From NCBI GenBank assembly GCA_013343275.1, contig CP046106.1:806001-870000 (forward strand): a stretch of DNA of 64,000 bases, in the 5' to 3' direction. This document shows positions 1 to 64,000 of the stretch, piece after piece. The translations under genes were made by a program, and so were the position numbers. Source of the DNA: Candidatus Nanohaloarchaea archaeon (GTDB lineage Archaea; Nanohalarchaeota; Nanosalinia; Nanosalinales; Nanosalinaceae). How positions within the stretch are numbered: position 1 is the stretch's first letter; every line of letters starts with the position of its first letter. The notes under the pieces are model-generated. The model was given only the letters and a program-made list of their open reading frames with translations. It searched no databases and was not told where the DNA came from.

Positions 1-558
1 CAGCATGTAAAAGATAAACTAGTGTCAGCAAATCTGGCCTCAGAACTTAGAGAAGAGCTAGGAACCAGAAACCTCAATCTCAAAGTAGGAGACAGAGTAG
101 AGATCATGAGAGGCGACGACAAAGGAACTTCCGGAGTAATCAGCAGCATCGACAGAGAGAACGGAACAGTAACAGTAAACGGCGTAGAGAACGAACGTAC
201 AGATGGCACATCCAGAGAAAAAACACTACAGCCATCCAACCTCCAGATCCAGGCACTCAACCTCGAAAACGTCTCAAGAATCGAAGCCTACGATGTAGAA
301 GATACAGAAGCAATCGAAGTAGATGAAGAAGAACTAGAGGAACTTGAGGAAGAAGAGGAAGAAAATGCAATGATGCAGCAAATGCAGGGCGGAGGAGAAG
401 CCGCAGACATCAGTGAAGAAGAACTCGAAGAGATTGAAGAAGAAATAGAAGAAGAGGAAACTGAAGCTGAAGAAGAGAAAGACACCGAATCCGAAGAGGA
501 TTCAGACGAAACCACAGAAGAATCCGATGAAGAATCGGAAGAGAAAGGTGAGCAATAA
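1..558 (+). CDS. rpl24: 50S ribosomal protein uL24 (5' truncated by window edge)
   Basis: Large-subunit protein that binds 23S rRNA during assembly. The frame is open from base 1, and the codons before the GTG at 22 (QHVKDKLVSA) match the conserved archaeal L24 segment just upstream of LASELREE. The true start is therefore left of the window and the GTG is internal. A KOW-type core (KVGDRVEIMRGDDKG) is followed by a C-terminal extension of about 80 residues made almost entirely of Glu/Asp, with one Met/Gln/Gly-rich break. Archaeal L24 is usually near 120 residues, so this tail is unusual. It is the first visible gene of the spc-type operon, and eS4 follows directly. Confidence 0.93.
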   Translation, partial: QHVKDKLVSANLASELREELGTRNLNLKVGDRVEIMRGDDKGTSGVISSIDRENGTVTVNGVENERTDGTSREKTLQPSNLQIQALNLENVSRIEAYDVEDTEAIEVDEEELEELEEEEEENAMMQQMQGGGEAADISEEELEEIEEEIEEEETEAEEEKDTESEEDSDETTEESDEESEEKGEQ

Positions 559-1215
559 ATGGGATTCCAAAAACGACTATCAGCACCAAAACACTATCCT
601 ATCGACAGGAAAAACAACTCTTACGTAGTAGAACTCAAAGGTTCAAGAAGCAAAGACCAGGCTATTCCAACAGCACTATTCCTTAGAGATGTGCTTGGAT
701 ACGCAGACACAGTAAGCGAAGCCAAGAAAATAGTAAACGATGGCAAAGTCCAGAGAAACGGCGACACAGTAAGAGATATCAAAGAAGGCCTAGGAGTACT
801 CGACGTAGTCGAAGTAGACGGCCTCGAAGAGACATACAGAATAGTAAAAGACAGCAAAGGCCTCAAATTCATCGCAGTAGAAGATGACAAGGTCCTTGCC
901 AAGGTAACAGGAAAGAGAGCAGAAGGAGATGAATACGTTTACAGCCTCCACAACGGCGAGAACTACAGAACCAAAGATGAGTTCGAAGTTCAGAGCTCAC
1001 TGATCTTCAACGGAGGAGTCAAGGAAGTACCTCTTGAAGAAGGCGCAGAGGTTCTAATTACAGGAGGCCAGCACGCAGGAGAAACTGCAGAGCTAGTAGA
1101 AGTTAACAGAAGTGGCCTCAAAACCTCAACAGCAACAGTTGAAGAAGCCGACAGACAGTTCGATACACGGCTTGAAAACATTGTAGCAGTTGAAGACGTC
1201 AAGGTGACAGAATAA
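559..1215 (+). CDS. rps4e: 30S ribosomal protein eS4
   Basis: Archaeal/eukaryotic small-subunit protein S4e, 218 residues. It opens with the family-typical GFQKRLSAPKHYPIDRK and continues through an S4-like RNA-binding segment (around 40-90) and a central eS4 domain with a KOW-like stretch near 155-190 (EVLITGGQHAGETAELVEV). The ATG directly follows the uL24 stop. The GGTGAGCAA at 546-554, just upstream, is a good Shine-Dalgarno site. Length and position between uL24 and uL5 are canonical for archaea. Confidence 0.96.
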   Translation: MGFQKRLSAPKHYPIDRKNNSYVVELKGSRSKDQAIPTALFLRDVLGYADTVSEAKKIVNDGKVQRNGDTVRDIKEGLGVLDVVEVDGLEETYRIVKDSKGLKFIAVEDDKVLAKVTGKRAEGDEYVYSLHNGENYRTKDEFEVQSSLIFNGGVKEVPLEEGAEVLITGGQHAGETAELVEVNRSGLKTSTATVEEADRQFDTRLENIVAVEDVKVTE

Positions 1216-1727
1216 TGACTAACGAGATGAAGCAGATAGAGATTGCAAAAATAACAGTAAATACCTCGGCTGGAGAGGTAGGAGACGAAGTAGAGAAAGG
1301 ATTTACACTTCTCGAAAAGCTTACCGGGAAGCAGCCGGTCAGAACATCCTCGAAAGACGCATCCAAAACGTTCGGACTGAGAGAAGGCCTGAACATTGGA
1401 GCAAAAGTAACACTTCGAGGAGAAGAAGCAAGAGAGTTCCTGGAAAAAGTACTACCTGCGGCAGACAACCAGATCTCTGCAGAATCATTCGACGGAAACG
1501 GAAACTTCGCATTCGGAATTGGAGAATACATCGATGTACCAGGAATGGACTATGATGCCGATATCGGCATGAAAGGATTCGAGGTAGTGGTCAACCTGGA
1601 GAGACCAGGATACAGAGTAAAGCGGAGAGATCACAAACCGGATGAAATCGGCAAAGACCACAAAGTCGATGACGAAGAAGCCAAGGACTTCGTCGAAGAA
1701 GAACTTGGAGCAGAGGTGGTAGAATAA
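1215..1727 (+). CDS. rpl5: 50S ribosomal protein uL5
   Basis: uL5, 170 residues, contacts 5S rRNA and P-site tRNA in the central protuberance. Family landmarks include IAKITVNTSAGE near the N-terminus, TGKQPVRTSSK, GLREGLNIGAKVTLRG and the C-terminal FEVVVNLERPGYRVKRR. The ATG overlaps the eS4 stop by one base (TAATG), with GGTGA 8 bp upstream. The C-terminus is more acidic than in mesophilic homologues, in line with the rest of the operon. Confidence 0.96.
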   Translation: MTNEMKQIEIAKITVNTSAGEVGDEVEKGFTLLEKLTGKQPVRTSSKDASKTFGLREGLNIGAKVTLRGEEAREFLEKVLPAADNQISAESFDGNGNFAFGIGEYIDVPGMDYDADIGMKGFEVVVNLERPGYRVKRRDHKPDEIGKDHKVDDEEAKDFVEEELGAEVVE

Positions 1728-1786
1728 TGATTAGAAATTCGGAGAATTTCATGATCACGCAGAAAACACGAGGTGTTTTCGAGTGA
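1727..1786 (+). CDS. 19-codon mini-gene linking uL5 and uS14
   Basis: A short frame runs from an ATG overlapping the uL5 stop (TAATG) to a TGA overlapping the uS14 start (GTGA). The predicted peptide is [25 protein letters not shown] motif at 1716-1720 lies at Shine-Dalgarno distance. The uS14 GTG has no site of its own because a hairpin ends 2 bases before it. The same arrangement occurs before uL30, with a peptide also ending TGVFE, and before Top6A. It may be a leader peptide coupling translation of uL5 and uS14, or only the reading-through of an inserted repeat. No family is recognised. Confidence 0.45.
1734..1785 (+). repeat. Dual-hairpin element, copy A
   Basis: Two perfect inverted repeats stand in tandem. 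GAAATTC (1734-1740) pairs with GAATTTC (1744-1750) across a 3-nt loop. After the spacer ATGATCACGCA, GAAAACAC (1762-1769) pairs with GTGTTTTC (1773-1780), again with a 3-nt loop. The sequence GAGTG containing the uS14 start follows at once. Copies at 4914 and 55332 keep the layout, the TGA..GCA spacer and the terminal GARTG, while the stem sequences differ but remain self-complementary. Confidence 0.75.
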
Positions 1787-2007
1787 GCTACGAAGCAGTA
1801 CTGGAACAGATCAAACACAAGAAAGGAAAAAGACAGAAATTCGAGAAACACAACGCTCCAAAGGAAAGAGACTACGGAAAATCCAAGAAAGAATGCAGAA
1901 GATGCGGAAGAACAGGTAGAGGAGTCATCAGCAAATACGATCTCAACTACTGCAGACAGTGCTTCCGTGAAATCGCAGAAGAACTCGGATTCGAACAGCT
2001 CAACTAG
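1783..2007 (+). CDS. rps14: 30S ribosomal protein uS14 with N-terminal extension
   Basis: Zinc-binding uS14 of the small-subunit head. The zinc site is the CRRC...CRQC pair, followed by the family signature [14 protein letters not shown] at the C-terminus. At 74 residues it is about 20 longer than usual archaeal uS14 because of a Lys-rich N-terminal extension ([20 protein letters not shown]). The GTG at 1783 is the only usable start in this frame and overlaps the stop of the preceding 19-codon mini-gene (GTGA). Its own Shine-Dalgarno region is occupied by a hairpin, so translation probably depends on coupling. Confidence 0.92.
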
Positions 2008-2409
2008 GTGACAAAGAAAATGCAGCAAGATACATTCAGCGACGCAATGTCCTCCATCAACAACGCAGTAGATGCAGGCAACGAATACGCAACAATCAGT
2101 CCAACAAGCAGCCTGGTCAAGAACCTACTGCTTAAGCTACAGGAACTGGAATACATCGGCGTTTTCGAATATGTAGAAGACGGCCAGGGAGGCAAATTCC
2201 GAGTAGAAGTCAAAAACCAGGTAAACGAATGCCAGTCCGTAAAACCACGGTTCTCCGTACAGAACGAAGAATACGAGAAATGGGCCAAGAGATACCTACC
2301 GGCTCAAGGATTCGGAGAGCTACTGGTAACCACAAGCCACGGCCTCATGACACACTACGAGGCCCGTGAAGAAGGAATCGGCGGAAAACTACTAGGTTAC
2401 GTCTACTGA
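2008..2409 (+). CDS. rps8: 30S ribosomal protein uS8
   Basis: uS8, 133 residues, a primary 16S rRNA binder. Recognisable segments are DAMSSINNAVDAG, LQELEYIGVFEYVEDG and the C-terminal LLVTTSHGLMTHYEAREEGIGGKLLGYVY, which carries the conserved STSxGxMTHxEA-type signature. GTG is the start and abuts the uS14 stop with no gap, indicating coupled translation within the operon. Confidence 0.95.
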   Translation: MTKKMQQDTFSDAMSSINNAVDAGNEYATISPTSSLVKNLLLKLQELEYIGVFEYVEDGQGGKFRVEVKNQVNECQSVKPRFSVQNEEYEKWAKRYLPAQGFGELLVTTSHGLMTHYEAREEGIGGKLLGYVY

Positions 2410-2424
2410 AGGTGAACAAGAAAA

Positions 2425-2958
2425 ATGACAGAACTAACATACGAGCTACCAGAAGGATTCGACGTAGAATACACAGATGACGGAGTCCTAAAGGTAGAAG
2501 GAAACGGAGAAGAAACAGAGAAGCAAATCCAGCACTCGCTGGTAGAAGTAGAAGTAGACGGAGATACAGTAAAGTTCACGCCACTAAGAGAGAAGAAAGA
2601 TATAGTCAGCGTGGCAAAGACATTTAGATCCCACCTAGAAAACATGGTAGAAGGCCTGCAGAACTCGCATGTCTACCATCTAAAAGGAGTATACGCACAC
2701 TTCCCGATGACAATCAAGAAGGAAGGCGATGAAGTAGTAGTCGAGAACTTCATGGGAGAAAGACACCCAAGAAGAGCAGACATCATGGAAGGCGTAGACG
2801 TAAACGTAGACGGCGACGAAATCACAGTAAAAGGCCCTAACAAGGATAAGGTAAGTCAGACAGCAGCACGGATCGAACAGCTTTCCCGCAAAGGAAACCG
2901 CGATCCACGTACTTTCCAGGACGGAATCTACATAACAGAGGTGACTCGAAGTGAGTAA
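2425..2958 (+). CDS. rpl6: 50S ribosomal protein uL6
   Basis: uL6, 177 residues, two-domain protein near the sarcin-ricin loop. The N-terminal domain has the VEVDGDTVKFTPL pattern and the C-terminal domain ends with RDPRTFQDGIYITEVTR, typical of archaeal L6. GGTGA stands about 10 bp before the ATG. The 3' end overlaps the eL32 start by 8 bp. Confidence 0.95.
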   Translation: MTELTYELPEGFDVEYTDDGVLKVEGNGEETEKQIQHSLVEVEVDGDTVKFTPLREKKDIVSVAKTFRSHLENMVEGLQNSHVYHLKGVYAHFPMTIKKEGDEVVVENFMGERHPRRADIMEGVDVNVDGDEITVKGPNKDKVSQTAARIEQLSRKGNRDPRTFQDGIYITEVTRSE

Positions 2959-3286
2959 AGACTTCAAAAGACAGGAAACACACAAGAGAAACAGAGTAAA
3001 GAGCTCATGGAGAAAGCCTATCGGCCACCACTCCAATGCACGGCTCAAGAAGAAAAGCGCCCAGAAAATGCCAAAGGCAGGATTCAGAACGCCTAAGGAA
3101 GATAGAGGCAAACACCCTTCAGGATACGAAGAAGTACTTGTACACAATACTGACGATCTTGAGGAAGTAGATTCAGAGACCGAAGCTGCACGGATCGGCT
3201 CCACAGTAGGAGGCCGCAAAAGAGAACAGATAATCGAGAAAGCAGACGATCTTGAAATCAAAGTACTGAACAGAGGTGAAGAATAA
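2951..3286 (+). CDS. rpl32e: 50S ribosomal protein eL32
   Basis: Archaeal/eukaryotic L32e, 111 residues. The family core is visible as SSWRKPIGHHSNARLKKK, KAGFRTPKEDRGKHPSGYEEVLVHN and GSTVGGRKREQIIEKA. The GTG start lies 8 bp inside uL6 and is preceded by GGTGA within the uL6 coding region. Position between uL6 and eL19 is canonical and found only in archaea. Confidence 0.95.
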   Translation: MSKDFKRQETHKRNRVKSSWRKPIGHHSNARLKKKSAQKMPKAGFRTPKEDRGKHPSGYEEVLVHNTDDLEEVDSETEAARIGSTVGGRKREQIIEKADDLEIKVLNRGEE

Positions 3287-3726
3287 TGGATCTAAAAAAC
3301 CAGAGAAGAATGGCAGCAGACATCATGGATGTCGGAGAAGACCGCGTATGGATCGATCCTGACAACCAGGAGAAAGTAGATGAAGCAATTACACGTCAGG
3401 ATATCAGAAACCTGATCGAAGGAGACACCATTCAGAAGAAAGAAAAGAAAGGAACAAGCAAAGGCCGAGCACGAGAGAAAAAGAAGCAGAAGAAGAAAGG
3501 ACGCAGGAAAGGCCAGGGCAGCAGACAGGGAAAGAAAGGAGCCCGTAAATCCGACAAGAAGAAATGGATGGAAAATATTCGAGCAATCCGATCAGAGCTC
3601 AAAGAAATGAGAGATAACGAAGAAATTACACAGGAACAGTACAGAGACCTGTACGACAGAGCAAAGGGAGGATTCTTTAGAGACACAAAACACCTCAAAA
3701 ACTACGTAGAGAACAAAATGGAGTGA
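3286..3726 (+). CDS. rpl19e: 50S ribosomal protein eL19
   Basis: L19e, 146 residues: DLKNQRRMAADIMDVGEDRVWID at the N-terminus, a very basic linker (about residues 50-85, mainly Lys/Arg/Gly), and the C-terminal helix GGFFRDTKHLKNYVE. It starts on an ATG overlapping the eL32 stop (TAATG) with GGTGA 8 bp upstream. The basic core contrasts with the acidic termini of neighbouring ribosomal proteins. Confidence 0.95.
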   Translation: MDLKNQRRMAADIMDVGEDRVWIDPDNQEKVDEAITRQDIRNLIEGDTIQKKEKKGTSKGRAREKKKQKKKGRRKGQGSRQGKKGARKSDKKKWMENIRAIRSELKEMRDNEEITQEQYRDLYDRAKGGFFRDTKHLKNYVENKME

Positions 3727-3731
3727 GTACA

Positions 3732-4241
3732 ATGGCAGAGACATCAAATTACAAAGTACCTTTCAGAAGGAGAAGAGAACAGAAAACAGACTATGAACAA
3801 CGGCTGAAGCTGGTTAAATCTGGAAAACCACGAGCAGTAGTAAGAACAAGCAACCAGCACACAAGATCACACCTTGCACACTACAAGCGAGAAGGTGACG
3901 TAAACGAGGCCCAGACACTCAGCAAAGAACTAGAAGAATACGGCTGGGAACATAACACAGGCAACCTGCCAGCAGCATACCTGACAGGATACCTGACAGC
4001 CAAAAAAGCAGACTCAGAAGAAGCAATCCTCGACATAGGTCTCAGGGAACAGAAAACAGGAGGCCGAATCTTCGCAGCAGTAAAAGGAATGAGAGACGCA
4101 GGCCTTGAAGTACCTGCAGGAGAAGAAGTATTCCCTGCTGAAGGAAGAATTAGAGGAGAACACATCGAAGAAATGAAAGAAGACTCAAACATTACAGAAA
4201 ACTTTGAAGAAGTCAAAGAAAACATCGAAGGTGAATTTTAA
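3732..4241 (+). CDS. rpl18: 50S ribosomal protein uL18
   Basis: uL18, 169 residues from the chosen ATG, binds 5S rRNA. The N-terminus NYKVPFRRRREQKTDYEQRLKLV and the later YLTGYLTAKKA and LDIGLREQKTGGRIFAAVKG are diagnostic. A GTG at 3723 overlapping the eL19 stop would add three residues. The ATG at 3732 is preferred because GGAGTGAG lies 6 bp before it and family members begin near this point. The C-terminus is rich in Glu. Confidence 0.95.
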   Translation: MAETSNYKVPFRRRREQKTDYEQRLKLVKSGKPRAVVRTSNQHTRSHLAHYKREGDVNEAQTLSKELEEYGWEHNTGNLPAAYLTGYLTAKKADSEEAILDIGLREQKTGGRIFAAVKGMRDAGLEVPAGEEVFPAEGRIRGEHIEEMKEDSNITENFEEVKENIEGEF

Positions 4242-4912
4242 TGGCAGAACAGGAAATAGAAGAAGAAATCTGGACTCCAAAGACAAAACTCGGTAGAGCA
4301 GTGGCCAACGGCCAGATCACAACTATTGAACAGGCTCTAGACCATGAAAGACCGATCATGGAGCCAGAGATCGTCGACCAGCTGACAGATCTGGATGAAG
4401 AAGTAATGCTTATCGGAGGAACTCCGGGAAAGGGAGGCGGAAAAAGAAGAACAGTCTCCAAGAGAACAGCAAGAATGCACAAGTCAGGCGCAAGGTACAG
4501 TTCCAACGCAATGACAGTACTAGGAAACCGTAACGGAGTAATAGGACTAGGCGTAGGAGAATCAGACGATACACGAGCGGCAATCGACGACGCAAATAGA
4601 AACGCCAAGCTTAACCTGATCAAAGTACCTAGAGGAAACGGATCATGGGAGGACAAAGGAGATCACAAGGCCTCCATCCCATTCCAGGTAGAAGGAAAGT
4701 CAGGATCTGTAACAGTAGAGCTTAAACCTGCTCCAAGAGGAACAGGCCTAGTCGCATCCGACGACGTCAAGAAAGTAATGGAGCTCGCAGGAATCGACAA
4801 CATCTGGGTCAAATCCAGAGGAACAACAAGAACACGAGAGAACCTGATCAGAGCAACATTCAACGCTCTGGAGAAACTCTCCGAATATCAGCATGATGGT
4901 GACAACCAATGA
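4241..4912 (+). CDS. rps5: 30S ribosomal protein uS5
   Basis: uS5, 223 residues, part of the decoding-accuracy centre at the mRNA entry. It has a double-stranded-RNA-binding-like N-domain (GGKRRTVSKRTARMHKSGARYSS, then NGVIGLGVGESDDTRAAIDDANRNAKLNL) and a C-domain with VELKPAPRGTGLVASDDVKKVMELAGI. The start overlaps the uL18 stop and has GGTGA 8 bp upstream. The archaeal-specific N-terminal helix (EQEIEEEIWTPKTKLGRAV) is present. Confidence 0.96.
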   Translation: MAEQEIEEEIWTPKTKLGRAVANGQITTIEQALDHERPIMEPEIVDQLTDLDEEVMLIGGTPGKGGGKRRTVSKRTARMHKSGARYSSNAMTVLGNRNGVIGLGVGESDDTRAAIDDANRNAKLNLIKVPRGNGSWEDKGDHKASIPFQVEGKSGSVTVELKPAPRGTGLVASDDVKKVMELAGIDNIWVKSRGTTRTRENLIRATFNALEKLSEYQHDGDNQ

Positions 4913-4962
4913 TGAAAATCGCAGATTTTCGTGATGCAGAAAACACAGGTGTTTTCGAATGA
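4909..4962 (+). CDS. 17-codon mini-gene linking uS5 and uL30
   Basis: The frame opens with an ATG overlapping the uS5 stop (ATGA) and closes with a TGA overlapping the uL30 start (ATGA), giving MMKIADFRDAENTGVFE. GGTGA lies 6-10 bp upstream. The uL30 ATG has no separate Shine-Dalgarno site. The peptide resembles the one before uS14 (ending GVFE) and the one before Top6A (starting MKIKDF). The DNA forms two hairpins, so coding and structural readings coexist. Confidence 0.45.
   Translation: MMKIADFRDAENTGVFE
4914..4961 (+). repeat. Dual-hairpin element, copy B
   Basis: GAAAATC (4914-4920) and GATTTTC (4924-4930) form the first hairpin with loop GCA. The spacer GTGATGCA follows, then GAAAACAC (4939-4946) and GTGTTTTC (4949-4956) form the second with a 2-nt spacer. 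GAATG, containing the uL30 start, follows immediately. Organisation matches copies A and D, and the first stem differs in sequence from copy A but remains perfectly paired. Confidence 0.75.
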
Positions 4963-5306
4963 TTGCAGCAATCAGAGTAAGAGGAGACGTCGACGCAAGC
5001 GACAAAGCAAGTGCAACACTTCAGAACATGAACCTTGAAAGGAGAAATCAGTGCGTAGTATACGAGGACACTGATTCGATTCGAGGAATGCTGAACAAGG
5101 CCAAAGACTACATCACATATGGCCAGGTATCTGATGAAGCGCTTGAACTGCTTGAAGAAAGGAAAGGATCAGAAATTGAATCTGGCGATGTAATTAATCT
5201 AACACCTCCAAGCAGAGGTTATAAGGATACGAAGAGAAATGTAAATCAGGGCGGAAGCCTTGGTGAAAGAGAAAACCTAGATAACCTGATCGAGAAAATG
5301 GTGTAA
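4959..5306 (+). CDS. rpl30: 50S ribosomal protein uL30 (short form)
   Basis: uL30, 115 residues. The N-terminal strand IAAIRVRGDVDASDKASATLQNMNLERRNQCVVYEDT is the archaeal L30 pattern, and the C-terminal LTPPSRGYKDTKRNVNQGGSLGERENLDNLIEKMV matches the archaeal-specific C-terminal domain. Typical archaeal L30 is about 150 residues, so the middle is shortened. The start is the ATG directly following hairpin element B. Confidence 0.92.
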   Translation: MIAAIRVRGDVDASDKASATLQNMNLERRNQCVVYEDTDSIRGMLNKAKDYITYGQVSDEALELLEERKGSEIESGDVINLTPPSRGYKDTKRNVNQGGSLGERENLDNLIEKMV

Positions 5307-5339
5307 AGGCCTTTTCTCAAATTTTAAGGTGAACTATCA

Positions 5340-5765
5340 ATGACAAAGAGAAGATCCAAGAAGAATAAGTCCGGAAGCAACGGTTACGGAAGCTCCAAGA
5401 AGAACCGTGGAGCAGGAAGCCGTGGTGGAAGAGGTAAAGCAGGAACAGGAAAGAAAGCAAATCACGAAAAAATGACTGAAGATGGAGTCCATGAGCTAGG
5501 AGAAGAAGGATTTACTCCACACGGCTCCACAGAACAGAACGGAATCAACCTCAAGGACATCGATCAGCGGATCGAAGAGTTCGTCGAACAGGGAGTAGCA
5601 GAAGAAACCGATGATGGCTACATCTTCCACGCCGACGAAGCAGGATACGACAAAGTCCTTGGAAGCGGAAAGCTCTTCAAGGACATCGAAGTCCACGCGG
5701 AAGATTTCTCAGACTCCGCCAAAAGAAAGATTGAAGAATCAGGACAGGAAGCCGTAGAGGAATAA
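5340..5765 (+). CDS. rpl15: 50S ribosomal protein uL15
   Basis: uL15, 141 residues. The glycine/basic N-terminal tail (GSNGYGSSKKNRGAGSRGGRG) reaches into 23S rRNA, and NHEKMTEDGVHELGEEGFTPHG matches archaeal L15. The C-terminal domain (YDKVLGSGKLFKDIEVHAEDFSDSAKRKIE) is strongly acidic. AAGGTGA precedes the ATG by 7-8 bp. The usual neighbour secY starts 4 bp after the stop. Confidence 0.94.
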   Translation: MTKRRSKKNKSGSNGYGSSKKNRGAGSRGGRGKAGTGKKANHEKMTEDGVHELGEEGFTPHGSTEQNGINLKDIDQRIEEFVEQGVAEETDDGYIFHADEAGYDKVLGSGKLFKDIEVHAEDFSDSAKRKIEESGQEAVEE

Positions 5766-5769
5766 CAAA

Positions 5770-7164
5770 ATGTCTTGGATTGTCCAGGCCGCAGGCTATC
5801 TGCCAAGCGTTAAAGAACCCGAAAAAGAACAGTCGCTGAAGCAGATGCTGACCTGGACAGGTATAGTCCTCGTCCTGTACTTCATCCTAGGCTCCATCAA
5901 CCTGTACGGAGCAAACGCAGGCGCAGTAGAACAGGCCCTGCAGACACTACAGACATACCAGACCATTCTAGGAGCACAGATCGGCTCCATAATTACACTC
6001 GGAATCGGCCCAATCGTAACATCCTCCATCATACTGCAGATGCTGGTAGGATCAGAACTACTACCATGGAACACCAATAATGAAGAAGGAAAACAGAAAT
6101 TCCAGGCAGCACAGAAACTAATGGCCTACGCACTGACAATAGTACAGGCCTTCGGATACGTACTTAGCGGAACATTCGGAAACGTAGCAGGAGACCCACA
6201 GCTCATACTACTCCTCGCAGGCCAGATCACGCTCGGAGGATGGCTGATCATCATGATGGACGACCTCGTCCAGAAATGGGGATTCGGATCAGGAACAGGC
6301 CTATTCATCGCAGCAGGAGTATCCAGACAGGTATACATCACAATACTCTCCCCACTGGTAACACCTGAAAACCAGCTATTCTGGACAACAGGAGGAAACC
6401 CGGTCGGAAAACTATTCGTATTCGCACAGACACAGGACTTCACAGCACTAATCCCAATACTCTCAACAATCCTCGTATTCTCCGCAGTAGTATACATGCA
6501 GTCAATGCGTGTAGAAATACCGCTGACATTCGGAAACGTAAGAGGATTTGGACAGAAATGGCCTCTCAAATTCCTATACACATCCAACATGCCGGTAATC
6601 CTGATCGCAGCACTAGTATCAAACATACAGATCGTAGGAACAACACTGGCAGGTCCAGACGGCCAGAGCATCCTCGGAAGCTTCAGCGCACAGGGACAGG
6701 CCCAAGCAGGCCTCGTATACTGGCTTCAAGCACCTGTACAGGTATTCCAGAGCCTGATCACGTCAGGCCTACAGGGAGTAACACCGATGGATATATTCCA
6801 TATATTCTTCTACATCTCAGTGTACGCCTTCGGATCAGTACTGTTCAGCATCTTCTGGATGAAGACCAGCGGACAGGACGCCGATTCAGTTGCGGAACAG
6901 ATACAGGACACAGGTATGAAAGTACCAGGATTCCGAAAAGACAAACGAGTGATCAAGAAAGTACTCAACCGTTACATCCCAGGCCTCACAGTCCTTTCAG
7001 GATTCTCGGTAGGCCTGCTCGCAGCACTCGCAAACATGACACAGGCTGCAGGAGGAGGAACAGGAATCCTCTTGACAGTCATGATCCTCTACCAGCTATA
7101 CGAACAACTGGCACAGAAACACATGGAAGAACTTCACCCGGCAATGAAGGACTTCATCTCCTGA
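5770..7164 (+). CDS. secY: Protein translocase subunit SecY
   Basis: Central pore of the Sec translocon, 464 residues, predicted about ten transmembrane helices. Diagnostic segments are the LPSVKEPEKEQSLKQ cytosolic N-terminus, TM2 with ITLGIGPIVTSSIILQML, GFGSGTGLFIAAGV, and the C-terminal TGILLTVMILYQLYEQLAQ. It sits at the end of the ribosomal operon as in most archaea and is the likely exit route for the many signal-peptide and lipoprotein genes in this window. No adk follows, unlike in many other archaea. Confidence 0.96.
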   Translation: MSWIVQAAGYLPSVKEPEKEQSLKQMLTWTGIVLVLYFILGSINLYGANAGAVEQALQTLQTYQTILGAQIGSIITLGIGPIVTSSIILQMLVGSELLPWNTNNEEGKQKFQAAQKLMAYALTIVQAFGYVLSGTFGNVAGDPQLILLLAGQITLGGWLIIMMDDLVQKWGFGSGTGLFIAAGVSRQVYITILSPLVTPENQLFWTTGGNPVGKLFVFAQTQDFTALIPILSTILVFSAVVYMQSMRVEIPLTFGNVRGFGQKWPLKFLYTSNMPVILIAALVSNIQIVGTTLAGPDGQSILGSFSAQGQAQAGLVYWLQAPVQVFQSLITSGLQGVTPMDIFHIFFYISVYAFGSVLFSIFWMKTSGQDADSVAEQIQDTGMKVPGFRKDKRVIKKVLNRYIPGLTVLSGFSVGLLAALANMTQAAGGGTGILLTVMILYQLYEQLAQKHMEELHPAMKDFIS

Positions 7165-7226
7165 AAAACCCTCTTTTCCTTTACCCTTTAATCCCTCCGA
7201 ACCAAAAACAAAAGTGATAACAGAAA

Positions 7227-7940
7227 ATGGTACTAGCACAACTCAAAGCAACACTATTCCCATTCCTTACCCAGCTATTCCAGCCGGTACTGGCACAAGG
7301 CCCATACGTATCGCTGTTTTTCTTTTCGGCATGCCTGGCAGGCCTGTTCTCGATAATCTACTGGATACTGCTCGATATAGAGAAAGCAGATGAGATCAAG
7401 GACAAGATGAGCACACATCAGGAGAAAATGAAAGAGGCCCAGAAAGAAGACGACACAGAGAAGGCGCGGAAACACATGTCGAAGTCGATGAAGCTCAACC
7501 AGAAGTTCATGATGCTCAACTTCAAACCGATGATCGGCACCATGATCTTCGTGGCCTTCATGTTCCCATGGCTAGGCCACACCTATACACCTAGCGTTGC
7601 ACTGGATCCAGCGAACAACGATACAAACACCTCTCTGTACACAGGAACACTTGACTACGCTAACAGAGAGGCCGAAGTATTCTACTACAACAATACTGTA
7701 GAGATAGACAACAGAACTGCAGAGATCGGCCAGACAATCCATGCACTCGGAGTCAGATGGGATGTCAGAGGAGTGGACATGGCCAACAGCAGGCCCACCG
7801 CTCTACATTTGGATGCCAACTTTGCCAACATGCCTTTCGGCATACCGTTCGCAGGCAACACGATGAACTGGCTGCTGTTTTACATAATCATCACGATGCC
7901 TCTGACCTATATCTTCAGATCGGCATTAGGCATCCAGTAA
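7227..7940 (+). CDS. DUF106/EMC3-TMCO1-like membrane insertase (archaeal YidC-like)
   Basis: 237-residue membrane protein of the DUF106 family, the archaeal relative of YidC/Oxa1, Get1 and EMC3. Hydrophobic segments lie near residues 28-50, 108-124 and 215-233. The cytosolic coiled coil after TM1 (KADEIKDKMSTHQEKMKEAQKE...KHMSKSMKLNQKFMM) is the family hallmark. An insert of about 85 residues between the second and third segments is probably extracytoplasmic and is longer than in most homologues. Location next to secY is typical. Likely role: insertion of membrane proteins at the ribosome/SecY exit. Confidence 0.85.
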   Translation: MVLAQLKATLFPFLTQLFQPVLAQGPYVSLFFFSACLAGLFSIIYWILLDIEKADEIKDKMSTHQEKMKEAQKEDDTEKARKHMSKSMKLNQKFMMLNFKPMIGTMIFVAFMFPWLGHTYTPSVALDPANNDTNTSLYTGTLDYANREAEVFYYNNTVEIDNRTAEIGQTIHALGVRWDVRGVDMANSRPTALHLDANFANMPFGIPFAGNTMNWLLFYIIITMPLTYIFRSALGIQ

Positions 7941-8036
7941 AATCTGCCTCTCTATATCTTCTTATTTCTACTCTAACTTTCTTTCCGCAGAAATCACTCA
8001 ATTCCCGATAAAAAACTAACCACACAACAACTAATT

Positions 8037-9005
8037 ATGGAGAACGCCTCGTGGTACACCCGGGAAAAGGCAGAGCCGTCTGAAGATTTCGGTACGCTGC
8101 CAGAGAAAAGAGATGTAGAGGAACTACTCCAGAAAGGCTTCTTCATAATCGATAAGCCGTTCGGACCGACAAGCAACCAGGTAAGCCACTGGGTAAAAGA
8201 AGAGCTCGACCTCAAAAAAACAGGGCACTTCGGCACACTGGATCCAAACGCTACAGGAATACTTCCAGTAGGCCTCAATCAGGGAACACGAGTAAACAAC
8301 GCCCTTGCACAGGCCCGTAAAGAATACATATTTCTGGCAGAGCTCGACGAAGAGAAAACAGAGGAAGAAATCAGGGAGAAACTCCACGAGTTTAAAGGAG
8401 TGAACAAACAGGTGCCTCCGGAAAAATCTGCTGTCAAAAAAGAGGAGCGCGAAAGAGAAGTATACGAAATAGAACTACTTGAAGCCTCCGATAAAGAAGT
8501 TCTCGGAAGAGTAAAATGCGAGTCAGGATTCTACGTAAGAGTGCTAATCAGAGAGCTCGGAGAAGAACTCGATACAGAAGCAGAAATGACAGAACTCCGG
8601 AGAACACAGCAAGGCCAGCTCACAGAAACAGAAGCAAATACTTTACAGGACATAGTCGATGCATACCACTTCTACCAGGAAGAAGACGACGAAGAAGCCT
8701 TCCGAGAAGTAATCTATCCTATCGAAAAAGCAGTCAACCATCTCAGAAAAGTAGTGATCAAAGACTCAGCAGTAAACGCCGTAGCCAACGGAGCAGACCT
8801 CGGTGCTCAAGGAATTAGTCAGCTACAGGACGATATCAGCGAAGGAGAACAGATCGCGGTAATGACTTTGAAAGGAGAGCTAGTCGCACTTGCAGAGGCC
8901 CAGATGACCTCAGAAGAAATGTACGACAGTGAAGACACAGCAGCAACCCTGAACTCAGTACACATGGATCCAGAAACCTACCCGAAAAGATGGAAACAGA
9001 GCTAA
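8037..9005 (+). CDS. cbf5: tRNA/rRNA pseudouridine synthase Cbf5
   Basis: Catalytic subunit of archaeal H/ACA guide RNPs, 322 residues. The TruB-like domain begins with GFFIIDKPFGPTSNQVSHWVKE, and the catalytic Asp is D69 in GHFGTLDPNATG. A C-terminal PUA domain runs from about residue 243 (LRKVVIKDSAVNAVANGADLGAQGI...IAVMTLKGELVALAEAQM). A TATA-like GATAAAAAAC lies about 25 bp before the ATG, so the mRNA is probably leaderless. Position downstream of secY and DUF106 is standard for archaea. The final 30 residues are extended and acidic. Confidence 0.95.
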   Translation: MENASWYTREKAEPSEDFGTLPEKRDVEELLQKGFFIIDKPFGPTSNQVSHWVKEELDLKKTGHFGTLDPNATGILPVGLNQGTRVNNALAQARKEYIFLAELDEEKTEEEIREKLHEFKGVNKQVPPEKSAVKKEEREREVYEIELLEASDKEVLGRVKCESGFYVRVLIRELGEELDTEAEMTELRRTQQGQLTETEANTLQDIVDAYHFYQEEDDEEAFREVIYPIEKAVNHLRKVVIKDSAVNAVANGADLGAQGISQLQDDISEGEQIAVMTLKGELVALAEAQMTSEEMYDSEDTAATLNSVHMDPETYPKRWKQS

Positions 9006-9062
9006 AAAAGGCCTTCTTAATTTAAAACTTCTATCTCAAAATCAACTATACAGACATCTAAA

Positions 9063-9148
9063 GCCGGAGTGACTGAGTGGCTAAAGGTGCCACCCTGGAA
9101 AGGTGGTGAGGCACACGCCTCTCCTGGGTTCAAATCCCAGCTCCGGCG
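9063..9148 (+). tRNA. tRNA-Ser (GGA)
   Basis: Class II tRNA. The acceptor stem GCCGGAG pairs with CTCCGGC, with discriminator G. The anticodon stem CCACC/GGTGG encloses loop CTGGAAA (anticodon GGA). The long variable arm GAGGC-ACAC-GCCTC is present, and the T-arm is CTGGG-TTCAAAT-CCCAG. No intron and no encoded CCA. Confidence 0.97.
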
Positions 9149-9160
9149 ACTTAATCTCTT

Positions 9161-9544
9161 CTAGTTTCCGCCGTTCCTTTCTGCAGCCTTTGAAATTACT
9201 ATTTCTCTCTGTACGTGATAGTGCTCTCGGTAGAACTCCATGAAGTACTTTGAAAACCCGTATATCACGAAGAGCAGAGTTACTCCTATATATGAGGCTA
9301 TCTTCTGAAGGATGTAGGCCTGAGGTAGGCCGAAGGTCGCTGCTACCGAAGCTATCAATCCTGCGTAAAGCAGGGATTTTACAATTAGATGGATGGTCTT
9401 AGCTGACCGAAACTTGTCAAGACCGCTCTCATATGATTTAAGCTCTTCCTCATTCAATTCATCTCTAAGGAAGTCTCTTACCTCTTTATCGGCCCTGCCT
9501 AACGGCGTCAACTGGAAAACTTTTTTCTTCAAGGAGTACATCAC
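9161..9544 (-). CDS. Small two-helix membrane protein
   Basis: Unrecognised 127-residue protein. A charged N-terminal half (TPLGRADKEVRDFLRDELNEEELKSYESGLDKFRSAK) precedes two hydrophobic segments at about residues 50-72 and 80-100, and a short charged tail. The ATG overlaps the stop of the upstream Nudix gene (4-bp overlap), so the two form an operon on the minus strand. No function can be assigned. Confidence 0.7.
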   Translation of the reverse strand: MMYSLKKKVFQLTPLGRADKEVRDFLRDELNEEELKSYESGLDKFRSAKTIHLIVKSLLYAGLIASVAATFGLPQAYILQKIASYIGVTLLFVIYGFSKYFMEFYREHYHVQREIVISKAAERNGGN

Positions 9545-9975
9545 CTGAACTTCTCCAAGGCCTCTAAACTATGCTTTTTGATCTCGTTACTCGCATCCAA
9601 CTGCTTTACCTCTTTTTCGCTTAACCAGGCCATCTCCTCGATTCCTTCCTCGGTCTCGAAATCATCCTCGTCTGTCTCGACATAGAAAACTGAATCAATA
9701 TGCTGGTGATGGTCATTGATGTCCTGGAGCAAGACTTTGTCTGGCTTCGGAAGCTTTTCGACTCCATCTGATAACTTCTCCCGGCCTTCAATACTTATGT
9801 TCAGGTCTGATTCTTCTTTCACTTCTCTTTCAGCTGCTTTATGCGGTAGTTCGTCCCTGTCGATATGTCCGCCTACCGGCAGCCATTTATCCAGTTTCTT
9901 GTGGAAGTGCAGAAGCACTCTGTCGCTGTTTACCACGAAACAGGTTGCGGTAAAGTGGCGGGTTGTCTCGACCAT
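9541..9975 (-). CDS. Nudix hydrolase
   Basis: 144-residue Nudix protein, hydrolysing a nucleoside-diphosphate-linked substrate. The Nudix box reads GGHIDRDELPHKAAEREVKEESDL. It keeps the metal-binding REVKEE core, but the usual Gly near the end of the box is Asp. The ATG at 9975 is preferred over the TTG two codons upstream because a TATA-like TTTTATAG lies about 25 bp before it, making the transcript leaderless. That element also fits the divergent HtrA gene. Substrate unknown. Confidence 0.88.
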   Translation of the reverse strand: MVETTRHFTATCFVVNSDRVLLHFHKKLDKWLPVGGHIDRDELPHKAAEREVKEESDLNISIEGREKLSDGVEKLPKPDKVLLQDINDHHQHIDSVFYVETDEDDFETEEGIEEMAWLSEKEVKQLDASNEIKKHSLEALEKFR

Positions 9976-9996
9976 GAACAAGTTTTGGCCTCGGGA

Positions 9997-10006
9997 GCTA
10001 TAAAAC
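9997..10006. promoter_or_regulatory. Shared TATA-like element between Nudix and HtrA genes
   Basis: The sequence CTATAAAAC reads as TATAAAA on the plus strand and TTTTATAG on the minus strand. It lies about 27 bp from the minus-strand ATG at 9975 and about 29 bp from the plus-strand ATG at 10031, the spacing expected for leaderless archaeal promoters in both directions. No second AT-rich element is seen in the gap. Confidence 0.5.
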
Positions 10007-10030
10007 TCTCAAGATTGAAACAATCAAGTA

Positions 10031-11158
10031 ATGAAACTGGAGAGAAAGATCGATGTCTTCGGTGCTCTCGCAATACTGCTTTTTGGATCAGTTCTCGGAG
10101 GGTTCGTTACTTACAACCAGATGAACGACAGATTCTCTGCTCTGGAACACAAAGTATCAAATCTCCAGGAACAACAACAGGTAGTCTACATAAACGGCTC
10201 TAACGACGAACAGGCGCTTGTAAGCCTTTATCAGCAGGTAGAGGGCTCAACAGTCTCCATCAACACAATAGGAGGAAATAGATCACAGGGCTCTGGCTTC
10301 GTATACAGCAAGAACGGCTACATAGTTACAAACTATCACGTAATAAAGGGAGCAAAAAGAATAGAAGTAATATTCGATGACGGAACTAAAAGAAAGGCTA
10401 AAGTAGTAGGAAAAGATGTATACAATGATCTAGCGGTACTTAAAGTAGATAAAAAAGGCCTCAACCCGCTTCCACTGGCAAACTCCTCTAAAGTTATGAG
10501 AGGGCAGACAGCAGTTGCAATAGGAAATCCTTTCGGCCTCAGCGGGACCATGACTGCAGGAATAGTATCTGCCAAAAACAGAAATATCAGAACAGAAGGA
10601 GGGTTCTCAATACCAAACGTGATACAGACAGATGCAGCTATCAACCCAGGTAACAGCGGAGGCCCGCTGATCAACATCCACGGAGAGGTAATAGGGGTAA
10701 ACACTGCAATACAGTCCTCTACAGGGACCTTTAACGGTGTTGGATTCGCCATACCATCTAATACTGTTAGAAGAGTTGTCGATAACCTGATAGAGAAAGG
10801 AGAATATGACCACTCGTGGATCGGAGTGTCAGGGCTCACCGTCAACTCTGATATAGTCAAAGGAATGAATCTGAGCACGAACGACGGTTTCCTGGTGATG
10901 ACGGTCGTCAACGGGAGCCCAGCGGACGAAGCAAATCTTCAGGGCGCAACCAGGAACGAAACAATCAATGGGCTAAAATACGCGCTAGGTGGCGATGTAA
11001 TAACAGCCATAAACGGTACAGAGATGAAGGGGATAGGAGATATACTTAGCTACCTCTCTAAAGAGACAAGGCCTGGAGATAAGGTGGTTTTGACGGTTAT
11101 AAGAGATGGAGAGAAAAAAGAGATTCCGCTTGTGCTGGCGCCACGGCCTAAGGATTAA
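10031..11158 (+). CDS. HtrA/DegP-type serine protease, membrane-anchored
   Basis: 375 residues: an N-terminal signal anchor (about 9-28), a short coiled-coil stalk, a trypsin-like domain and one C-terminal PDZ domain (from about 270). The catalytic triad is complete: H103 in NYHV, D133 in NDLAVLK and S209 in GNSGGPL. Such proteases degrade or sense misfolded exported proteins, fitting a cell with many secreted products. The 3' end overlaps the convergent pelota gene by 4 bp. HtrA is common in bacteria and haloarchaea, so ancient transfer is possible. Confidence 0.93.
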   Translation: MKLERKIDVFGALAILLFGSVLGGFVTYNQMNDRFSALEHKVSNLQEQQQVVYINGSNDEQALVSLYQQVEGSTVSINTIGGNRSQGSGFVYSKNGYIVTNYHVIKGAKRIEVIFDDGTKRKAKVVGKDVYNDLAVLKVDKKGLNPLPLANSSKVMRGQTAVAIGNPFGLSGTMTAGIVSAKNRNIRTEGGFSIPNVIQTDAAINPGNSGGPLINIHGEVIGVNTAIQSSTGTFNGVGFAIPSNTVRRVVDNLIEKGEYDHSWIGVSGLTVNSDIVKGMNLSTNDGFLVMTVVNGSPADEANLQGATRNETINGLKYALGGDVITAINGTEMKGIGDILSYLSKETRPGDKVVLTVIRDGEKKEIPLVLAPRPKD

Positions 11159-12144
11159 TCAACTTCGTATCGGAGGAGCGCGCCGATTCCTCCGAAGTTA
11201 TCCAGTCTTTCTCCGGCTTCGTGGTCGGTGTGCACAATATTTACTTCTCCTCCCATCTGCTCCACCTTCTTCGCCAGTTCGGGATTCCTTCGGTGATTTT
11301 CTGCGGTAATTATCAGCTCTTTGACAGCGCCCTGATCTATTAGATCTTTGACTGGATCGCCGTAACTTACCTTTTCATCGCTGTTAAGGCGGTCGAGAAA
11401 CTCCTCAATGATCTCTGACTCCTCTGAAATACGGGAGGTCTCAACCACTTTTTTCAGGGCCCCGCGCTTGATCGCCTCGTGAAGACCGGTCTTCCCTGTG
11501 ACGGAGGTATCCTGCAGCATCGTCTTCTCCAGAGTCTCGTCCGAAAGCTGGTTCTTGATCTTGTTCTTCTCATTGCCGGGCCCGCAGAGAATAATATAAT
11601 CCATGTCATCTGCGGAACGCTCGATAACCTCCTTCACCTGGTTATGGAAATCACTGGAGTCCTTGTCCGAAGAGTACATCTTGCCAGGAATATTCTCCTC
11701 CACGTTCGACAGGTCCTTGATACCGGACTCCTCAACAATATAGAAATCGGCGCTTCCCTTCTCGATGAGACAGAAGAACACTTTGTAACTTCGTTTCTCC
11801 TCGGCCTCCTCCAGTCGGGCCCACTCTTCCTGGGTGAAATCCTTCCAGATCTCGAACTCCTGCTCAGGCTCCAGGTTAAAGGTGTGAAATCCAAGTTCAA
11901 TGTCCTCGGCGCCCTCTAAGATCTCTCCGGTAACGCGCAGACGGCTCTCCTGATACTCTGTCTTTTCCACCTCCAGAGTCAAAGTACAGGTTTTCTTTTC
12001 ACGTCCATCCAGCTTCGTACGCTGAGTAGTGGCCCTGACTTCGTCACCTTTCGCAATAATATCCTTCAGGTACCAGAGATCGTCCTGGTTCTCAATCCTG
12101 ATCTTGGCGTAACCCTCTCCGCGATCGGTTTTTAACAGCTTCAT
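11155..12144 (-). CDS. pelA: aPelota (Dom34) ribosome-rescue factor
   Basis: 329-residue archaeal Pelota, which with aEF1A splits stalled ribosomes; it resembles eRF1 but lacks GGQ. The N-terminus MKLLKTDRGEGYAKIRIENQDDLWYL is diagnostic of the Lsm-like domain A. Domain B has IILCGPGNEKNKIKNQL, and domain C ends in RLDNFGGIGALLRY. The start is the ATG at 12144. A TATA-like TTTTTATTTG about 25 bp upstream supports it, while the frame extension further upstream has no family similarity. Confidence 0.94.
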   Translation of the reverse strand: MKLLKTDRGEGYAKIRIENQDDLWYLKDIIAKGDEVRATTQRTKLDGREKKTCTLTLEVEKTEYQESRLRVTGEILEGAEDIELGFHTFNLEPEQEFEIWKDFTQEEWARLEEAEEKRSYKVFFCLIEKGSADFYIVEESGIKDLSNVEENIPGKMYSSDKDSSDFHNQVKEVIERSADDMDYIILCGPGNEKNKIKNQLSDETLEKTMLQDTSVTGKTGLHEAIKRGALKKVVETSRISEESEIIEEFLDRLNSDEKVSYGDPVKDLIDQGAVKELIITAENHRRNPELAKKVEQMGGEVNIVHTDHEAGERLDNFGGIGALLRYEVD

Positions 12145-12164
12145 ACAGTTCAAAGGACAACCTA

Positions 12165-12175
12165 CAAATAAAAAC
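12165..12175. promoter_or_regulatory. Shared TATA-like element between pelota and membrane-protein gene
   Basis: The AT-rich stretch AAATAAAAAC lies about 25 bp from the pelota ATG (12144, minus strand) and about 25 bp from the plus-strand ATG at 12197. The arrangement mirrors the Nudix/HtrA gap. It is also the reason to prefer 12197 over 12176 as the start of the next gene. Confidence 0.45.
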
Positions 12176-12196
12176 ATGCAAAAACCACTCATAAGC

Positions 12197-13324
12197 ATGG
12201 AGAACGAGTTCGCCGTCATACTTGTCGCAGGCCTCGCAGTCTTCGGACTATTCTGGGTAGCATCGCAGAGCTACAATTTCAACAACCAGGCTACCTCGCA
12301 ACTTACACTTTACGAAAAAGACTTCGGACAGATCGGACAGGCCAGTCAGGACATAAGAACTGTGAACTTCGGCAGCTTCTCGGTAGGCGAAGGACGAGGC
12401 GACGTACAGGCCTACAGGGAGGAAAAAGCAACCTTGCGAAACAAGCTTCTAGGAGGCCAGAAAATCACGATAAAATACGATGCTACTGCTCCCAAAACAG
12501 GCCATATAGAGTTTGAAGTTCTAGGAAAAGACGGTAACGGTGCAGTATACGTTAAAGTTAACGGGAAAACAATATTCAATGAGAAACTTGTTACAACAGG
12601 CACTCCATCAATTAACATCTCTGCGGACGTCCTCAAACCAGGAATGAACAAGATTGTTATCGGAACAAGACAGGGAGGCCTCTTCTCATCTACAGAGTAC
12701 GTTATAGAGGATATAGAGGTTACTGTTAATGACAGAAAGTTCAATGACTACCAGAAATCTTTCCGTGTCTACCAGTACGAGATAGAGGAGTTCGCAGCAG
12801 CCAACCTCACGTTCACTCTGCCTGTCGACTCATCAACACGAACAGCACCGCTCAAAGTATTTGTAAATAATGAAAAAGTCTTCTCACAGAAGATATCACG
12901 TTCAACGCAATCAATCTCACTGGACAGAAATCAGATCAATGTAGGGTACAACACTGTAAGATTCGAGACTGAAGGCAACGCCCGTTACGCACTGGAGAAC
13001 ACCGATCTCACTCTCCGTTACTTTGGAACAATTAAACCCGGGACAGCAACAGCAAGCTTCAACCTAAATAAAACATCTCTGTCCTTCGCGCAGAGGGAGA
13101 AAACCAATGAATACATCAATTTCAACTACGTAAACCTGATGCCGTCCACAAATCCGGTACAGATCACATTAAATCAGTACTCGAAGACAATAACACCTGA
13201 CAGCTTCTCGGTAATCAGGATACCGGAAGAAACACTGGAAGAGCAGAACGAAATCACAGTCTCCAGCAACGGCTCCTACATAATCAGAAACCTGAACGTC
13301 CTCTCACAGAGGCCTGAAAAATGA
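12197..13324 (+). CDS. Membrane-anchored extracellular beta-sandwich protein
   Basis: Unrecognised protein of 375 residues. A single N-terminal hydrophobic anchor (ENEFAVILVAGLAVFGLFWVASQS) is followed by a Ser/Thr/Asn-rich region with alternating beta-strand patterns and repeated segments such as YVKVNGKTIFNEKL and LKVFVNNEKVFSQKI, suggesting two or three Ig-like or jelly-roll folds. An ATG at 12176 would add seven residues. The stop overlaps the next gene's ATG (ATGA), so the two surface proteins are co-translated and may form a complex. Confidence 0.75.
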   Translation: MENEFAVILVAGLAVFGLFWVASQSYNFNNQATSQLTLYEKDFGQIGQASQDIRTVNFGSFSVGEGRGDVQAYREEKATLRNKLLGGQKITIKYDATAPKTGHIEFEVLGKDGNGAVYVKVNGKTIFNEKLVTTGTPSINISADVLKPGMNKIVIGTRQGGLFSSTEYVIEDIEVTVNDRKFNDYQKSFRVYQYEIEEFAAANLTFTLPVDSSTRTAPLKVFVNNEKVFSQKISRSTQSISLDRNQINVGYNTVRFETEGNARYALENTDLTLRYFGTIKPGTATASFNLNKTSLSFAQREKTNEYINFNYVNLMPSTNPVQITLNQYSKTITPDSFSVIRIPEETLEEQNEITVSSNGSYIIRNLNVLSQRPEK

Positions 13325-15645
13325 GCTGGATAAAAAATAAGATACTCTGCCTCATAGCATATGCACTACCTACCCCGGTTGATTTCGACTGGTTCGGCGT
13401 TCTAGGGATAAATAGGCTGCCTGTTATAGGAAAACTTCCTGTCAGAAAGATAGATTTTGGAGCTCTTTCCTGGCCTAAAAGAATCTTTGCAGGCATTCTT
13501 CTTTTAGTGCCATATATTGACCTAGAGCTGTTCACTCTTCTGGGACTTGACCACAAACTAGGTCTTTACTCCCAAGGTACTTCAACCAGCGCTTCCAATA
13601 CTAACTCAATGAATAGAACGCCGCGTGGAGGGCAGCAGCCAAGTCAGGGGGGCCACAGTCTCAAAGGTATCTTCATAGTGCTGATGTTTGTACTCCTCAT
13701 AGGAGGAGTATTCACCACAGGATACGGTTCTCTGGCAAGTAATACTATAGGTAATCAGGTAATAGGCCTTGATTTGCAAGATGAGTTCCTGGCTGTTGAG
13801 CAGGCTGTGCAGCAGGCGCAGTGCTTTGGAAATGCGGCGTGTATGAGGAAATGGCGTTTCAATAATACTAGAAGGCCGGAATCTAATACGGTAGGTCAGG
13901 AGTACAAGCTTGATATAGAAGGTTTCTCAGTTAACGGCGGCAATCCTGTGGATGTAGGTGGTAGAGCTCCGGGCTATATCTTCCCTGTCACTTTCTCCGT
14001 TACTAACCCGAGATACGGGCTGAAAGGGATTACTGCCAGGGATGCGCAGTACAGAGTCGTTGTTCAGAAAGCCTCAGGCTTTGCAGGCCTGGAAGGAGCT
14101 AAAAATCTCTGCTCTACAGGATGGAAACCTCTAAATGGCCAGTACGCTTCTTCCTATGGGGGCAAGACAGGAACTATTTACCCTGGCGGGTTTGCCACTC
14201 CTCTGGGAACTCTTGGGGATTTGAATTTAAGCGCCTGTGGCTTGATGCAGCCCGCACTGGGTATGAACAGGCATGTTGAACTTCAGGTAAGATACAACTA
14301 CTCCTCAAAGGCCCAGGTCTCTGTTGAGGCCATGGCATTGAACAACATGGATGGAGGCTTCGAGTACAAACCTTCTAGAACAGCAGATACTCCTGTAAAA
14401 ACCAGAATAAATGTTCAGAGCCCTATAACTTATGCAACCCAAGGTCCTACTCCAAGACCAAATGTATTTTTGGTTAAAGTAGGTTTCCAGACTGCTCAGA
14501 ATAATATAAGATACAAGGTGCATCCTGATGAACTGGTGATTCATGATTCATCAGCTACTGTCGATGTAAACAATGCTCCTCAGAGGTTTCAGGACATGCT
14601 TGGAACTGCTAACTGTAGAGGCCTTACTAAGGTAGGTACAGATACTTACAAACTGTCTGAGCAGCAGAGAGATTTCATCAGAGGCAAATGGTACAAATCA
14701 AGCGGCACTCCGCCAACAATGGCTATCTGCGCCATGATTCTCGAAGAGCCTTCCTCCATAAGTCCTTCGGGAGAGACTCTCAGAATGAGTATAGACGCTA
14801 ATTACACGGTACAGCTACATGAATCAGTAACCAACTTTAGAGCACTGAATGGTCGATGTGGAGCGAATGAACAGAAAAACTGTCCATTCCTTGTGCCTGA
14901 GAATAAGATTGGAGAGTATCAGGGCGTTGAACAGGAGCATCTGATTAGTAAATGTGACAGCGATCTACGAGTTGATGCCTCTGATGGCTGCGATGTCAGA
15001 AAGGGGGGAGAGCCAGTAGGAGAATCATGGAGAACAGTGAATATATGGAACAATGGATCTGTTGATGCGGAGATCGAGGAAGGTGAAACAGCGTATACTT
15101 GGAATTATATTAAAGATAAATTCCGAAGTTCATTTATTGATTTATCTGATTTCCAGGGTGACAAGGCCTTATTACCTGAGGTTCCCGGAGTAAGAATAGG
15201 TTTAGAAAGCGAATATAGGGATACAGCTATTGGCTTGTCGGGTTCCGAGCTGAGAAGCCTTCAGGAGGTCAAAGAGGAGGACTTCCAGAGTGCTGTGTTA
15301 GTGAAGGTTGATAACTTTGGAAAGGATATTGAGGTCAGATCAGTTAGCCCTATCCTATGTAAGCAGGGCTTTGGTCTAGACTATTCGGCAAATATGAAGG
15401 ATTTTACCAAATACTGGGTACAGGATAATAGTGATGTAGAAAACTTGCTTCTGTTCAAAGGTAAAGCATATGATGACTGTTCTCGGGGCCAGGGATGGGT
15501 ACAGGATGCTCTGGATTATGTTACTGGCGGCCAAAGTCCTAAAGAGGCATTTAAAGAAGCTCTCAATAACTGTAGAAATAGAAATGGGAGGCTTATTGGG
15601 GTTATTGTAGTTGATCAAGGCAGGTTTGAATGCTACGATGGCTAG
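13321..15645 (+). CDS. Large membrane-anchored secreted protein
   Basis: Unrecognised 774-residue protein. Two hydrophobic stretches lie in the N-terminal part: about 50-75 (FAGILLLVPYIDLELFTLLG) and 114-136 (LKGIFIVLMFVLLIGGVFTTGYG). A Ser/Thr/Asn/Gln-rich linker lies between them. The remaining 630 residues look extracellular and are rich in Asn, Gly, aromatic residues and well-spaced Cys (QCFGNAAC, LCSTGW, RCGANEQKNC, KCDSDL...DGCDV), suggesting disulfides. It is translationally coupled to the preceding gene. Codon use is less biased than in the ribosomal operon. Possibly a surface adhesin; unproven. Confidence 0.75.
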   Translation: MSWIKNKILCLIAYALPTPVDFDWFGVLGINRLPVIGKLPVRKIDFGALSWPKRIFAGILLLVPYIDLELFTLLGLDHKLGLYSQGTSTSASNTNSMNRTPRGGQQPSQGGHSLKGIFIVLMFVLLIGGVFTTGYGSLASNTIGNQVIGLDLQDEFLAVEQAVQQAQCFGNAACMRKWRFNNTRRPESNTVGQEYKLDIEGFSVNGGNPVDVGGRAPGYIFPVTFSVTNPRYGLKGITARDAQYRVVVQKASGFAGLEGAKNLCSTGWKPLNGQYASSYGGKTGTIYPGGFATPLGTLGDLNLSACGLMQPALGMNRHVELQVRYNYSSKAQVSVEAMALNNMDGGFEYKPSRTADTPVKTRINVQSPITYATQGPTPRPNVFLVKVGFQTAQNNIRYKVHPDELVIHDSSATVDVNNAPQRFQDMLGTANCRGLTKVGTDTYKLSEQQRDFIRGKWYKSSGTPPTMAICAMILEEPSSISPSGETLRMSIDANYTVQLHESVTNFRALNGRCGANEQKNCPFLVPENKIGEYQGVEQEHLISKCDSDLRVDASDGCDVRKGGEPVGESWRTVNIWNNGSVDAEIEEGETAYTWNYIKDKFRSSFIDLSDFQGDKALLPEVPGVRIGLESEYRDTAIGLSGSELRSLQEVKEEDFQSAVLVKVDNFGKDIEVRSVSPILCKQGFGLDYSANMKDFTKYWVQDNSDVENLLLFKGKAYDDCSRGQGWVQDALDYVTGGQSPKEAFKEALNNCRNRNGRLIGVIVVDQGRFECYDG

Positions 15646-16442
15646 GTCAGTGTAAGTGTTGATAGAATGTTTCTTGTACCTATTGCGAGGCCGAGTAGAG
15701 CGATCAGGAACAGGTAGTAGTTTTTCTCCTCCCCCTCCATATTCTCTGTTATGTAGTATACTGCTGGTATTATGACGAGTCCTTTCATCAGGAACATACT
15801 GTAAGGGCCGAAGTTGTTGATGAAGAACTGGCCTAGCACGTGTTTCTCCTGACCTCCGAAGGTTACTGCGGTGACTGTTGTGGAGGCATCGAAGAAATGT
15901 GCGGCGACAGGTATGGTGAAGGAAGGTTTCCAGAGTTCAGGTTTCAGCAGGTTTATAGTTGCGTATCCTGCGATACTCCAGGTTAGTACTATAGCTGTGA
16001 AAAGTTTCAGAGCGGCCCAGTTGTTTATGCTGTAGAATGATAGAGCTGCTGCAAGAGGTATAATACCTGTTACGGCGAGTATCTTGTATGGTTTGAACTC
16101 TATACGTTCTGAGGCCTTCTGTGAGAACTTTATTGCTGCGACGGTGAAAGTGAAAAGCACTATGTATATGAAAGGCGTTTCAAGCAGCACAGTGTTTACC
16201 GCATTGATGTCCTTCAGCGATCTTGCTGCACCGCCGAGGAAGACAAAAGGCGCTATACCCTTGAAGAACTCCTTGTTGAAGTCGATACCCATCTTCTTGG
16301 AGAAAGGATAGACCAGATAGAGGGCCGCGATACCGAAAAGCAGTGCGTAAACTGTGGTGTTGTAAGGGTTGTAGTAGACCGATTCGTTGGCAACCGGCAC
16401 CCAGAACTTCTCAACTAAAAACCTTTTAATCTGGCCTAACAT
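15642..16442 (-). CDS. DUF63 family membrane protein
   Basis: 266-residue polytopic protein, about seven hydrophobic helices, of the archaeal DUF63 family. The family motif is visible as AAHFFDASTTVTAVTFGGQEKHVLGQFFINNFGPYSMFLMKGLVIIPAVYYI. The ATG at 16442 matches the usual N-terminus (FWVPVANESVYYNPYNTTVYALLFG). A longer upstream frame overlaps the divergent lipoprotein gene and is not credible. Function of the family is unknown; conserved Asp/His residues within the membrane suggest an enzyme or transporter. Confidence 0.85.
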   Translation of the reverse strand: MLGQIKRFLVEKFWVPVANESVYYNPYNTTVYALLFGIAALYLVYPFSKKMGIDFNKEFFKGIAPFVFLGGAARSLKDINAVNTVLLETPFIYIVLFTFTVAAIKFSQKASERIEFKPYKILAVTGIIPLAAALSFYSINNWAALKLFTAIVLTWSIAGYATINLLKPELWKPSFTIPVAAHFFDASTTVTAVTFGGQEKHVLGQFFINNFGPYSMFLMKGLVIIPAVYYITENMEGEEKNYYLFLIALLGLAIGTRNILSTLTLT

Positions 16443-16452
16443 AGTATGTTGT

Positions 16453-17352
16453 ATGGACACACGGGAGCTAGGTATAAGTATCTTATTTCTAGTCGTTCTT
16501 ACCTCAGGCTGCATAGGCCCAAGCGGCCAGACCACGCAGAAGTCCTCAGGAAAGGCAATCACTATAGAAGGCCCAACGGTAAGGCCGAGCTCCCACGAGA
16601 TATACCCTGACTCAACGATAAGAGTCTCAATGGGGGTCAAAAATACAGGAGAAATGAATGGTACACTGATGGTCGGCGACCAGGGAAAGCAAATACTAAC
16701 CAATTACTGTCCTGATATATTCAGGATCCAGAGCTACAATGCTGAAAGCTCAAAAACAACGGATAATAAAAACTCTTACTTCCTGAAGCCGGGCTGGGAG
16801 GCCTCATTCAGCTGGGAGCTTAAACAGTACAGCGATGTATCTATAATGGGACAGGAATGCGGACTGGAGTTCCAGGCGCCTTTCAACTACAGTGTATCAG
16901 CTTACCGGCAGCTGCAGATAAAGAAAAGCCCTCAGGCGGGAGGAGATCCTTACCTCTCATCTAAAACATCTTCGGGCCCATTATCCATACAGTTAGAGAC
17001 CTTCGGCAGCAGCGCAGATGCCGGCGCGCCTGTATTCCTTGAAGGCGATGATATAGAGATGCTAGCTCGCTTCAGCAAGAGAAGCAGCAAGGAATCTCCA
17101 TACAGAGGCCTCATCGATATTTACGATCCACAGTTCAGCTCCGAGAATATCGATATTGTTAGAGATAGCTGCGAGATTCCTGACAGGATTATAATGTATC
17201 AGGGGGATTCACAGATCATAAGGTGTGAGCTGGATTATGGCGGATCTATAAGCTCTCCAAGTATAAGAGCACAGATATCGGCTCAGGCAGATTACCAGTA
17301 CACGAAAGATGCTGGAACAAGAACTGTAGAGGTGAAGTACAGTGGAAACTAA
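16453..17352 (+). CDS. Lipoprotein 1 of a three-gene surface operon
   Basis: 299-residue predicted lipoprotein. The signal peptide GISILFLVVLTSGCIG ends in a lipobox, with Cys becoming the lipidated residue. The rest looks like one or two Ig/CARDB-type beta domains (TIRVSMGVKNTGEMNGTLMVG; DIEMLARFSKRS). The ATG at 16453 is about 25 bp downstream of CCTTTTAATC, so leaderless. It overlaps the next lipoprotein gene by 11 bp. The three products share a plan but have low sequence identity. Confidence 0.82.
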   Translation: MDTRELGISILFLVVLTSGCIGPSGQTTQKSSGKAITIEGPTVRPSSHEIYPDSTIRVSMGVKNTGEMNGTLMVGDQGKQILTNYCPDIFRIQSYNAESSKTTDNKNSYFLKPGWEASFSWELKQYSDVSIMGQECGLEFQAPFNYSVSAYRQLQIKKSPQAGGDPYLSSKTSSGPLSIQLETFGSSADAGAPVFLEGDDIEMLARFSKRSSKESPYRGLIDIYDPQFSSENIDIVRDSCEIPDRIIMYQGDSQIIRCELDYGGSISSPSIRAQISAQADYQYTKDAGTRTVEVKYSGN

Positions 17353-18160
17353 GCTTGTGGCATTAATAATGATCGTAGTAGCTGTATCAGGTTGCTCACA
17401 GCTACCTACAAACGGCAACAAAGATCCTTCGGTAGAGAACAAGCAGGTAGCAGGGAAAGGCCTGGAGGTAACTAGCTTCAGGGCTGTGGATAATACTTTG
17501 AGGCCTGGCCAGAGAACTAAAGTGGTGCTTAACCTCAGAAACTACCATACCTCAGATATATCTATTATCAATAAGACTCTGATTAATACAGGCCTTCTGA
17601 GAGCAAGTAATAGGGACTGCAGTCCGAACAATATCCGGAGAGCTCAGAAAGATCTTCAGCCTGAGATGAGGTGTGAGTGGGACGTTAGCGTCCCAAGCAG
17701 TGTAGAGCTGAGTACGGAGAAGAAACCTCAGTCGATGACGCTTTTCCTGAAGTACAGCTCCAGCCTTACCTTGGTTAACCCGCTTAAGCTAGATTTCAAG
17801 CAGTACTCTAATGTTAACAGCACATCAACAGTTACCAGAAGTTTCTCAAACGGCGAGGTTCGAGGTCAAATGACTGTGGAAACTCCTGCAACTCTTCAGG
17901 GCCGGAAGGTAGACTTCACTGTTAGGGAGGTAGGCAGTGGTAGAGTAACTTCGAAGTATACCTTTGATTTCTTCCCCCAGACACCTCAGGTATTCTATGG
18001 ATGCCCTGAAGATGAAGCCAAAGAACCGATCGTTGGAAAGAAGCTGGAGTTCTCCTGCACGGTCAGAACAGACTCTCCTACCACGAAAAGCCTGTATTTC
18101 TCCACATATTATAAATACGCGAAAGAACCAACACTCAACATAAACATCGTGAATAACTAA
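17342..18160 (+). CDS. Lipoprotein 2 of a three-gene surface operon
   Basis: 272-residue lipoprotein starting on GTG inside the previous gene. The signal is ALIMIVVAVSGCSQ with a lipobox Cys. The body has a CARDB-like pattern (LEVTSFRAVDNTLRPGQRTKVVLNLRNYHTSD), with paired Cys in RDC...RCEW and a second beta-rich half. Tight overlap with both neighbours indicates coordinated synthesis of three outer-face lipoproteins, perhaps as a complex. Confidence 0.8.
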   Translation: METKLVALIMIVVAVSGCSQLPTNGNKDPSVENKQVAGKGLEVTSFRAVDNTLRPGQRTKVVLNLRNYHTSDISIINKTLINTGLLRASNRDCSPNNIRRAQKDLQPEMRCEWDVSVPSSVELSTEKKPQSMTLFLKYSSSLTLVNPLKLDFKQYSNVNSTSTVTRSFSNGEVRGQMTVETPATLQGRKVDFTVREVGSGRVTSKYTFDFFPQTPQVFYGCPEDEAKEPIVGKKLEFSCTVRTDSPTTKSLYFSTYYKYAKEPTLNINIVNN

Positions 18161-19101
18161 TGAATACTCCAGACCGTAAACTCGGCCTAGTACTCCTGTC
18201 TCTGATCGTCGTTGTGTCAGGATGTACCGATAGTTCTCAAAATGGTTCAGTAACAGTAAGCCAGACCTCGGGAATCGAGATAATGAGTTACCAGGCTACC
18301 CCGGATACGCTGTCAGGAGGTCAGACAGCAACACTACAGATGAATATCAAGAACAGGGGAGGAGTAGATGCGCAGAATGTACAGGCTCATCTGACCAATC
18401 CTGAGTTCGGTAGCGATAGCGGCCTCTGGTCAGTATCGAACGGCGCCTGGAAAGATGGTTTCGATACTTTGAGAGGTCCTAATCCTGAGTCAGGGCAGAG
18501 TGCTTTGACTAGGACTATTCAGTGGAGTGTGACAGCACCGAACAAGAACAACCAGATTCCTATAGATTACAGTTTCGATACCGATCTATTCTACAAGTAC
18601 CAGACGCAGGCAGTTACACAGATGAGGCTGGTCAACACTAACTCTGTTGAAGGACAGCCTACACGGACAACTCCTCAGATCGAGAACACAGGAGGACCAA
18701 TCCAGCTAGGCCTACAGGCCACTTCTCCTGTAATATTCACTGAAAGCGGTGGAGGCTCCACAAAGAGTATGCCGTTCTGTATAACAATGCAGAACGTAGG
18801 TGCGGGAACCCCATTCCTGTACAACCAGTCAAAAGTAGATGGCACAGCTTACAGAGGAGTTAACGACGATATAACCAATAAGATTAAACTTCATATCGAG
18901 ACTTCCAGCAGCTTCATCGATTTCAGCAAGAACACTGTTACAAAGGAGCTGATTGGTAGCCCGCCTTCCACCTGTGTAAACATGAACGCCAGCTACGTTT
19001 CCACCAGTGAAGGCAGCACCACCTCACCAATTACAATCACTGCTGAGTACGGATACAGGCTTCAGGACAGTACCTCGATAACTCTCAAAACAGGGCCTTA
19101 A
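18160..19101 (+). CDS. Lipoprotein 3 of a three-gene surface operon
   Basis: 313-residue lipoprotein whose ATG overlaps the previous stop (TAATG). The signal LGLVLLSLIVVVSGCTD carries the lipobox. A CARDB-like domain follows at once (GIEIMSYQATPDTLSGGQTATLQMNIKNRGGVDAQNVQAHL), then a second beta domain with a conserved Cys pair (PFC...STC). No catalytic motif is seen, so a structural or binding role on the cell surface is most likely. Confidence 0.82.
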   Translation: MNTPDRKLGLVLLSLIVVVSGCTDSSQNGSVTVSQTSGIEIMSYQATPDTLSGGQTATLQMNIKNRGGVDAQNVQAHLTNPEFGSDSGLWSVSNGAWKDGFDTLRGPNPESGQSALTRTIQWSVTAPNKNNQIPIDYSFDTDLFYKYQTQAVTQMRLVNTNSVEGQPTRTTPQIENTGGPIQLGLQATSPVIFTESGGGSTKSMPFCITMQNVGAGTPFLYNQSKVDGTAYRGVNDDITNKIKLHIETSSSFIDFSKNTVTKELIGSPPSTCVNMNASYVSTSEGSTTSPITITAEYGYRLQDSTSITLKTGP

Positions 19102-19371
19102 ACACGGGCCTTGAATTCCATATTTCTTCATCTATTTTCATCTTCTATCTTCCTTACTGTTGATCTTTCTCCTTTTCTGGGGTGAAGACCTATCTTCTGG
19201 CTCTTCTGTGTTCTACTTAGATTGCTGATATCTGCCGGCCTTTCTCAGTATTCTGTCATGGCTCTCATCAGCTTAGTTTTCTGCAGAGATTAAGAGTTAG
19301 AGATTTATCTGCTGTATTTCCTATTTGGGTGGGAGAAAAGGAGGAGAAAAATGGATAGGGGATGTGAGGTG
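19102..19371. other. Convergent intergenic region, pyrimidine-rich
   Basis: This 270-bp gap lies between convergent genes. The plus strand is rich in T and C (for example TTCTTCATCTATTTTCATC near 19123), consistent with T-tract termination for the lipoprotein operon. I see no RNA gene, hairpin array or start-proximal reading frame. Confidence 0.5.
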
Positions 19372-21102
19372 TTATCCTCGGTAGAGGATGAATCCTACGA
19401 TTCCTGCTGAGATTACTATGGAGACTAGCAGTTTGACGAGTGAGTTGGAGTTCTGGATGGAGTTGGCCAGGTTGGATGCGCTCTTCTGGAATGCTCCTGT
19501 CAGACTGTCTCCTCCTTTGTCGCTCTTGATTGCTTCCTTGATCTCCTGTCCGATAACAAGCTTGACTGTCTCGGACTTCTTGACCTGTTCGCCTACTGCT
19601 GTTGCTGTGATCTCTACCTGTCCCTTCTTCTGGAATGGGATGCTGGCATAGATGTAGGCTGTTTCTGACTGGCCTGCTGGTACTGTTACTGATTCTGGTT
19701 TGATGTCTATCCAGGCTGGCCCTTCGTAGGTAAGTCTGTAGGTGTTCTGCTGTGTGCCTGTGTTGTTGAGTTTGATCTCGTAGACTGTGCTTGTGTTCTC
19801 TCCTGCGCTCTTGACTTCAGGTACCACGTTCATGCTGAGATCCCAGCAGTTGAATACCTGGAAGCTTCCTGTAACTGACTTGGTTGGCTGGTCAAATGTT
19901 GTTGATTCCGCTGTCAGTGTGAAGGAGTGCTGTCCCAGTTCGTAATCAGAGGTATTGAATACGACCTCTACAATCTCTGACTCTCCTGGTGAAAGCTCTA
20001 CTGAATCTGTCTTCAGATCTCCTCTGTTTGTAGAGAGATCGAAGGTGTCTTTCGCTGCGCCTGTGTTAGTTACCTTGCTTTCGTAAGTTACTTTCTCGTT
20101 TTCACATACGTTCCTGCTTGCGTCGTCAAACGTGACCTTGACATCGTTGCCGTTGAAGACGTTCAGAGTTGCTGTCGTCTGCGCGGTTGATCTTCCGTTA
20201 GATGAAACAGTGATGGTCTTCTCTCCCAGTTCTTCAGGAGTTACGGACAGTGTAACTGTCTTGCTCTTCATCCCATCAACTTCAACAGTAGTCTTGGATA
20301 GAGTTCCCTGGCTGGCCTGAAGTGTAAATGTATCGGCCTTTGTTCCCTGGTTAAGCACGGTGACATCGTACTTTGCTGTATTGAATGCTGCTACTTCCTG
20401 ACTCTCAGGAGTGATCGATAGAGCGGAACTGTAGCAGGTAACCGAGTTGAATGTTAATCTTTCAATGTCCTGTGCGTAGCTAGTAGTTGAGGCAGCTACC
20501 ACGTTGAAAGACTGTGTTACTGCCTGCTTAGAAGAGGCAGTTAGTGTAACGTACTTTGTTTCTCCATCTTCAAGAGTTACCTTGTTCTGTGAGAGATCTC
20601 CGTAATCTGTAGTTATCTTAAATGTCTCAGGCTGAATACCCTGGTTCGTAACTTCTACTCTGTAGTTTGCGTTCTCTCCTCTACAGACGGACTTTGAATC
20701 ATCAACAGTCATCGCGACCTCGTGCTCTTTAACTACATTAACAATCCCTGTAATGGAGTACTTCTTGTTGGTGGCACGGGACTGAGCAGTTACCTCGAAA
20801 GAATAACGGCCTGCATCCTTGGTGACCTTAGGATCATACCAGACATAGATAGTCTTCTTCTCTCCGGCATCAAGATAGAAACTGGAAGGCTGAGCAGTAA
20901 CTTCAGAAGTCTCAGTAAGTATACTGTAGTGATCCTTCACAGGACCGGTGTTCTCGATCTCTACCTGGTAAGAGGCGTAACTATCTATCGGAGTGGTGGC
21001 CTCCTTCGGGAAAATAGTCATGTCAGCAGTGCTCGCAGCTGCTGTTGTAAGTGAGGTTAGAATTAGTAAGGTTACAAATAGAGTTTTTCCAAGACTTCGC
21101 AT
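19372..21102 (-). CDS. Surface protein with five Ig-like repeats
   Basis: 576 residues: signal peptide (LGKTLFVTLLILTSLTTAAAS), five tandem beta-sandwich repeats of about 100 residues, a Lys/Ser-rich stretch and a C-terminal transmembrane anchor (LVKLLVSIVISAGIVGFILY) with a short basic end. Each repeat carries the phrase [NT]xGxxxDxF/Y (TGPVKDHYSI, QGIQPETFKI, QGTKADTFTL, TGAAKDTFDL, TGTQQNTYRL), typical of NEW3/alpha-galactosidase-like or COG1470-type archaeal surface domains. The ATG at 21102 is preceded by GGTGA. Likely an S-layer-associated or adhesive protein. Confidence 0.85.
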   Translation of the reverse strand: MRSLGKTLFVTLLILTSLTTAAASTADMTIFPKEATTPIDSYASYQVEIENTGPVKDHYSILTETSEVTAQPSSFYLDAGEKKTIYVWYDPKVTKDAGRYSFEVTAQSRATNKKYSITGIVNVVKEHEVAMTVDDSKSVCRGENANYRVEVTNQGIQPETFKITTDYGDLSQNKVTLEDGETKYVTLTASSKQAVTQSFNVVAASTTSYAQDIERLTFNSVTCYSSALSITPESQEVAAFNTAKYDVTVLNQGTKADTFTLQASQGTLSKTTVEVDGMKSKTVTLSVTPEELGEKTITVSSNGRSTAQTTATLNVFNGNDVKVTFDDASRNVCENEKVTYESKVTNTGAAKDTFDLSTNRGDLKTDSVELSPGESEIVEVVFNTSDYELGQHSFTLTAESTTFDQPTKSVTGSFQVFNCWDLSMNVVPEVKSAGENTSTVYEIKLNNTGTQQNTYRLTYEGPAWIDIKPESVTVPAGQSETAYIYASIPFQKKGQVEITATAVGEQVKKSETVKLVIGQEIKEAIKSDKGGDSLTGAFQKSASNLANSIQNSNSLVKLLVSIVISAGIVGFILYRG

Positions 21103-21196
21103 TGAAATTGTCACCTGTTAATAACACCTCGGTTTAAATTTTATATATTAGTCGGTAGTAACAGAATCAAGGAACGACTTCGGGATAATAAAAAAT

Positions 21197-24100
21197 CTAG
21201 AAGGAAAGGAAGGCCCGAATTTTGCTAATCAGGCCTTTATTGGCTTCCTGGGTCGTGCCTCCGGACCAGACAGTTATATTTTCTCTGTAGATCTCAGATC
21301 CATCTGATTCGATCACTATATCTCCACTGTAACTACCTTCTTCCTTCGGCATGATGTAGAAGTAGACTGTATCTCTTTCTCCCTTGCTCAGCACTACTTC
21401 CTTCTCAGAGGTCGAAACCCAGCCATCCGGAAGGCCTTCCAGCCTGATATGATATCTCCGGAGTTCATCGTGAGTGTTGTATATTTCTGCTTTCACAAGT
21501 CCGGACTCCGATTCAACTGCTGCAATGCTCTCTGGGAAGCTGGTGGTCTCGGGGCCTGTCTCCAAGACCTTGATTCTGGCGGTGGCTGCAGTTCCCTCTC
21601 CATAGGTCACTGCCCTGATCATGTACTCATGCTCTCCTGGATTGGAAGCTGTAGGAGTGAAGCATACTTTTCCGCCGGCCTGACGGGTCTGCATAACTAC
21701 GCCGTCTCTCAGCAGTACTACTTTCGGATTGATCTGGGAGTTTATCTGTGCGCAGAGTTCGAACTCCTCGCCCTCAAACACCTCTCTCGGAGGATCAATC
21801 ATGGTTGCTGAAACAGTCGGAAGCGCCTCAAGATCTCTGTTTGCACTGATAGAATCCGTCTCCACAGCTACAGAGTGCATCCCAACCTGACTTACCCTGA
21901 TATATGTCTGGAAGTATCCATCAGGCTGGGTGCTTACCTCTCCAACCTTCTCACCGTCAACCTTGACTGTAACCTCTGAACGGCCCTGCGCTCCATCAAC
22001 ATAACCTTTAACCTGTACAGGCCTTCCTGAGAGAACTCTGTCAGGATTGATGCTTAGAGAGATATCGCTGGCCTGACCGTAGTTAATGATGCCACAGCTC
22101 TTAACGTAGACAGTTCCTGTAGCAGATCCTACATCTGAATTAGAGGCCTCTACAGTGAAGCTCTCTGAACCACTGCCCTGTACAGATGTAAACATCAGGG
22201 AAACTCTCCTAGACTCTCCGGTATTCAGTATAATGGATCTTCCTGAAAAGTCTGATCCCAGGCCTTCGCCTCTGAGGTCCACTACCTGTCTTGAACTGCC
22301 GGTATTTTCTACTCTGAATGATACAGACATTGTTGCGCCGCTGCAGACTGTGTCGGGGTAGTTAAGGCCACTGACTTCTATATCGTGCTGTCTGTAGAGT
22401 TTGAAGCCTTTTGTGATTTCCTCGCCTTTATCTACCTCGATATGCCTGACTTTTGTACTGTAATCCGGCTTCCAGGCCGTAACCTTGTAGTCTCCGGGCT
22501 CCAGATCGAAACTGGCTTCACCATCCTCATCAGTCCATTTAGTTGTGCTGTCGCCGTTCTCTACCTTTACTCTGGCATCTTCAAGTCTGTCGCCATCTCC
22601 ATCAACTACACGGGCTGTAAACTCTCCCTCGCCTTCGATATCGTCTTCAGTCTCTGAGAGAGTTATATCTATCGTTCTGTCTTCTCCGCTGACGCTGAAG
22701 CTTCGCTCCACGGTCTCGTAACCGCTCTTCGAAACTTCAAGTTCGTAATCTCCATTTTCGAGGCTGAAGTAGGACCTGCCGTTGCTGTTGGTCTCGTCTT
22801 CCAGATCAACGCCATTACTGACGGTTACTTCTGCGTTCTCTATACTGTCGCCGTCTTCGTCCTCAACATCTACAGCCAGTTCGTATTCATCCTGATCGCT
22901 GTAGGTGTCGCCGACAATAATCTCGTTACTGCTCTCCCACTTCTCATAGCCACAAGGCCTGCCTACGGCCTCTGTAACTGCATGTATCTTGACATCGTTG
23001 TCAGGATTCACTGACTTGGTAATAGTCCTCTGTCCATCAACAGTAATCCTTTTGTCGTAGTATGTGCCTTCCTCACTGTTGATCTTCACACGGAAATCCT
23101 GCTCAACACCGTTAGAGTCTATAGTAAGGTGGACCTGTGTGCTGGCCTCCTCTGAAAGAGTGTGATCGTCTATCTGTATGCTGTCTACTCTCAGGTTGCA
23201 TGAAGGCCCTGGCTCAGGCTCTTCGCTATCGCCGCTTCTTACAGTGAACTCTCCGTAGTCAAGAGCACGTAGCTCTCCATCCGATGCTTCAACTCCCCAG
23301 ACGTAGGTCTGACCTCTGTCCAGAGCACTGTCGACGTTGAAGTGTGTGGAGCTTCCTACTGTTTCCTCCAGTGTGTCTCCGCCCCAGGGTTTGTCGCCGC
23401 TGTAATCTTTCTCCTCTATGAATACTGTGTGATCGAGAGAGTCTCCATCTGGATCGCTGGAACTCCAGTCAATGTAAGGGTATCTTCCAACTCTCTCATT
23501 CAGAGGGCTCTGAAGGCTGACAGAAGGCCTCTCGTTCTCTGTCTCTGAACGCGTTTTAAAGTATCTGTATGCTCTGTCGCTGCCGCCTTCTTCATCAGTA
23601 ACTTCCACGCCCCATACATACCATGTGGAAGTATCAAGACTTTCAGACGGCCTGTAATCTGTGTTGTCATTCCGATCTACGCTGTCGGCACTCCAGGGCC
23701 TGTCTCCATCGTAGCTTTTCTTCTCAAGGAAGAATCTGTACTGCAAATTGCTGCTGTCGCTATCCGTCGCACTCCATTCAAATCTAGGCCGTAGCTGGGT
23801 ATTTCTTTCGTTGCTGTCAGGTTCTTCCAGTGAGATGCTTGGATCGTCGTTGGTTTCTTCAGGCTGGCTTTCTGTAGTAAATGATCTATAGGCCATGTCT
23901 CTGAAGTTGTCTCCGCTGATATCGATACCCCAGACGTACTCTGTATTATAATTCAATCTATTTGATGAGCTAAGCTGGAATTCTCTATCGTCATCGTTAA
24001 GTATGCTGTAGCTATTGCCACCCCATGGCTTGTCGCTACTGCTGTCCTTCTCTTCAACGAAAAGTTTAGCTGAGTCAATGAGGTCGGTATCGCCGCTGTA

Positions 24101-24523
24101 ACTCCATTCAAAAACAGATCTTCTCGAGATTCCGGTAGCTCCGCTGTCAGGCCTCTCAAGACTTACCTGAGGTTCTTCGCCGTTGTTATCTCCATCATCT
24201 GCTCCGCCTTCTGTAAGCGTCACCCAGATATTGTCGGAAGAGCTGAGTGTAACTGTCTTGCTGCCTGAAAGCTGGCTGTCTCTATCATATACTGTTATCC
24301 TGTAGCTCTGGCCGGATTCGTAGTTGAAGAAATGTGCGTAGTTGGAGTTAGTTCCGGAGTTCTTGGTCTCCTGGTAGTCGTTATTGACGCCTTCAACTGT
24401 GATTCTGACGTCGTAGACAGGCCATCCATTCGAGTTTTCTGCATAGATAGCTGCCTGATTTGCTGCCGAAACTGCCGGCATTAGTGCTATTATCAGTACC
24501 AGGATTGAGACAAACTTCTTCAT
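21197..24523 (-). CDS. 1108-residue secreted multidomain protein
   Basis: Signal peptide (KKFVSILVLIIALMPAVSAA), an N-terminal beta domain, then three fibronectin-like repeats of about 105 residues. Each has an E[EK]K..S/D.D[KR]PW motif and a later YVWG(I/V) motif. A beta domain and two carboxypeptidase-regulatory-like domains follow (EDGDSIENAEVTVSNG...; GDGDRLEDARVKVENG...), then NEW3/CARDB-like and Ig-like domains. There is no C-terminal anchor; the end (LISKIRAFLSF) could be an amphipathic helix. The start is the ATG at 24523, about 25 bp below AATATAAAG. Calcium-binding-like DxD runs suit a halophile surface. Probably adhesive. Confidence 0.82.
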   Translation of the reverse strand: MKKFVSILVLIIALMPAVSAANQAAIYAENSNGWPVYDVRITVEGVNNDYQETKNSGTNSNYAHFFNYESGQSYRITVYDRDSQLSGSKTVTLSSSDNIWVTLTEGGADDGDNNGEEPQVSLERPDSGATGISRRSVFEWSYSGDTDLIDSAKLFVEEKDSSSDKPWGGNSYSILNDDDREFQLSSSNRLNYNTEYVWGIDISGDNFRDMAYRSFTTESQPEETNDDPSISLEEPDSNERNTQLRPRFEWSATDSDSSNLQYRFFLEKKSYDGDRPWSADSVDRNDNTDYRPSESLDTSTWYVWGVEVTDEEGGSDRAYRYFKTRSETENERPSVSLQSPLNERVGRYPYIDWSSSDPDGDSLDHTVFIEEKDYSGDKPWGGDTLEETVGSSTHFNVDSALDRGQTYVWGVEASDGELRALDYGEFTVRSGDSEEPEPGPSCNLRVDSIQIDDHTLSEEASTQVHLTIDSNGVEQDFRVKINSEEGTYYDKRITVDGQRTITKSVNPDNDVKIHAVTEAVGRPCGYEKWESSNEIIVGDTYSDQDEYELAVDVEDEDGDSIENAEVTVSNGVDLEDETNSNGRSYFSLENGDYELEVSKSGYETVERSFSVSGEDRTIDITLSETEDDIEGEGEFTARVVDGDGDRLEDARVKVENGDSTTKWTDEDGEASFDLEPGDYKVTAWKPDYSTKVRHIEVDKGEEITKGFKLYRQHDIEVSGLNYPDTVCSGATMSVSFRVENTGSSRQVVDLRGEGLGSDFSGRSIILNTGESRRVSLMFTSVQGSGSESFTVEASNSDVGSATGTVYVKSCGIINYGQASDISLSINPDRVLSGRPVQVKGYVDGAQGRSEVTVKVDGEKVGEVSTQPDGYFQTYIRVSQVGMHSVAVETDSISANRDLEALPTVSATMIDPPREVFEGEEFELCAQINSQINPKVVLLRDGVVMQTRQAGGKVCFTPTASNPGEHEYMIRAVTYGEGTAATARIKVLETGPETTSFPESIAAVESESGLVKAEIYNTHDELRRYHIRLEGLPDGWVSTSEKEVVLSKGERDTVYFYIMPKEEGSYSGDIVIESDGSEIYRENITVWSGGTTQEANKGLISKIRAFLSF

Positions 24524-24614
24524 GTTATCATCTTGAAGTAACAACTTTATATTTGTTTTGGGTTGGTGTATTTTGTCTAGTTTTTGAGGATAAATGAGAA
24601 GGAAAAAGAGGGTG

Positions 24615-25967
24615 TTATACGGAAGCTTCTCCGCCGTCCCAGCTACCGTCTCTGATATCGTCGTAGACAAGCTGGTCATTGCTTATGTCTGAAACCTTGT
24701 AGTCACTGTGATCGTCAGGGTTGACGAACAGGCCTTCTGTGCGGCCATCGTGCTGGACTACTGTGTAGACCATCTCTCCTGCTTCGTCTGCGCTCATGCC
24801 GTCGAGATCGTTGGCGACGCTCTGCAGGTAGTTGCCGCTTCCGATAGTTTCATCGTCGATATCAGACCAGTTATCTACCTGGCCTAGTTTGATTCCTTCA
24901 GCAACCTGGTTGCCCTGGACTGTCATATCCAGGTCTACAAACATCTCGTCGTATCCACTGGACTCCCAGATAGCCTCGGCCCTGTCATGTGCCTGATTGA
25001 CCATGCTGTCTATGACTCTATATCTTGCTATGTCTTCGGCCATGCTCTCCGAAAGATCGGAATAACCATGTATGTCTTCTGATTTGCCAAGAACTTCTCT
25101 GGTGTCTGCAAGCAGATCTTCTGCTCTACCTTTGCTCTCAATACTGTCGAACAATCCTTTTTCTTCCTTGGCTTCTCCTAATGCTGTGGCAAGCTCGTTC
25201 TCGTAGTTATCAACAGAGGTTGTGCCTTTAACAACTTGATCGTAAGTGTCTTCAAGTCTATCAAGTACTCCTGTGCCATTTTCATTTGATATTCTCTTCT
25301 TTAAGTCTTCTAGTGCCGAAGGCCTTGCAATAGGTTGCTCATCATCGAGACCTGTTGCGGCAAAAACAGAGTACTCACTTGCGCTCCTTGCTGCATTCTT
25401 AGCTGCTTTCTTTTGAGAATCTGTTGCAAACTCCATTCCTTCAAGGACATTATCGACATTAATCTCCCAGGAATTGAATTCTGTGAACATCTGTTCTGAG
25501 AGATCGTCACTCGATTCTGTGCTTACTAGCGCTGGAATCTTCGCATCATCTGATTGAGAAAGAATGTATTCGGGGTTCTCAAGAACATCTTCGCCAAGGC
25601 CTACGCCTTGGTTCTGGCCTATGGAAGTTTCTCCATCTATTCCTACTCTGATGTCTTCTCCATCTTCAAGAAGGTTGTCTAGTTCTGAATCGTTAATTGT
25701 TTCTTTATAGTCTTTTTCCAGGCTGCTGAATTCTTGATTCCAGTGGTTTATAACCTCTCTATGTGTTTCAAAATCCTGGTTTGTTTCATAACCATCGATC
25801 TCAATTTCTCTAGGCCACAGTAGTGCGCCCAGGCCTCCGGCTGCAGCTGCTCCTCCTACCGCAGCTCCACCTCCTAGCATTTGTCTCCTAGTAAGATTTA
25901 GGCCACTGTTATTGTTGTTTCCGCTGTTGTTGTTACCTGTGTTATTTCCGGCTCCCCCTGATGACAT
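24615..25967 (-). CDS. Predicted Tat-exported, helix-rich protein
   Basis: 450 residues. An Asn/Gly/Ser-rich start precedes a twin-arginine signal (LTRRQMLGGGAAVGGAAAAGGLGALLW). The mature part is mostly helical and very acidic, without a family I recognise. The ATG at 25967 is used because GAGGTAAT lies before it and ATATAAAG about 40 bp upstream. An in-frame TTG six codons earlier is less likely. It shares the TTTTACTAT...GGTAAYAA upstream block with other genes nearby. Tat export implies folding before secretion. Confidence 0.75.
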   Translation of the reverse strand: MSSGGAGNNTGNNNSGNNNNSGLNLTRRQMLGGGAAVGGAAAAGGLGALLWPREIEIDGYETNQDFETHREVINHWNQEFSSLEKDYKETINDSELDNLLEDGEDIRVGIDGETSIGQNQGVGLGEDVLENPEYILSQSDDAKIPALVSTESSDDLSEQMFTEFNSWEINVDNVLEGMEFATDSQKKAAKNAARSASEYSVFAATGLDDEQPIARPSALEDLKKRISNENGTGVLDRLEDTYDQVVKGTTSVDNYENELATALGEAKEEKGLFDSIESKGRAEDLLADTREVLGKSEDIHGYSDLSESMAEDIARYRVIDSMVNQAHDRAEAIWESSGYDEMFVDLDMTVQGNQVAEGIKLGQVDNWSDIDDETIGSGNYLQSVANDLDGMSADEAGEMVYTVVQHDGRTEGLFVNPDDHSDYKVSDISNDQLVYDDIRDGSWDGGEASV

Positions 25968-25969
25968 TG

Positions 25970-25993
25970 TATTATTACCTCGCAATAGTAAAA
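25970..25993 (-). promoter_or_regulatory. Upstream block TTTTACTAT...GGTAATAA
   Basis: On the minus strand this reads TTTTACTATTGCGAGGTAAT and runs into the start of the Tat-signal gene. The same block, with a variable 2-5 base middle, precedes the genes starting at 29269 and 30064. It lies between a TATA box and the start codon, so it could be an extended ribosome-binding site or an operator. Confidence 0.45.
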
Positions 25994-26019
25994 TTAGAGA
26001 GAAAGCTTTATATTTTCAC

Positions 26020-26625
26020 CTACTCTGAGGGGTCGTACATGTCAGGGTTCTCGTTGTAGAACTCTACAATCTCTCCCCAGTTGCTTTCGGCCCAGCTATC
26101 GCCTGTCGGAGCGTCTCCGTAACTAGCCTCGGAAGTTGTTAGATCTCCTTTTGCCTGACTGTTCACGTAATCTTCATCGGAAAGGTAGTCCCAGGTATCT
26201 GTCCTCTGTTCTGGAGTCAGTTCCTTTTCTATCTGCTCCTCAAATGTTAGAGAGTCGGAGCCGGACTGCCCTGATCCGTTGTTTCTGCCATTATCTCCTC
26301 CATTGCTGGCGCCATTGTTTCCCTGGTCTTGCTGGTAGTCGCCTCCTCCATCATTGCCTGAAGGCTGACTATTTTGGTCAGAAGGACGATCACTCCCGAT
26401 GTATACATTTGGAGTGTTCTCGTTCCAGAAATCCTCGACGTAACTGTCTACTAGAGCTCCCCCGGTCGCTGTAGCTCCTGCTGCAGCACCTAACTTCAAA
26501 GCATCTCTCCGCCCTTCGAATGTGACGTTTTCGTCATTGTCAAAAATAGCCATGCTACCTAGGTTGGTAGCGGTGTCTACAAAATCGTTGTAAAGTTCTT
26601 TCGCTCCGCCAACTATATCTACCAT
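26020..26625 (-). CDS. Predicted Tat-signal low-complexity protein
   Basis: 201 residues. GRRDALKLGAAAGATATGGALV (about 38-60) resembles a twin-arginine signal with a short hydrophobic core, preceded by a folded-looking N-terminal stretch. A Gly/Asn/Gln/Asp-rich linker (about 78-122) leads to an acidic C-terminal segment with aromatic residues. GGTGA lies before the ATG. It precedes the larger Tat-signal gene on the same strand. Unrecognised; possibly a surface partner of that protein. The signal assignment is weaker than for its neighbour. Confidence 0.65.
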   Translation of the reverse strand: MVDIVGGAKELYNDFVDTATNLGSMAIFDNDENVTFEGRRDALKLGAAAGATATGGALVDSYVEDFWNENTPNVYIGSDRPSDQNSQPSGNDGGGDYQQDQGNNGASNGGDNGRNNGSGQSGSDSLTFEEQIEKELTPEQRTDTWDYLSDEDYVNSQAKGDLTTSEASYGDAPTGDSWAESNWGEIVEFYNENPDMYDPSE

Positions 26626-26665
26626 ATTTTTAGTTCACCTATGCTCAAAAATCCTCAACCAAAAC

Positions 26666-27694
26666 TTAAGTATCTTTTGTTACCTGGAAGTCAATACATA
26701 CTCTGGTGGAGCTTGGACCTCTCTCGCCACACTCCACTACATCAATGATCTCGTAGTCAAGGCTCCTTCTAGATGTCTCCGCTTCGATCTCTTCTTCCAG
26801 TTCTTCCTGATTTCCTTCCTCACGGAAACGGTAATAGTGTATAACGCCGTTATTGGAGGTGTGGTCAACTGCGAGGCCCAGGAACTGGTCAGCTGACTCT
26901 GGCAGAGGCATGATTATCCGGTCGAACTCTCCAAGCTCGGGTACTACTTCTTTCACATCTCCCTCGATACCTTCCACTTTGTCGGCTTTATTTAACTCTA
27001 TATTCTTCTTCAGATACTCTGCACCTGCTGGGTTTTTCTCCACTGCTATGACTTTCTCTGCTTTCTCCGAGCAGAGTATGGCGAAAGGGCCTACTCCGGC
27101 GAACATGACAAGAACTTTCTCTCCTTCCTCTACCTGGTCGGCTACTCTCTTTCTCTCTGTTCCGAATCTTTCCGAGAAGTAGACTTCTGTAGGATCGACC
27201 TTGAATCTATAACCAAACTCCTTATGGATGGTCTCTGTCTCGGTGCCGTAGAGCTTCTCGTAATCGCCTACACGGAACTCTCCGGAAAGGCCTTCTTTTT
27301 TCAGTAGTATTGCCTTCACGTTCTGGTGTTGCAGAATCCCTTCTACTGCTTCCTCTCTGTCGACACTGGCCAGATCGTTGATAACTGCTATATCACCGAT
27401 CACTTCATAGGAAGGGGTTTCGTAATCTGGCTCGTCTCCGCTTTCCTCGTGCAGAATGGATACATCGTTATCAACAGAACTTTCAATCTCTTCAAGGCCT
27501 TCGTCTACAAAAACTTTTTCTCCGCTCTCTACAGAGGCCTTGACTTCTTCTGTTGAGTATTTGTCGGAGGAGAAGGCCTTCAGTACTATTTTCTGTCCGT
27601 TGGATGCTGTCAGCCTGTTGCCTTCCTTCTTGACTTTGAAGCCCTGTCTCTCGAAAAGTTCTCTGACCTTGGCTTCGAGTTTTTCCTGGTTCAT
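26666..27694 (-). CDS. trm5: tRNA (guanine-37-N1)-methyltransferase Trm5
   Basis: 342 residues. It makes m1G37 (and may contribute to wyosine precursors) in tRNA. The N-terminal region is extended and acidic. The catalytic Rossmann fold has the SAM motif VLVMFAGVGPFAILCSEKA, the acidic loop VIAVEKNPAGAEYLKKNIELN, and motif IV as RIIMPLPESADQFL where related enzymes have NPPY/NLP. YFSERFGTERKRVA matches the conserved Trm5 segment. Face-to-face leaderless promoters separate it from dphB by 39 bp. Confidence 0.9.
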   Translation of the reverse strand: MNQEKLEAKVRELFERQGFKVKKEGNRLTASNGQKIVLKAFSSDKYSTEEVKASVESGEKVFVDEGLEEIESSVDNDVSILHEESGDEPDYETPSYEVIGDIAVINDLASVDREEAVEGILQHQNVKAILLKKEGLSGEFRVGDYEKLYGTETETIHKEFGYRFKVDPTEVYFSERFGTERKRVADQVEEGEKVLVMFAGVGPFAILCSEKAEKVIAVEKNPAGAEYLKKNIELNKADKVEGIEGDVKEVVPELGEFDRIIMPLPESADQFLGLAVDHTSNNGVIHYYRFREEGNQEELEEEIEAETSRRSLDYEIIDVVECGERGPSSTRVCIDFQVTKDT

Positions 27695-27733
27695 CCTGCT
27701 GATAAAAAACTTTCAGTCCACTATTTTAACCAT

Positions 27734-28444
27734 ATGCTCTACCTGATCGGACTAGGACTTGACGACGGAGAAATAACGCAGAAAGGGATCGAGGCCCTGA
27801 AGAATGTAGATAAGGCCTACGCAGAGTTCTACACAAATACGGAGACTGTGGATCTGGAAGCACTGGAGGAACAGACAGGTACCGATATCGAGAAGCTTTC
27901 ACGTGAACAGGTAGAGCAGGAAGACATGATAACTGAATCAGCCCATGAAGAAGACACAGCCTTTCTGGTCTCAGGAAACGCTCTTACAGCAACGACACAT
28001 TACGAGATAAAGCATAGAGCGGAGAAAGAAGGCCTTGACGTAGAAGTTATACATGCGCCTTCAATCTTCACATCTATCTCGGAGACAGGACTTAACGTCT
28101 ACAATTTCGGCCGTACAGTAACGCTACCGCAGGATTTTGCACCGGAATCGATAGTTGAGCATATCGAAAAAAATGATTCAATCGGCCTACACACGCTTGT
28201 ACTTCTGGATATAAACTACGATGCTGCGGACGCCGCAGAAAAACTGATCGATCTTGATGAGGATCTAGAGGATAGAGAGGCCATGGTTCTCGAACGAGCC
28301 AATAACGAAGACCAGAATATTTCTCTTGCATCCCTCGGAGAACTATCCGAACATGATTTCGGAAGGCCTCCTCACTGTATAATTCTGGTAGGGGAGACCT
28401 CGCATATGGAAGAAGAATTTATAGAGGAATACAGTTTAGAATGA
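27734..28444 (+). CDS. dphB: Diphthine synthase DphB
   Basis: 236-residue SAM-dependent methyltransferase of diphthamide synthesis on elongation factor aEF2. The N-terminus LYLIGLGLDDGEITQKGIEALKNVDKAYAEFYTN and the later VSGNALTATTHYEIKHRA, VIHAPSIFTSISETGLNVYNFGRTVTLP are family signatures (usually GDPLxATTH; here GNALTATTH). A TATA-like GATAAAAAAC stands about 27 bp upstream of the ATG. Three AGGCCT palindromes lie inside the gene. Confidence 0.93.
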   Translation: MLYLIGLGLDDGEITQKGIEALKNVDKAYAEFYTNTETVDLEALEEQTGTDIEKLSREQVEQEDMITESAHEEDTAFLVSGNALTATTHYEIKHRAEKEGLDVEVIHAPSIFTSISETGLNVYNFGRTVTLPQDFAPESIVEHIEKNDSIGLHTLVLLDINYDAADAAEKLIDLDEDLEDREAMVLERANNEDQNISLASLGELSEHDFGRPPHCIILVGETSHMEEEFIEEYSLE

Positions 28445-29269
28445 GGCCTCGAAGTACTGTGTTTCCCCGCCAGCAGACTGCTCCATAGTTATACTGCCTG
28501 ACGGTTCAAAACCTGATCCTGAGAAACTGAAGCTCTGAGTAACTGTTTCAGTACCCTGTTCGGCCTCGTAATCGAAGCTTGCGTCAGGATTCCAGCTATC
28601 GCTCATATCTACGCTTCCATCAGGCCCTGAATTATCTGGTTCATCGTATCCTGAATCTTCAGGCTCTGTGTAGTCCTCCTCTTCGGTTTCATCTGTATTT
28701 TCTTCTGTTCCATCTTCATTGAGTAGGTTTTCGTCTTCTGAGGTTCCGAAGAACTCGCTCTGCCAGCCCTGAGATTGATCCTGTTGCTGGCTCTGTCCAT
28801 AGTTATTATTGGTATTCTGGCCCTGGTTCTGATAGGAGGTATTCCAGAAACTGTTGTTCCAGCCTGTACCCCATCCAAAACCTTGTTGCTGCCCCGTAGG
28901 GCCTTGCTGCTGGTACATCCCCCAGCCTGACTGAGTCTGCCACGCTCCAGTATTCCAGGCTGGCTGGCCCCAGGAATTATTCTGTTCGTAGTTATTTTCG
29001 AGTATGTCTTCCAGGCGGCCGTTCTGTCTTTCCTGTCTTGACTGCATATCTTCTGCGAAAGCACCTACTCTTCTGTAATCTGTCTCCATCTGTTCAAGAA
29101 CTTCGTATAGCAGCTCTCTAGGCGCCTCTATTTCACTTTCTAGGTCGTCTATCAGTCCTTCCTCTCTGTCTATAGAGTCTCCTAACTCTCCCAGACTGTC
29201 AAACATATCATTGTTCGCTCTGCTAGCGCGTCGTGCCTGGTCCGAAAGATCGGAAGGATCTACACTCAT
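28436..29269 (-). CDS. Low-complexity Q/N/W-rich protein with N-terminal helical domain
   Basis: 277 residues, unrecognised. The N-terminal 90 residues are helical (LSDQARRASRANNDMFDSLGELGDS...LLYEVLEQMETDYRRVGAFAEDMQ) and resemble the C-terminal half of the neighbouring 249-residue protein. A Gly/Gln/Asn/Trp-rich segment (about 95-175) follows, then an acidic Thr/Glu stretch, and a Ser/Phe/Gly end. No signal peptide is seen. The 3' end overlaps convergent dphB by 9 bp. Its upstream block TTTTTACTATAAGGTAACAAC is shared with other genes here. Confidence 0.7.
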   Translation of the reverse strand: MSVDPSDLSDQARRASRANNDMFDSLGELGDSIDREEGLIDDLESEIEAPRELLYEVLEQMETDYRRVGAFAEDMQSRQERQNGRLEDILENNYEQNNSWGQPAWNTGAWQTQSGWGMYQQQGPTGQQQGFGWGTGWNNSFWNTSYQNQGQNTNNNYGQSQQQDQSQGWQSEFFGTSEDENLLNEDGTEENTDETEEEDYTEPEDSGYDEPDNSGPDGSVDMSDSWNPDASFDYEAEQGTETVTQSFSFSGSGFEPSGSITMEQSAGGETQYFEASF

Positions 29270-29270
29270 G

Positions 29271-29290
29271 TTGTTACCTTATAGTAAAAA
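29271..29290 (-). promoter_or_regulatory. Upstream block TTTTTACTATAAGGTAACAA
   Basis: Minus-strand copy immediately before the ATG at 29269, preceded by the AT-rich ATATTTATTTC at TATA distance. Compare 25970-25993 and 30078-30099. Confidence 0.45.
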
Positions 29291-29314
29291 GAAATAAATA
29301 TGTGGAGGGTTATG

Positions 29315-30064
29315 TTATAGGTCGAGGTCGTATTCGTCTTCGAAGTCCTGACCTCTGCGCTCCATTGTTCCTAGTTCTCTTCTGACCTGGTCGTAATCTC
29401 CTTCATCTCTGAATTCTCTTGCGTCTTCAACTAGGTCTGTGAGACTGTCGTAATGTTCGTCGACAGTTGGCTGAAGCACCTGGTCTACGAATGCTGAAAC
29501 ACGATCGTAGTTGTCTTCTTGGACTTCTAGGGATTCGCTGATTACTTCGTTCTCAAGGTAACGGATTACGTCCTTTGTATCCTCAACGGTTACCTCAACT
29601 TCGTCTTCTCCATCTCCTAGTCGGTCTTCAAGATAGTTCTGGAAATCCTCTAGGTTGTCGAACATGTCGAACTCACTACCTCTTGCATCTCTGGTCTGTC
29701 GTCCAAGATCGTCAGGGTCGTTTGGTTCTCTTGCCATAATATTGTCACCTCCGTTATCTGGGTTTGGTTCAGGTTTTGAATCTGAAAGATCAGAGTTCTG
29801 GCCTTCGCTCGAAGGCTCAGAGTATGTTTCTGGATCGAGAAGCTCTCTTGCTTCATCTGAATGAGGTACTACTCTGTACTTCTCTCCACCATCTTCTCTC
29901 GTTACTCTCTCTACATCTACGTCGTCTCTCTGCCGATACTCGTTGAAATCGAACTCGTCACCGAGATCGGAGAGATTCACTGTTTCTATATCTTCTTCCA
30001 GGAGCTTGTCGACAGTCAACTTTACGCCGTCAAGCGGACCTGGAAATGGGTCAAATGCAGCCAT
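29315..30064 (-). CDS. Acidic helical protein paralogous to neighbour
   Basis: 249 residues, unrecognised and very acidic. The N-terminal third (PLDGVKLTVDKLLEED...VERVTREDGGEKYRVVPHSDEARELLD) may be a small winged or alpha/beta domain. After an Asp/Pro/Asn-rich linker, the C-terminal half repeats the neighbour's pattern (LGRQTRDARGSEFDMFDNL...VIRYLENEV...QEDNYDRVSAFVDQ). An internal ATG near the linker could give a shorter form. Upstream is the shared TTTTACTAT block and a TATA element that also suits the divergent DUF357 gene. Confidence 0.7.
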   Translation of the reverse strand: MAAFDPFPGPLDGVKLTVDKLLEEDIETVNLSDLGDEFDFNEYRQRDDVDVERVTREDGGEKYRVVPHSDEARELLDPETYSEPSSEGQNSDLSDSKPEPNPDNGGDNIMAREPNDPDDLGRQTRDARGSEFDMFDNLEDFQNYLEDRLGDGEDEVEVTVEDTKDVIRYLENEVISESLEVQEDNYDRVSAFVDQVLQPTVDEHYDSLTDLVEDAREFRDEGDYDQVRRELGTMERRGQDFEDEYDLDL

Positions 30065-30077
30065 GAAAATAACCTCT

Positions 30078-30116
30078 TGTTACCAGATAATAGTAAAAGG
30101 AGGTATTCTTTTATAT
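30078..30116. promoter_or_regulatory. Shared upstream block and bidirectional TATA-like element
   Basis: On the minus strand, GATATAAAAG (30107-30116) is followed by CTTTTACTATTATCTGGTAACAA (30077-30099), the block also found before the genes at 25967 and 29269. Read on the plus strand, CTTTTATATC lies about 25 bp before the ATG at 30137, suggesting use in both directions. Confidence 0.45.
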
Positions 30117-30136
30117 CTAACATTCTCCAGAGAAGT

Positions 30137-30376
30137 ATGGCCGAAATGGACGAAACCCAGGAGAAGCTCAGACAGGAAACCGAGAAATGGCTGGAGAAGC
30201 TGGAAGACAGAGTCGAGGAAAGAGATTCTTCAGTCGAGCAGATGGAAAATGTGGAGGCCTACAGGGATGATACACGACACTTCCTGGAGGAAGATGACTA
30301 CATCAGGGCCTGGGAATCTGTTATCTATGCCTGGGGTATTCTGGAAACACTGGAACGTCTCGGAAAATTTGATTAA
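30137..30376 (+). CDS. DUF357 family protein
   Basis: 79-residue helical protein of the archaeal DUF357 family. The family end pattern is clear: AYRDDTRHFLEEDDYIRAWESVIYAWGILETLERLGKF. The preceding residues form a charged helix. The ATG at 30137 is the natural start: a TATA-like CTTTTATATC lies about 25 bp upstream, while longer in-frame extensions run into the divergent gene's promoter. The function of DUF357 is unknown. Confidence 0.85.
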   Translation: MAEMDETQEKLRQETEKWLEKLEDRVEERDSSVEQMENVEAYRDDTRHFLEEDDYIRAWESVIYAWGILETLERLGKFD

Positions 30377-30408
30377 CTGATTTAAACAAGTAGACAGCAA
30401 CTTGCTGT

Positions 30409-30723
30409 ATGAACATCAAAGACCCGTGGAAATACATCGCCTTCCCGGCCTCAGCAATATCATCTTTCTTCGCAGTAGATATACTGCTCGACGACTTCAC
30501 AAAGATCACGGGTCTAAGCCAGCTCAACGGCCAGATGGCGCTTCTTGCAGCTACAGGCCTCCTGATAGGTTTCCTTGTTGACGAAATGGTGCCGGCATAC
30601 ATCGAGAAAGTGAGAGAAGGATCCAGTTCCTCCGGTGGTGGAGGCGGCGACTTTGGCGGCGGTGATGGCGGTGACACTGACTTCGGCGGAGACGGCGGCG
30701 GTGGTGACGATTTCGACTTCTAG
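30409..30723 (+). CDS. Two-helix membrane protein with Gly/Asp-rich tail
   Basis: 104 residues with hydrophobic segments at about 9-27 and 41-58, then a charged linker and a tail of Gly, Asp, Ser and Phe (repeats of GGGD and DFGG). Gly-rich tails of this kind can mediate low-affinity assembly. The ATG lies about 27 bp downstream of TGATTTAAAC, so leaderless. First gene of the putative filament locus; the next gene overlaps it by 20 bp. Confidence 0.7.
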   Translation: MNIKDPWKYIAFPASAISSFFAVDILLDDFTKITGLSQLNGQMALLAATGLLIGFLVDEMVPAYIEKVREGSSSSGGGGGDFGGGDGGDTDFGGDGGGGDDFDF

Positions 30724-31123
30724 AAAAATTCTATCACTGGTTTTTCTACTCGCTTTCTGCACCGGTGCTGTAGCCGGACAGGCCTACAATCTTCAGGACT
30801 ACCAGGGCGCCGACTACTTTTCAGCCCCGGAATATGATTCTCAGAGAGAGCTTGTTCTCAAGCTTATCTTTCCGTTCGTTCTCCTCTACGCAATGATGCA
30901 GTTCACACTGTACAACCTGATGAAGTTCACCATAAACTCGAACGACGACATGAAGGACTCGGAGATAGGGAGGTACTCGACACTACTGGCCGCTGCCATC
31001 CCTGCAATGCTGATAGTCACACCTATGTGGGAGAAGATAAACCTGGCCGTAGAAGCAATGGGGCCTGTACTGCTGGTAGCATTCGCATGCCTATTCATCT
31101 ACGTCATCTACAGAATGACGTAA
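30704..31123 (+). CDS. Membrane-core family protein 1 (signal peptide plus three helices)
   Basis: 139 residues from a GTG inside the previous gene, preceded by GGCGGTG. The signal peptide (RKILSLVFLLAFCTGAVAGQ) is followed by helices near 50-70 (IFPFVLLYAMMQFTLYNL), 90-107 (YSTLLAAAIPAMLIVTP) and 115-136. The Pro-aromatic first helix and Ala-rich second helix recur in the proteins starting at 31167, 34194, 36113 and 36688. This member lacks a C-terminal extension. No family recognised; an earlier ATG at 30635 would read through the Gly-rich tail region and is unlikely. Confidence 0.68.
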   Translation: MTISTSRKILSLVFLLAFCTGAVAGQAYNLQDYQGADYFSAPEYDSQRELVLKLIFPFVLLYAMMQFTLYNLMKFTINSNDDMKDSEIGRYSTLLAAAIPAMLIVTPMWEKINLAVEAMGPVLLVAFACLFIYVIYRMT

Positions 31124-31166
31124 AACAGGCCTTAATGTATTAAAGAAGCTCAACTCAAATAACCCT

Positions 31167-33566
31167 ATGCGAAAAACCTATGCGGCAGCATTTCTGCTTG
31201 TCCTGATCGCAGCAATATCCGCGCCCGTCGCCGCACAGGGAATAACAGGGCCAACACAGTCATTCTACAACGCAGACCCGATAGGGTTCGTAGACTCGCT
31301 TACAGTCACCGATATCAACAACGGCCAGGACTTCCTTGTATTCGTAATACTACCGCTTATAGGAGTATACGGCCTGATGTGGTTCCTGTTCTCCAAAGTA
31401 CTGCAGGTAGCAGAAAACAACTTTGCCGACAACTCCAGCCCTACGGACGATGATCTATCAGAAATGGGGCAGAAAGCAGCAGTACTGATGGCCGCAGCAG
31501 TCGCCGTAGTAACAGTCATGCGGTTCGGCAACTTCTCACCTATAATGACACTCATACTATTCCTCCTCGCACTATACATGCTATACAAAAACGGCCTCGG
31601 CTTCATCGGAGCAGGAGGCGGCGGAGGACAAGGCCCACCGGGACCACAAGGTCCACAAGGAGATCAAGGACCGCAAGGCCCTCCTGGAGATTCACCTGAC
31701 CTGCCTGATGATCTAGTAACGGAAGATGATATACCGGACGATATTGGCGGTGGTGATGGCGGTGACGGAGGTGATGGTGGTTCTCCGGGCGGAGGCGGCA
31801 GCCCATATCAGAACATGGATCTGGATCTCTCTAACCTCGTGGATATCGATAATGATTCTGCGCAGGAGATGGCTGCTATGATGCGTCAGGCTCAGCAGCA
31901 GATGCAGCAACAGCAGCAGATGCAGATGACCCCGGGTGTGATGCAGATGATGGCTTTGTTCCAGGGCCGTATGGCTCCAGGTAATGGCGGTGTAGTTATT
32001 CAGCCTCCTAACGGGCCTAATGTAACTGTTCAGCAGCAGCAGATTAATCAGCTGATGCAGATGATGATGCAGGTTATGTCGGAGGGTGATGAGGACTTTG
32101 ATATGAATGTAGCGATGCAGATGATGCAGGTTGTCGTCAAGAATGGTGGTGACTTGGATGGAGATCTTATTCAGGTTCTGGAGCAGTACTTCCAGAAGGT
32201 TGAGAATAATCCAAAGATTGTACAGATCAACAACATGGAGATAGAGAAGGTTGTTAACCAGCAGTACTACGATATCAGTCAGGTGATGGTTCAGCAGTTC
32301 CAGCAGTTCTTCAGCCAGAAAAACGTTGACATCGATGTTCTAGCCTACCACCAGTTCATCAACTTGCTGGAGTTAAACGTTACCGCAAACAGCGGAGATA
32401 CAGTAATTATACATGCTGATGAAGGCGACGTGGAGATCGATGCCTCGGTCATAGTCCAGTTCATTTCAGTCGTAGAAAACTATCCCTCATCCCAGATAGG
32501 AGTCCTTATAGAGAAACTTGTCAATGTGTTTGCCGACATTGACGGCCCGCTAACACAGGAGATCCTGGTCAACATCACGAATATAATGATAAATATAGAG
32601 GAGGGCGGAGATCCGAGTGAGGTAGGGCCTGACGGTGCAGAAATAAAGATTGAGGAGCTTGAGCTAGTGACTGTTGACGGCCATCAACCGTTCCCAAGAG
32701 TAAAGAAGAATGGAGGCTATGTCCATGTGGTTCCTGCTGGAGCATCTACCGATCAGATAGGTATACATGCAATGGTCAGCTGCAACCGGAACGATGGCCT
32801 ACAGCAGATAACGTTCAACTTTGATGATAACCAGAGAGATCTAGGCCTTAACTCCAGCAGTTTCGGCCACGACGAAAGCGATGTAGTTCCTCTAAGTGAT
32901 ATAGCCGGAAGCCACCAGTTCCAGGAAGGCCAGATGCATAACTTCGGCATCAACGTAGTAGGCCAGATGGGCAACAACGAGAACACTGTCGCACAGCTAG
33001 AGGTATGGGCACCAGTAGATACACCGGAAGAAACTCCTGAAATCCCGGCTCTTGAGCCAGGCCCTGATGCGCCGCCTCTGCCTGAAGGAGAGGGTGTTTC
33101 TAAGCTGCCTGAGGATATAGAAAAAATAATAGATGATCTTGAAGGAGAGATAGATATTGAGAAGGATGTTGTGCAGGAGAAAAAGGACGCAGAGAACAAG
33201 CTAGCTGATGCATTGAGAGAGCTACTTGATAATCAGGATATTCTACATGCCCTAGTTTACTTCAGACAGGTTGATTTCGATGCTCCTCACGCCGACGTCC
33301 ATCAGCAGGTTGAGAAAATAATCTCTAATCTGGATGGTATAGATGAGGCCTCTCAGCTTCATTCCGAAATGAGGAATATTCAGCAGGTTTTCGGGAAAGT
33401 TGAGAATGCTTTAGATGAGCTACAAGATGCTTACGATAAGATGTCGGGCAGTGCAGGAGTACAGGCGCAGGATCAGGCAGATCTGGAAGAGATTTCAAAG
33501 TTAGTAGATAAACTGTCGGAAGGAAGAGAAGTACGTGAATATCTAAGTAAGCATTACAACGTGTAG
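31167..33566 (+). CDS. Membrane-core family protein 2 with collagen-like and helical regions
   Basis: 799 residues: signal peptide (1-24), hydrophobic helices at about 56-76, 103-118 and 125-150, then a collagen-like stretch of seven Gly-X-Y triplets (residues 156-176: GPP GPQ GPQ GDQ GPQ GPP GDS), a Gly/Asp hinge, a long Met/Gln-rich region, a beta-type domain (about 515-625), and a C-terminal helical domain. That last domain (ENKLADALREL...VDFDAPHADVHQQVEKI...VENALDELQDAYDKM) is shared with the next gene. TATA-like TGTATTAAAG is about 25 bp upstream. Unrecognised; possibly a trimeric extracellular stalk. Confidence 0.78.
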   Translation: MRKTYAAAFLLVLIAAISAPVAAQGITGPTQSFYNADPIGFVDSLTVTDINNGQDFLVFVILPLIGVYGLMWFLFSKVLQVAENNFADNSSPTDDDLSEMGQKAAVLMAAAVAVVTVMRFGNFSPIMTLILFLLALYMLYKNGLGFIGAGGGGGQGPPGPQGPQGDQGPQGPPGDSPDLPDDLVTEDDIPDDIGGGDGGDGGDGGSPGGGGSPYQNMDLDLSNLVDIDNDSAQEMAAMMRQAQQQMQQQQQMQMTPGVMQMMALFQGRMAPGNGGVVIQPPNGPNVTVQQQQINQLMQMMMQVMSEGDEDFDMNVAMQMMQVVVKNGGDLDGDLIQVLEQYFQKVENNPKIVQINNMEIEKVVNQQYYDISQVMVQQFQQFFSQKNVDIDVLAYHQFINLLELNVTANSGDTVIIHADEGDVEIDASVIVQFISVVENYPSSQIGVLIEKLVNVFADIDGPLTQEILVNITNIMINIEEGGDPSEVGPDGAEIKIEELELVTVDGHQPFPRVKKNGGYVHVVPAGASTDQIGIHAMVSCNRNDGLQQITFNFDDNQRDLGLNSSSFGHDESDVVPLSDIAGSHQFQEGQMHNFGINVVGQMGNNENTVAQLEVWAPVDTPEETPEIPALEPGPDAPPLPEGEGVSKLPEDIEKIIDDLEGEIDIEKDVVQEKKDAENKLADALRELLDNQDILHALVYFRQVDFDAPHADVHQQVEKIISNLDGIDEASQLHSEMRNIQQVFGKVENALDELQDAYDKMSGSAGVQAQDQADLEEISKLVDKLSEGREVREYLSKHYNV

Positions 33567-33620
33567 AAGCAGCCGGTTCAGGAATAACTAATAAAAACCT
33601 CTTTCTGTAGTAATTTACAC

Positions 33621-34142
33621 ATGGCAACAAACGTTGATGTCAATATCGACAACTTCATGAGCGATCTAAAGGATATTCTAAATGATCTAGAAAAAGAGGA
33701 GCAAATTGAGCAGCAGATAATTGAAGAGCAGAAAGATGCAGAAGAGAAGCTTGCTGAAGCTCTAAGAGATCTAACTGGGAGAGATGAGAAAGGTCAGTGG
33801 TCAGAAGGAGCCCAAGGTGCACTTCAGGCATTAATCCAGTTTAGAGATGTGAACTTTGATGCGCCTCATGCAGAAGTCCACCAGCAGGTAGAGCAGATCA
33901 TCAAGAACTCTAAAGGCATTAATGATGCTGCAAAGCTCCAGAGCCACTTGCAGGACTTCCATCATGGAATTGGAAATATTGAGAGAGCTCTAGAAGAGCT
34001 GCAGGATGTCTATCAGAGGACTTCTGAAGATGCTGAACATCAGAAAGCTGATGTTAAGGAGCTCAGAGAAATCCAGCAGGTTGTTGGCAAGCTTCAGCAG
34101 GGGGCACAGAGATACTCCAAGTGGGCACAGGGAGAACGATAG
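33621..34142 (+). CDS. Stand-alone helical domain protein, paralogous to the C-terminus of the preceding protein
   Basis: 173 residues, charged and helical, no signal peptide or membrane segment. It aligns with the last 150 residues of the preceding product: AEEKLAEALRDL, VNFDAPHAEVHQQVEQIIKN, IGNIERALEELQDVYQR. The conserved core is a D[FA]xAPHA[DE]VHQQVE[KQ]II phrase. CTAATAAAAACC lies about 27 bp before the ATG. Without a visible export signal it may be a cytosolic partner, or an inhibitor or chaperone of the membrane form. Confidence 0.75.
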   Translation: MATNVDVNIDNFMSDLKDILNDLEKEEQIEQQIIEEQKDAEEKLAEALRDLTGRDEKGQWSEGAQGALQALIQFRDVNFDAPHAEVHQQVEQIIKNSKGINDAAKLQSHLQDFHHGIGNIERALEELQDVYQRTSEDAEHQKADVKELREIQQVVGKLQQGAQRYSKWAQGER

Positions 34143-34193
34143 TTTCTCTCCTACCCCCTTAACTTCTTAATATTCTAAACTTAGTTGCTTATT

Positions 34194-35651
34194 ATGCCAA
34201 GCAAGAAAAGTATCTTGTTTTCGACAGTATTTCTTTCCCTAATACCTTTATCAGCTGCTCAATCGGGCAACCAGTTCTTCACACTTTTCAGTGGTTATGT
34301 CGGTATGCCTGTAACTAATGGCCAGCAGTTCATAATGTATGTTCTTGCGCCCTTCCTGTTTGTATTTGCTATCTCCCGATTTATAGCAAAAGGCGCCTTA
34401 ATGAATGCAATGGAAAGCTCCGGGCTTGGCGGAGAAGTAGGTAAGCGAGCACCTACATTGATCGGCGTTGCGACAGCAGGCATAATGATGATACTGTTTG
34501 GCGGCGTACTGCTATGGCTGATTGTAATATTTGCAATTCTCGGAGCAGGATGGTTCCTACTCGGAAGTACAAAATATGCTGCAGATAGCACAGGTGTGAC
34601 TGGAGGCCTCAAGAAAGGAGCATCCGCGGTCAGCGATAGAATGGGCTCAGGGTCTTCTAGCAGCGGAGATTCTAGTGGTGTAACAGCTGAGAAGGTAAGT
34701 GATATGCTAGATGATAGAATAGATCAGCTGAAGAGTGAGTTATCGTCTATTGATGATGAGGAGCAGGATGAGAAACAGAAGGAAGATCAGACAGAGCAGG
34801 AGGAAGAAGAAGGTCAGAATCCTGATCAGGTAGAGGACGAAATAGAATCTGAAGAGGCCGAGTTGATGGATATAGTTAAGAAACTGGAGACGGTTGAAGA
34901 ACAGTTGAACGGTCTCGAGAGCGATATAGACTCCATAGAAGAACTGGAGCTTGATGAAGTCCAGAGGGATATGAGTAAGCTAAATGATGTGGAGAGTGTT
35001 GAGCAACAGGTAAATGAAGATCTACAGGACATGATTCAGAGAGCAAAGGCTGGTAGAGTAGATGAAGAAGTTCTGGAAGAGTTCGCATCTAATATGGCTG
35101 AGTGGGAGGATTATCTGCGAGAGCTGAGGCATGATATGGCGCATGAACATAATATCCATCAATCTGTCGATAAAATTCTAGAGGACCTGCGCGAGATGAG
35201 AGATGTTCTTGACTTTGCTGAAAGCGATATCCACAAGGCGGAAACGCTCGTCAATGAACTTGAAGATGAGGAGCAGAAGGCTGAAGCTCTGTCTCAGAAA
35301 TATGGCGCTCGTGAAATCTTTGAAGAAATTGAGCAGGATGAGTCTGAGACTTCAGACATAGAGTCGGAAATAAGAAATAAAGTAGTAGAAAGATACCAGG
35401 AACTTCAGCAAGGGATTGAAGATGAGATAGAAAGAGCTGAGGAATTGAAGGAGTATGATGAGCAGGAGTTCGATGAGATTCTGGATATAGTTCAGGGATT
35501 GGATCAAGAAGAAGGTGCTCTAAGCAATTTAAGGAATAGGTTTAGTAATGGCCCTCACGAAGAGTATGAACAGGAGCTGGAAGATATTATTGAGCATATA
35601 GAGGAGATAGAAAGTATGGCCCGGCAGTTAAGCTCGGAGCATCAGGCCTAG
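34194..35651 (+). CDS. Membrane-core family protein 3 with long coiled coil
   Basis: 485 residues from the ATG; a TTG three codons upstream is less likely. Signal peptide 1-22, helices at about 45-64 (FIMYVLAPFLFVFAISRF) and 88-124 (APTLIGVATAGIMMILFGGVLL...), a Ser/Gly linker, then a very acidic coiled-coil region. Within it, AHEHNIHQSVDKILEDLREM recalls the PHAxVHQQVEKI segment of the two preceding proteins. The membrane core matches those at 30704, 31167, 36113 and 36688. Unrecognised; likely a structural element of the same assembly. Confidence 0.72.
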   Translation: MPSKKSILFSTVFLSLIPLSAAQSGNQFFTLFSGYVGMPVTNGQQFIMYVLAPFLFVFAISRFIAKGALMNAMESSGLGGEVGKRAPTLIGVATAGIMMILFGGVLLWLIVIFAILGAGWFLLGSTKYAADSTGVTGGLKKGASAVSDRMGSGSSSSGDSSGVTAEKVSDMLDDRIDQLKSELSSIDDEEQDEKQKEDQTEQEEEEGQNPDQVEDEIESEEAELMDIVKKLETVEEQLNGLESDIDSIEELELDEVQRDMSKLNDVESVEQQVNEDLQDMIQRAKAGRVDEEVLEEFASNMAEWEDYLRELRHDMAHEHNIHQSVDKILEDLREMRDVLDFAESDIHKAETLVNELEDEEQKAEALSQKYGAREIFEEIEQDESETSDIESEIRNKVVERYQELQQGIEDEIERAEELKEYDEQEFDEILDIVQGLDQEEGALSNLRNRFSNGPHEEYEQELEDIIEHIEEIESMARQLSSEHQA

Positions 35652-35710
35652 AGTAGGTTTAGATATTTAAGTAAGGCTTAATAACACAATGCTAAGAGGT
35701 TTCAAAATAC

Positions 35711-35851
35711 ATGGCTCTGACAGTGGAAGCAATAATGAATAACCTGATGGCCTATCCAGAGGTAGCAGCGGTAGGCTTTGTAGCAGGTTTCCTTGCAAGA
35801 TGGTACATGGGTAAAAGAAATAACGGCGGCGCTGGAGGCGGCTGGGGTTAA
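35711..35851 (+). CDS. 46-residue single-helix protein with Gly-rich end
   Basis: MALTVEAIMNNLMAYP is followed by a hydrophobic helix (EVAAVGFVAGFLARWYM) and the tail GKRNNGGAGGGWG. The stop is 4 bp before the next ATG. Small size, co-orientation and tight spacing with the following three membrane genes support a real gene in an operon. Confidence 0.6.
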   Translation: MALTVEAIMNNLMAYPEVAAVGFVAGFLARWYMGKRNNGGAGGGWG

Positions 35852-35855
35852 CACC

Positions 35856-36116
35856 ATGAAACGAGATACTAAATTCCACGAGTTTGTATACGAGATAGAA
35901 AACATTCTAGATGAACTCCTGATTGCGTTCCTATCGTTTGGAGCCATAGTAGTGTCGGTATGGACTCTTCAGAGAACTCAGGGTCTTACCATGAGTTCTT
36001 TCGGCGATATTATACAGCCGTGGATCGTAATGCTAGGCCTTATGATCATCGGGAGAGAGCTATGGATGATGAACCGCAACCTTGAAGAGTACTTGAGAAG
36101 AGAAGAAGGTGAATGA
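35856..36116 (+). CDS. 86-residue two-helix membrane protein
   Basis: A charged N-terminal helix (RDTKFHEFVYEIENILDE) precedes two hydrophobic segments (LLIAFLSFGAIVVSVWTL; IIQPWIVMLGLMIIGREL) and a charged end. The ATG at 35856 follows the tiny gene by 4 bp. The stop overlaps the next ATG (ATGA), with GGTGA just before it. Unrecognised; part of the operon encoding two five-helix proteins. Confidence 0.7.
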   Translation: MKRDTKFHEFVYEIENILDELLIAFLSFGAIVVSVWTLQRTQGLTMSSFGDIIQPWIVMLGLMIIGRELWMMNRNLEEYLRREEGE

Positions 36117-36685
36117 GCAAAGTGGCTACAGGATTCGCCGCTCTAATCACTACTCTTGAAGGAGTAGATTTCTTCACACTCCTACTTCCTTTCCTAGTAA
36201 CCTATGTAGTACTTCTGTTCGGAGTACGTCAGATAGGCCATCTGGAAGATTCAAATGTTCCTCCGGTGGTAGCACTGGCAGGAGCATTCTTCCTGGCCTT
36301 CTTCCTCGCCAACAATCCAGGTTATCAGTCATTCTTCACACAGTACTGGGCCCGGATAGCAATAGGAATGATGGGAGTACTAGGCCTAGGAGCAATCCTC
36401 GGCCTTGCAGGATGGGGCAATGTATTGAGCGATTCCAAGCCGCTGGGAATGCTTGTGCTGATAGCAGGCTTCGCAGTATTCGCAAGAACCGGCGGTTTAG
36501 AGGCTATTATCCCTCTACCAGATACTACGGTCCAGCAGATGGTAAACACTGTGCTTAGCTCTCCACTTATCTGGCTTGTCCCGCTCGGATTTGTGATGTA
36601 CTGGACCTCACCATCATCAGGAGACGATGATGACGGAAGTTCACTGGAGGATAAACTGGACTTCGTCCTAGGCAGCGGTGATTGA
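36113..36685 (+). CDS. Membrane-core family protein 4 (five helices)
   Basis: 190 residues with predicted helices near 19-38, 49-66, 78-101, 109-125 and 148-165, ending in an acidic Asp/Ser tail. FFTLLLPFLVTYVVLLFGV and PPVVALAGAFFLAFFL correspond to the Pro-aromatic and Ala-rich helices of its neighbour. The two proteins share the five-helix order and are probably a duplicated pair forming a membrane complex. Unrecognised family. Confidence 0.75.
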   Translation: MSKVATGFAALITTLEGVDFFTLLLPFLVTYVVLLFGVRQIGHLEDSNVPPVVALAGAFFLAFFLANNPGYQSFFTQYWARIAIGMMGVLGLGAILGLAGWGNVLSDSKPLGMLVLIAGFAVFARTGGLEAIIPLPDTTVQQMVNTVLSSPLIWLVPLGFVMYWTSPSSGDDDDGSSLEDKLDFVLGSGD

Positions 36686-36687
36686 TC

Positions 36688-37185
36688 ATGGGAGCAATTG
36701 AGCAGGTAATATTGACCATGGAAGAAATGGGCTTCAACGTATTCCTTCCATGGCTCCTAATATTCTCAGTCACATACGGCCTGCTTAACAAGTACGAACC
36801 TATCAGCGAAGAAACCCAGGTTAACGGCGTCATATCCCTGGCCTTCGCTTTCCTGTCCGTTATCGGTGTCACTAGTTTCGCCCCCGCAGGGATGTGGACA
36901 CATTTTGCCTCGGCTATAGCCTTCGGTATCTTCGGAATGCTTTCACTAATGATTCTTTTCGCAGTAGCAGGATATGATCTGGATGATATGGGAGAGGCCT
37001 GGTCGCTTCCATGGATATTTGCCGGAGTAATAGGAGTAGTTGCATTTGTGAGCGTGATAGTTGGATATGGAGGAGGAACTGCCCGTCTCATCGGCCAGGG
37101 CAACCTGTTTGATCAGGTAGTGATGCCTATACTCTCGCTGGTATTCGTGATAATAATAGTTCTGTTCACAACTCAAGACTTCTGA
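36688..37185 (+). CDS. Membrane-core family protein 5 (five helices)
   Basis: 165 residues from the ATG, preceded by GGTGATTG; a TTG two codons earlier is possible. Helices lie near 17-34 (FNVFLPWLLIFSVTYGLL), 45-62 (VNGVISLAFAFLSVIG), 74-95, 108-127 and 143-161. Helix order and the first two helices mirror the preceding gene, from which it is separated by 2 bp. Last gene of this plus-strand unit before two minus-strand coiled-coil genes. Confidence 0.75.
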   Translation: MGAIEQVILTMEEMGFNVFLPWLLIFSVTYGLLNKYEPISEETQVNGVISLAFAFLSVIGVTSFAPAGMWTHFASAIAFGIFGMLSLMILFAVAGYDLDDMGEAWSLPWIFAGVIGVVAFVSVIVGYGGGTARLIGQGNLFDQVVMPILSLVFVIIIVLFTTQDF

Positions 37186-37246
37186 TAAGCTAAAGTGAGA
37201 ACAGTTAACTCGAGAAAAATTTAGATAGAAAAAATTTGTGTATAGC

Positions 37247-38173
37247 CTACCAGTCCTCGATATCCATGTCGTCCATTTCCTGCTGTGAGACGTTTGTATC
37301 TGTCTCTATTCCTTTCTCCTGCTTGATTTCTTGAACTAGACTGGTCAGATCCCTTACATTGTCAACTAGGGAAGGTAGTACCTGCTGGAAAGCCTTCTCC
37401 AAGCCTCCTATCCTTGATTCATAGGAGTCAATATGGTCCTCCATCTCGTCTACTTTCTGCACGAACTGCTGCTGATCTTCATCGTCGCGGACTTCGAGCT
37501 CTTCAACTCTGTCCTCAAGTTCGTCTACTTTATCGGCAAGAATATCTATCTCATCAAAGACATCGTCGAAACGCTGCTCAACCCTCTGGAAGTTCTCGGA
37601 TACAATAGTTTCAATAAGCTCTTCAACCTCAGGGTCAACCGTGCCCTGTGAAGGATTAGCCATTTGCTGGCCTCCTCCCTGCTGAGGCTGTTGAACCTGC
37701 TGATTTTGATTATTGTTATTCTGGTTCTGATTGAATCCCTGATTTTGTTGAAAGTCTTGCTGCTGTTGCTGTCCATTGTTCTGATTCATCTGTTGATCTC
37801 CCTCTGAGTTACCATCGAAACCTTCATCCATAGGACTCACTGCCTCCTCCCCGTTATTATCTTGGTATGGGGTCATGGGCTCAGGACCTCCTTGATTACC
37901 GTTATTGCCAGTAGCTGAGCTCTTCACTGCGCTGTTGATCGCTCTCTCAATTTCCGTCTGTGAAAACTGGCCCTGTAACTCTTCTTTAATTTCCTCCTCG
38001 GAGTAACCCTGGTTGAACATATCTTCAACACGCCGCTCAACACCGTTACCTCCGAAGGAAGAGCCTTGTTGATTATTGCTGGAGCCGCCAAAATCTCCGA
38101 ATCCGCCGCTGCCTGAGTTAGAATCTCCTTGATCGCCATCGTCCTTTAATCTATCAAACAACTTGAATTCCAT
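37247..38173 (-). CDS. Cytosolic Q/N-rich coiled-coil protein
   Basis: 308 residues without signal peptide. An N-terminal Gly/Ser stretch is followed by a small three-helix module (VERRVEDMFNQGYSEEEIKEELQGQFSQTEIERAINSAV), a Gln/Asn-rich region (about 110-170), and a strong heptad coiled coil (about 180-290: IDILADKVDELEDRVEELEVRD). Archaellum loci encode coiled-coil FlaC/D/E adaptors near FlaI/FlaJ, and this may be a functional analogue. Similarity is in architecture only, so I do not use those names. Confidence 0.72.
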   Translation of the reverse strand: MEFKLFDRLKDDGDQGDSNSGSGGFGDFGGSSNNQQGSSFGGNGVERRVEDMFNQGYSEEEIKEELQGQFSQTEIERAINSAVKSSATGNNGNQGGPEPMTPYQDNNGEEAVSPMDEGFDGNSEGDQQMNQNNGQQQQQDFQQNQGFNQNQNNNNQNQQVQQPQQGGGQQMANPSQGTVDPEVEELIETIVSENFQRVEQRFDDVFDEIDILADKVDELEDRVEELEVRDDEDQQQFVQKVDEMEDHIDSYESRIGGLEKAFQQVLPSLVDNVRDLTSLVQEIKQEKGIETDTNVSQQEMDDMDIEDW

Positions 38174-38217
38174 ACGGCTCGCCTACAAGTATAATACGGT
38201 TTCTGGTTTATAAACAA

Positions 38218-38649
38218 TTAATCCTTTTGTCTAAGCTTTTTCTCGACTATCCGCTCTACCTCTTCCTTACTCAGACCTCCATTACTGTTATTCTCATCTA
38301 TCAGCTTCTTTACCTCTTTCTTAGTCATGAAAGAAGAGTTGATGGGGTTCATCAAGTCCATGTAGTTCTCGATCTCCTCTATCTCCTGAGAAGTAACAAA
38401 CTTCCTCTTCTCCCGGTTAATCTCCTTAATGTCAACCTCCAGATTCGCGATTCTATCTCTTATCTCGCTCATATCGTCATTAATATCCTGTATATCATCG
38501 CTGAGAGACTTAGTCTTCTTCAAGAGGCTGTCATCGAGAGTGTTGACTCTCGCATTGATGTTCCTTACCTTTTCCTCCAGATCCCGGATCCTCCGGTTGA
38601 AGTCGTTTACCCTATCTACTAACTGATTTACAAGGTCTTGCTGAGGCAT
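38218..38649 (-). CDS. Small coiled-coil protein next to the secretion ATPase
   Basis: 143 residues, almost wholly heptad-patterned (LVDRVNDFNRRIRDLEEKVRNINARVNTLDDSLLKK...IANLEVDIKEINREK), ending in a short helix-turn segment (MTKKEVKKLIDENNSNGGLSKEEVERIVEKKL). It is divergent from the ATPase gene with a 31-bp gap and lies upstream of the larger coiled-coil gene on the minus strand. A cytosolic scaffold or adaptor for the filament motor is plausible. Confidence 0.72.
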   Translation of the reverse strand: MPQQDLVNQLVDRVNDFNRRIRDLEEKVRNINARVNTLDDSLLKKTKSLSDDIQDINDDMSEIRDRIANLEVDIKEINREKRKFVTSQEIEEIENYMDLMNPINSSFMTKKEVKKLIDENNSNGGLSKEEVERIVEKKLRQKD

Positions 38650-38680
38650 TCACTTTTATTTTAGAAACGCGCCAATAATA

Positions 38681-40942
38681 ATGCTGGGTATGAGTGTAAC
38701 AGATAAAGACGTTTTCGAGTACGACTACGATGAAGAATCAGGAACGGTAGAGGTAAACACTCTAGGATCAGTCTATGGGGCAAGCCTCGAGGACTACCCG
38801 CAGGTTATGTCTCGAGTCATAAATATCCTGCAGGAAGTTCCTGATGCATCATCCGTAGTTCTATCCGAATCAAGAGACTATGAATACGATGAACAGCAGG
38901 TACAGTACCTCAAAGAGATAGCACAGGTAATACAGGACCTATCATCACAGGGCTACCTGTCTCAGGATGTCAAAACAGATAAATGCGACAATATTTACAG
39001 TCAGCATCTTCCCGACGTTCAGGAAAGCGTCTTCGACAAGATGCGTAAAGATCCGATAGGTGCATATGTACAGCTCACCAGAAAAAAGCGCCACCTTAAC
39101 CAGGATAGAGAGAACGCATATCCTGAAGAACAGCGCTGTCTCAAATACTTTATACAGGATGTACTCAACCCTGTAATCGACAGGATCGAGGAATGCCAGT
39201 TAATCCAGCAGGCCCAGCAATACCTTACAGGCCACCACGTAGGAGACAGAGAGATATACAGGGAGTTCTTCCATCCACTGGTCAGGCCTAACTTCATGCT
39301 TACAAAGTACATGAGCCTTCCTCCTGAGAGAGGAGAGGAGGTAGACCGCTATGAGGTAAGAGACGGCATCGAAGTATCGATTTACAGGGTACCAGACCAG
39401 ACAAGGCCTGTATATCACGTTAACCCGCCGGAGTTCAATCTTTCTGAGCAGAAATACACTCTGCTTGACGCAGCAAGGAGATACATGGCTTCCCACCAGC
39501 CGGAGGAGGGAGAGTTTGCAAGGCCTGAAAGAATGAATGAAGTGTTTGAAAACATCGGTAAAGATATGCTCAGGGATATTTCCAACCAGATGGGTATGGA
39601 CCTCTCACTGGAGGAGATAGAAGAGCTCGGATCCATACTCAACAGATACACCTCAGGCCTCGGCGTACTCGAGCTGCTTCTCGCAGACCCAAAGATCCAG
39701 GACGTCTACATTAACTCTCCTATCGGCGATTCTCCGATGTACATCTCTCATCAGGACTACGAGGAGTGCGAAACCAATCTCATTCCGACGAAGGACGAGG
39801 CTGAGTCGTGGGCCACCCGCTTCAGGATCCGTTCAGGAAGACCTCTTGACGAGGCAAACCCGGTACTGGATACAGAGGCCGAGGTTCCTGGAGGCCGGGC
39901 TCGTGTAGCTGTTATACAGGAAAATCTCTCACCGGAAGGCCTGGCGTTCGCATTCCGTAGACACCGTTCACAGGCCTGGACTCTCCCACTTTTCGTTGAC
40001 AACAACATGATAAACTCGCTGGGAGCGGCCCTGATATCCTTCCTTGTCGATGGTAATCGTTCAGTTCTATTTGCAGGCACCCGTGGTGCAGGTAAATCCT
40101 CCCTGCTAGGAGCCTCTATGCTTGAAATTATGAAAAGCCACAGGATAGTAACGGTAGAGGACACGCTTGAGTTGCCGATTCCGCAGATGAAGGACTTAGG
40201 GTACAATGTGGAGCGTATGAAATCCAGATCTGCGATTACTCAGGTCGAGAACGAAATGGCAGCTGATGAGGCCATCCGTACATCGCTCAGGCTTGGTGAC
40301 TCCGCTCTAGTTGTAGGAGAGGTTCGTTCCGACGAGGCAAAGGCCCTGTATGAGGCTATGCGTGTCGGAGCTGTTGCTAACTTCGTTGGAGGTACTATCC
40401 ACGGTGAGAGCGCTTACTCTGTTTTCGACCGTGTTGTAAACGATCTTGGTGTCCCTCGAACGTCTTTCAAGGCTACAGATATTATTGTCAGCGTGAATAA
40501 GATCCGTAGTCCTGATGGTATGGAGACTTACCGCCGTGTAACTGGTATTACGGAGGTTAGGAAGGACTGGCAGGATGATCCTCGGGAGGAGAATGCTTTC
40601 GTTGACCTTATGCGTTACGACAGCAATAAGGATGAGCTTGTGCCTACAGATGAGCTTATGAACGGCGAATCCCTTATCCTGAACCGTATTGCAGAGAACA
40701 TCAAGGAATGGAAGAACGACTGGGAGGCCGTCTGGGATAATATCAAGCTCAGGCAGAAGATAAAGGAGAGGCTGATCGAGGCCGATAAAGAGTCCGATAA
40801 AGATCTTCTCGAGGCCGATTTCGTGGTCAAGGCCAATCAGAGATACCATATTCTGTCGCAGAGAGTGAGGGAGGAGTACGGTTCTCTGGATAACGACAGG
40901 ATCTACGCAAGATGGAATGAATGGCTGGAACAGCAGGTGTAA
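38681..40942 (+). CDS. Type II/IV secretion (FlaI/GspE/TadA-like) ATPase with long N-terminal region
   Basis: 753-residue motor ATPase. The N-terminal 300 residues are unusual. The C-terminal ATPase shows GVLELLLADPKIQDVYINSP, the Arg-rich GLAFAFRRHRSQAWTLPLF, the Walker A GTRGAGKSS (G466-S474), VTVEDTLELPIP (Asp box), ALVVGEVRSDEA (Walker B) and GTIHGES (His box). It would hexamerise under the membrane and power filament assembly together with the following platform protein. It could belong to an archaeal type IV pilus, adhesion filament or archaellum-like machine. The last 130 residues also form an extra helical tail. Confidence 0.92.
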   Translation: MLGMSVTDKDVFEYDYDEESGTVEVNTLGSVYGASLEDYPQVMSRVINILQEVPDASSVVLSESRDYEYDEQQVQYLKEIAQVIQDLSSQGYLSQDVKTDKCDNIYSQHLPDVQESVFDKMRKDPIGAYVQLTRKKRHLNQDRENAYPEEQRCLKYFIQDVLNPVIDRIEECQLIQQAQQYLTGHHVGDREIYREFFHPLVRPNFMLTKYMSLPPERGEEVDRYEVRDGIEVSIYRVPDQTRPVYHVNPPEFNLSEQKYTLLDAARRYMASHQPEEGEFARPERMNEVFENIGKDMLRDISNQMGMDLSLEEIEELGSILNRYTSGLGVLELLLADPKIQDVYINSPIGDSPMYISHQDYEECETNLIPTKDEAESWATRFRIRSGRPLDEANPVLDTEAEVPGGRARVAVIQENLSPEGLAFAFRRHRSQAWTLPLFVDNNMINSLGAALISFLVDGNRSVLFAGTRGAGKSSLLGASMLEIMKSHRIVTVEDTLELPIPQMKDLGYNVERMKSRSAITQVENEMAADEAIRTSLRLGDSALVVGEVRSDEAKALYEAMRVGAVANFVGGTIHGESAYSVFDRVVNDLGVPRTSFKATDIIVSVNKIRSPDGMETYRRVTGITEVRKDWQDDPREENAFVDLMRYDSNKDELVPTDELMNGESLILNRIAENIKEWKNDWEAVWDNIKLRQKIKERLIEADKESDKDLLEADFVVKANQRYHILSQRVREEYGSLDNDRIYARWNEWLEQQV

Positions 40943-40945
40943 AGA

Positions 40946-43120
40946 TTGGATAAACAGGAGAAACAGGACAAGATAAACGATATACTGGAAGACCTGGACA
41001 GAGATGTCAGTATGCCTCCCTACGATAACCAGGATGGAGGCCAGGGTTACTCCCGTTCCTACAAGGAGTACAAGGAGGAAGAGGAGAGCTCAAGGGAGCG
41101 CAACAGCTACGAGAAGCTCTGCTACGAGATGGCCAACGTCTTCAATATGAAGGCTGGGGAGAAGACTCATGAGAAGCTTACACCTCCGATCAATCTTCTT
41201 GGATGGGATATAACTCCCGGAATGGTTATGTCGGCCACTGTCGGCGTCTTTGTTCTCTCATTTATGTCCTGGATGAGCCTGTTCCTGGTGAATACACTGC
41301 TCCTCGGCAATCTTATTCCTGTCTCGATCATGATGATAATTCTCTCAGCGCCGATAATGGCCTCGGTATACACCTACTACAAGCCGAAATATGCTGCGCA
41401 GTCAAAATTAATCGAGAGCAGCGGAGAAATGATACTGGCCATACTCTACATGGTAGTATACATGAGAAGCTCTCCAAACCTGGAGGGAGCAGTCAGGTTC
41501 GCAGCTCTCAACCTAGAAGGCCCTATTTCCGACGACCTGAAAGGAGTACTCTGGGACCTGGAGATCGGAAAGTACAACAAGATAGATGAGGCCCTCGAAA
41601 ACTATACTCGCAGATGGAAGGATTACAATGATGACTTCCTGGAGTCGCTGAATCTTCTTCGTTCTGCTATGAATCAGCCGGATCCTGATCGGCGGGAGTC
41701 TATGCTTCAGGACTCAATCGACAATATCCTGGATGGAACACAGGAGAAGATGAAACACTATGCACAGAATCTGGAGACTCCTGTCATGATCCTGAACGCA
41801 ATGGGCGCTATGCTACCGGTGCTCGGCATGATAATGCTCCCGCTTATCTCTGTATTCATGGGAGATGCCATCACACCTATGCACCTTTTCCTACTGTTCA
41901 ATGTTTTACTACCTACGTTTCTCTACTGGTTCATGAAAAGAGTGCTCAGCTCCAGACCGCCAACAGTCGCTACAAATCCTGTAGACGACTCTATACTCCC
42001 TGACAGAGGCAAATATACGTTAAATCTTCTGGGTAGAGACTTCAGAATACCTGTCTGGCCTGTAGGAGTAATACTTTTCTTCTTTTTCGGCCTATACGGC
42101 ATAGTCGGATACCTTTCCACAGCAAGCGCTGGCCAGGGCTTCTTCCTGCTCTACCCTGCCGCTACCAATATAGATCCTTCACTAGTGCCTTCTATATATC
42201 TACAACCTGATGGCTCTCTTGCACCTCTACCAATGCTTATGAGAAGCGTGTCGATAGTGTTCGGCCTTGGAGTAGGTATAGGCTCTGTAAAAGTACTTGG
42301 CAATATCGAACGGAAAAAAGCAGAGGAGAGACTATCAAAAATAGAGGAACAGTTCCCTAACGCACTCTTCGAACTAGGAAACAAGATATCAGGAGGAACG
42401 CCTGTAGAGATCGCACTGGAAGACGCCGCAGAAGCAACATCTGAACTCGAAATATCCAATCTATTCGGAAAGGCCTCGGAAAACGTCAAAGACATGGGAA
42501 TGACATTCGAACAGGCCGTAATGGATGATCAGTATGGCGCGCTGAGGCAGTTCCCTAGCCAGATGATCAGAACAGTAATGCAGGCCATCATACAGTCCTC
42601 AAAGAAAGGGACCAATATGGCCTCTACAGCAATGCTTACAATATCAAAATACCTTAAGAACATACACAAGACACAGGAGCAACTTAACGATCTGATGGAG
42701 GATACTACAACAACTATTCAGATGCTGGCCTACCTGCTCGCGCCGGTAGTATCGGGAGTGGCGGTGGGAATGTCACAGACCATCATAACGGCCATGTCCA
42801 CTCTTTCAAAATCGGTGAAACAGTCGCAGGTTGGCAATCAGCCAGGAACAGCTTCGGGCCTTGGAGGAGTTATATCCGGTTTTGAATCTGCGATACCGCC
42901 AGAACTTCTTCAGTTCGTGGTAGGACTCTACCTGATTCAGTTGCTTTTCATACTGGGAAGCTTCTTCACCAAGATCAAGAAGGGAGAGGACCCGACCTAC
43001 AAGAACCTGTTTATAGGCAAAATAATGATCTCAGGCATGTTCTTCTACGCCATGACCTTGATAATAGTAGGAATGCTATTCGGAGGCATGGTAGGATCAG
43101 TAACACAGGTGGCAGCATAG
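40946..43120 (+). CDS. FlaJ/TadC-like filament platform protein with two T2SF domains
   Basis: 724 residues from a TTG 3 bp after the ATPase stop. An acidic Gln/Tyr-rich cytosolic start is followed by two similar halves, each with a helical T2SF-type cytosolic segment (GEMILAILYMVVYMRSSPNLEGAVRFAAL...; PNALFELGNKISGGTPVEIALEDAA...) flanked by transmembrane helices, about nine in total. This double-domain form is common in archaeal type IV pilus FlaJ/TadC relatives. It anchors the ATPase and recruits pilins; the pilin-like genes follow immediately. Confidence 0.9.
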   Translation: MDKQEKQDKINDILEDLDRDVSMPPYDNQDGGQGYSRSYKEYKEEEESSRERNSYEKLCYEMANVFNMKAGEKTHEKLTPPINLLGWDITPGMVMSATVGVFVLSFMSWMSLFLVNTLLLGNLIPVSIMMIILSAPIMASVYTYYKPKYAAQSKLIESSGEMILAILYMVVYMRSSPNLEGAVRFAALNLEGPISDDLKGVLWDLEIGKYNKIDEALENYTRRWKDYNDDFLESLNLLRSAMNQPDPDRRESMLQDSIDNILDGTQEKMKHYAQNLETPVMILNAMGAMLPVLGMIMLPLISVFMGDAITPMHLFLLFNVLLPTFLYWFMKRVLSSRPPTVATNPVDDSILPDRGKYTLNLLGRDFRIPVWPVGVILFFFFGLYGIVGYLSTASAGQGFFLLYPAATNIDPSLVPSIYLQPDGSLAPLPMLMRSVSIVFGLGVGIGSVKVLGNIERKKAEERLSKIEEQFPNALFELGNKISGGTPVEIALEDAAEATSELEISNLFGKASENVKDMGMTFEQAVMDDQYGALRQFPSQMIRTVMQAIIQSSKKGTNMASTAMLTISKYLKNIHKTQEQLNDLMEDTTTTIQMLAYLLAPVVSGVAVGMSQTIITAMSTLSKSVKQSQVGNQPGTASGLGGVISGFESAIPPELLQFVVGLYLIQLLFILGSFFTKIKKGEDPTYKNLFIGKIMISGMFFYAMTLIIVGMLFGGMVGSVTQVAA

Positions 43121-43122
43121 AG

Positions 43123-43260
43123 ATGAAGAGGAAAGGGAATATGCCAACCAAAGAAATAGCGCTCCTAGGCCTTACAGTTATTGCAGCGGCGGCAATAATT
43201 GCGGTACTGCAGCAGGGTACAGATCACATCGTCTCATCGATAGTCGAAAAATTACTATAA
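43123..43260 (+). CDS. 45-residue pilin-like protein
   Basis: RKGNMPTKEIALLGLTVIAAAAIIAVLQ shows a basic residue plus Gly, then a Glu five residues later, then a hydrophobic helix: the class III prepilin layout. A short hydrophilic end follows (QGTDHIVSSIVEKLL). ATG 2 bp after the platform-protein stop. It is too short to carry a globular head and may be a core or plug subunit. Confidence 0.6.
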   Translation: MKRKGNMPTKEIALLGLTVIAAAAIIAVLQQGTDHIVSSIVEKLL

Positions 43261-43283
43261 ACAAGCGTAACCCACAGTAAACC

Positions 43284-43502
43284 ATGAAGCTAACATCCAA
43301 AATCCTCACAAACAGAAAAGCAATGGGCTGGAGCATGAGAGTAATAATGGCTCTATTCCTGGCAATAGCATTTGGAGCACTGATAATGCCATACCTTCTA
43401 CCGGCAATATTCGGCGCAGAATCAACAACCAGCTGTCAGGCGCCATACATGCAGGCGATAGCCAGCGTAGTCTCCGACGCAACAGGTAGCTCGCCATGCT
43501 GA
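43284..43502 (+). CDS. 72-residue small membrane protein
   Basis: A basic start (MKLTSKILTNRKAMGWSMR) precedes a long hydrophobic helix (VIMALFLAIAFGALIMPYLLPAIF), then a Cys-containing short domain ending in Cys. There is no clear K/R-G cleavage motif. The end overlaps the next ATG by 7 bp. Likely a minor component co-translated with the 499-residue pilin-like protein. Confidence 0.6.
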   Translation: MKLTSKILTNRKAMGWSMRVIMALFLAIAFGALIMPYLLPAIFGAESTTSCQAPYMQAIASVVSDATGSSPC

Positions 43503-44995
43503 GAAAAGGAGCACTGGAATCAGGTCTGGGAGAAATACTTCTAACAGTACTCGTAGCAGCAGTAATATCCGGAGCAATGTTCGGCCCACTAGGAGCAAAG
43601 GTGGGTCAAGGATTCAAAGAAGCAGAGAAATTCACCGATGTCACAACAACAGTAACTGTAGATGATAAGGAAACACTTGGAGATCTCTCACAGTACGTCT
43701 TCTGGAGGGCCTGGGGATGTGAACATGTAAACTCTGAGACATTTTCAGGCCTTTCTGAAACGCCTTTGGGAGCCAATCCTCCCTGTGCTGGTGCAGGAGG
43801 AACTCTGGCTTCTGATGTTAACAATCTTTACGCTAATACGGGGAATGATATGGAAGGCAAGTTCAGCAGAGTTAACTTTGTAATAAATGATACTATCTAT
43901 CTGAAGACTGGCCTAGGTTTTGGACCGGATGGTAAATCAGCTACACTTCTTGGGGTTTCTACAGGGGATAGATTTGGAAAATCAGGTTACTCTGACTGGA
44001 TATGGTCGGGCTGCGCCAAATATCAACCTGGAGTAAATGATGACTGGGGAAACAGTTGGGAGTCAAAGGGCCCTCCTTATAGCTTCTACACCCTTTTCTT
44101 CAAGAATGGAGGAGGATCTGAGAGAATACAGAAGATAGGTTCGGGTAAGACAATAGAAGATCGCTATGATGACAATGGAAATAATGACCCTATTTACTGT
44201 GATGAATGGAATGACGGGCCATGGCTAACAAAGCCTTCCAGTAATACAGGTAATCCTAAAGATCATGAAGATACCGGAGGTAACTACGTCAAGGTAAAGC
44301 TCTGTCCGGGAGATAAAGGTTATATTGAGACCCGGAAGGGTTATCCTAACATAGCTGGGGAATATGGTCATAGAACCGCCACTGTAAACAACGGCAATCT
44401 CTATGGGATGATACAGATTACAAGTATGAACAGCAGTTGTGCTATGACTTCAGAGGACGTCGAGGAGGCCACTACTCCTCTTAATCCTATGCCTGATCAA
44501 TGGCCTGCCGAATCTGCCTATACACAGAATCCTGCCAATGTGGACTACCATCCGGAAGGCAGTTACCAGCCTATAATTTGGAATTTCGGCGAAGGAGCGA
44601 AGAGTGTAAACATCTCTATGACGTTTGATGAACTGGCAAGGACAAGAATACAGATTACAGGCAATAAATATATAGAGTTCAGTCCGGATGGAGACGGAAA
44701 GCTAGGGCTAAGTTGTTTCCCACACTGTAATAACTTTGCAGATGATATCTGGGTTGATACAGGAGAGTCAGAAATGGATGACTACGGCTTTACAGGCGTC
44801 ACTGTAGAAGAAAACAAACAATACAGCGTTGTGTTGACCGAAAGTGATCTCGGGGATACAATATGGGAAGTTTATGAGGAAGGAGAAAAAGTGTACGAAT
44901 TAAGCGGATATAATAACTGGGGATATGAGGAGATACGCTTGATGAACTACGAAAGCAGCCCTGAAATGACTTTTGATGTAAACAAGGAGGACTAG
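43496..44995 (+). CDS. Large pilin-like protein with extracellular head
   Basis: 499 residues. The N-terminus LRKGALESGLGEILLTVLVAAVISG matches a prepilin pattern (RKG, Glu, hydrophobic helix). The rest is a large extracellular region rich in Gly, Asn, Asp, Trp and Cys (GCEHV, PPCAG, SGCAKY, IYCDEW, KLCPG, SSCAM, SCFPHC), suggesting disulfides. The C-terminal 120 residues look like a beta-sandwich, perhaps carbohydrate-binding (IQITGNKYIEFSPDGDGKLGL). Candidate tip adhesin of the filament; binding target unknown. Confidence 0.75.
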   Translation: MLRKGALESGLGEILLTVLVAAVISGAMFGPLGAKVGQGFKEAEKFTDVTTTVTVDDKETLGDLSQYVFWRAWGCEHVNSETFSGLSETPLGANPPCAGAGGTLASDVNNLYANTGNDMEGKFSRVNFVINDTIYLKTGLGFGPDGKSATLLGVSTGDRFGKSGYSDWIWSGCAKYQPGVNDDWGNSWESKGPPYSFYTLFFKNGGGSERIQKIGSGKTIEDRYDDNGNNDPIYCDEWNDGPWLTKPSSNTGNPKDHEDTGGNYVKVKLCPGDKGYIETRKGYPNIAGEYGHRTATVNNGNLYGMIQITSMNSSCAMTSEDVEEATTPLNPMPDQWPAESAYTQNPANVDYHPEGSYQPIIWNFGEGAKSVNISMTFDELARTRIQITGNKYIEFSPDGDGKLGLSCFPHCNNFADDIWVDTGESEMDDYGFTGVTVEENKQYSVVLTESDLGDTIWEVYEEGEKVYELSGYNNWGYEEIRLMNYESSPEMTFDVNKED

Positions 44996-44998
44996 AAA

Positions 44999-45139
44999 AT
45001 GGAAGTATCTATCAAAACCGTGGCCATGCTTGTACTGGCTATAATGATTGTTTCGCTGATATTCATGGGTTTCTCAGGGTGGTTCAATAATATGGCAGGT
45101 AACTTCGCTGGAAACGTAACTTACCCGACCACTCCTTAG
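44999..45139 (+). CDS. 46-residue single-helix protein
   Basis: MEVSIKTVAMLVLAIMIVSLIFMGFSGWFNN gives one hydrophobic helix at the N-terminus, followed by an Asn/Thr-rich end (MAGNFAGNVTYPTTP). The ATG follows the large pilin-like gene's stop by 3 bp, with GGAGG upstream. There is no K/R-G motif. Small size plus tight spacing suggests a filament subunit. Confidence 0.6.
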   Translation: MEVSIKTVAMLVLAIMIVSLIFMGFSGWFNNMAGNFAGNVTYPTTP

Positions 45140-45172
45140 CTTATTTTAACAGGGCCTGCAAAATACTCTACT

Positions 45173-45373
45173 GTGAACTCTCGGAAAGGTTTCGATATAT
45201 CGCTGACCATTATCATTGCTTTCCTGATAGTAATAGTTCTAGTCGCTACTCTGGGAGCTATCACAAACAGTTACACGGGTAAATTTCTGAATTTCGGTAA
45301 TAATGCTACTAATACCTCCCTGGTTAAATCTGTAGGACTTATAGGGGGTGCCCTGCTTGAACGTAGCAACTAA
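45173..45373 (+). CDS. 66-residue pilin-like protein
   Basis: SRKGFDISLTIIIAFLIVIVLVATLGA: basic-Gly motif followed by a long hydrophobic helix, then an Asn/Thr/Gly-rich extracellular stub. Start is GTG, about 25 bp below ATTTTAAC, so possibly leaderless and an internal promoter. The 3' end overlaps the next gene. Confidence 0.6.
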   Translation: MNSRKGFDISLTIIIAFLIVIVLVATLGAITNSYTGKFLNFGNNATNTSLVKSVGLIGGALLERSN

Positions 45374-45596
45374 AGTAGTAGGAGCTTTAGTTCTTGTTGT
45401 AATACTTATTTCTGCTCTCTTTGGCATAGCTAATCACATAATAAAGGATAGCGGGCAGAAAGGAGTTGAAGCGGGGAACAAAAAGACGGGGCTTTTAGGC
45501 TGTGTTTCTAGGAATGCGCATAGGGAGAACCCTCGCCAGTGGTGTAAACAGAATACGAATTTCGCAGGGCAAGGTGATGAAACTGTCTCGGCGTAG
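45357..45596 (+). CDS. 79-residue single-helix protein
   Basis: NVATKVVGALVLVVILISALFGIANHII is one hydrophobic helix, followed by a basic, Cys-containing hydrophilic domain. TTG at 45357 is chosen because GGGGGTG lies 7 bp upstream; a GTG at 45348 would fall within that site. It overlaps both neighbours, fitting a compact minor-pilin array. Confidence 0.55.
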   Translation: MNVATKVVGALVLVVILISALFGIANHIIKDSGQKGVEAGNKKTGLLGCVSRNAHRENPRQWCKQNTNFAGQGDETVSA

Positions 45597-46068
45597 AGGT
45601 TTTACGGAGTTTGCTACTGTTATGGTTCTGATTTCTCTAGTAGGTACTACGGCCTTGCTAAGCGTCGGTGTAGGAGGATTCAAGGATGTCCTGGGTGTAG
45701 CTTCTGATGGTAACGACGCAGGTAAAATCCAGAACAAGTTCTATGTCCCGGTAAGAAATGTCTGCGTACAGGGCACCAATGCTGATGACCGTGTGAGGAC
45801 ATTTACACTGTCCAACAAGATCAATGTAACTCTTATATCAGAAGAGAGGGATCCTGTGAAGGATCAAAGCGTCAGGGCCACTCTAGTGGAGGAAAGCGTA
45901 CAGCTTCTTCAGACAGATAAGATAACTGATTGCGTTATAAAGTTCAAAAATGGGCCTGAAACCTACCAGGTTTTCAAAAAGGAACAGCCTTACGAAGTAA
46001 CTGTCAAGAACATGGGAGAAGCTGGAGGAGGAAAACCTGCTACCCGTATAATAGTAGAGGAGAGATAG
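45577..46068 (+). CDS. Pilin-like protein, 163 residues
   Basis: SRRRGFTEFATVMVLISLVGTTALLSVG has the basic-Gly cleavage pattern, a Glu at the expected distance and a hydrophobic helix. The head region (about 45-163) is beta-rich (KFYVPVRNVCVQGTNADDRVRTFTL...). AAGGTG precedes the ATG. It overlaps the preceding small gene. Probably a minor pilin. Confidence 0.72.
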   Translation: MKLSRRRGFTEFATVMVLISLVGTTALLSVGVGGFKDVLGVASDGNDAGKIQNKFYVPVRNVCVQGTNADDRVRTFTLSNKINVTLISEERDPVKDQSVRATLVEESVQLLQTDKITDCVIKFKNGPETYQVFKKEQPYEVTVKNMGEAGGGKPATRIIVEER

Positions 46069-46070
46069 TA

Positions 46071-46496
46071 ATGCGTAGAAAAGGGATATCGGGCGTTGTT
46101 ATAATGGCTGTAGTGTCCTTGTTTGGCCTAGGGATTATAATTGGGGTAACTCAAGGTTCTGCAGGAGGGACGCTTGATTTCGTAAAGGCTCAATCAGTGA
46201 ATCTACAGGCTGAGAGGGTTACAAATGCCATGCTGATAATGGAGACAGTTCCTGAAGGCTATGTCCAACTGAAGCTGGATGAATATCAGATAAGGTACGA
46301 TGAGAACGACAGGAATCTCAGCCTTAACTATTCGGGCAAGGTAGGATCGAATGTTGTTAAGCCCTACATGACCAGCTACGATCAGGTAATAGCACCTTCG
46401 ACATTCCAACCTATTAACGGTAGCTTGTGTATTAGAAAAGAGCACAGGAGCGGTCAATCAGTGCTTATACTCAATAGAACAGGGTGTAGCAGCTAA
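46071..46496 (+). CDS. Pilin-like protein, 141 residues
   Basis: MRRKGISGVVIMAVVSLFGLGIIIG: RRKG followed by a hydrophobic helix without the usual Glu. The soluble head has a C-terminal Cys pair (SLCIRK...TGCSS). It starts 2 bp after the preceding stop, and its own stop overlaps the next ATG (TAATG). Likely a minor pilin in the same operon. Confidence 0.7.
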   Translation: MRRKGISGVVIMAVVSLFGLGIIIGVTQGSAGGTLDFVKAQSVNLQAERVTNAMLIMETVPEGYVQLKLDEYQIRYDENDRNLSLNYSGKVGSNVVKPYMTSYDQVIAPSTFQPINGSLCIRKEHRSGQSVLILNRTGCSS

Positions 46497-47101
46497 TGCC
46501 GGAAGAATCCCAGTCGATACTCTATATAGGATATGTCATCTTGCTTTTCCTGGGCCTTATGCTGCTACTAAGCTTCTTTCTCTCTGGCCTAACTAGTATA
46601 GAGGCAAATATTGAACAGACACATCAAAAAGAGTACAGAAAGGCTATAGTGTTGGAGAATCTACTATCTCTGGATGCAGACACTGAATCGCTGTATGGTT
46701 ACAGCTATACGCATCGAAGAAGCGTTATACCGGTGGAGTTCTTCACCAACTATAACCCTGACTCAGGGGAAATAGGTTACAGGGTACAGGGCCGTGCTAC
46801 AAGAGGCCACTGCTATATTCCTCGTGTGGAAGGCCTGGACGGCCAGCATTTTGCCTTCGGGATAGATCCTCTGGTTAATGAGGCACTGAACGCAACAGGA
46901 GATCCGATGGGCCAGCCAAATGTAGACTTCAAGTCAGTTGTCCAGAACTCGACTTCGGGAGCCTACAGAGCCTGTACAATGATGCATCCTGTGATCAGGC
47001 AGAGGGCCGTAGTTTCAACAGCTATGCTTGTAAGAGAGGATAAAAACCATTCAATGCTTCCAGTGAGGTTGTATGTCTATGATCCATACCCGACACGATA
47101 A
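46496..47101 (+). CDS. Membrane-anchored filament-associated protein, 201 residues
   Basis: One N-terminal helix (ILYIGYVILLFLGLMLLLSFFLSGL), a short coiled coil (SIEANIEQTHQKEYRKAIVLENLL), then an extracellular domain with His/Cys residues (RGHCYIPRV; RACTMMHPV). No basic-Gly motif. It overlaps the following gene by 29 bp, a strong sign of co-translation. Confidence 0.7.
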   Translation: MPEESQSILYIGYVILLFLGLMLLLSFFLSGLTSIEANIEQTHQKEYRKAIVLENLLSLDADTESLYGYSYTHRRSVIPVEFFTNYNPDSGEIGYRVQGRATRGHCYIPRVEGLDGQHFAFGIDPLVNEALNATGDPMGQPNVDFKSVVQNSTSGAYRACTMMHPVIRQRAVVSTAMLVREDKNHSMLPVRLYVYDPYPTR

Positions 47102-47633
47102 AGGCCTGGCAGAAATGATAGGTTTTGTGGTAATCTTCATGATAGTTGTAATGATGGCTATCTACTTCTTCTCGCTCAATGCTATAGCTGGAAATAGTCA
47201 GAGCGTTAGTCAGGATGTGGATGTAGCTTACAGTGCGGATAATATCAGGTTGAGGTCTTCTGTCACTAGACTGATGATTGGAAAACTCTGGAGGTCAGAG
47301 GATGTAAACTATGGAGAGTATGGGGATCAGAAGGCCTACAATGTGATCTCCAAGTTCCTGTCGTCGGAGCCGGGCGAAAAAATATGGCTTAACGGAACCT
47401 CGGTCGACTACTCTGATGCAAAAACTGATATCCGGAGCTACCTGAAAACAACTATGGACAGCAGTTATGGAAACAAGCCTTACAGAGTCACTCTGCGAGA
47501 TACGAATGGGCTAGTCGTCTCAGTAGGAGATGTATCAAGTACTAATCGTGTAAGCTATCCGATAGCTCTGCAGAGCGGCCAGGGAAGAATAACAATCTAT
47601 GTCGAGGGAGGTGATACGCTCTATGTTCGATAG
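47073..47633 (+). CDS. Pilin-like protein, 186 residues
   Basis: HDKGLAEMIGFVVIFMIVVMMAIYFF is a classic archaeal prepilin start: K-G, Glu two residues after the LA, then the hydrophobic core. The head domain spans about 45-186. ATG at 47073, with another ATG two codons later equally possible. It nests between overlapping neighbours. Confidence 0.75.
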   Translation: MSMIHTRHDKGLAEMIGFVVIFMIVVMMAIYFFSLNAIAGNSQSVSQDVDVAYSADNIRLRSSVTRLMIGKLWRSEDVNYGEYGDQKAYNVISKFLSSEPGEKIWLNGTSVDYSDAKTDIRSYLKTTMDSSYGNKPYRVTLRDTNGLVVSVGDVSSTNRVSYPIALQSGQGRITIYVEGGDTLYVR

Positions 47634-48738
47634 ATACAGCAAGGGAGAGCCATCTCCGCTTATGCTGGCCTTAGGCCTCTTCATAATGGCTGTAATCTTT
47701 GGGACAATGTCCTTCCCAATACAGAACTTCTTCTCAACACAGCTAGATACCTCTGTAGAGGACCTAGATAGAGTTGCGGATGCTAAATCCTACGCACAGC
47801 TCTACTTCTACAACTACGTTCCAACCGCGGCAACATACTCAACTTACCAGAACTCCTACCAAATGGCCAAGGAAGGCGGAGGGAAGACTATAGAGTGGAG
47901 TTCCAGCATATATACAGACTCGGGCCTGCCAGACTACGCCTATATTCCGGGCGGAGGCTGTGGTAGCTACGAAATAATAGGAGAGATCAGGTGTGAACTT
48001 GGAGAGAATGTAACGGATGACCTGCAGGAAAACTATCTGTCTCAGGTAAGCGAAGGCCGGTGTGGTCGACCCCGATACAATCTCGACATCTACTTCAGCC
48101 AGAAAAACTACTCCCTATCCGGAGGTGCGTTCGCACTTTCACCGATTAAAGCTAACTGTAGCTTCCCTGATGGTAAAGTAATGTACAAGGCCAACAACTC
48201 TTACCTCAGCCTGGACTTTGAGGTCTCTGGCGACAGGTATCTCAGAATGGCTCGTGAATCTAAGAGGATAACCAAGGGTCTCTACCAGGAGTGGAGTAGC
48301 ATATCTGATTCATACTCCGGTACAGAGACGGCCTGTGGATACAAAGATTACTCTACGGCTGAGCAGGAGGCAGTAAACGACGCTGAACAGGCCGTAAGGC
48401 AGGCCTTCAATAATGCGCCTCAGAGCTCAGATATATCTCATGTAACGGTTGAAACCTTTGAGATTCTAGGCCCTTCCGACAGTTTCACTGAAGGAGAGAC
48501 TACGGAGATTTTCAAAGGTTCGGACTCTCAGTCCTATGATGCCTTGGGAGATTGTGGCTGTGATGAGGATGGCGATAACTGTGAGACAGAGTATGAGGCC
48601 AAAGTAAATGTAACTCTGGAGAAGACCAATGTTAAACTTGTTTTGAAGGACAGGTTCTCGAAGATTCCGGTTGATTCCGGTAAGAGGTACATGGAGTTTG
48701 TGGTGGATAACTACACTCACTACTACCAGCGGGACTAG
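47623..48738 (+). CDS. Pilin-like or filament-associated protein, 371 residues
   Basis: SKGEPSPLMLALGLFIMAVIFGTMSF combines K-G, a Glu and a hydrophobic helix. A large extracellular part with many Tyr and Cys (GGGCGSYEI; IRCELG; GRCGRPR; DCGCDEDGDNCETE) follows. The last Cys cluster with Asp residues could bind a metal. GGGAGGTGA lies about 9 bp before the ATG at 47623; starts further upstream are less likely. Last gene of the long operon that begins with the ATPase. Confidence 0.72.
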   Translation: MFDRYSKGEPSPLMLALGLFIMAVIFGTMSFPIQNFFSTQLDTSVEDLDRVADAKSYAQLYFYNYVPTAATYSTYQNSYQMAKEGGGKTIEWSSSIYTDSGLPDYAYIPGGGCGSYEIIGEIRCELGENVTDDLQENYLSQVSEGRCGRPRYNLDIYFSQKNYSLSGGAFALSPIKANCSFPDGKVMYKANNSYLSLDFEVSGDRYLRMARESKRITKGLYQEWSSISDSYSGTETACGYKDYSTAEQEAVNDAEQAVRQAFNNAPQSSDISHVTVETFEILGPSDSFTEGETTEIFKGSDSQSYDALGDCGCDEDGDNCETEYEAKVNVTLEKTNVKLVLKDRFSKIPVDSGKRYMEFVVDNYTHYYQRD

Positions 48739-48792
48739 GACGGGTTCAATTTATATTTTTCATCACGTAAAACAGTGATAGGTGATTTACTA

Positions 48793-49089
48793 GTGCCAGA
48801 AGAACAAGAAGATCAAGGAGACGACAACACAGTATACGTGGGATCTAAGCCTGCAATGAGTTACGTACTAGCAGTTGTAACTCAGTTCAGTGAAGGACAC
48901 GAAACAGTACATGTCAAAGCACGAGGTAAGGCAATCAGCCGAGCAGTAGACGTTGCAGAAATCGTAAGAGACAGATTTGTAGAAGATGCAGAGATTGAAG
49001 ATATCTCAATCGGTACAGACGAGATAGAAACAGATGAAGGAGACGAGCTTAACGTCTCAAGCATCCAGATCGACCTACTGCAGCCTTAA
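48793..49089 (+). CDS. albA: Alba family DNA/RNA-binding protein
   Basis: 98-residue Alba chromatin protein. The core [21 protein letters not shown] and [24 protein letters not shown] match the dimer- and nucleic-acid-binding face, including the Lys in VGSKP. GGTGAT lies 6 bp before the GTG at 48793, and TTTATATTTTT about 25 bp before the likely transcript start. The acidic insert and C-terminus are halophile-like. It stands as its own transcription unit inside the pilin-like cluster. Confidence 0.93.
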
Positions 49090-49173
49090 AACAATGTACT
49101 GTACCTCTTTTCTTTCTATTACTTCCCTGTTTCTTCAAAGTATTTTTATACAGGCCTAACCAAAAACTCATGT

Positions 49174-49527
49174 ATGAAACGTAAAGGCCTTTCACAGGTT
49201 CTATGGCTAATAATTGCAGCAGCAGTACTAATGATGGTCTCAATGGCCCTCACATTCACAACACAGGGAACACTAGGAAACTTCGCTCAGAGCACGGATG
49301 CGAACGCATGCCGAAATACCCTCAGCAACAAGGTAGCAGCACAGACACAAGGAGATATCTTCATGGCTCCAAGAAGCTGCTACTCTGATGACGGCAACCC
49401 TGTAGCCTATCAAGGTAAACTCGCTAACGACGACGGCACTAACAACAGAGAATGTCTTCAGAAGACATCTACTGGTTGGGAGAGTATAGGAGAGGCCTCC
49501 ACTGAAAGCGGTTGCCCAGCACCATAG
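49174..49527 (+). CDS. Pilin-like protein, 117 residues
   Basis: MKRKGLSQVLWLIIAAAVLMMVSMAL: KRKG plus hydrophobic helix. The head contains paired Cys (DANACRNTL; RSCYSDDG; RECLQK; SGCPAP). TTTTTATAC is about 25 bp upstream of the ATG, so leaderless. It could be a major or alternative pilin because it has its own promoter. Confidence 0.72.
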   Translation: MKRKGLSQVLWLIIAAAVLMMVSMALTFTTQGTLGNFAQSTDANACRNTLSNKVAAQTQGDIFMAPRSCYSDDGNPVAYQGKLANDDGTNNRECLQKTSTGWESIGEASTESGCPAP

Positions 49528-49539
49528 GAGTGATTAATA

Positions 49540-49839
49540 ATGGATAAACTGCTGGAGATAGTGATGGCCGCAGTAGTTATATCAGTGACAGGCCTAGCAG
49601 TGCTTTTCGCTCTTAATAGCCAGAGCGGTAGCTTTATGAATTTTCTAGACAGTCAATCCCAAGATGCAAGGTGTGATATGCTCAAAGATAAGTACGATAG
49701 AGCAGCTGAGAACGAAAATGTGGATAGGTATACTGAAATTAATCAGAAAGCTAGTAATATGGGATGTGAATGGGCAACTGGAGGCGGAGGTAGCCCATCT
49801 CTGCCTACAGGTGGCGGGCCGGCGCCGGCAACACCGTAG
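49540..49839 (+). CDS. Small filament-associated protein, 99 residues
   Basis: The N-terminal helix DKLLEIVMAAVVISVTGLAVLFAL is followed by a helical Cys-containing segment (ARCDMLKDKYDRA...MGCEWATG) and a Gly/Pro-rich end (GGGGSPSLPTGGGPAPATP). The ATG is 12 bp after the previous stop. No basic-Gly motif. The gene ends 8 bp from the convergent phosphoglycerate mutase. Confidence 0.65.
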   Translation: MDKLLEIVMAAVVISVTGLAVLFALNSQSGSFMNFLDSQSQDARCDMLKDKYDRAAENENVDRYTEINQKASNMGCEWATGGGGSPSLPTGGGPAPATP

Positions 49840-49847
49840 TTGTTTGA

Positions 49848-51311
49848 CTATTCGAGCAGCATCTTCTCGATAAGTTTCTCTATCTCCCATATTTCATTTT
49901 CTTCAATATTTTTCTCTACATCAAGATCTGCGTCAACGCTGATTAGAGGTACAGGATTTAAGGTGTGCGATGTGTTTGGGCTCTCTTCCGTACCCATGTC
50001 CTCGCAGTTACCGTGGTCTGCCGTGATCAGCATGGAGTAATCTGTATCCTCTACTTTTTCTACTAGACGCCCTATATTCCTATCCACGGTTTCGACAGCG
50101 GTAATAGCTGCATCTAACTCTCCTGTATGACCTACGAGATCGCAGTTAGCAAAGTTCAGGAGGATAAAATCTTTCTCTCCTTCTTCAAGGGCCTCAAGTA
50201 CTACGTCACAGATATCATCGGCATGCATCTCAGGCTTCTGATCGTAGGCCTTGATCTTGTCGCTCTCGACGAAATGCCGTTCCTCGTGCTCGAACTCGAG
50301 CTCTCTCTGGCCGTTGAAGAAGAATGTAACGTGAGGTCTTTTCTGGCTTTCCGCTACACGAAGCTGTGAGAGACCTGCATCTTCTATCTTTTCCCCCAGC
50401 GTGTTTTCCACTATTTTTTTCTCGAATATTGCTGGATTATCGATTTCGTGCTCGTACTGGAACATAGAGGTGAAGTTAGGATGGATAGGTTCGTCATATT
50501 CATCTGGATCGACCTCAGAGACAAGCTCTTCCTCTATCTGGCGCTCCCTGTCGGCCCTGAAGTTGTAGAATATCACCTCATCATCGTTGCTCATGCCATC
50601 ATAGTCCTCACTTACTGAAGGGATTACAAAGTAGTCGTAGTCTCCATTATTGTAGGTCTCTTCGAGGGCCTCCTGGGGATCCGAGAACTCGAATCCTTCA
50701 GCTTCCGCCATCGCATGGTAGGCCTTGTGTGTCCGTTCCCAGTTGTGGTCACGGTCCATAGAGTAGTAGCGGCCTGTCACTGTAGCGATCTCTCCGCTGA
50801 ATTCTTCCGTCCATCCCTCGATCTGGTCCAGAAACTTCTCTGCAGATTTAGGCGAGACGTCTCTACCATCTGTAAAGCAATGAATCTTAACCTCTACATC
50901 GTACTCTGAGGCAATCTCCAGTAAGGCCTTAAGGTGATCGATGTGGCCGTGGATTCCTCCGTCTGAGATGATGCCTGCGAAATGTACTGTAGTATTGTTT
51001 TCCTCTGCTCTCTCAAGGGCCTGTTTCAGTGCCTTTTTCTCTTTTAGTTCGTTGTTTTCGATTGCCTGGTTTATTCTGGTTAGTCTCTGCGGTATTTTTC
51101 GTCCTGCTCCTAGGTGTAGGTGGCCGACCTCTGAGTTGCCTGTGTATCCTTTGGGTAGGCCTACGGCTGGTCCGGATGCGTCTAGCTTGGCGAACCCGTT
51201 TCTTGCCATGAGTTTGCCGAGGTTAGGTGTGTCTGCTTGTTTGAATGCGTTGCCTTCTGTCTTTTCCCGGAGGCCTACGCCGTCCATCACTACTAGGAGT
51301 ACTGGTTTCAT
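49848..51311 (-). CDS. gpmI: 2,3-bisphosphoglycerate-independent phosphoglycerate mutase (bacterial-type)
   Basis: 487 residues. It interconverts 3- and 2-phosphoglycerate in glycolysis. The N-terminal PVLLVVMDGVGL metal motif, the phosphorylatable S60 in YTGNSEVGHL, HCFTDGRDVSPKSA, VTGRYYSMDRDHNWER and the C-terminal ITADHGNCEDM metal site are all present. This is the approximately 500-residue alkaline-phosphatase-superfamily form typical of bacteria, not the shorter archaeal ApgM. GTTAATAAATT about 25 bp upstream suggests a leaderless mRNA and is shared with the divergent gene. Confidence 0.95.
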   Translation of the reverse strand: MKPVLLVVMDGVGLREKTEGNAFKQADTPNLGKLMARNGFAKLDASGPAVGLPKGYTGNSEVGHLHLGAGRKIPQRLTRINQAIENNELKEKKALKQALERAEENNTTVHFAGIISDGGIHGHIDHLKALLEIASEYDVEVKIHCFTDGRDVSPKSAEKFLDQIEGWTEEFSGEIATVTGRYYSMDRDHNWERTHKAYHAMAEAEGFEFSDPQEALEETYNNGDYDYFVIPSVSEDYDGMSNDDEVIFYNFRADRERQIEEELVSEVDPDEYDEPIHPNFTSMFQYEHEIDNPAIFEKKIVENTLGEKIEDAGLSQLRVAESQKRPHVTFFFNGQRELEFEHEERHFVESDKIKAYDQKPEMHADDICDVVLEALEEGEKDFILLNFANCDLVGHTGELDAAITAVETVDRNIGRLVEKVEDTDYSMLITADHGNCEDMGTEESPNTSHTLNPVPLISVDADLDVEKNIEENEIWEIEKLIEKMLLE

Positions 51312-51332
51312 ACCGGGTTTTTGTCGTTGGTT

Positions 51333-51342
51333 GAATTTATTA
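51333..51342. promoter_or_regulatory. Shared TATA-like element between gpmI and coiled-coil gene
   Basis: TTTATTAAC (plus strand) / GTTAATAAA (minus strand) lies about 26 bp from each of the two divergent ATGs (51311 minus, 51366 plus). No other AT-rich element is present in the 54-bp gap. Confidence 0.45.
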
Positions 51343-51365
51343 ACAACGCCGAGGAAGAATTTGTT

Positions 51366-51833
51366 ATGCAGGAGATCGAGCAGAATCTTGAGAGTGCTCG
51401 CAGAAACCTTGAGGAGGCCGAGTCTGTTTCCCGGAGCAGTATTGATGGGAAGCTGGCAGAACTTAACAGCAGGCTGGAGGAGCTTGAGGTAGAAGTCTTC
51501 AGTGATGAGGAAAGAGGCCGGTCGCTCTCCGAGAAGGTTGAGACTCTGAGTTCTCAGGTCGAGCAGATCTCTGAATCTAATCCTGATGAGCGGTTGAATG
51601 AGTTTGAGGAAGAGCTTCTGGACCTGAAACAGGAAGTTAACGAGATTTCCTCTCAGTCAGATGAAGGCGCGCAGAATGAGGATATTGAAGAGCTCTGGAA
51701 TGAGCTAGATAAAGAGTTCGCTGAGATAGAGAGAAGGATGCATGAGAATGAAAGCGAGCTAGAGGAGCTTAGATCGGATGTTGCACATATTTCAGAGGTT
51801 CTCAGAACAGTTATCTCCGAGAACTTTCGATGA
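51366..51833 (+). CDS. Coiled-coil protein, 155 residues
   Basis: Nearly all heptad coiled coil (IDGKLAELNSRLEELEVEV; LSEKVETLSSQVEQISES; IERRMHENESELEELRSDVAHISEVLRTVI), acidic, no signal or membrane segment. The ATG at 51366 is supported by the TATA-like element about 26 bp upstream. It resembles the larger coiled-coil protein downstream in composition, and both end in a similar short helix. Unrecognised; an SMC-like or scaffold role is possible but unsupported. Confidence 0.72.
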   Translation: MQEIEQNLESARRNLEEAESVSRSSIDGKLAELNSRLEELEVEVFSDEERGRSLSEKVETLSSQVEQISESNPDERLNEFEEELLDLKQEVNEISSQSDEGAQNEDIEELWNELDKEFAEIERRMHENESELEELRSDVAHISEVLRTVISENFR

Positions 51834-51903
51834 TGTTGTTCTCCAACAGTCAAAAAAGGCTTTTAACTTTTTGATCACTTGTAGGTATTAAGTGGTTGTA
51901 AAA

Positions 51904-53496
51904 ATGGCTGAAGATGTTATTTTCGGAGGAGACGATGAGCAGGAAAACACCGAGGAAGAGCAGGAAACTGTCCTAGAGTCAGAGGATCAGCAGGAAGAAC
52001 AGGACGAAGAATCACAGGAAACACTTTTCGGCGGCTCAGAAGATGAAGACTCCGAAGAAAAAGAAAGCGCCGAAACAGAAGATTCAACTGAAGAATCGAC
52101 AGAAGAAAGAGAATCAACCACAGAAAGCCTTTCCAGCGATAGTTCTAACACGGAAGACTCCGATATCGAGGAAAATGATATTGATGAAGAAAAATTCAGT
52201 GAAGTAGAGCAGAGAATGGAGGAGATGGAGGCCCGGCTTGAAGATATGGCCTCTGAAGACAGCGACGAGGCCCAGGATCTAGAGGAGAGGCTTGAAGAGC
52301 TTGAATCCGAACTCGAGAAAATAGAGGAACTGGAAGAACAGATAGACGACAATACAGATGAAGGAGCCTTGGAAGAGGTTGAAGAGATCGAGGAGAACTT
52401 TGAGGAAAGATATGAGGCACTTCAGTCAAGGATATCTGACCTGGAAGACGAGAAAGAAATTGAAGAGCTTGAATCCGAACTAAACGAACTTAAAGACAGA
52501 GTTGCGGAGAAAACGGATCTTATCAATGATTTGAAGGAGAGAAACAACAGCAAGATCGAAGAGCTGGAACAGAAAGTCGAGGAAGTGGAATCGGCAGATG
52601 CTGAAGAGTTCGAGGAAAGACTGGATCAACTGGAGGAAGAGATAGAGAACTCCGAAATTGAGGAAGAAATTCAGGAATTAAGAGGTGAAATAGAGCAGGT
52701 AGAGGCCGAAGAACTCGATGAACTGGAGGAAAGGCTTGATGAACTGGAATCCGACATTGATAATAGCTCTCTTGAAGATAGGATTGATTCAATCGAGAGC
52801 AGGATCGACGAGATAGATCAGAATGAACAGGTAGAAGAACTGCAGGACGATATCTCCGATATAAACAGCCAGGTAGAGAAATTACGGGAAAAGATAGATG
52901 AAATAGAGGATAACAGTCCGGAAGCCGACATTGAAGATAATTCTGATGCGATAGATGAACTGAAAGTTGATGTGGAAAATGTAAAAACACAGCTCAGCAG
53001 CCTGGAAGAAGATATAGAGGAACAGGATGTGACCCAGCTACAAAAGGAAGTTGAGCAGCTGAAAGGAATGGTTTCAGACTTCAAATGGATATTCAACGAC
53101 TTTGACGATCTGGCCAACCTCAAGCTTCTATCAGAGGAAGAGTACGAAGAAATAAGCAAAAAATCCGATCAGGACAGAGAGGAACAGGACAGGTTTACCG
53201 AACTAGTAGAGGCGCTGAACAGGAACGTAGAGAAACTAGCCGAGAGCAGTGGTGGCAGCTCTCAGCTAGAGGAAAGGGTAGAGAAACTGGAGAAACGCCA
53301 GAAATCAAGGACTTCGGCCCTCAAACAGAGATTATCTCAGCTGGAAGAACAACAGGTAGACCAGTCGGATGTAGAGGCAGTAGTCGACGAAATGGAGAGA
53401 CAGGAAGAAGCCATAGAAGATATCAGGGAAGGCTACCAAGAACTCGGCGAAATGATGGAACTGATCTTGAAGGACTACAAAAACCAGAACCAGTAA
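51904..53496 (+). CDS. Long acidic coiled-coil protein, 530 residues
   Basis: The N-terminal 100 residues are a disordered acidic run (Glu, Asp, Ser, Gln), containing two phrases FGGDDEQE and LFGGSEDED. The remainder is almost continuous coiled coil (about 100-515) with one break near 385-410 (MVSDFKWIFNDFDDLANLKLLSEEE). No ATPase head or membrane segment. The ATG at 51904 is taken as start; a GTG four codons earlier is possible. Likely a cytosolic filament or scaffold protein. It overlaps nothing and converges on fen1. Confidence 0.75.
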   Translation: MAEDVIFGGDDEQENTEEEQETVLESEDQQEEQDEESQETLFGGSEDEDSEEKESAETEDSTEESTEERESTTESLSSDSSNTEDSDIEENDIDEEKFSEVEQRMEEMEARLEDMASEDSDEAQDLEERLEELESELEKIEELEEQIDDNTDEGALEEVEEIEENFEERYEALQSRISDLEDEKEIEELESELNELKDRVAEKTDLINDLKERNNSKIEELEQKVEEVESADAEEFEERLDQLEEEIENSEIEEEIQELRGEIEQVEAEELDELEERLDELESDIDNSSLEDRIDSIESRIDEIDQNEQVEELQDDISDINSQVEKLREKIDEIEDNSPEADIEDNSDAIDELKVDVENVKTQLSSLEEDIEEQDVTQLQKEVEQLKGMVSDFKWIFNDFDDLANLKLLSEEEYEEISKKSDQDREEQDRFTELVEALNRNVEKLAESSGGSSQLEERVEKLEKRQKSRTSALKQRLSQLEEQQVDQSDVEAVVDEMERQEEAIEDIREGYQELGEMMELILKDYKNQNQ

Positions 53497-53502
53497 CTGC
53501 AA

Positions 53503-54534
53503 CTAAGTGAAGCTGTCAAGGCCTGACTGCCGTGAACTTAACGCTGCCTCGAGATCTGAAAGACCTGACTCCACTCGATCCTCTGAGAAGTCGTGGTCAT
53601 CTACAAGTATTTCTTTAATCTTCTCTTCATCTACTTCCCCGAAGCTGTACTCGATTTCCTCTACAGGCGGGCTTTTGAAAAAATCTATAATCTGTTCCGG
53701 ACCGGCCTCTGACTCCCACTCTACTTTCTCATCCTCAAACAGCTTATCCCAGGAATCGTACTCTCTAACCAGTTTCAAAGCAGTCTTCGGTCCTATTCCG
53801 TGAACGCCGTCAGGATTGAAGTCGGTACCCATCAGCACGCCCATCCAGATAAGCTTCTCCTGAGAGATATCAAGCTGATCAAGAACCTCTTCAAGCTCGA
53901 TAAGCTCCGTGGAAATCTCTTTCCTACCGCCGCTGGAGGTCTTCCGAGTCTTTCTCGTAGTAAGATTCTTCACCATTCTCTCGGCGCCGAAAAGCAGTGA
54001 ATCCCAGTCCTGGCTTCCGACTGCGTAGATATCGCCGGGATAGTCTTCATGAGTCATATATGCAGCTTGTGCCTCTCCCTCGCTAGGAGCCTGAATGTAG
54101 GGGATTCCCATTGCATCCAGGAGCCTCTTCGACTCCTTAATCATATCTCCTGTTAGTTTAGATGACTGAGTAGCCTTGCTGTAGGCCTCGGAAACCTTGC
54201 CCTCTTCCTTCAACTTCTTCCACTCTTCCCGAGCTTCCTCTCTCTTCTTCCTTCTCTGTGTAGTCTCTTTCTCCTTGAGATCAGGAGCTTCTCCGTCAAA
54301 TACGTATACAGGCCTGATATTTTCTTCAAGCATGTTGATATTCCGGTAGAAAAGGCCTGACAGGTGGGAGGTAATGTTGCCGGACGAATCTTTTAGTGGG
54401 GTACCGTCTCTCTGTCTAATGATCGACAGGAACTGGTACAGGGTATTCATTGCGTCGACAGCTATCTCTTTATCGTTTAGATCCGCGAAATCTATTTCTT
54501 CTCTCTCAATGAGATCTCCAAGATTTACTCCCAT
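53503..54534 (-). CDS. fen: Flap endonuclease FEN1
   Basis: 343-residue structure-specific nuclease removing 5' flaps in replication and repair. Metal-binding acids appear in the expected places: D27 (AVDAMN), the Asp of VYVFDGEAP, the Glu pair in APSEGEAQAAYM, the Asp pair in GSQDWDSLLFG and the Asp of MGTDFNPDGVHGIGPKTA. The C-terminus QSGLDSFT is a PIP box for the PCNA clamp. The start GVNLGDLI matches the family, whose free N-terminal Gly is functional. TATA-like ATTTAAAC is about 30 bp upstream. Confidence 0.96.
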   Translation of the reverse strand: MGVNLGDLIEREEIDFADLNDKEIAVDAMNTLYQFLSIIRQRDGTPLKDSSGNITSHLSGLFYRNINMLEENIRPVYVFDGEAPDLKEKETTQRRKKREEAREEWKKLKEEGKVSEAYSKATQSSKLTGDMIKESKRLLDAMGIPYIQAPSEGEAQAAYMTHEDYPGDIYAVGSQDWDSLLFGAERMVKNLTTRKTRKTSSGGRKEISTELIELEEVLDQLDISQEKLIWMGVLMGTDFNPDGVHGIGPKTALKLVREYDSWDKLFEDEKVEWESEAGPEQIIDFFKSPPVEEIEYSFGEVDEEKIKEILVDDHDFSEDRVESGLSDLEAALSSRQSGLDSFT

Positions 54535-54576
54535 TACAGAAACTAACTTAGGCCTTGACTGTTTAAATGGTAATCT

Positions 54577-54714
54577 ATGGAAGGCCTCTGCGACTACTGC
54601 CAGGAGAAGAAGGCTGTAACAAGCTGCGAAGTCTGCGGATCAAAAGTCTGTCAGGACCACAAAAAAGAGCATGGCTGTGCAGTATGCAACGGTGGAGAAA
54701 GAACTTTTGAATAA
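54577..54714 (+). CDS. 45-residue zinc-binding protein
   Basis: MEGLCDYCQEKKAVTSCEVCGSKVCQDHKKEHGCAVCNGG has seven Cys plus two His in CxxC...CxxC...CxxH...CxxC spacing, like a B-box/HIT-type zinc finger. Divergent from fen1 (42-bp gap) and convergent with the aEF1-beta gene. Small archaeal zinc proteins of this kind are often translation- or RNA-associated, but nothing here proves a role. Confidence 0.65.
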   Translation: MEGLCDYCQEKKAVTSCEVCGSKVCQDHKKEHGCAVCNGGERTFE

Positions 54715-54733
54715 AAAATTAGAGAGGAGGTGT

Positions 54734-54988
54734 CTAGAGCTTGTCAAAGTGCTCTAGCTCGTAGCTCTGAATGTTCTCAAGCTGCTCCAGTTTCTCTTCA
54801 ACAGCGTCTGTACCGCCTTCCTCATCTGTAGTAATGCAGGAAACTTTAACTCCCTTCAATCCGAAAGCAACTTCTTCCTCACCGATATCCTGTACATCAA
54901 GGAGATCTCTAAGCTGATCCTTAATTCCCTCTAGATCGGTTTCTGCATCTTCCGGCATGATCTTGTAAACACACGAAATCTTTCCCAT
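54734..54988 (-). CDS. ef1b: Elongation factor aEF1-beta
   Basis: 84-residue archaeal guanine-nucleotide exchange factor for aEF1A. GKISCVYKIMPEDAETDLEGIKDQLRDLL, the central EEEVAFGLKGVKVSCITTDEEGGTDAVEEKL and the closing QSYELEHFDKL match the compact ferredoxin-like EF1-beta exchange domain. GGTGA is 7-12 bp before the ATG (AGGTGAATCAAACTTT), so this mRNA has a leader. Confidence 0.95.
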   Translation of the reverse strand: MGKISCVYKIMPEDAETDLEGIKDQLRDLLDVQDIGEEEVAFGLKGVKVSCITTDEEGGTDAVEEKLEQLENIQSYELEHFDKL

Positions 54989-55092
54989 AAAGTTTGATTC
55001 ACCTAAGAATACAGTGGAGAAGAAAAAGTTAAAACAAGAATGGAGAAAAAGAGGAGAAATGCTAAAAACAGGCCTGAGATCACTTAATCAGA

Positions 55093-55200
55093 CTAAAGGC
55101 CTAGTTTGTCCTTGATCTTCTGAATGTATTTTTTCAGCATAGCGAACCACTTACAAAAACCAATAAAACAGAGGGCTGTTAAAAAGGTTTGCACTACCAT
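55093..55200 (-). CDS. Possible 35-residue single-helix peptide
   Basis: The frame MVVQTFLTALCFIGFCKWFAMLKKYIQKIKDKLGL combines one hydrophobic helix with a Lys-rich amphipathic end, a plausible membrane micropeptide. It lies alone in the gap between aEF1-beta and tRNA-Arg. There is no clear ribosome-binding site, and a shorter 15-residue version starting at the internal ATG is possible. It could equally be chance. Confidence 0.25.
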   Translation of the reverse strand: MVVQTFLTALCFIGFCKWFAMLKKYIQKIKDKLGL

Positions 55201-55241
55201 CTCGAACCGGTTTTAAAAATAGCCTACAGAGTAATGAATAG

Positions 55242-55313
55242 GCCCTCATGGTCTAGTGGAAAGACGGCACCTTGCGGAGGTGCAGATCCAGGGTTCAAAT
55301 CCCTGTGAGGGCG
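55242..55313 (+). tRNA. tRNA-Arg (GCG)
   Basis: Acceptor stem GCCCTCA/TGAGGGC, discriminator G. Anticodon stem GCACC/GGTGC with loop TTGCGGA, anticodon GCG. T-arm CAGGG-TTCAAAT-CCCTG. No intron, no encoded CCA. TTTTAAAAATAG about 30 bp upstream is the likely promoter. Confidence 0.96.
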
Positions 55314-55331
55314 TCTTGTTACGCTCTTGAC

Positions 55332-55383
55332 GAAACTTCAAGAGAAGTTTCTGTGAACGCACAAAATCTCTGATTTTGGAGTG
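55332..55383 (+). repeat. Dual-hairpin element, copy D, downstream of tRNA-Arg
   Basis: GAAACTTC (55332-55339) and GAAGTTTC (55344-55351) form hairpin 1 with loop AAGA. The spacer TGTGAACGCA follows, then CAAAATC (55362-55368) and GATTTTG (55372-55378) form hairpin 2 with loop TCT, then GAGTG. Layout, spacer and terminal GARTG match copies A and B, but no reading frame spans the element and no plus-strand gene begins at its GTG. This favours a structural or mobile element. Confidence 0.7.
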
Positions 55384-55400
55384 CCATGCAATCAGCCATT

Positions 55401-55784
55401 CTATGGATCGCTGTTATCTTCTTCAAAATTCAGGGCCTTTGAATTGATACAGTATCTTTTGCCGGTAGGCTGCGGGCCGTCGTCGAATACATGGCCTAGG
55501 TGAGATCCACATTGTGAGCATAGTACTTCCACTCTGTTCATACCATGGCTCTGGTCTTCCTGAAGCTCAATGTTCTCCATCACAGCATCTTTGAAACTAG
55601 GCCACTTGTTGGAGCTAAACTTGTCCTCTGACTGGAAAAGTTTCTGTCCACAGGCCTTGCATCGGTAGATTCCTTCTTCGTCGTAATCGATATACTCTCC
55701 GGTTCCAGGAGCTTCTGTACCTGACTCTCTAAGTATACGGTATTCCTCCTCAGATAGTTTCTCTTTCAGTTCTTCCTCATCCAT
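55401..55784 (-). CDS. msrB: Peptide methionine-(R)-sulfoxide reductase MsrB
   Basis: 127-residue repair enzyme for oxidised methionine. The catalytic Cys is C112 in RYCINSKAL. The structural zinc is held by two CxxC pairs (C42/C45 and C89/C92). LGHVFDDGPQPTGKRYC is the family signature. The usual SGWPSF is NKWPSF. No resolving Cys is obvious in the usual place. Divergent from the DUF192 gene with crossing leaderless-type promoters in a 39-bp gap. Confidence 0.95.
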   Translation of the reverse strand: MDEEELKEKLSEEEYRILRESGTEAPGTGEYIDYDEEGIYRCKACGQKLFQSEDKFSSNKWPSFKDAVMENIELQEDQSHGMNRVEVLCSQCGSHLGHVFDDGPQPTGKRYCINSKALNFEEDNSDP

Positions 55785-55823
55785 GAAACATGATTTATGG
55801 CTTGTCCGGCAAATATCTTTTCC

Positions 55824-56162
55824 ATGGAGATCGATACAGGGGAGAAAGTTATCGAGGCAGAAGTAGCCAACACAGTTTTGAAAAGGGCGAAAGGCCTCGC
55901 TCTCAAAGATTCAGGCAAGATGCTTTTCCAGTTTAACAGAGACACTAATGCCAGTATAGATATGATGCTCCTCTCGGAACCTCTATACCTGTACTTCATG
56001 AACTCAGATAAAGAAGTGATCGATGTCCAGAAAGCTGAGCCATGGACCACAAACCCGAAGACCTGGAAGCTCTACTCTCCGGACAGACTTTACAGATATC
56101 TCCTGGAAAGCTTCGAGAAGCTGGAGATCGAGGAAGGCCAGCAGCTGGAATTTGACTTATAA
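55824..56162 (+). CDS. DUF192 family protein
   Basis: 112 residues. DUF192 core: VIEAEVANTVLKRAKGLALKD (conserved RxxGL region), MLFQFNRDTNASIDMMLLSEPLYLYFMNSDKEVIDVQKAEPW (normally MPFxFxxDxxxxxWMKNTxxPLDIxFID). No signal peptide, whereas many homologues are exported. The ATG at 55824 fits the family start and a TATA-like GATTTATGG about 27 bp upstream. Function unknown. Confidence 0.85.
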   Translation: MEIDTGEKVIEAEVANTVLKRAKGLALKDSGKMLFQFNRDTNASIDMMLLSEPLYLYFMNSDKEVIDVQKAEPWTTNPKTWKLYSPDRLYRYLLESFEKLEIEEGQQLEFDL

Positions 56163-56185
56163 GATTTCCAGATGAAATAAAGGTT

Positions 56186-56866
56186 ATGGAACTTTCAAAA
56201 TTCTGCCCAAGATGCGGCGAAGAAACAGACGCCCTTTATGGCGAAGGAAAGAAGCTGTGCGCTGACTGCTACACAGACAAGAATGATCTGCTGGATATAC
56301 CTGATAAGGTAGAGATAGATGTCTGTACGGTCTGCGGACGAATGAAACATCACGGCGAATGGATCGAGGCCTACTCTGTGCAGGATCAGCTTGCAGAGAA
56401 GTTCTCGGATTTCGCTGAGGAGGATGTCGAGATGCAGCTGCAGTTCTGGGAGGAGGAAGACCAGATGTACGTCAGAGTACATGCCAGTAAAGGCCCGATG
56501 GAGGACTCCTACGATACGCAGGTAGTTTTCAAGAACCAGCAGTGCAGAGACTGCTCCAAGTTCCAGGGAGGTTTCTACAAGGCCAAGATCCAGCTTCGTG
56601 GAGATACCGACCTCGAACCTGTATCAAACGATATCGTCGATAAAGCTGCTGAACTGACGAACGAAACACGTAAGGATTTCCTGGCTAACGTAGAGGAGAA
56701 CGATCACGGTTTCGACTTCTTCCTTTCTACAGAGCCTATGAACAAGAAAATTCTCGGCATGCTGAGAGATGAGTACGATCCCGAGATCAAGAGAAGCTAC
56801 GAGCTCGTTGGCGAAGAGAACGGCGAGAAGGTTTACCGGAATGTCGTATCAGTAAGACTAGATTAG
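56186..56866 (+). CDS. nmd3: Nmd3-like 60S/50S export-assembly factor homologue
   Basis: 226-residue archaeal Nmd3-type protein. The N-terminus contains zinc ribbons (KFCPRCGEETDALYGEGKKLCADCY; VCTVCGRMKHHGEW), with QQCRDCSKFQGGFYKAKIQLRG in the middle, and an eIF5A-like beta-rich end. In eukaryotes Nmd3 binds the large subunit; the archaeal role is probably ribosome assembly. CTTATAAGA lies about 25 bp before the ATG, so leaderless. Confidence 0.9.
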   Translation: MELSKFCPRCGEETDALYGEGKKLCADCYTDKNDLLDIPDKVEIDVCTVCGRMKHHGEWIEAYSVQDQLAEKFSDFAEEDVEMQLQFWEEEDQMYVRVHASKGPMEDSYDTQVVFKNQQCRDCSKFQGGFYKAKIQLRGDTDLEPVSNDIVDKAAELTNETRKDFLANVEENDHGFDFFLSTEPMNKKILGMLRDEYDPEIKRSYELVGEENGEKVYRNVVSVRLD

Positions 56867-56902
56867 AAAGACTATTAAAGCGAAATTGTACAGTTTGTTA
56901 AC

Positions 56903-57808
56903 ATGAGATCGAGACCTGTATTAGGTCTGTTAGTTCTAACAGTGATTGTTTCTGGCTGTGTAGGCCAGAGTCAAAATGTAGATAAACCGGCTTCGGACAG
57001 TGTTGATCTTTCGGAGTATAAGTCTAAGCTGACAGGTTCTTCTTTTCAGGTGACTTATGAGAATTCTCGAATGATAAGGAAGACGATAAGTGTTAGTCAA
57101 GGAAGGATAATGTTGATTAATTCTACGAGCATGACTTCTACTGTAAATAGTTATAATACTATCTATAGACCTCCCAAAGATAAGGATTCTGGAGCAGAAT
57201 ACCTTTGGTGCCTAGAGAAGGGCATGAATTGCCGTTATTACAGCGAAGGATTTGAGACGACGACACCGATATTCATAGAAGATATTACAGATATTGAAGT
57301 AAGCAAAATCGGTTCTAAAAGCGTCAATGGTAGAGGATGTACTCGTTACAGATTTACATCAGTGAAGCCTGGAATCTTCGGCAAAGGGTTGAAAAACAAA
57401 CTCGGGAGATACGGAAAAATTAACGCCACAGCATGTCTGGATGAACAGGAAGGATTTATTGTGTCGCTAACAGGAACGGCAGAGACGAAGTATGGTAAAA
57501 CAGAGTACAGTTACAAGGCCGTAGGGTTCCAGAACGAGGTAATTGAAGCTCAACCTCCAGCAGCTGCAGTCAACCTAAACTGTGAGCAAAAAACCGGAGA
57601 AGTAGCCGTCTTCACAGACCCCACAGAAGTCAAAATAAAGCTGAAAGCATCCAATGGGGGCACTGCCAGCACCACTACTGTAGAACTAAGTCAGAACTGG
57701 GAAAACAGGCAAATTTCAGGGCTGAACTTCCCTGAATCAAGTTTTATGGTGTTTCCCTACATCAGCGGTGAAAAAATCAAGGAAGGTGCCTCAGCATGCC
57801 TTTCATAG
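56903..57808 (+). CDS. Predicted lipoprotein, 301 residues
   Basis: The signal VLGLLVLTVIVSGCVGQ has a lipobox Cys. The mature region is beta-rich with Cys pairs (LWCLEKGMNCRYY; RGCTRYRF...NATACLDEQEG; LNCEQ...SACLS). The C-terminal 75 residues look like a separate beta domain. CTATTAAAG is about 25 bp upstream of the ATG. No family recognised; a single-gene unit unlike the three-gene lipoprotein operon at 16-19 kb. Confidence 0.78.
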   Translation: MRSRPVLGLLVLTVIVSGCVGQSQNVDKPASDSVDLSEYKSKLTGSSFQVTYENSRMIRKTISVSQGRIMLINSTSMTSTVNSYNTIYRPPKDKDSGAEYLWCLEKGMNCRYYSEGFETTTPIFIEDITDIEVSKIGSKSVNGRGCTRYRFTSVKPGIFGKGLKNKLGRYGKINATACLDEQEGFIVSLTGTAETKYGKTEYSYKAVGFQNEVIEAQPPAAAVNLNCEQKTGEVAVFTDPTEVKIKLKASNGGTASTTTVELSQNWENRQISGLNFPESSFMVFPYISGEKIKEGASACLS

Positions 57809-57948
57809 ACGAAAGGTCTTCAAAACCAGAGATATGAATAGCAGAACTGTCAAGAGAGTATTACTGTCCCATAACTGTACATCGATAAAAATATTCAGAA
57901 AAACTGCAGTTACATAATCTTTAATTATGAGTGGACCATAGTAAACCT

Positions 57949-58119
57949 ATGTACTCTCATAAAGAAAGACTGTTAATGGCCAGTCTGGGAGCAGTCCTAA
58001 TTCTAAGTTATTATGCCTCTAAAGCAGTTCTCGGCGAGAGCCTAATTTTGAAGATATTCTTCGGAACGCTGCTACTAATAACATCAGCAATATCAAGCAA
58101 GAAGCAGCTAGGCCTATAA
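57949..58119 (+). CDS. Small two-helix membrane protein, 56 residues
   Basis: MYSHKERLLMASLGAVLILSYYASKAVLG then LILKIFFGTLLLITSAISSKKQLGL: two hydrophobic helices with a basic end. The ATG at 57949 sits about 26 bp below TCTTTAATTATG, fitting a leaderless gene; an in-frame GTG at 57931 is less likely. Unrecognised. Confidence 0.5.
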   Translation: MYSHKERLLMASLGAVLILSYYASKAVLGESLILKIFFGTLLLITSAISSKKQLGL

Positions 58120-58379
58120 ACCATTTTAAGTACGGGAAAGAGAGTAAAAACTTCTGAATGCTGTATTTTCCTATATAGATTATAGTATCTCTCCCTTTAT
58201 TCTCAGAACCTGATTCTGCATAAATCCGGGACAAGTCAGAGCTAGCACAGTTATGAATACCTCTAGGGCGTTATTACCTGACTACATATACCGCTGTCTC
58301 GGCTATGCTGAGAACTCGTCCAGAATTTCATTCAGGAAGCCAAATCAGAGTTAAAAATGTTCCCGCAGAAAGTTTTTCT
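58120..58379. other. Intergenic region before aIF1A
   Basis: This 260-bp gap holds AT-rich runs (TTTTCCTATATAGATTATAG near 58162) and GAGTTAAAAATG about 27 bp before the aIF1A ATG, the probable promoter. I see no other gene; a frame reading into aIF1A from 58305 lacks family similarity. Confidence 0.5.
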
Positions 58380-58694
58380 ATGAGCAATCAAGACGAAGAG
58401 GAGCAAGTAAAAAGAGTACGCAGGCCGGAAGGCGATGAAGTGCTCGGAATTGTACTAAGAAAAGAAGGAGGCGGAAAATACCGCGTATACTGTACAGATG
58501 GCGAAGAAAGAATCTGCCGAATCCCTGGATCGAAGAAGAGAGGCCTATGGGTGAAAAGAGACTCTGTAGTACTAGTTGATCCATGGGATATCCAGGGCGA
58601 CGAAAAAGGAGACATCGTAAACAGCTACTCCAACGCAGAGACACGATGGCTTGAAGACCACGACTTCCTAGACGAGATAGAGGAATTTCTCTAA
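58380..58694 (+). CDS. eif1a: Translation initiation factor aIF1A
   Basis: 104-residue OB-fold initiation factor acting at the A site of the small subunit. RRPEGDEVLGIVLRKEGGGKYRVYCTDGEERICRIPGSKKRGLWVKRDSVVLVDPWDIQGDEKGDIV is diagnostic. The ATG at 58380 gives the usual short acidic start. TATA-like GTTAAAAATG is about 27 bp upstream. It is followed by the Rio1 kinase and KH-domain genes, a widely conserved archaeal order. Confidence 0.95.
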   Translation: MSNQDEEEQVKRVRRPEGDEVLGIVLRKEGGGKYRVYCTDGEERICRIPGSKKRGLWVKRDSVVLVDPWDIQGDEKGDIVNSYSNAETRWLEDHDFLDEIEEFL

Positions 58695-58719
58695 CCATTT
58701 TCCCACCAACTAATTTCTT

Positions 58720-59493
58720 ATGAAAGACGAAAATATAGACTTCCGCGAACGCTGGAAAGAAAGAAGCCGCCAGATGTTTGACAGCTCAGAAGGAAAAAAG
58801 GCCTTCGAAAACGTATTCGACAACGAAACCAAGAAAGCTTTGCTTAAACTGGGCGATAGAAAAGTTCTCGACCGACTGTACGGCACGATAGAATCCGGAA
58901 AGGAATCAGCAGTTTTCCTGGCAGATACATCCGAAGGAGAAAGAGTAATAGTCAAGATATACATGACACAGGCCGGTTCCTTCCGGGAAATGGAGAAATA
59001 TCTCCGGGGAGATCAGAGGTTCAGGAACTTCAAATCCGACAGGAGATCAGTAATCAATGAATGGTGTAAGAAAGAGTTCAAGAACCTGAAAAAAGCCGCT
59101 AACGTAGTTAGATGTCCGGAGCCGAAGGCCTTCCAGAAAAACATACTTGTAATGGAGTTTATAGGCGAAGAGTTCTCCCCCTACCCTAAACTGAAGGATG
59201 TGGAAATTGAGAACCCTGAAGAGGCCTTTCAGAAGATAAAAAGAAACATTAAGGAGCTCTGGCAGGAAGAAAAAATGGTTCACGGCGACCTGTCCGAGTA
59301 CAATATCCTGATGACTGAAGAGCAGGAGGTATGGATTGATTTCTCACAGGGAGTCCACAAATCCCATCCAGAGGCCGTAGAACTGCTTAAAAGAGATGTC
59401 AAGAATATGGCCTCTTTCTTCAACAGGCAGGGTGCCGACATCGATGAACAGGAAGCGGTACAACAGGTTTTAGACGCTCTAGAGGACCTGTAA
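58720..59493 (+). CDS. rio1: Rio1-type atypical serine kinase/ATPase
   Basis: 257 residues, matures the small ribosomal subunit. The nucleotide loop is IESGKESAVF (58-66, normally STGKEAxV), Lys in VKIY (79), catalytic D190 and N195 in HGDLSEYNIL, metal-binding D207 in WIDFSQG. It lies between aIF1A and the KH-domain protein, its usual neighbours. Rio1 is archaeal/eukaryotic. The start LPS is short and acidic. Confidence 0.95.
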   Translation: MKDENIDFRERWKERSRQMFDSSEGKKAFENVFDNETKKALLKLGDRKVLDRLYGTIESGKESAVFLADTSEGERVIVKIYMTQAGSFREMEKYLRGDQRFRNFKSDRRSVINEWCKKEFKNLKKAANVVRCPEPKAFQKNILVMEFIGEEFSPYPKLKDVEIENPEEAFQKIKRNIKELWQEEKMVHGDLSEYNILMTEEQEVWIDFSQGVHKSHPEAVELLKRDVKNMASFFNRQGADIDEQEAVQQVLDALEDL

Positions 59494-59546
59494 AACAGTT
59501 TTAAGGTATAAAAAGCTTGTCAGGCCCATAATATATAGAAAGTATA

Positions 59547-60050
59547 ATGAAGGAAGTGATGGTGCCTGAGGATAGAATTGGGGCTGTAATAGGTTCTGAC
59601 GGTGAGACCAAGGAAGAGCTTGAAGATCTCACTGACTGCGACGTTACTATAGAGGACAACCAGGTAGCGATCGACGGAGAACCTCTGGAAGAAATGGATG
59701 CCCAGAAAATAGTGAAGGCAATTGGCAGAGGTTTCAACCCTGAAAAGGCCTTCAAGCTTGTCGAAAGAGATGTAACACTACATTTAATGGATATCGGCCG
59801 CTATGCAAATACGAAGAACGCTGAAGAACGATTGAAAGGCCGTGTAATCGGTAGAGAGGGTGAGGCCCGTAAACACATCGAGAAGATGGCACAGGTAGAT
59901 ATCTCTGTTTATGGAACTACTATCGGAATAATTGGGAAGGCCCAGAATATTGAGGTCGCAATGGAAGCTATCAACATGCTCTTGAACGGTAGCTCTCACT
60001 CAACAGCATATAATTACCTGGAGAAAAATCAGGATAAGATAAAAAGGTAG
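59547..60050 (+). CDS. aDim2/Pno1-like KH-domain protein
   Basis: 167 residues with two KH modules. KH1: MVPEDRIGAVIGSDGETKEELEDLTDCDVTIE (GxxG as GSDG). KH2: RLKGRVIGREGEARKHIEKMAQVDISVYGTTIGIIG (GxxG as GREG). Archaeal relative of Dim2/Pno1, which binds the 3' end of 16S rRNA during maturation and works with Rio1. TATA-like ATAATATATAG lies just upstream, with GGTATAAAAAG further up. Confidence 0.92.
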   Translation: MKEVMVPEDRIGAVIGSDGETKEELEDLTDCDVTIEDNQVAIDGEPLEEMDAQKIVKAIGRGFNPEKAFKLVERDVTLHLMDIGRYANTKNAEERLKGRVIGREGEARKHIEKMAQVDISVYGTTIGIIGKAQNIEVAMEAINMLLNGSSHSTAYNYLEKNQDKIKR

Positions 60051-60069
60051 ATTTGAAAAACGTGATATT

Positions 60070-61662
60070 ATGGCAAACGGAGTAGAAGAAGGCATGGAAG
60101 CAGAAGGCGGAGACCATAGAGAGATTTCCGTCGCTGAATTCTTTGAGAAAAACAAACACCTTCTAGGTTTCGAAAACGCGCAGAAATCCATTATAACGGT
60201 AGTTAAAGAAGCTGTGGACAACTCGCTGGACGCATGTGAGGAAGATGAGATTCTTCCGGAAGTACACGTCCTTATAGATGAATATGCTGACGACAAATGC
60301 AGGATAGAGATCAGAGACAACGCTATAGGACTGGATAGAGAGACAATTCCAAAAGTTTTCGGTAAGCTTCTCTACGGTTCCAAGTTCCACAAGCTCCAGC
60401 AGAGCCGTGGACAGCAGGGAATAGGAATTTCTGCGTCCGCAATGTACGCACAGTTGACAACAGGAGAGCCTGTTACAGTCTACTCCAAGCAGGAAGGCGA
60501 GCCATGCCACAGATTCGTTGTAAGAATTGATACAGAGGAGAACGAGCCAGAAATTATAGAAGACGAAGTAGTAGATCCAGAGAGTGATGAATTCCCTGGC
60601 GACAAAGACTACTACTTCGATCACGGAACCAGCATCGAAATGAACGTAGAGGCCAAGTACACAAGAGGCCACCACTCAGTATACAACTACCTCAAGCACA
60701 CGGCAATCATGAACCCGTACGCAAGGATTGTTCTACGGGAGCCTGATGGAAACAAGGTAGAGTTCCCGAGAGTTTCGAAGGATCTACCTGAGAAGCCGAA
60801 GGAAATCAAGCCCCACCTGCACGGTGTAGAACTGGGCGTAGTTCTCAGAATGATTGACAACAGCGATGCAAGAACAGTAAGCAGCTTCCTGCAGAACGAG
60901 TTCACAAGAGTAGGAAGAACCTCCGCACAGGAAGTATGCGACGAAGCAGGAATCGACGACGGCAGAAGACCAAATACATTAGACAAAGACGAAGTAGAGG
61001 ATCTGCTAGACGCAGCAGAGAGGGTAAACCTTCAGAGCCCGCCGACAGACTGCCTATCGCCTATCGGAGAGGAACTGATGGAGAAAGGCCTGACAAAAGA
61101 ACTCAACCCGGAGTTTACAGAAACAATTACTCGAAAACCAACAGTATACAAAGGAAATCCTTTCCAGGTAGAAGTAGGCCTTGCATGGGGAGGAGACATC
61201 GAAGACGAAGGAAGCTTCGAAGAACTAAGATACGCAAACAAAGTACCGCTACTATACAAAAAGAGTGCATGCGTAACGACAAAGGCTATTGAGAACGTTT
61301 CCTGGAACCGTTACAATATCAGCCAGACAGGAAACAGGCCTCAAGGCCCACTGTACATCTCCATCCACATAGCCTCCGTATGGGTACCTTTCACATCTGA
61401 AGGAAAGGAAGCCGTAGCCAACTATGACCCTATCCGGAAAGAGATGAAGCTGGCCCTGCAGGAAGCAGGAAGAAAGCTTGGAAAGTACCTCAAAAGGAAG
61501 GAAAGGAAGGAGATTCAGGAAAAGAAGAAGAGGCAGCTTACAAGCTACGCTCAGGAAATGGGGCCTGCAATCGCCCAGCTTGCCGGTGAAGGAGATCCAG
61601 AAGAAATCGAAGAAGAAATACAGGCCATGGTGCAAAGGGATTACAACCCTGAGCAGCTTTAG
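60070..61662 (+). CDS. top6B: DNA topoisomerase VI subunit B
   Basis: 530-residue ATPase subunit of archaeal type IIB topoisomerase. GHKL motifs: E47/N51 in VVKEAVDNSLDACEED, DNAIGLDRETIPKVFGKLLYGSKFH, and SRGQQGIGISASAMYAQLTTG. A helix-2-turn-helix and a transducer domain follow, with the conserved Lys in NRPQGP...ISIHIASVWVPFTSEGKEAVA. It pairs with Top6A downstream, separated by a 16-codon mini-gene. This enzyme relieves supercoils and decatenates. Confidence 0.97.
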   Translation: MANGVEEGMEAEGGDHREISVAEFFEKNKHLLGFENAQKSIITVVKEAVDNSLDACEEDEILPEVHVLIDEYADDKCRIEIRDNAIGLDRETIPKVFGKLLYGSKFHKLQQSRGQQGIGISASAMYAQLTTGEPVTVYSKQEGEPCHRFVVRIDTEENEPEIIEDEVVDPESDEFPGDKDYYFDHGTSIEMNVEAKYTRGHHSVYNYLKHTAIMNPYARIVLREPDGNKVEFPRVSKDLPEKPKEIKPHLHGVELGVVLRMIDNSDARTVSSFLQNEFTRVGRTSAQEVCDEAGIDDGRRPNTLDKDEVEDLLDAAERVNLQSPPTDCLSPIGEELMEKGLTKELNPEFTETITRKPTVYKGNPFQVEVGLAWGGDIEDEGSFEELRYANKVPLLYKKSACVTTKAIENVSWNRYNISQTGNRPQGPLYISIHIASVWVPFTSEGKEAVANYDPIRKEMKLALQEAGRKLGKYLKRKERKEIQEKKKRQLTSYAQEMGPAIAQLAGEGDPEEIEEEIQAMVQRDYNPEQL

Positions 61663-61672
61663 GTGATCAAGA

Positions 61673-61723
61673 ATGAAAATCAAAGATTTTCCAGTTTACT
61701 TACACACAGAAGGTGAGAAGTAA
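61673..61723 (+). CDS. 16-codon mini-gene linking top6B and top6A
   Basis: MKIKDFPVYLHTEGEK is framed by a GGTGATC ribosome-binding site (61662-61668) and a TAA overlapping the Top6A ATG (TAATG). The first codons form a perfect hairpin (GAAAATC-AAA-GATTTTC, 61675-61691), like hairpin 1 of copy B, and the peptide start MKIKDF matches MKIADF there. The second hairpin is absent, and GGTGAG before top6A could serve as its own site. Confidence 0.45.
   Translation: MKIKDFPVYLHTEGEK
61675..61691 (+). repeat. Half dual-hairpin element, copy C
   Basis: GAAAATC and GATTTTC pair perfectly across loop AAA. The stem is identical to hairpin 1 of copy B at 4914-4930. The region where a second hairpin would stand (61692-61722) has no clear inverted repeat. 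Confidence 0.5.
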
Positions 61724-62853
61724 TGCCAAAGAAAGATCTAGCAAATGATGAACGCACCCTAGATAAGTTGACACGTCTAGGGCAGAAACTTAGAAACCAG
61801 CTTAAAGACCCTGAGAACGATAACTTGACGATTGATACAAAGGTAAGATCCCGTTCCAACGTTGAATACGACGAAGAAGAAGGAAGGCTTTCGCTTGGAG
61901 ACAGTTACTCCACAAGAAAGTTCCTGAACATCAGCCACGCCAGAAAGTTCATGCAGACAACTCTCGTAGCGAACAAGGCAAAGGAACTGGTCGAGCAGGG
62001 AAGAACAGCATCGATCAGAGAGGTCTACTACCAGCTGAAGCACAGCGTACCCGGCCTTGACGAAAACACGTTCGAAGACCAGGACGAATCCAACAACGTA
62101 GTAGTCGATATCGAGACAGCAACAGGCGCAATCAGAGAGGATCTACACCTGTTCGCAGAACCAAAAGGACGTCTCTTCGGACCGATCAAGATCAACGACT
62201 CCGGAGACATAATCGACGGTATGAGCATGGGATCAGCAGGAATGGCAATCCCATCGATCGTCGACCACCTCGAGTTCGAAGAACACTCCGCAGACTTCAT
62301 CCTCGTAGTCGAGACATCTGCGATGGTTAACAGACTGGTCGAAGAAGACTTCCACGACGAACACAACGCAATCCTGATCGGAACAGGAGGACAGCCAGCA
62401 CGTGGAGCAAGAAGACTCATCAACATGATGCACAACGAACTGGATCTACCCGTCTACGTATTCACAGACGGCGACCCATGGGGATACTACATCTACTCAG
62501 TCCTCAAATCCGGCTCCATGAGCCTCGCCTTCCAGTCCGACAGACTAGCAACACCGGACGCCAAGCTTATCGGTATGACAATGGAAGATATCGAGGAATA
62601 CGGCCTCGAACACGTAACAGAAGACCTGAAAGGAAAGCCGAAAGACAGTGGAGGCCCAACCAAGGACTTCAAGAGAATCCACGACGTCATGGACTACGAA
62701 TGGATGCAGACCGACGACTGGCAGAAACAGTTCCAGAAAATGCTCGACAAAGGCGTCAGAGTAGAACAACAGGCCCTAGCATCACAGAGCCTGGAGTTCG
62801 TGGCCAACGAGTATCTGCCGAAGAAGATCGAGAACAAAGAGTTCCTGGATTAG
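61723..62853 (+). CDS. top6A: DNA topoisomerase VI subunit A (Spo11-like)
   Basis: 376-residue DNA-cleaving subunit. The catalytic Tyr is Y103 in SIREVYYQLKHS (5Y-CAP/winged-helix domain). The Toprim domain has the Glu in VVETSAM and the metal pair in FTDGDPWGYYIY. The usual partner Top6B lies upstream. The start overlaps the stop of the 16-codon mini-gene. Together the two subunits make the complete enzyme. Confidence 0.97.
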   Translation: MPKKDLANDERTLDKLTRLGQKLRNQLKDPENDNLTIDTKVRSRSNVEYDEEEGRLSLGDSYSTRKFLNISHARKFMQTTLVANKAKELVEQGRTASIREVYYQLKHSVPGLDENTFEDQDESNNVVVDIETATGAIREDLHLFAEPKGRLFGPIKINDSGDIIDGMSMGSAGMAIPSIVDHLEFEEHSADFILVVETSAMVNRLVEEDFHDEHNAILIGTGGQPARGARRLINMMHNELDLPVYVFTDGDPWGYYIYSVLKSGSMSLAFQSDRLATPDAKLIGMTMEDIEEYGLEHVTEDLKGKPKDSGGPTKDFKRIHDVMDYEWMQTDDWQKQFQKMLDKGVRVEQQALASQSLEFVANEYLPKKIENKEFLD

Positions 62854-62875
62854 ACCTGGTATAGGTAAAAATTGT

Positions 62876-62915
62876 AAAGGCCTTTTATAGGGCCTTTAGC
62901 TTTTACTTCTCTTTT
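62876..62915 (+). terminator. Probable terminator after top6A
   Basis: AAAGGCC (62876-62882) and GGCCTTT (62891-62897) can pair, followed by the T-rich TTTTACTTCTCTTTTTCTAC. Archaeal termination needs mainly the T-tract; the hairpin itself is two overlapping AGGCCT-like half sites and may be incidental. Confidence 0.5.
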
Positions 62916-62916
62916 T

Positions 62917-63456
62917 CTACTTGATTTTAACGCGGTGACGCTTGTATGCGTCGTTAAGTCCATCTGCAGCTTCCTGTAGTGTCGCATCACGGCTGCCCTG
63001 AAGTCTGGAGTTGATCATTGCAAAACTTCCTCCTACAGCAAGGCCTGGGAGAGCAATCTCAGCATCTCCTGTTGCTGCACCTACAGCGGCACCGGCAAGG
63101 CCTCCAGCAGTACCTATATCAGATACCTTGGCCTTGAGATCCTGCTTATTGTACTTATCTGTAGCTCTTTCATGATTCATACCATCTACATCGTCTTCAG
63201 CCTGTTCAAATGCATCGTCGTAACGACCTTCTAGAGCCGCCGCAACTGTATACTCCAGAGCATCCCGACCTTTCTCCAGAATGCTTCCCTCCATAATTTC
63301 ATCCGCATCATCTCTATCTACCTCAATATCGATACCATTCACCTGGCCATGCTCAAGCAGATCAGTCATGGCCTCGTAGTCGTTATTTCTGTACATATCA
63401 CGGACACGAACAGTTTGACCATTGTCCACATCCTCAAGATAATCTTCAAGTCTCAT
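62917..63456 (-). CDS. Glycine-zipper protein, 179 residues
   Basis: Unrecognised acidic helical N-terminal region (LEDYLEDVDNGQTVRVRDMYRNNDYEAMTDLLEHG...) with a repeat-like helix, then an alanine/glycine-rich hydrophobic stretch (about 113-150: IGTAGGLAGAAVGAATGDAEIALPGLAVGGSFAMI) typical of glycine zippers, and a short basic end. No signal peptide. The upstream region carries a weaker copy of the shared TTTAC..CTAT..GTAACAAC block. A membrane-inserting or assembly role is possible but unproven. Confidence 0.7.
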   Translation of the reverse strand: MRLEDYLEDVDNGQTVRVRDMYRNNDYEAMTDLLEHGQVNGIDIEVDRDDADEIMEGSILEKGRDALEYTVAAALEGRYDDAFEQAEDDVDGMNHERATDKYNKQDLKAKVSDIGTAGGLAGAAVGAATGDAEIALPGLAVGGSFAMINSRLQGSRDATLQEAADGLNDAYKRHRVKIK

Positions 63457-63478
63457 GTTGTTACTGTATAGTTGTAAA
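63457..63478 (-). promoter_or_regulatory. Weaker copy of the upstream block, before glycine-zipper gene
   Basis: The minus strand reads TTTACAACTATACAGTAACAAC directly before the ATG, with GTTAAAAG at TATA distance. Compare 29271-29290 (TTTTTACTATAAGGTAACAA). Confidence 0.35.
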
Positions 63479-63604
63479 CTTTTAACTGTTGTGGTCTTTT
63501 ATGGCGTTGGTGGCTGGTAGAGACAGAGAGTTTAGGATCGAAAGAATAGATACCTACCGTTTAAAAGATTCTCGTTCTATCACTACAGTACAGACCTGTA
63601 CAAG

Positions 63605-63692
63605 GCCCAGGTAGCTCAGCAGGTAGAGCGCCACGCTGTTAAACTTTAATACAGATACGTGGTGGTCGCAGGTTCGAGCCCTGCCCTGGGCG
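63605..63692 (+). tRNA. tRNA-Asn (GTT) with 15-nt intron
   Basis: Acceptor stem GCCCAGG/CCTGGGC with discriminator G. Anticodon stem CCACG/CGTGG, spliced loop CTGTTAA (anticodon GTT). T-arm GCAGG-TTCGAGC-CCTGC. A 15-nt insert (63642-63656, AACTTTAATACAGAT, boundary ambiguous by one base) follows position 37. CTGT of the loop can pair with ACAG of the insert, giving a bulge-helix-bulge-like shape. Confidence 0.93.
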
Positions 63693-63754
63693 CTGATCTT
63701 TCTACCTCTTTACTGGCATCTTGTGTTATAAATGAGCGATGATAATTACTTGTT

Positions 63755-64000
63755 ATGACTGTTTCTAGTATTTCTGCAGGCCTTATTGTTCGATCTAAAA
63801 AACTGCTTGTTTTCTATAATGAGGAAGAAGATGCATGGGATGTTCCTACCGTGAAGCCGGAGAAGGGAGAGCTTTCTGCGGACGCTGCTAAGAGAGTATC
63901 CGAAAGCTTCTCTGGGGTTAATTGCAGTATCAAGAAGTACCGTAAAAAGCTGAAGACGCAGGTTTCTGGTGAAAACTGGAATCCTTACGTCCTTGAAGTA
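63755..64000 (+). CDS. Nudix-like protein, 3' truncated by window edge
   Basis: 82 residues visible. SISAGLIVRSKKLLVFYNEEEDAWDVPTVKPEKGELSADAAKRVSESFSGV follows the Nudix order, but the catalytic box is degenerate: the REUxEE core appears as KRVSESFSG, lacking one of the usual Glu residues. It may be a non-catalytic or diverged binding domain. GTTATAAATG is about 25 bp before the ATG, so leaderless. The C-terminus lies beyond the window. Confidence 0.65.
   Translation, partial: MTVSSISAGLIVRSKKLLVFYNEEEDAWDVPTVKPEKGELSADAAKRVSESFSGVNCSIKKYRKKLKTQVSGENWNPYVLEV

What the first reader, a model, noticed from the sequence alone, without database searches (positions are those of the whole stretch)
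4909..4962. Second copy of the dual-hairpin mini-gene before uL30
The layout, the TGA..GCA spacer, hairpin 2 stem and terminal GARTG are repeated, while the hairpin 1 stem and hairpin 2 loop differ yet stay perfectly paired. The peptide again ends TGVFE*. Self-complementarity kept despite sequence change points to selection on structure or to a shared hairpin-bearing element.
Basis: partly seen in the sequence, partly recalled or inferred. Interest (0 to 1): 0.7.

Follow-up and report, generated by a model that had tools for sequence, protein, structure and literature searches.

The report
Hairpin inserts adding a relay mini-gene
In tiny salt-loving archaea, a roughly 50-letter two-hairpin DNA insert has spread to the start points of ribosomal and other core genes, where it duplicates the start signal and leaves a 16-20 codon mini-gene that appears to hand the ribosome on to the real gene.

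Summary
At 4909-4962, between uS5 and uL30, lie two perfect hairpins and an open 17-codon frame whose ends overlap both neighbours (ATGA). It belongs to a family: three copies in the window, about 25 sites in this 916-kb Nanohaloarchaeota genome, and significant matches in 16 of 28 Nanohaloarchaeota genomes.

Across 87 copies, stems stay paired (92%) with compensatory changes in 16 of 17 pairs. It behaves like a mobile palindromic (MITE-like) element. The congener is empty at four of five own ribosomal sites. Flanking repeats of 8 nt or more occur in 10 copies (0.9 expected) and often contain the start codon.

Before genes, the frame spanning the insert ends at the gene's start (ATGA, TAATG or TGA|ATG) in 45 of 50 copies. 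Swapping in non-coding copies gives about 7. Hairpin 2 carries a Shine-Dalgarno in 44 of 50 gene-start copies and 3 of 32 others. Five decayed copies lost hairpins but kept the coupled mini-frame.

Best reading: insertion duplicates the start codon, and selection keeps a termination-reinitiation relay, not the peptide and probably not the hairpins. Translation and mobility are inferred, and no mobilising enzyme was found.

The parts
4909..4962 (+). mini-ORF (17 codons, MMKIADFRDAENTGVFE*) running through the whole element; its ATG overlaps the uS5 stop (ATGA 4909-4912) and its TGA overlaps the uL30 ATG (ATGA 4959-4962)
4914..4930 (+). hairpin 1, GAAAATC GCA GATTTTC
4931..4938 (+). inter-hairpin spacer GTGATGCA (family spacer is usually TG-6N-CA)
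4939..4956 (+). hairpin 2, GAAAACAC AG GTGTTTTC
4947..4951 (+). Shine-Dalgarno-like AGGTG in the loop and 3' arm of hairpin 2, in position to serve the uL30 start
   Evidence: statistics
4898..4902 (+). ancestral SD-like GGTGA in the uS5 tail, now upstream of the mini-ORF start
   Evidence: (39 of 44 copies have an SD of 4 nt or more there)
4908..4913 (+). left copy of flanking direct repeat AATGAT (contains the duplicated start codon)
   Evidence: single copy at the bare junction of L056
4958..4963 (+). right copy of flanking direct repeat AATGAT (contains the uL30 start codon)
1727..1786 (+). first copy, uL5|uS14 junction, mini-[22 protein letters not shown], ending GTGA over the uS14 GTG start
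4241..4912 (+). uS5 gene (upstream neighbour)
   Evidence: used as query
4959..5306 (+). uL30 gene (downstream neighbour)
   Evidence: PF00327

Best explanation
This is one copy of a nanohaloarchaeal mobile palindromic element (hairpin, about 10-nt spacer, hairpin; roughly 45-50 nt; stems GAAAN..NTTTC) that inserted at the uS5|uL30 junction and duplicated the target AATGAT, which contains the uL30 start codon. The upstream duplicate of the start codon, next to the ancestral Shine-Dalgarno, now opens a 17-codon frame through the element. That frame stops at the second, original start codon. Hairpin 2 supplies a new Shine-Dalgarno. Ribosomes finishing uS5 would restart on the mini-ORF, melt both hairpins, stop at ATGA and restart on uL30. 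The element is therefore a transposed, natural bicistronic leader that keeps the operon translated. Shown by sequence comparison: element family, gain or loss between close relatives, flanking repeats, non-random stop-start coupling, SD placement, and survival of the coupling after hairpin decay. Inferred: actual translation, the direction of each gain or loss, and the transposition mechanism.
For: Family: 3 window copies, about 25 own-genome sites, 16 of 28 Nanohaloarchaeota genomes at E<=0.001. Pairing: 92.2% of cells paired, 16 of 17 pairs with double changes, 257 double-change cells against 74.7 shuffled, and slid registers collapse. Mobility: congener G001 (r-proteins mostly 81-99% identical) is bare at uL2, uL24, uL5|uS14 and uS5|uL30. 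Occupied junctions differ between species. Flanking repeats of 8 nt or more: 10 against 0.93 for re-paired flanks; of 11 nt or more: 3 against 0.02. Examples are GGACAATGA (SG9 eS4|uL5), AGATGAGTA, and GGCGGGGT at a tRNA 5' end. Coupling: stop-minus-start is +4, 0, +1 or -2 in 45 of 50 gene-start copies. The mini-frame is open in 44 of 44, other frames in 45 of 88, and coupling is 43 against 7.4 with swapped elements. SD of 5 nt or more in hairpin 2: 44/50 at gene starts, 3/32 elsewhere, 0/50 in hairpin 1. Decayed copies keep the coupling: uS3 in G003, G004 and G010; eS24 in G015 and G017. Termination-reinitiation at ATGA overlaps is demonstrated in Haloferax volcanii, 9 gene pairs tested (PMC6728339).
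Against: No transposase was found that could move it. Y1_Tnp is absent from the own genome. DDE_Tnp_1 is not above cut-off in any of the 28 genomes. OrfB_IS605 is absent from the own genome. Most copies have only weak or decayed flanking repeats; this copy's is 6 nt, and 6.2 of 82 re-paired flanks reach that length by chance. uL5|uS14 and uL24 are shared with SG9 but empty in the congener, so losses, independent gains or recombination must also occur. No expression data were available.
Confidence: 0.75

Rival explanations
1. Structured cis-regulatory RNA (for example an r-protein autoregulatory leader): the two hairpins are bound by a ribosomal protein or sense translation state, and their structure is what selection keeps.
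For: Strong pairing with compensatory change. Concentration at ribosomal and core information-processing genes. Hairpin 2 overlaps the SD.
Against: Also found where no gene start follows (3' of tRNA-Arg, arrays beside tRNA genes). Different junctions are occupied in different species. Five decayed copies keep the coupled frame but not the hairpins. No Rfam match at gathering level in the window apart from tRNA.
Confidence: 0.12
2. Conserved leader-peptide genes: the encoded peptide itself is the selected product.
For: Frame open in 44 of 44 testable gene-start copies. pN/pS below 1 at three sites: 0.37, 0.58, 0.87.
Against: The hairpin is read in different frames in different copies (KIADFR, ENQRFS, RNSENF). 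Peptides share little beyond what the hairpin sequence dictates. pN/pS is weak, not independent of stem constraint, and rests on 17-19 codons. Decayed copies have unrelated peptides.
Confidence: 0.05
3. Not transposition but local duplication of the translation-initiation region followed by template-switch palindrome formation at the same spot.
For: In two copies the repeat spans SD plus start: L061 GGTGATTTCAAATGA (15 nt) and L012 GATTTCGAGTGAT (13 nt). Quasi-palindrome correction could create paired stem changes without selection (general knowledge).
Against: Hairpin type, spacer pattern and element length are shared between unrelated genes, tRNA flanks and species, which local duplication would not produce.
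Confidence: 0.08

Closest known systems
Prokaryotic MITEs and small palindromic repeats (ERIC, RUP, archaeal MITEs; review PMC10969869)
   Same: Short, non-coding-sized, palindromic, multicopy, dispersed, flanked by short direct repeats, presence/absence between relatives.
   Different: No parent transposon identified; two separate hairpins rather than one terminal inverted repeat; gene-start copies carry an internal SD and a coupled mini-ORF.
Rickettsia palindromic elements (RPE)
   Same: Short palindromic elements kept in reading frame within expressed genes (PMC10969869).
   Different: RPEs are about 150 bp and fuse in frame into proteins; here the frame is a separate mini-cistron that stops at the next gene's start, with no fusion.
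Translational coupling by termination-reinitiation at ATGA/TAATG overlaps (Huber et al. 2019, PMC6728339)
   Same: Same stop-start overlaps with an SD inside the upstream reading frame; works in the haloarchaeon Haloferax volcanii.
   Different: There the upstream partner is an ordinary gene; here it is a 16-20 codon mini-ORF created by an insertion.
Synthetic bicistronic design (BCD) leaders (e.g. PMC5995908)
   Same: Short leader cistron coupled to a target gene, so that translating the leader drives the target (for the leader/target layout; embedded second SD and stop-start overlap from general knowledge).
   Different: BCDs are engineered; this one appears natural, mobile and repeatedly acquired.

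Membership tests
MITE (miniature inverted-repeat transposable element) | short, multicopy, dispersed palindromic DNA | tested here: met
   about 25 sites in own genome, up to 31 matches (both strands counted) in SG9
MITE (miniature inverted-repeat transposable element) | terminal inverted repeats | tested here: inconclusive
   Ends are GAAA..TTTC because each end is a hairpin; no long TIR shared between the two ends
MITE (miniature inverted-repeat transposable element) | target-site duplication | tested here: met
   repeats >=8 nt 10 obs vs 0.93 re-paired; many copies lack a clear one
MITE (miniature inverted-repeat transposable element) | empty sites in close relatives | tested here: met
   congener bare at 4 of 5 own ribosomal sites
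MITE (miniature inverted-repeat transposable element) | related autonomous transposon with matching ends | tested here: inconclusive
   Three transposase families sought (PF01797 own genome only, PF01609, PF01385): none in the own genome. Other families, and units with matching hairpin ends, were not searched
REP/RAYT or IS200/IS605-derived hairpins | Y1 (HUH) transposase in the genome | tested here: not met
   PF01797: no match in own genome
Rickettsia palindromic element-like | in-frame fusion into host protein | tested here: not met
   Frame stops at the downstream start in 45 of 50 gene-start copies
Termination-reinitiation coupled cistron | stop and start codons overlapping or adjacent | tested here: met
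   +4, 0, +1 or -2 in 45 of 50
Termination-reinitiation coupled cistron | downstream translation depends on upstream translation | not testable with these tools
   needs reporter assay or Ribo-seq
Known Rfam RNA family | match above gathering score | tested here: not met
   only tRNAs in the window

The most novel reading that the evidence does not exclude
A mobile element whose survival strategy is translational: it carries an SD-bearing hairpin and a body that can be read through in more than one frame, so that insertion at the start codon of an essential gene installs a working two-step relay (mini-cistron then gene) instead of killing the operon, and the host later keeps the relay and discards the hairpins.
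Probability: 0.4. Interest if true: 0.85.

Novelty: new variant of a known kind. Interest (0 to 1): 0.66.

Why it matters
It would show how insertions can be tolerated between overlapping essential genes of a compact genome: duplicate the stop-start overlap and relay the ribosome through a mini-cistron. It would be a natural counterpart of engineered bicistronic leaders, and a source of new short translated frames and of spacing inside ribosomal-protein operons. It also gives annotators a specific pattern, since these mini-ORFs are below the length limits of gene callers. Independent occupancy of the same site in different species makes the relay idea directly testable with reporters in Haloferax volcanii.

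Tried and rejected
Box C/D sRNA or kink-turn reading of the TGA..GCA and GARTG motifs: no consistent D or D' boxes and no Rfam hit. IS200/IS605-type mobilisation: no Y1 transposase in own genome. tRNA-intron reading of copies inside T-arm sequence: at L089 and L106 they lie in partial tRNA 3' fragments beside an intact tRNA, and L100 is unresolved. Peptide conservation: weak pN/pS, frames differ. Viral carriage: one exact pattern of the commonest hairpin 2 gave no hit in viral contigs; one pattern only, so not conclusive. Literature searches on Nanohaloarchaea with palindromic, and DPANN with MITE, listed nothing recognisably about this element by title and abstract in the open library; subscription papers are not covered.

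Full report
What is there. The stretch 4909-4962 sits exactly between uS5 (stop 4910-4912) and uL30 (start 4959) in the ribosomal-protein operon (uL30 confirmed by Pfam). It holds two perfect hairpins, GAAAATC-GCA-GATTTTC and GAAAACAC-AG-GTGTTTTC, separated by GTGATGCA, and an open frame MMKIADFRDAENTGVFE*. The ATG of that frame overlaps the uS5 stop and its TGA overlaps the uL30 ATG. A third copy at 55327-55383 lies 3' of tRNA-Arg, with no gene start after it. Pairs of adjacent perfect hairpins occurred at three places in the window and in none of 10 shuffles.

A dispersed family. A covariance model from four copies found strong matches in the own genome and in many relatives, but nothing better than E = 0.27 in 12 archaea from outside the order. 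A second model from 87 copies finds about 25 distinct sites in the own 916-kb genome and hits at E<=0.001 in 16 of the 28 genomes held for the phylum. Named relatives found with uS5 are Nanohaloarchaea, including Nanosalina, Nanosalinarum and SG9. The family is patchy even within one family of genomes.

Pairing. On the 87-copy alignment 92.2% of cells are standard pairs and 16 of 17 pairs show changes on both sides. There are 257 double-change cells against 74.7 in column shuffles, and sliding one side destroys the signal. The alignment was fitted to the structure, which leans the counts towards it.

It moves, or at least comes and goes. In the congener G001, whose proteins in this operon are mostly 81-99% identical (lowest 73%), the uL2, uL24, uL5|uS14 and uS5|uL30 junctions are bare, and only the uS3 site is shared. 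Across the named relatives the occupied junctions differ: SG9 has uL24, uL5 and uS14; NHA29 has uS8 and uS5; NHA25 has uL14 and uL30; six others have none in the stretch examined. The bare uS5|uL30 junction of L056 reads AATGATTGCAGCA once; the window has AATGAT on both sides of the insert. Over 82 copies, flanking direct repeats of 8 nt or more occur 10 times against 0.93 when flanks are re-paired at random, and of 11 nt or more 3 times against 0.02. Examples are GGACAATGA at SG9 eS4|uL5, AGATGAGTA before uS19, and GGCGGGGT at the 5' end of a tRNA gene. In gene-start copies the repeat usually contains the start codon. This copy's own repeat (6 nt) would not be significant alone.

The mini-frame is not an accident. 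Of 50 copies followed by a gene, 45 have a frame from a left-end start codon whose stop lies at +4 (ATGA or GTGA), 0, +1 (TAATG) or -2 relative to the gene start. The frame is open across the element in 44 of 44 testable copies, against 45 of 88 for the other two frames in the same copies and 60 of 96 in copies without a gene. Replacing each element by one from a non-gene site gives 7.4 coupled copies on average (maximum 15 of 200 trials), against 43 observed with ATG starts only. Two of the remaining copies are four-hairpin arrays with longer frames. At SG9 eS24 the frame is 35 codons and still ends directly at the start.

Shine-Dalgarno placement. An SD match of 5 nt or more is in hairpin 2 in 44 of 50 gene-start copies, in 3 of 32 others, and never in hairpin 1 of gene-start copies. 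The mini-ORF start also has an upstream SD of at least 4 nt in 39 of 44 copies (shuffled rate 36%), as expected if it is the duplicated original start.

What the host keeps. At uS3, intact copies occur in six genomes. In G003, G004 and G010 the hairpins are gone but a mini-frame (MNEIKSSRRNSQMNHIAKGEVQ*, MSETKRISKRESDL*, MRKSEVVSVIHTQGENQ*) still ends at the uS3 start. At eS24 the same holds for G015 and G017. Because the peptides are unrelated and their lengths differ, the retained feature is the stop-start relay. That these five descend from the element, rather than being unrelated short frames, is inferred from site, position and residual sequence similarity. Peptide-level constraint is weak (pN/pS 0.37-0.87, not independent of the stems). 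Stem pairing among intact copies may reflect element biology or palindrome correction rather than host selection.

Mechanism. Insertion at a start codon duplicates it. The upstream duplicate, with the old SD, starts a mini-ORF through the element; the downstream duplicate is the gene's real start and would be poorly reached unless ribosomes arrive by termination-reinitiation. Reinitiation at such overlaps is demonstrated in Haloferax volcanii, and SD motifs inside the upstream frame often help it (PMC6728339). In a compact operon with overlapping genes, an insertion that duplicates the overlap is one of the few that leaves both neighbours intact, which may explain why survivors sit at start codons of genes for ribosomal proteins, RNA polymerase, the exosome, aIF2 gamma and GatB.

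What is not shown. Translation of the mini-ORF, dependence of uL30 on it, and the mobilising enzyme. Y1_Tnp and OrfB_IS605 are absent from the own genome and DDE_Tnp_1 is below cut-off throughout the phylum; other transposase families were not searched. The direction of gain or loss at each site was not reconstructed on a tree.

Verdict. In function it works like a bicistronic leader. In kind it is a MITE-like palindromic element, with the membership test incomplete because no parent transposon is known.

Noticed in passing
L019 1501-1610 and L020 1446-1548 (own genome near 542.4 kb and 600.5 kb): Arrays of four or five short hairpins at regular spacing beside tRNA genes; L020 has GGCGGGGT, the first 8 nt of the tRNA, repeated on both sides of a dual hairpin, and L019 has GGACGCC at the tRNA 3' end repeated.
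   Followed up: partly
L089, L100, L106 (relatives G003 and G009): Dual hairpins lie inside T-arm sequence of tRNA 3' portions (GTTCAAATCC[element]ATCCGGGTCCTGCCA); in L089 and L106 an intact tRNA is adjacent, while in L100 it is unclear whether the only copy is interrupted.
   Followed up: partly
L036 (G023) and L114 (G010): ARAGORN's intron mode places a dual hairpin inside a predicted intron of tRNA-Arg(gcg); it could be an intron-borne copy.
   Followed up: no
L109 (G001), L084 (G009), L055/L178 (G003): Four-hairpin arrays with one open frame of about 35 codons ending directly at the next gene start, with similar peptides (..RNLKGFGLAKTHGGEF*..RNPQGFGLAKNPLGDF*..RNLQGFGLAETHKGEF*) before different genes; the first two frames were read by eye from the sequence.
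   Followed up: partly
own uS3 C-terminal residues about 235-353: A C-terminal tail shared by uS3, eS24 and many other proteins throughout Nanohaloarchaeota (dozens of secondary hits in the uS3 search).
   Followed up: no
L060 (SG9), uL15|SecY junction: A 150-nt spacer with several more short hairpins and tail ..TCTTGCGTATCAATAGAGCATAACC upstream of SecY; a different arrangement from the dual hairpin.
   Followed up: no
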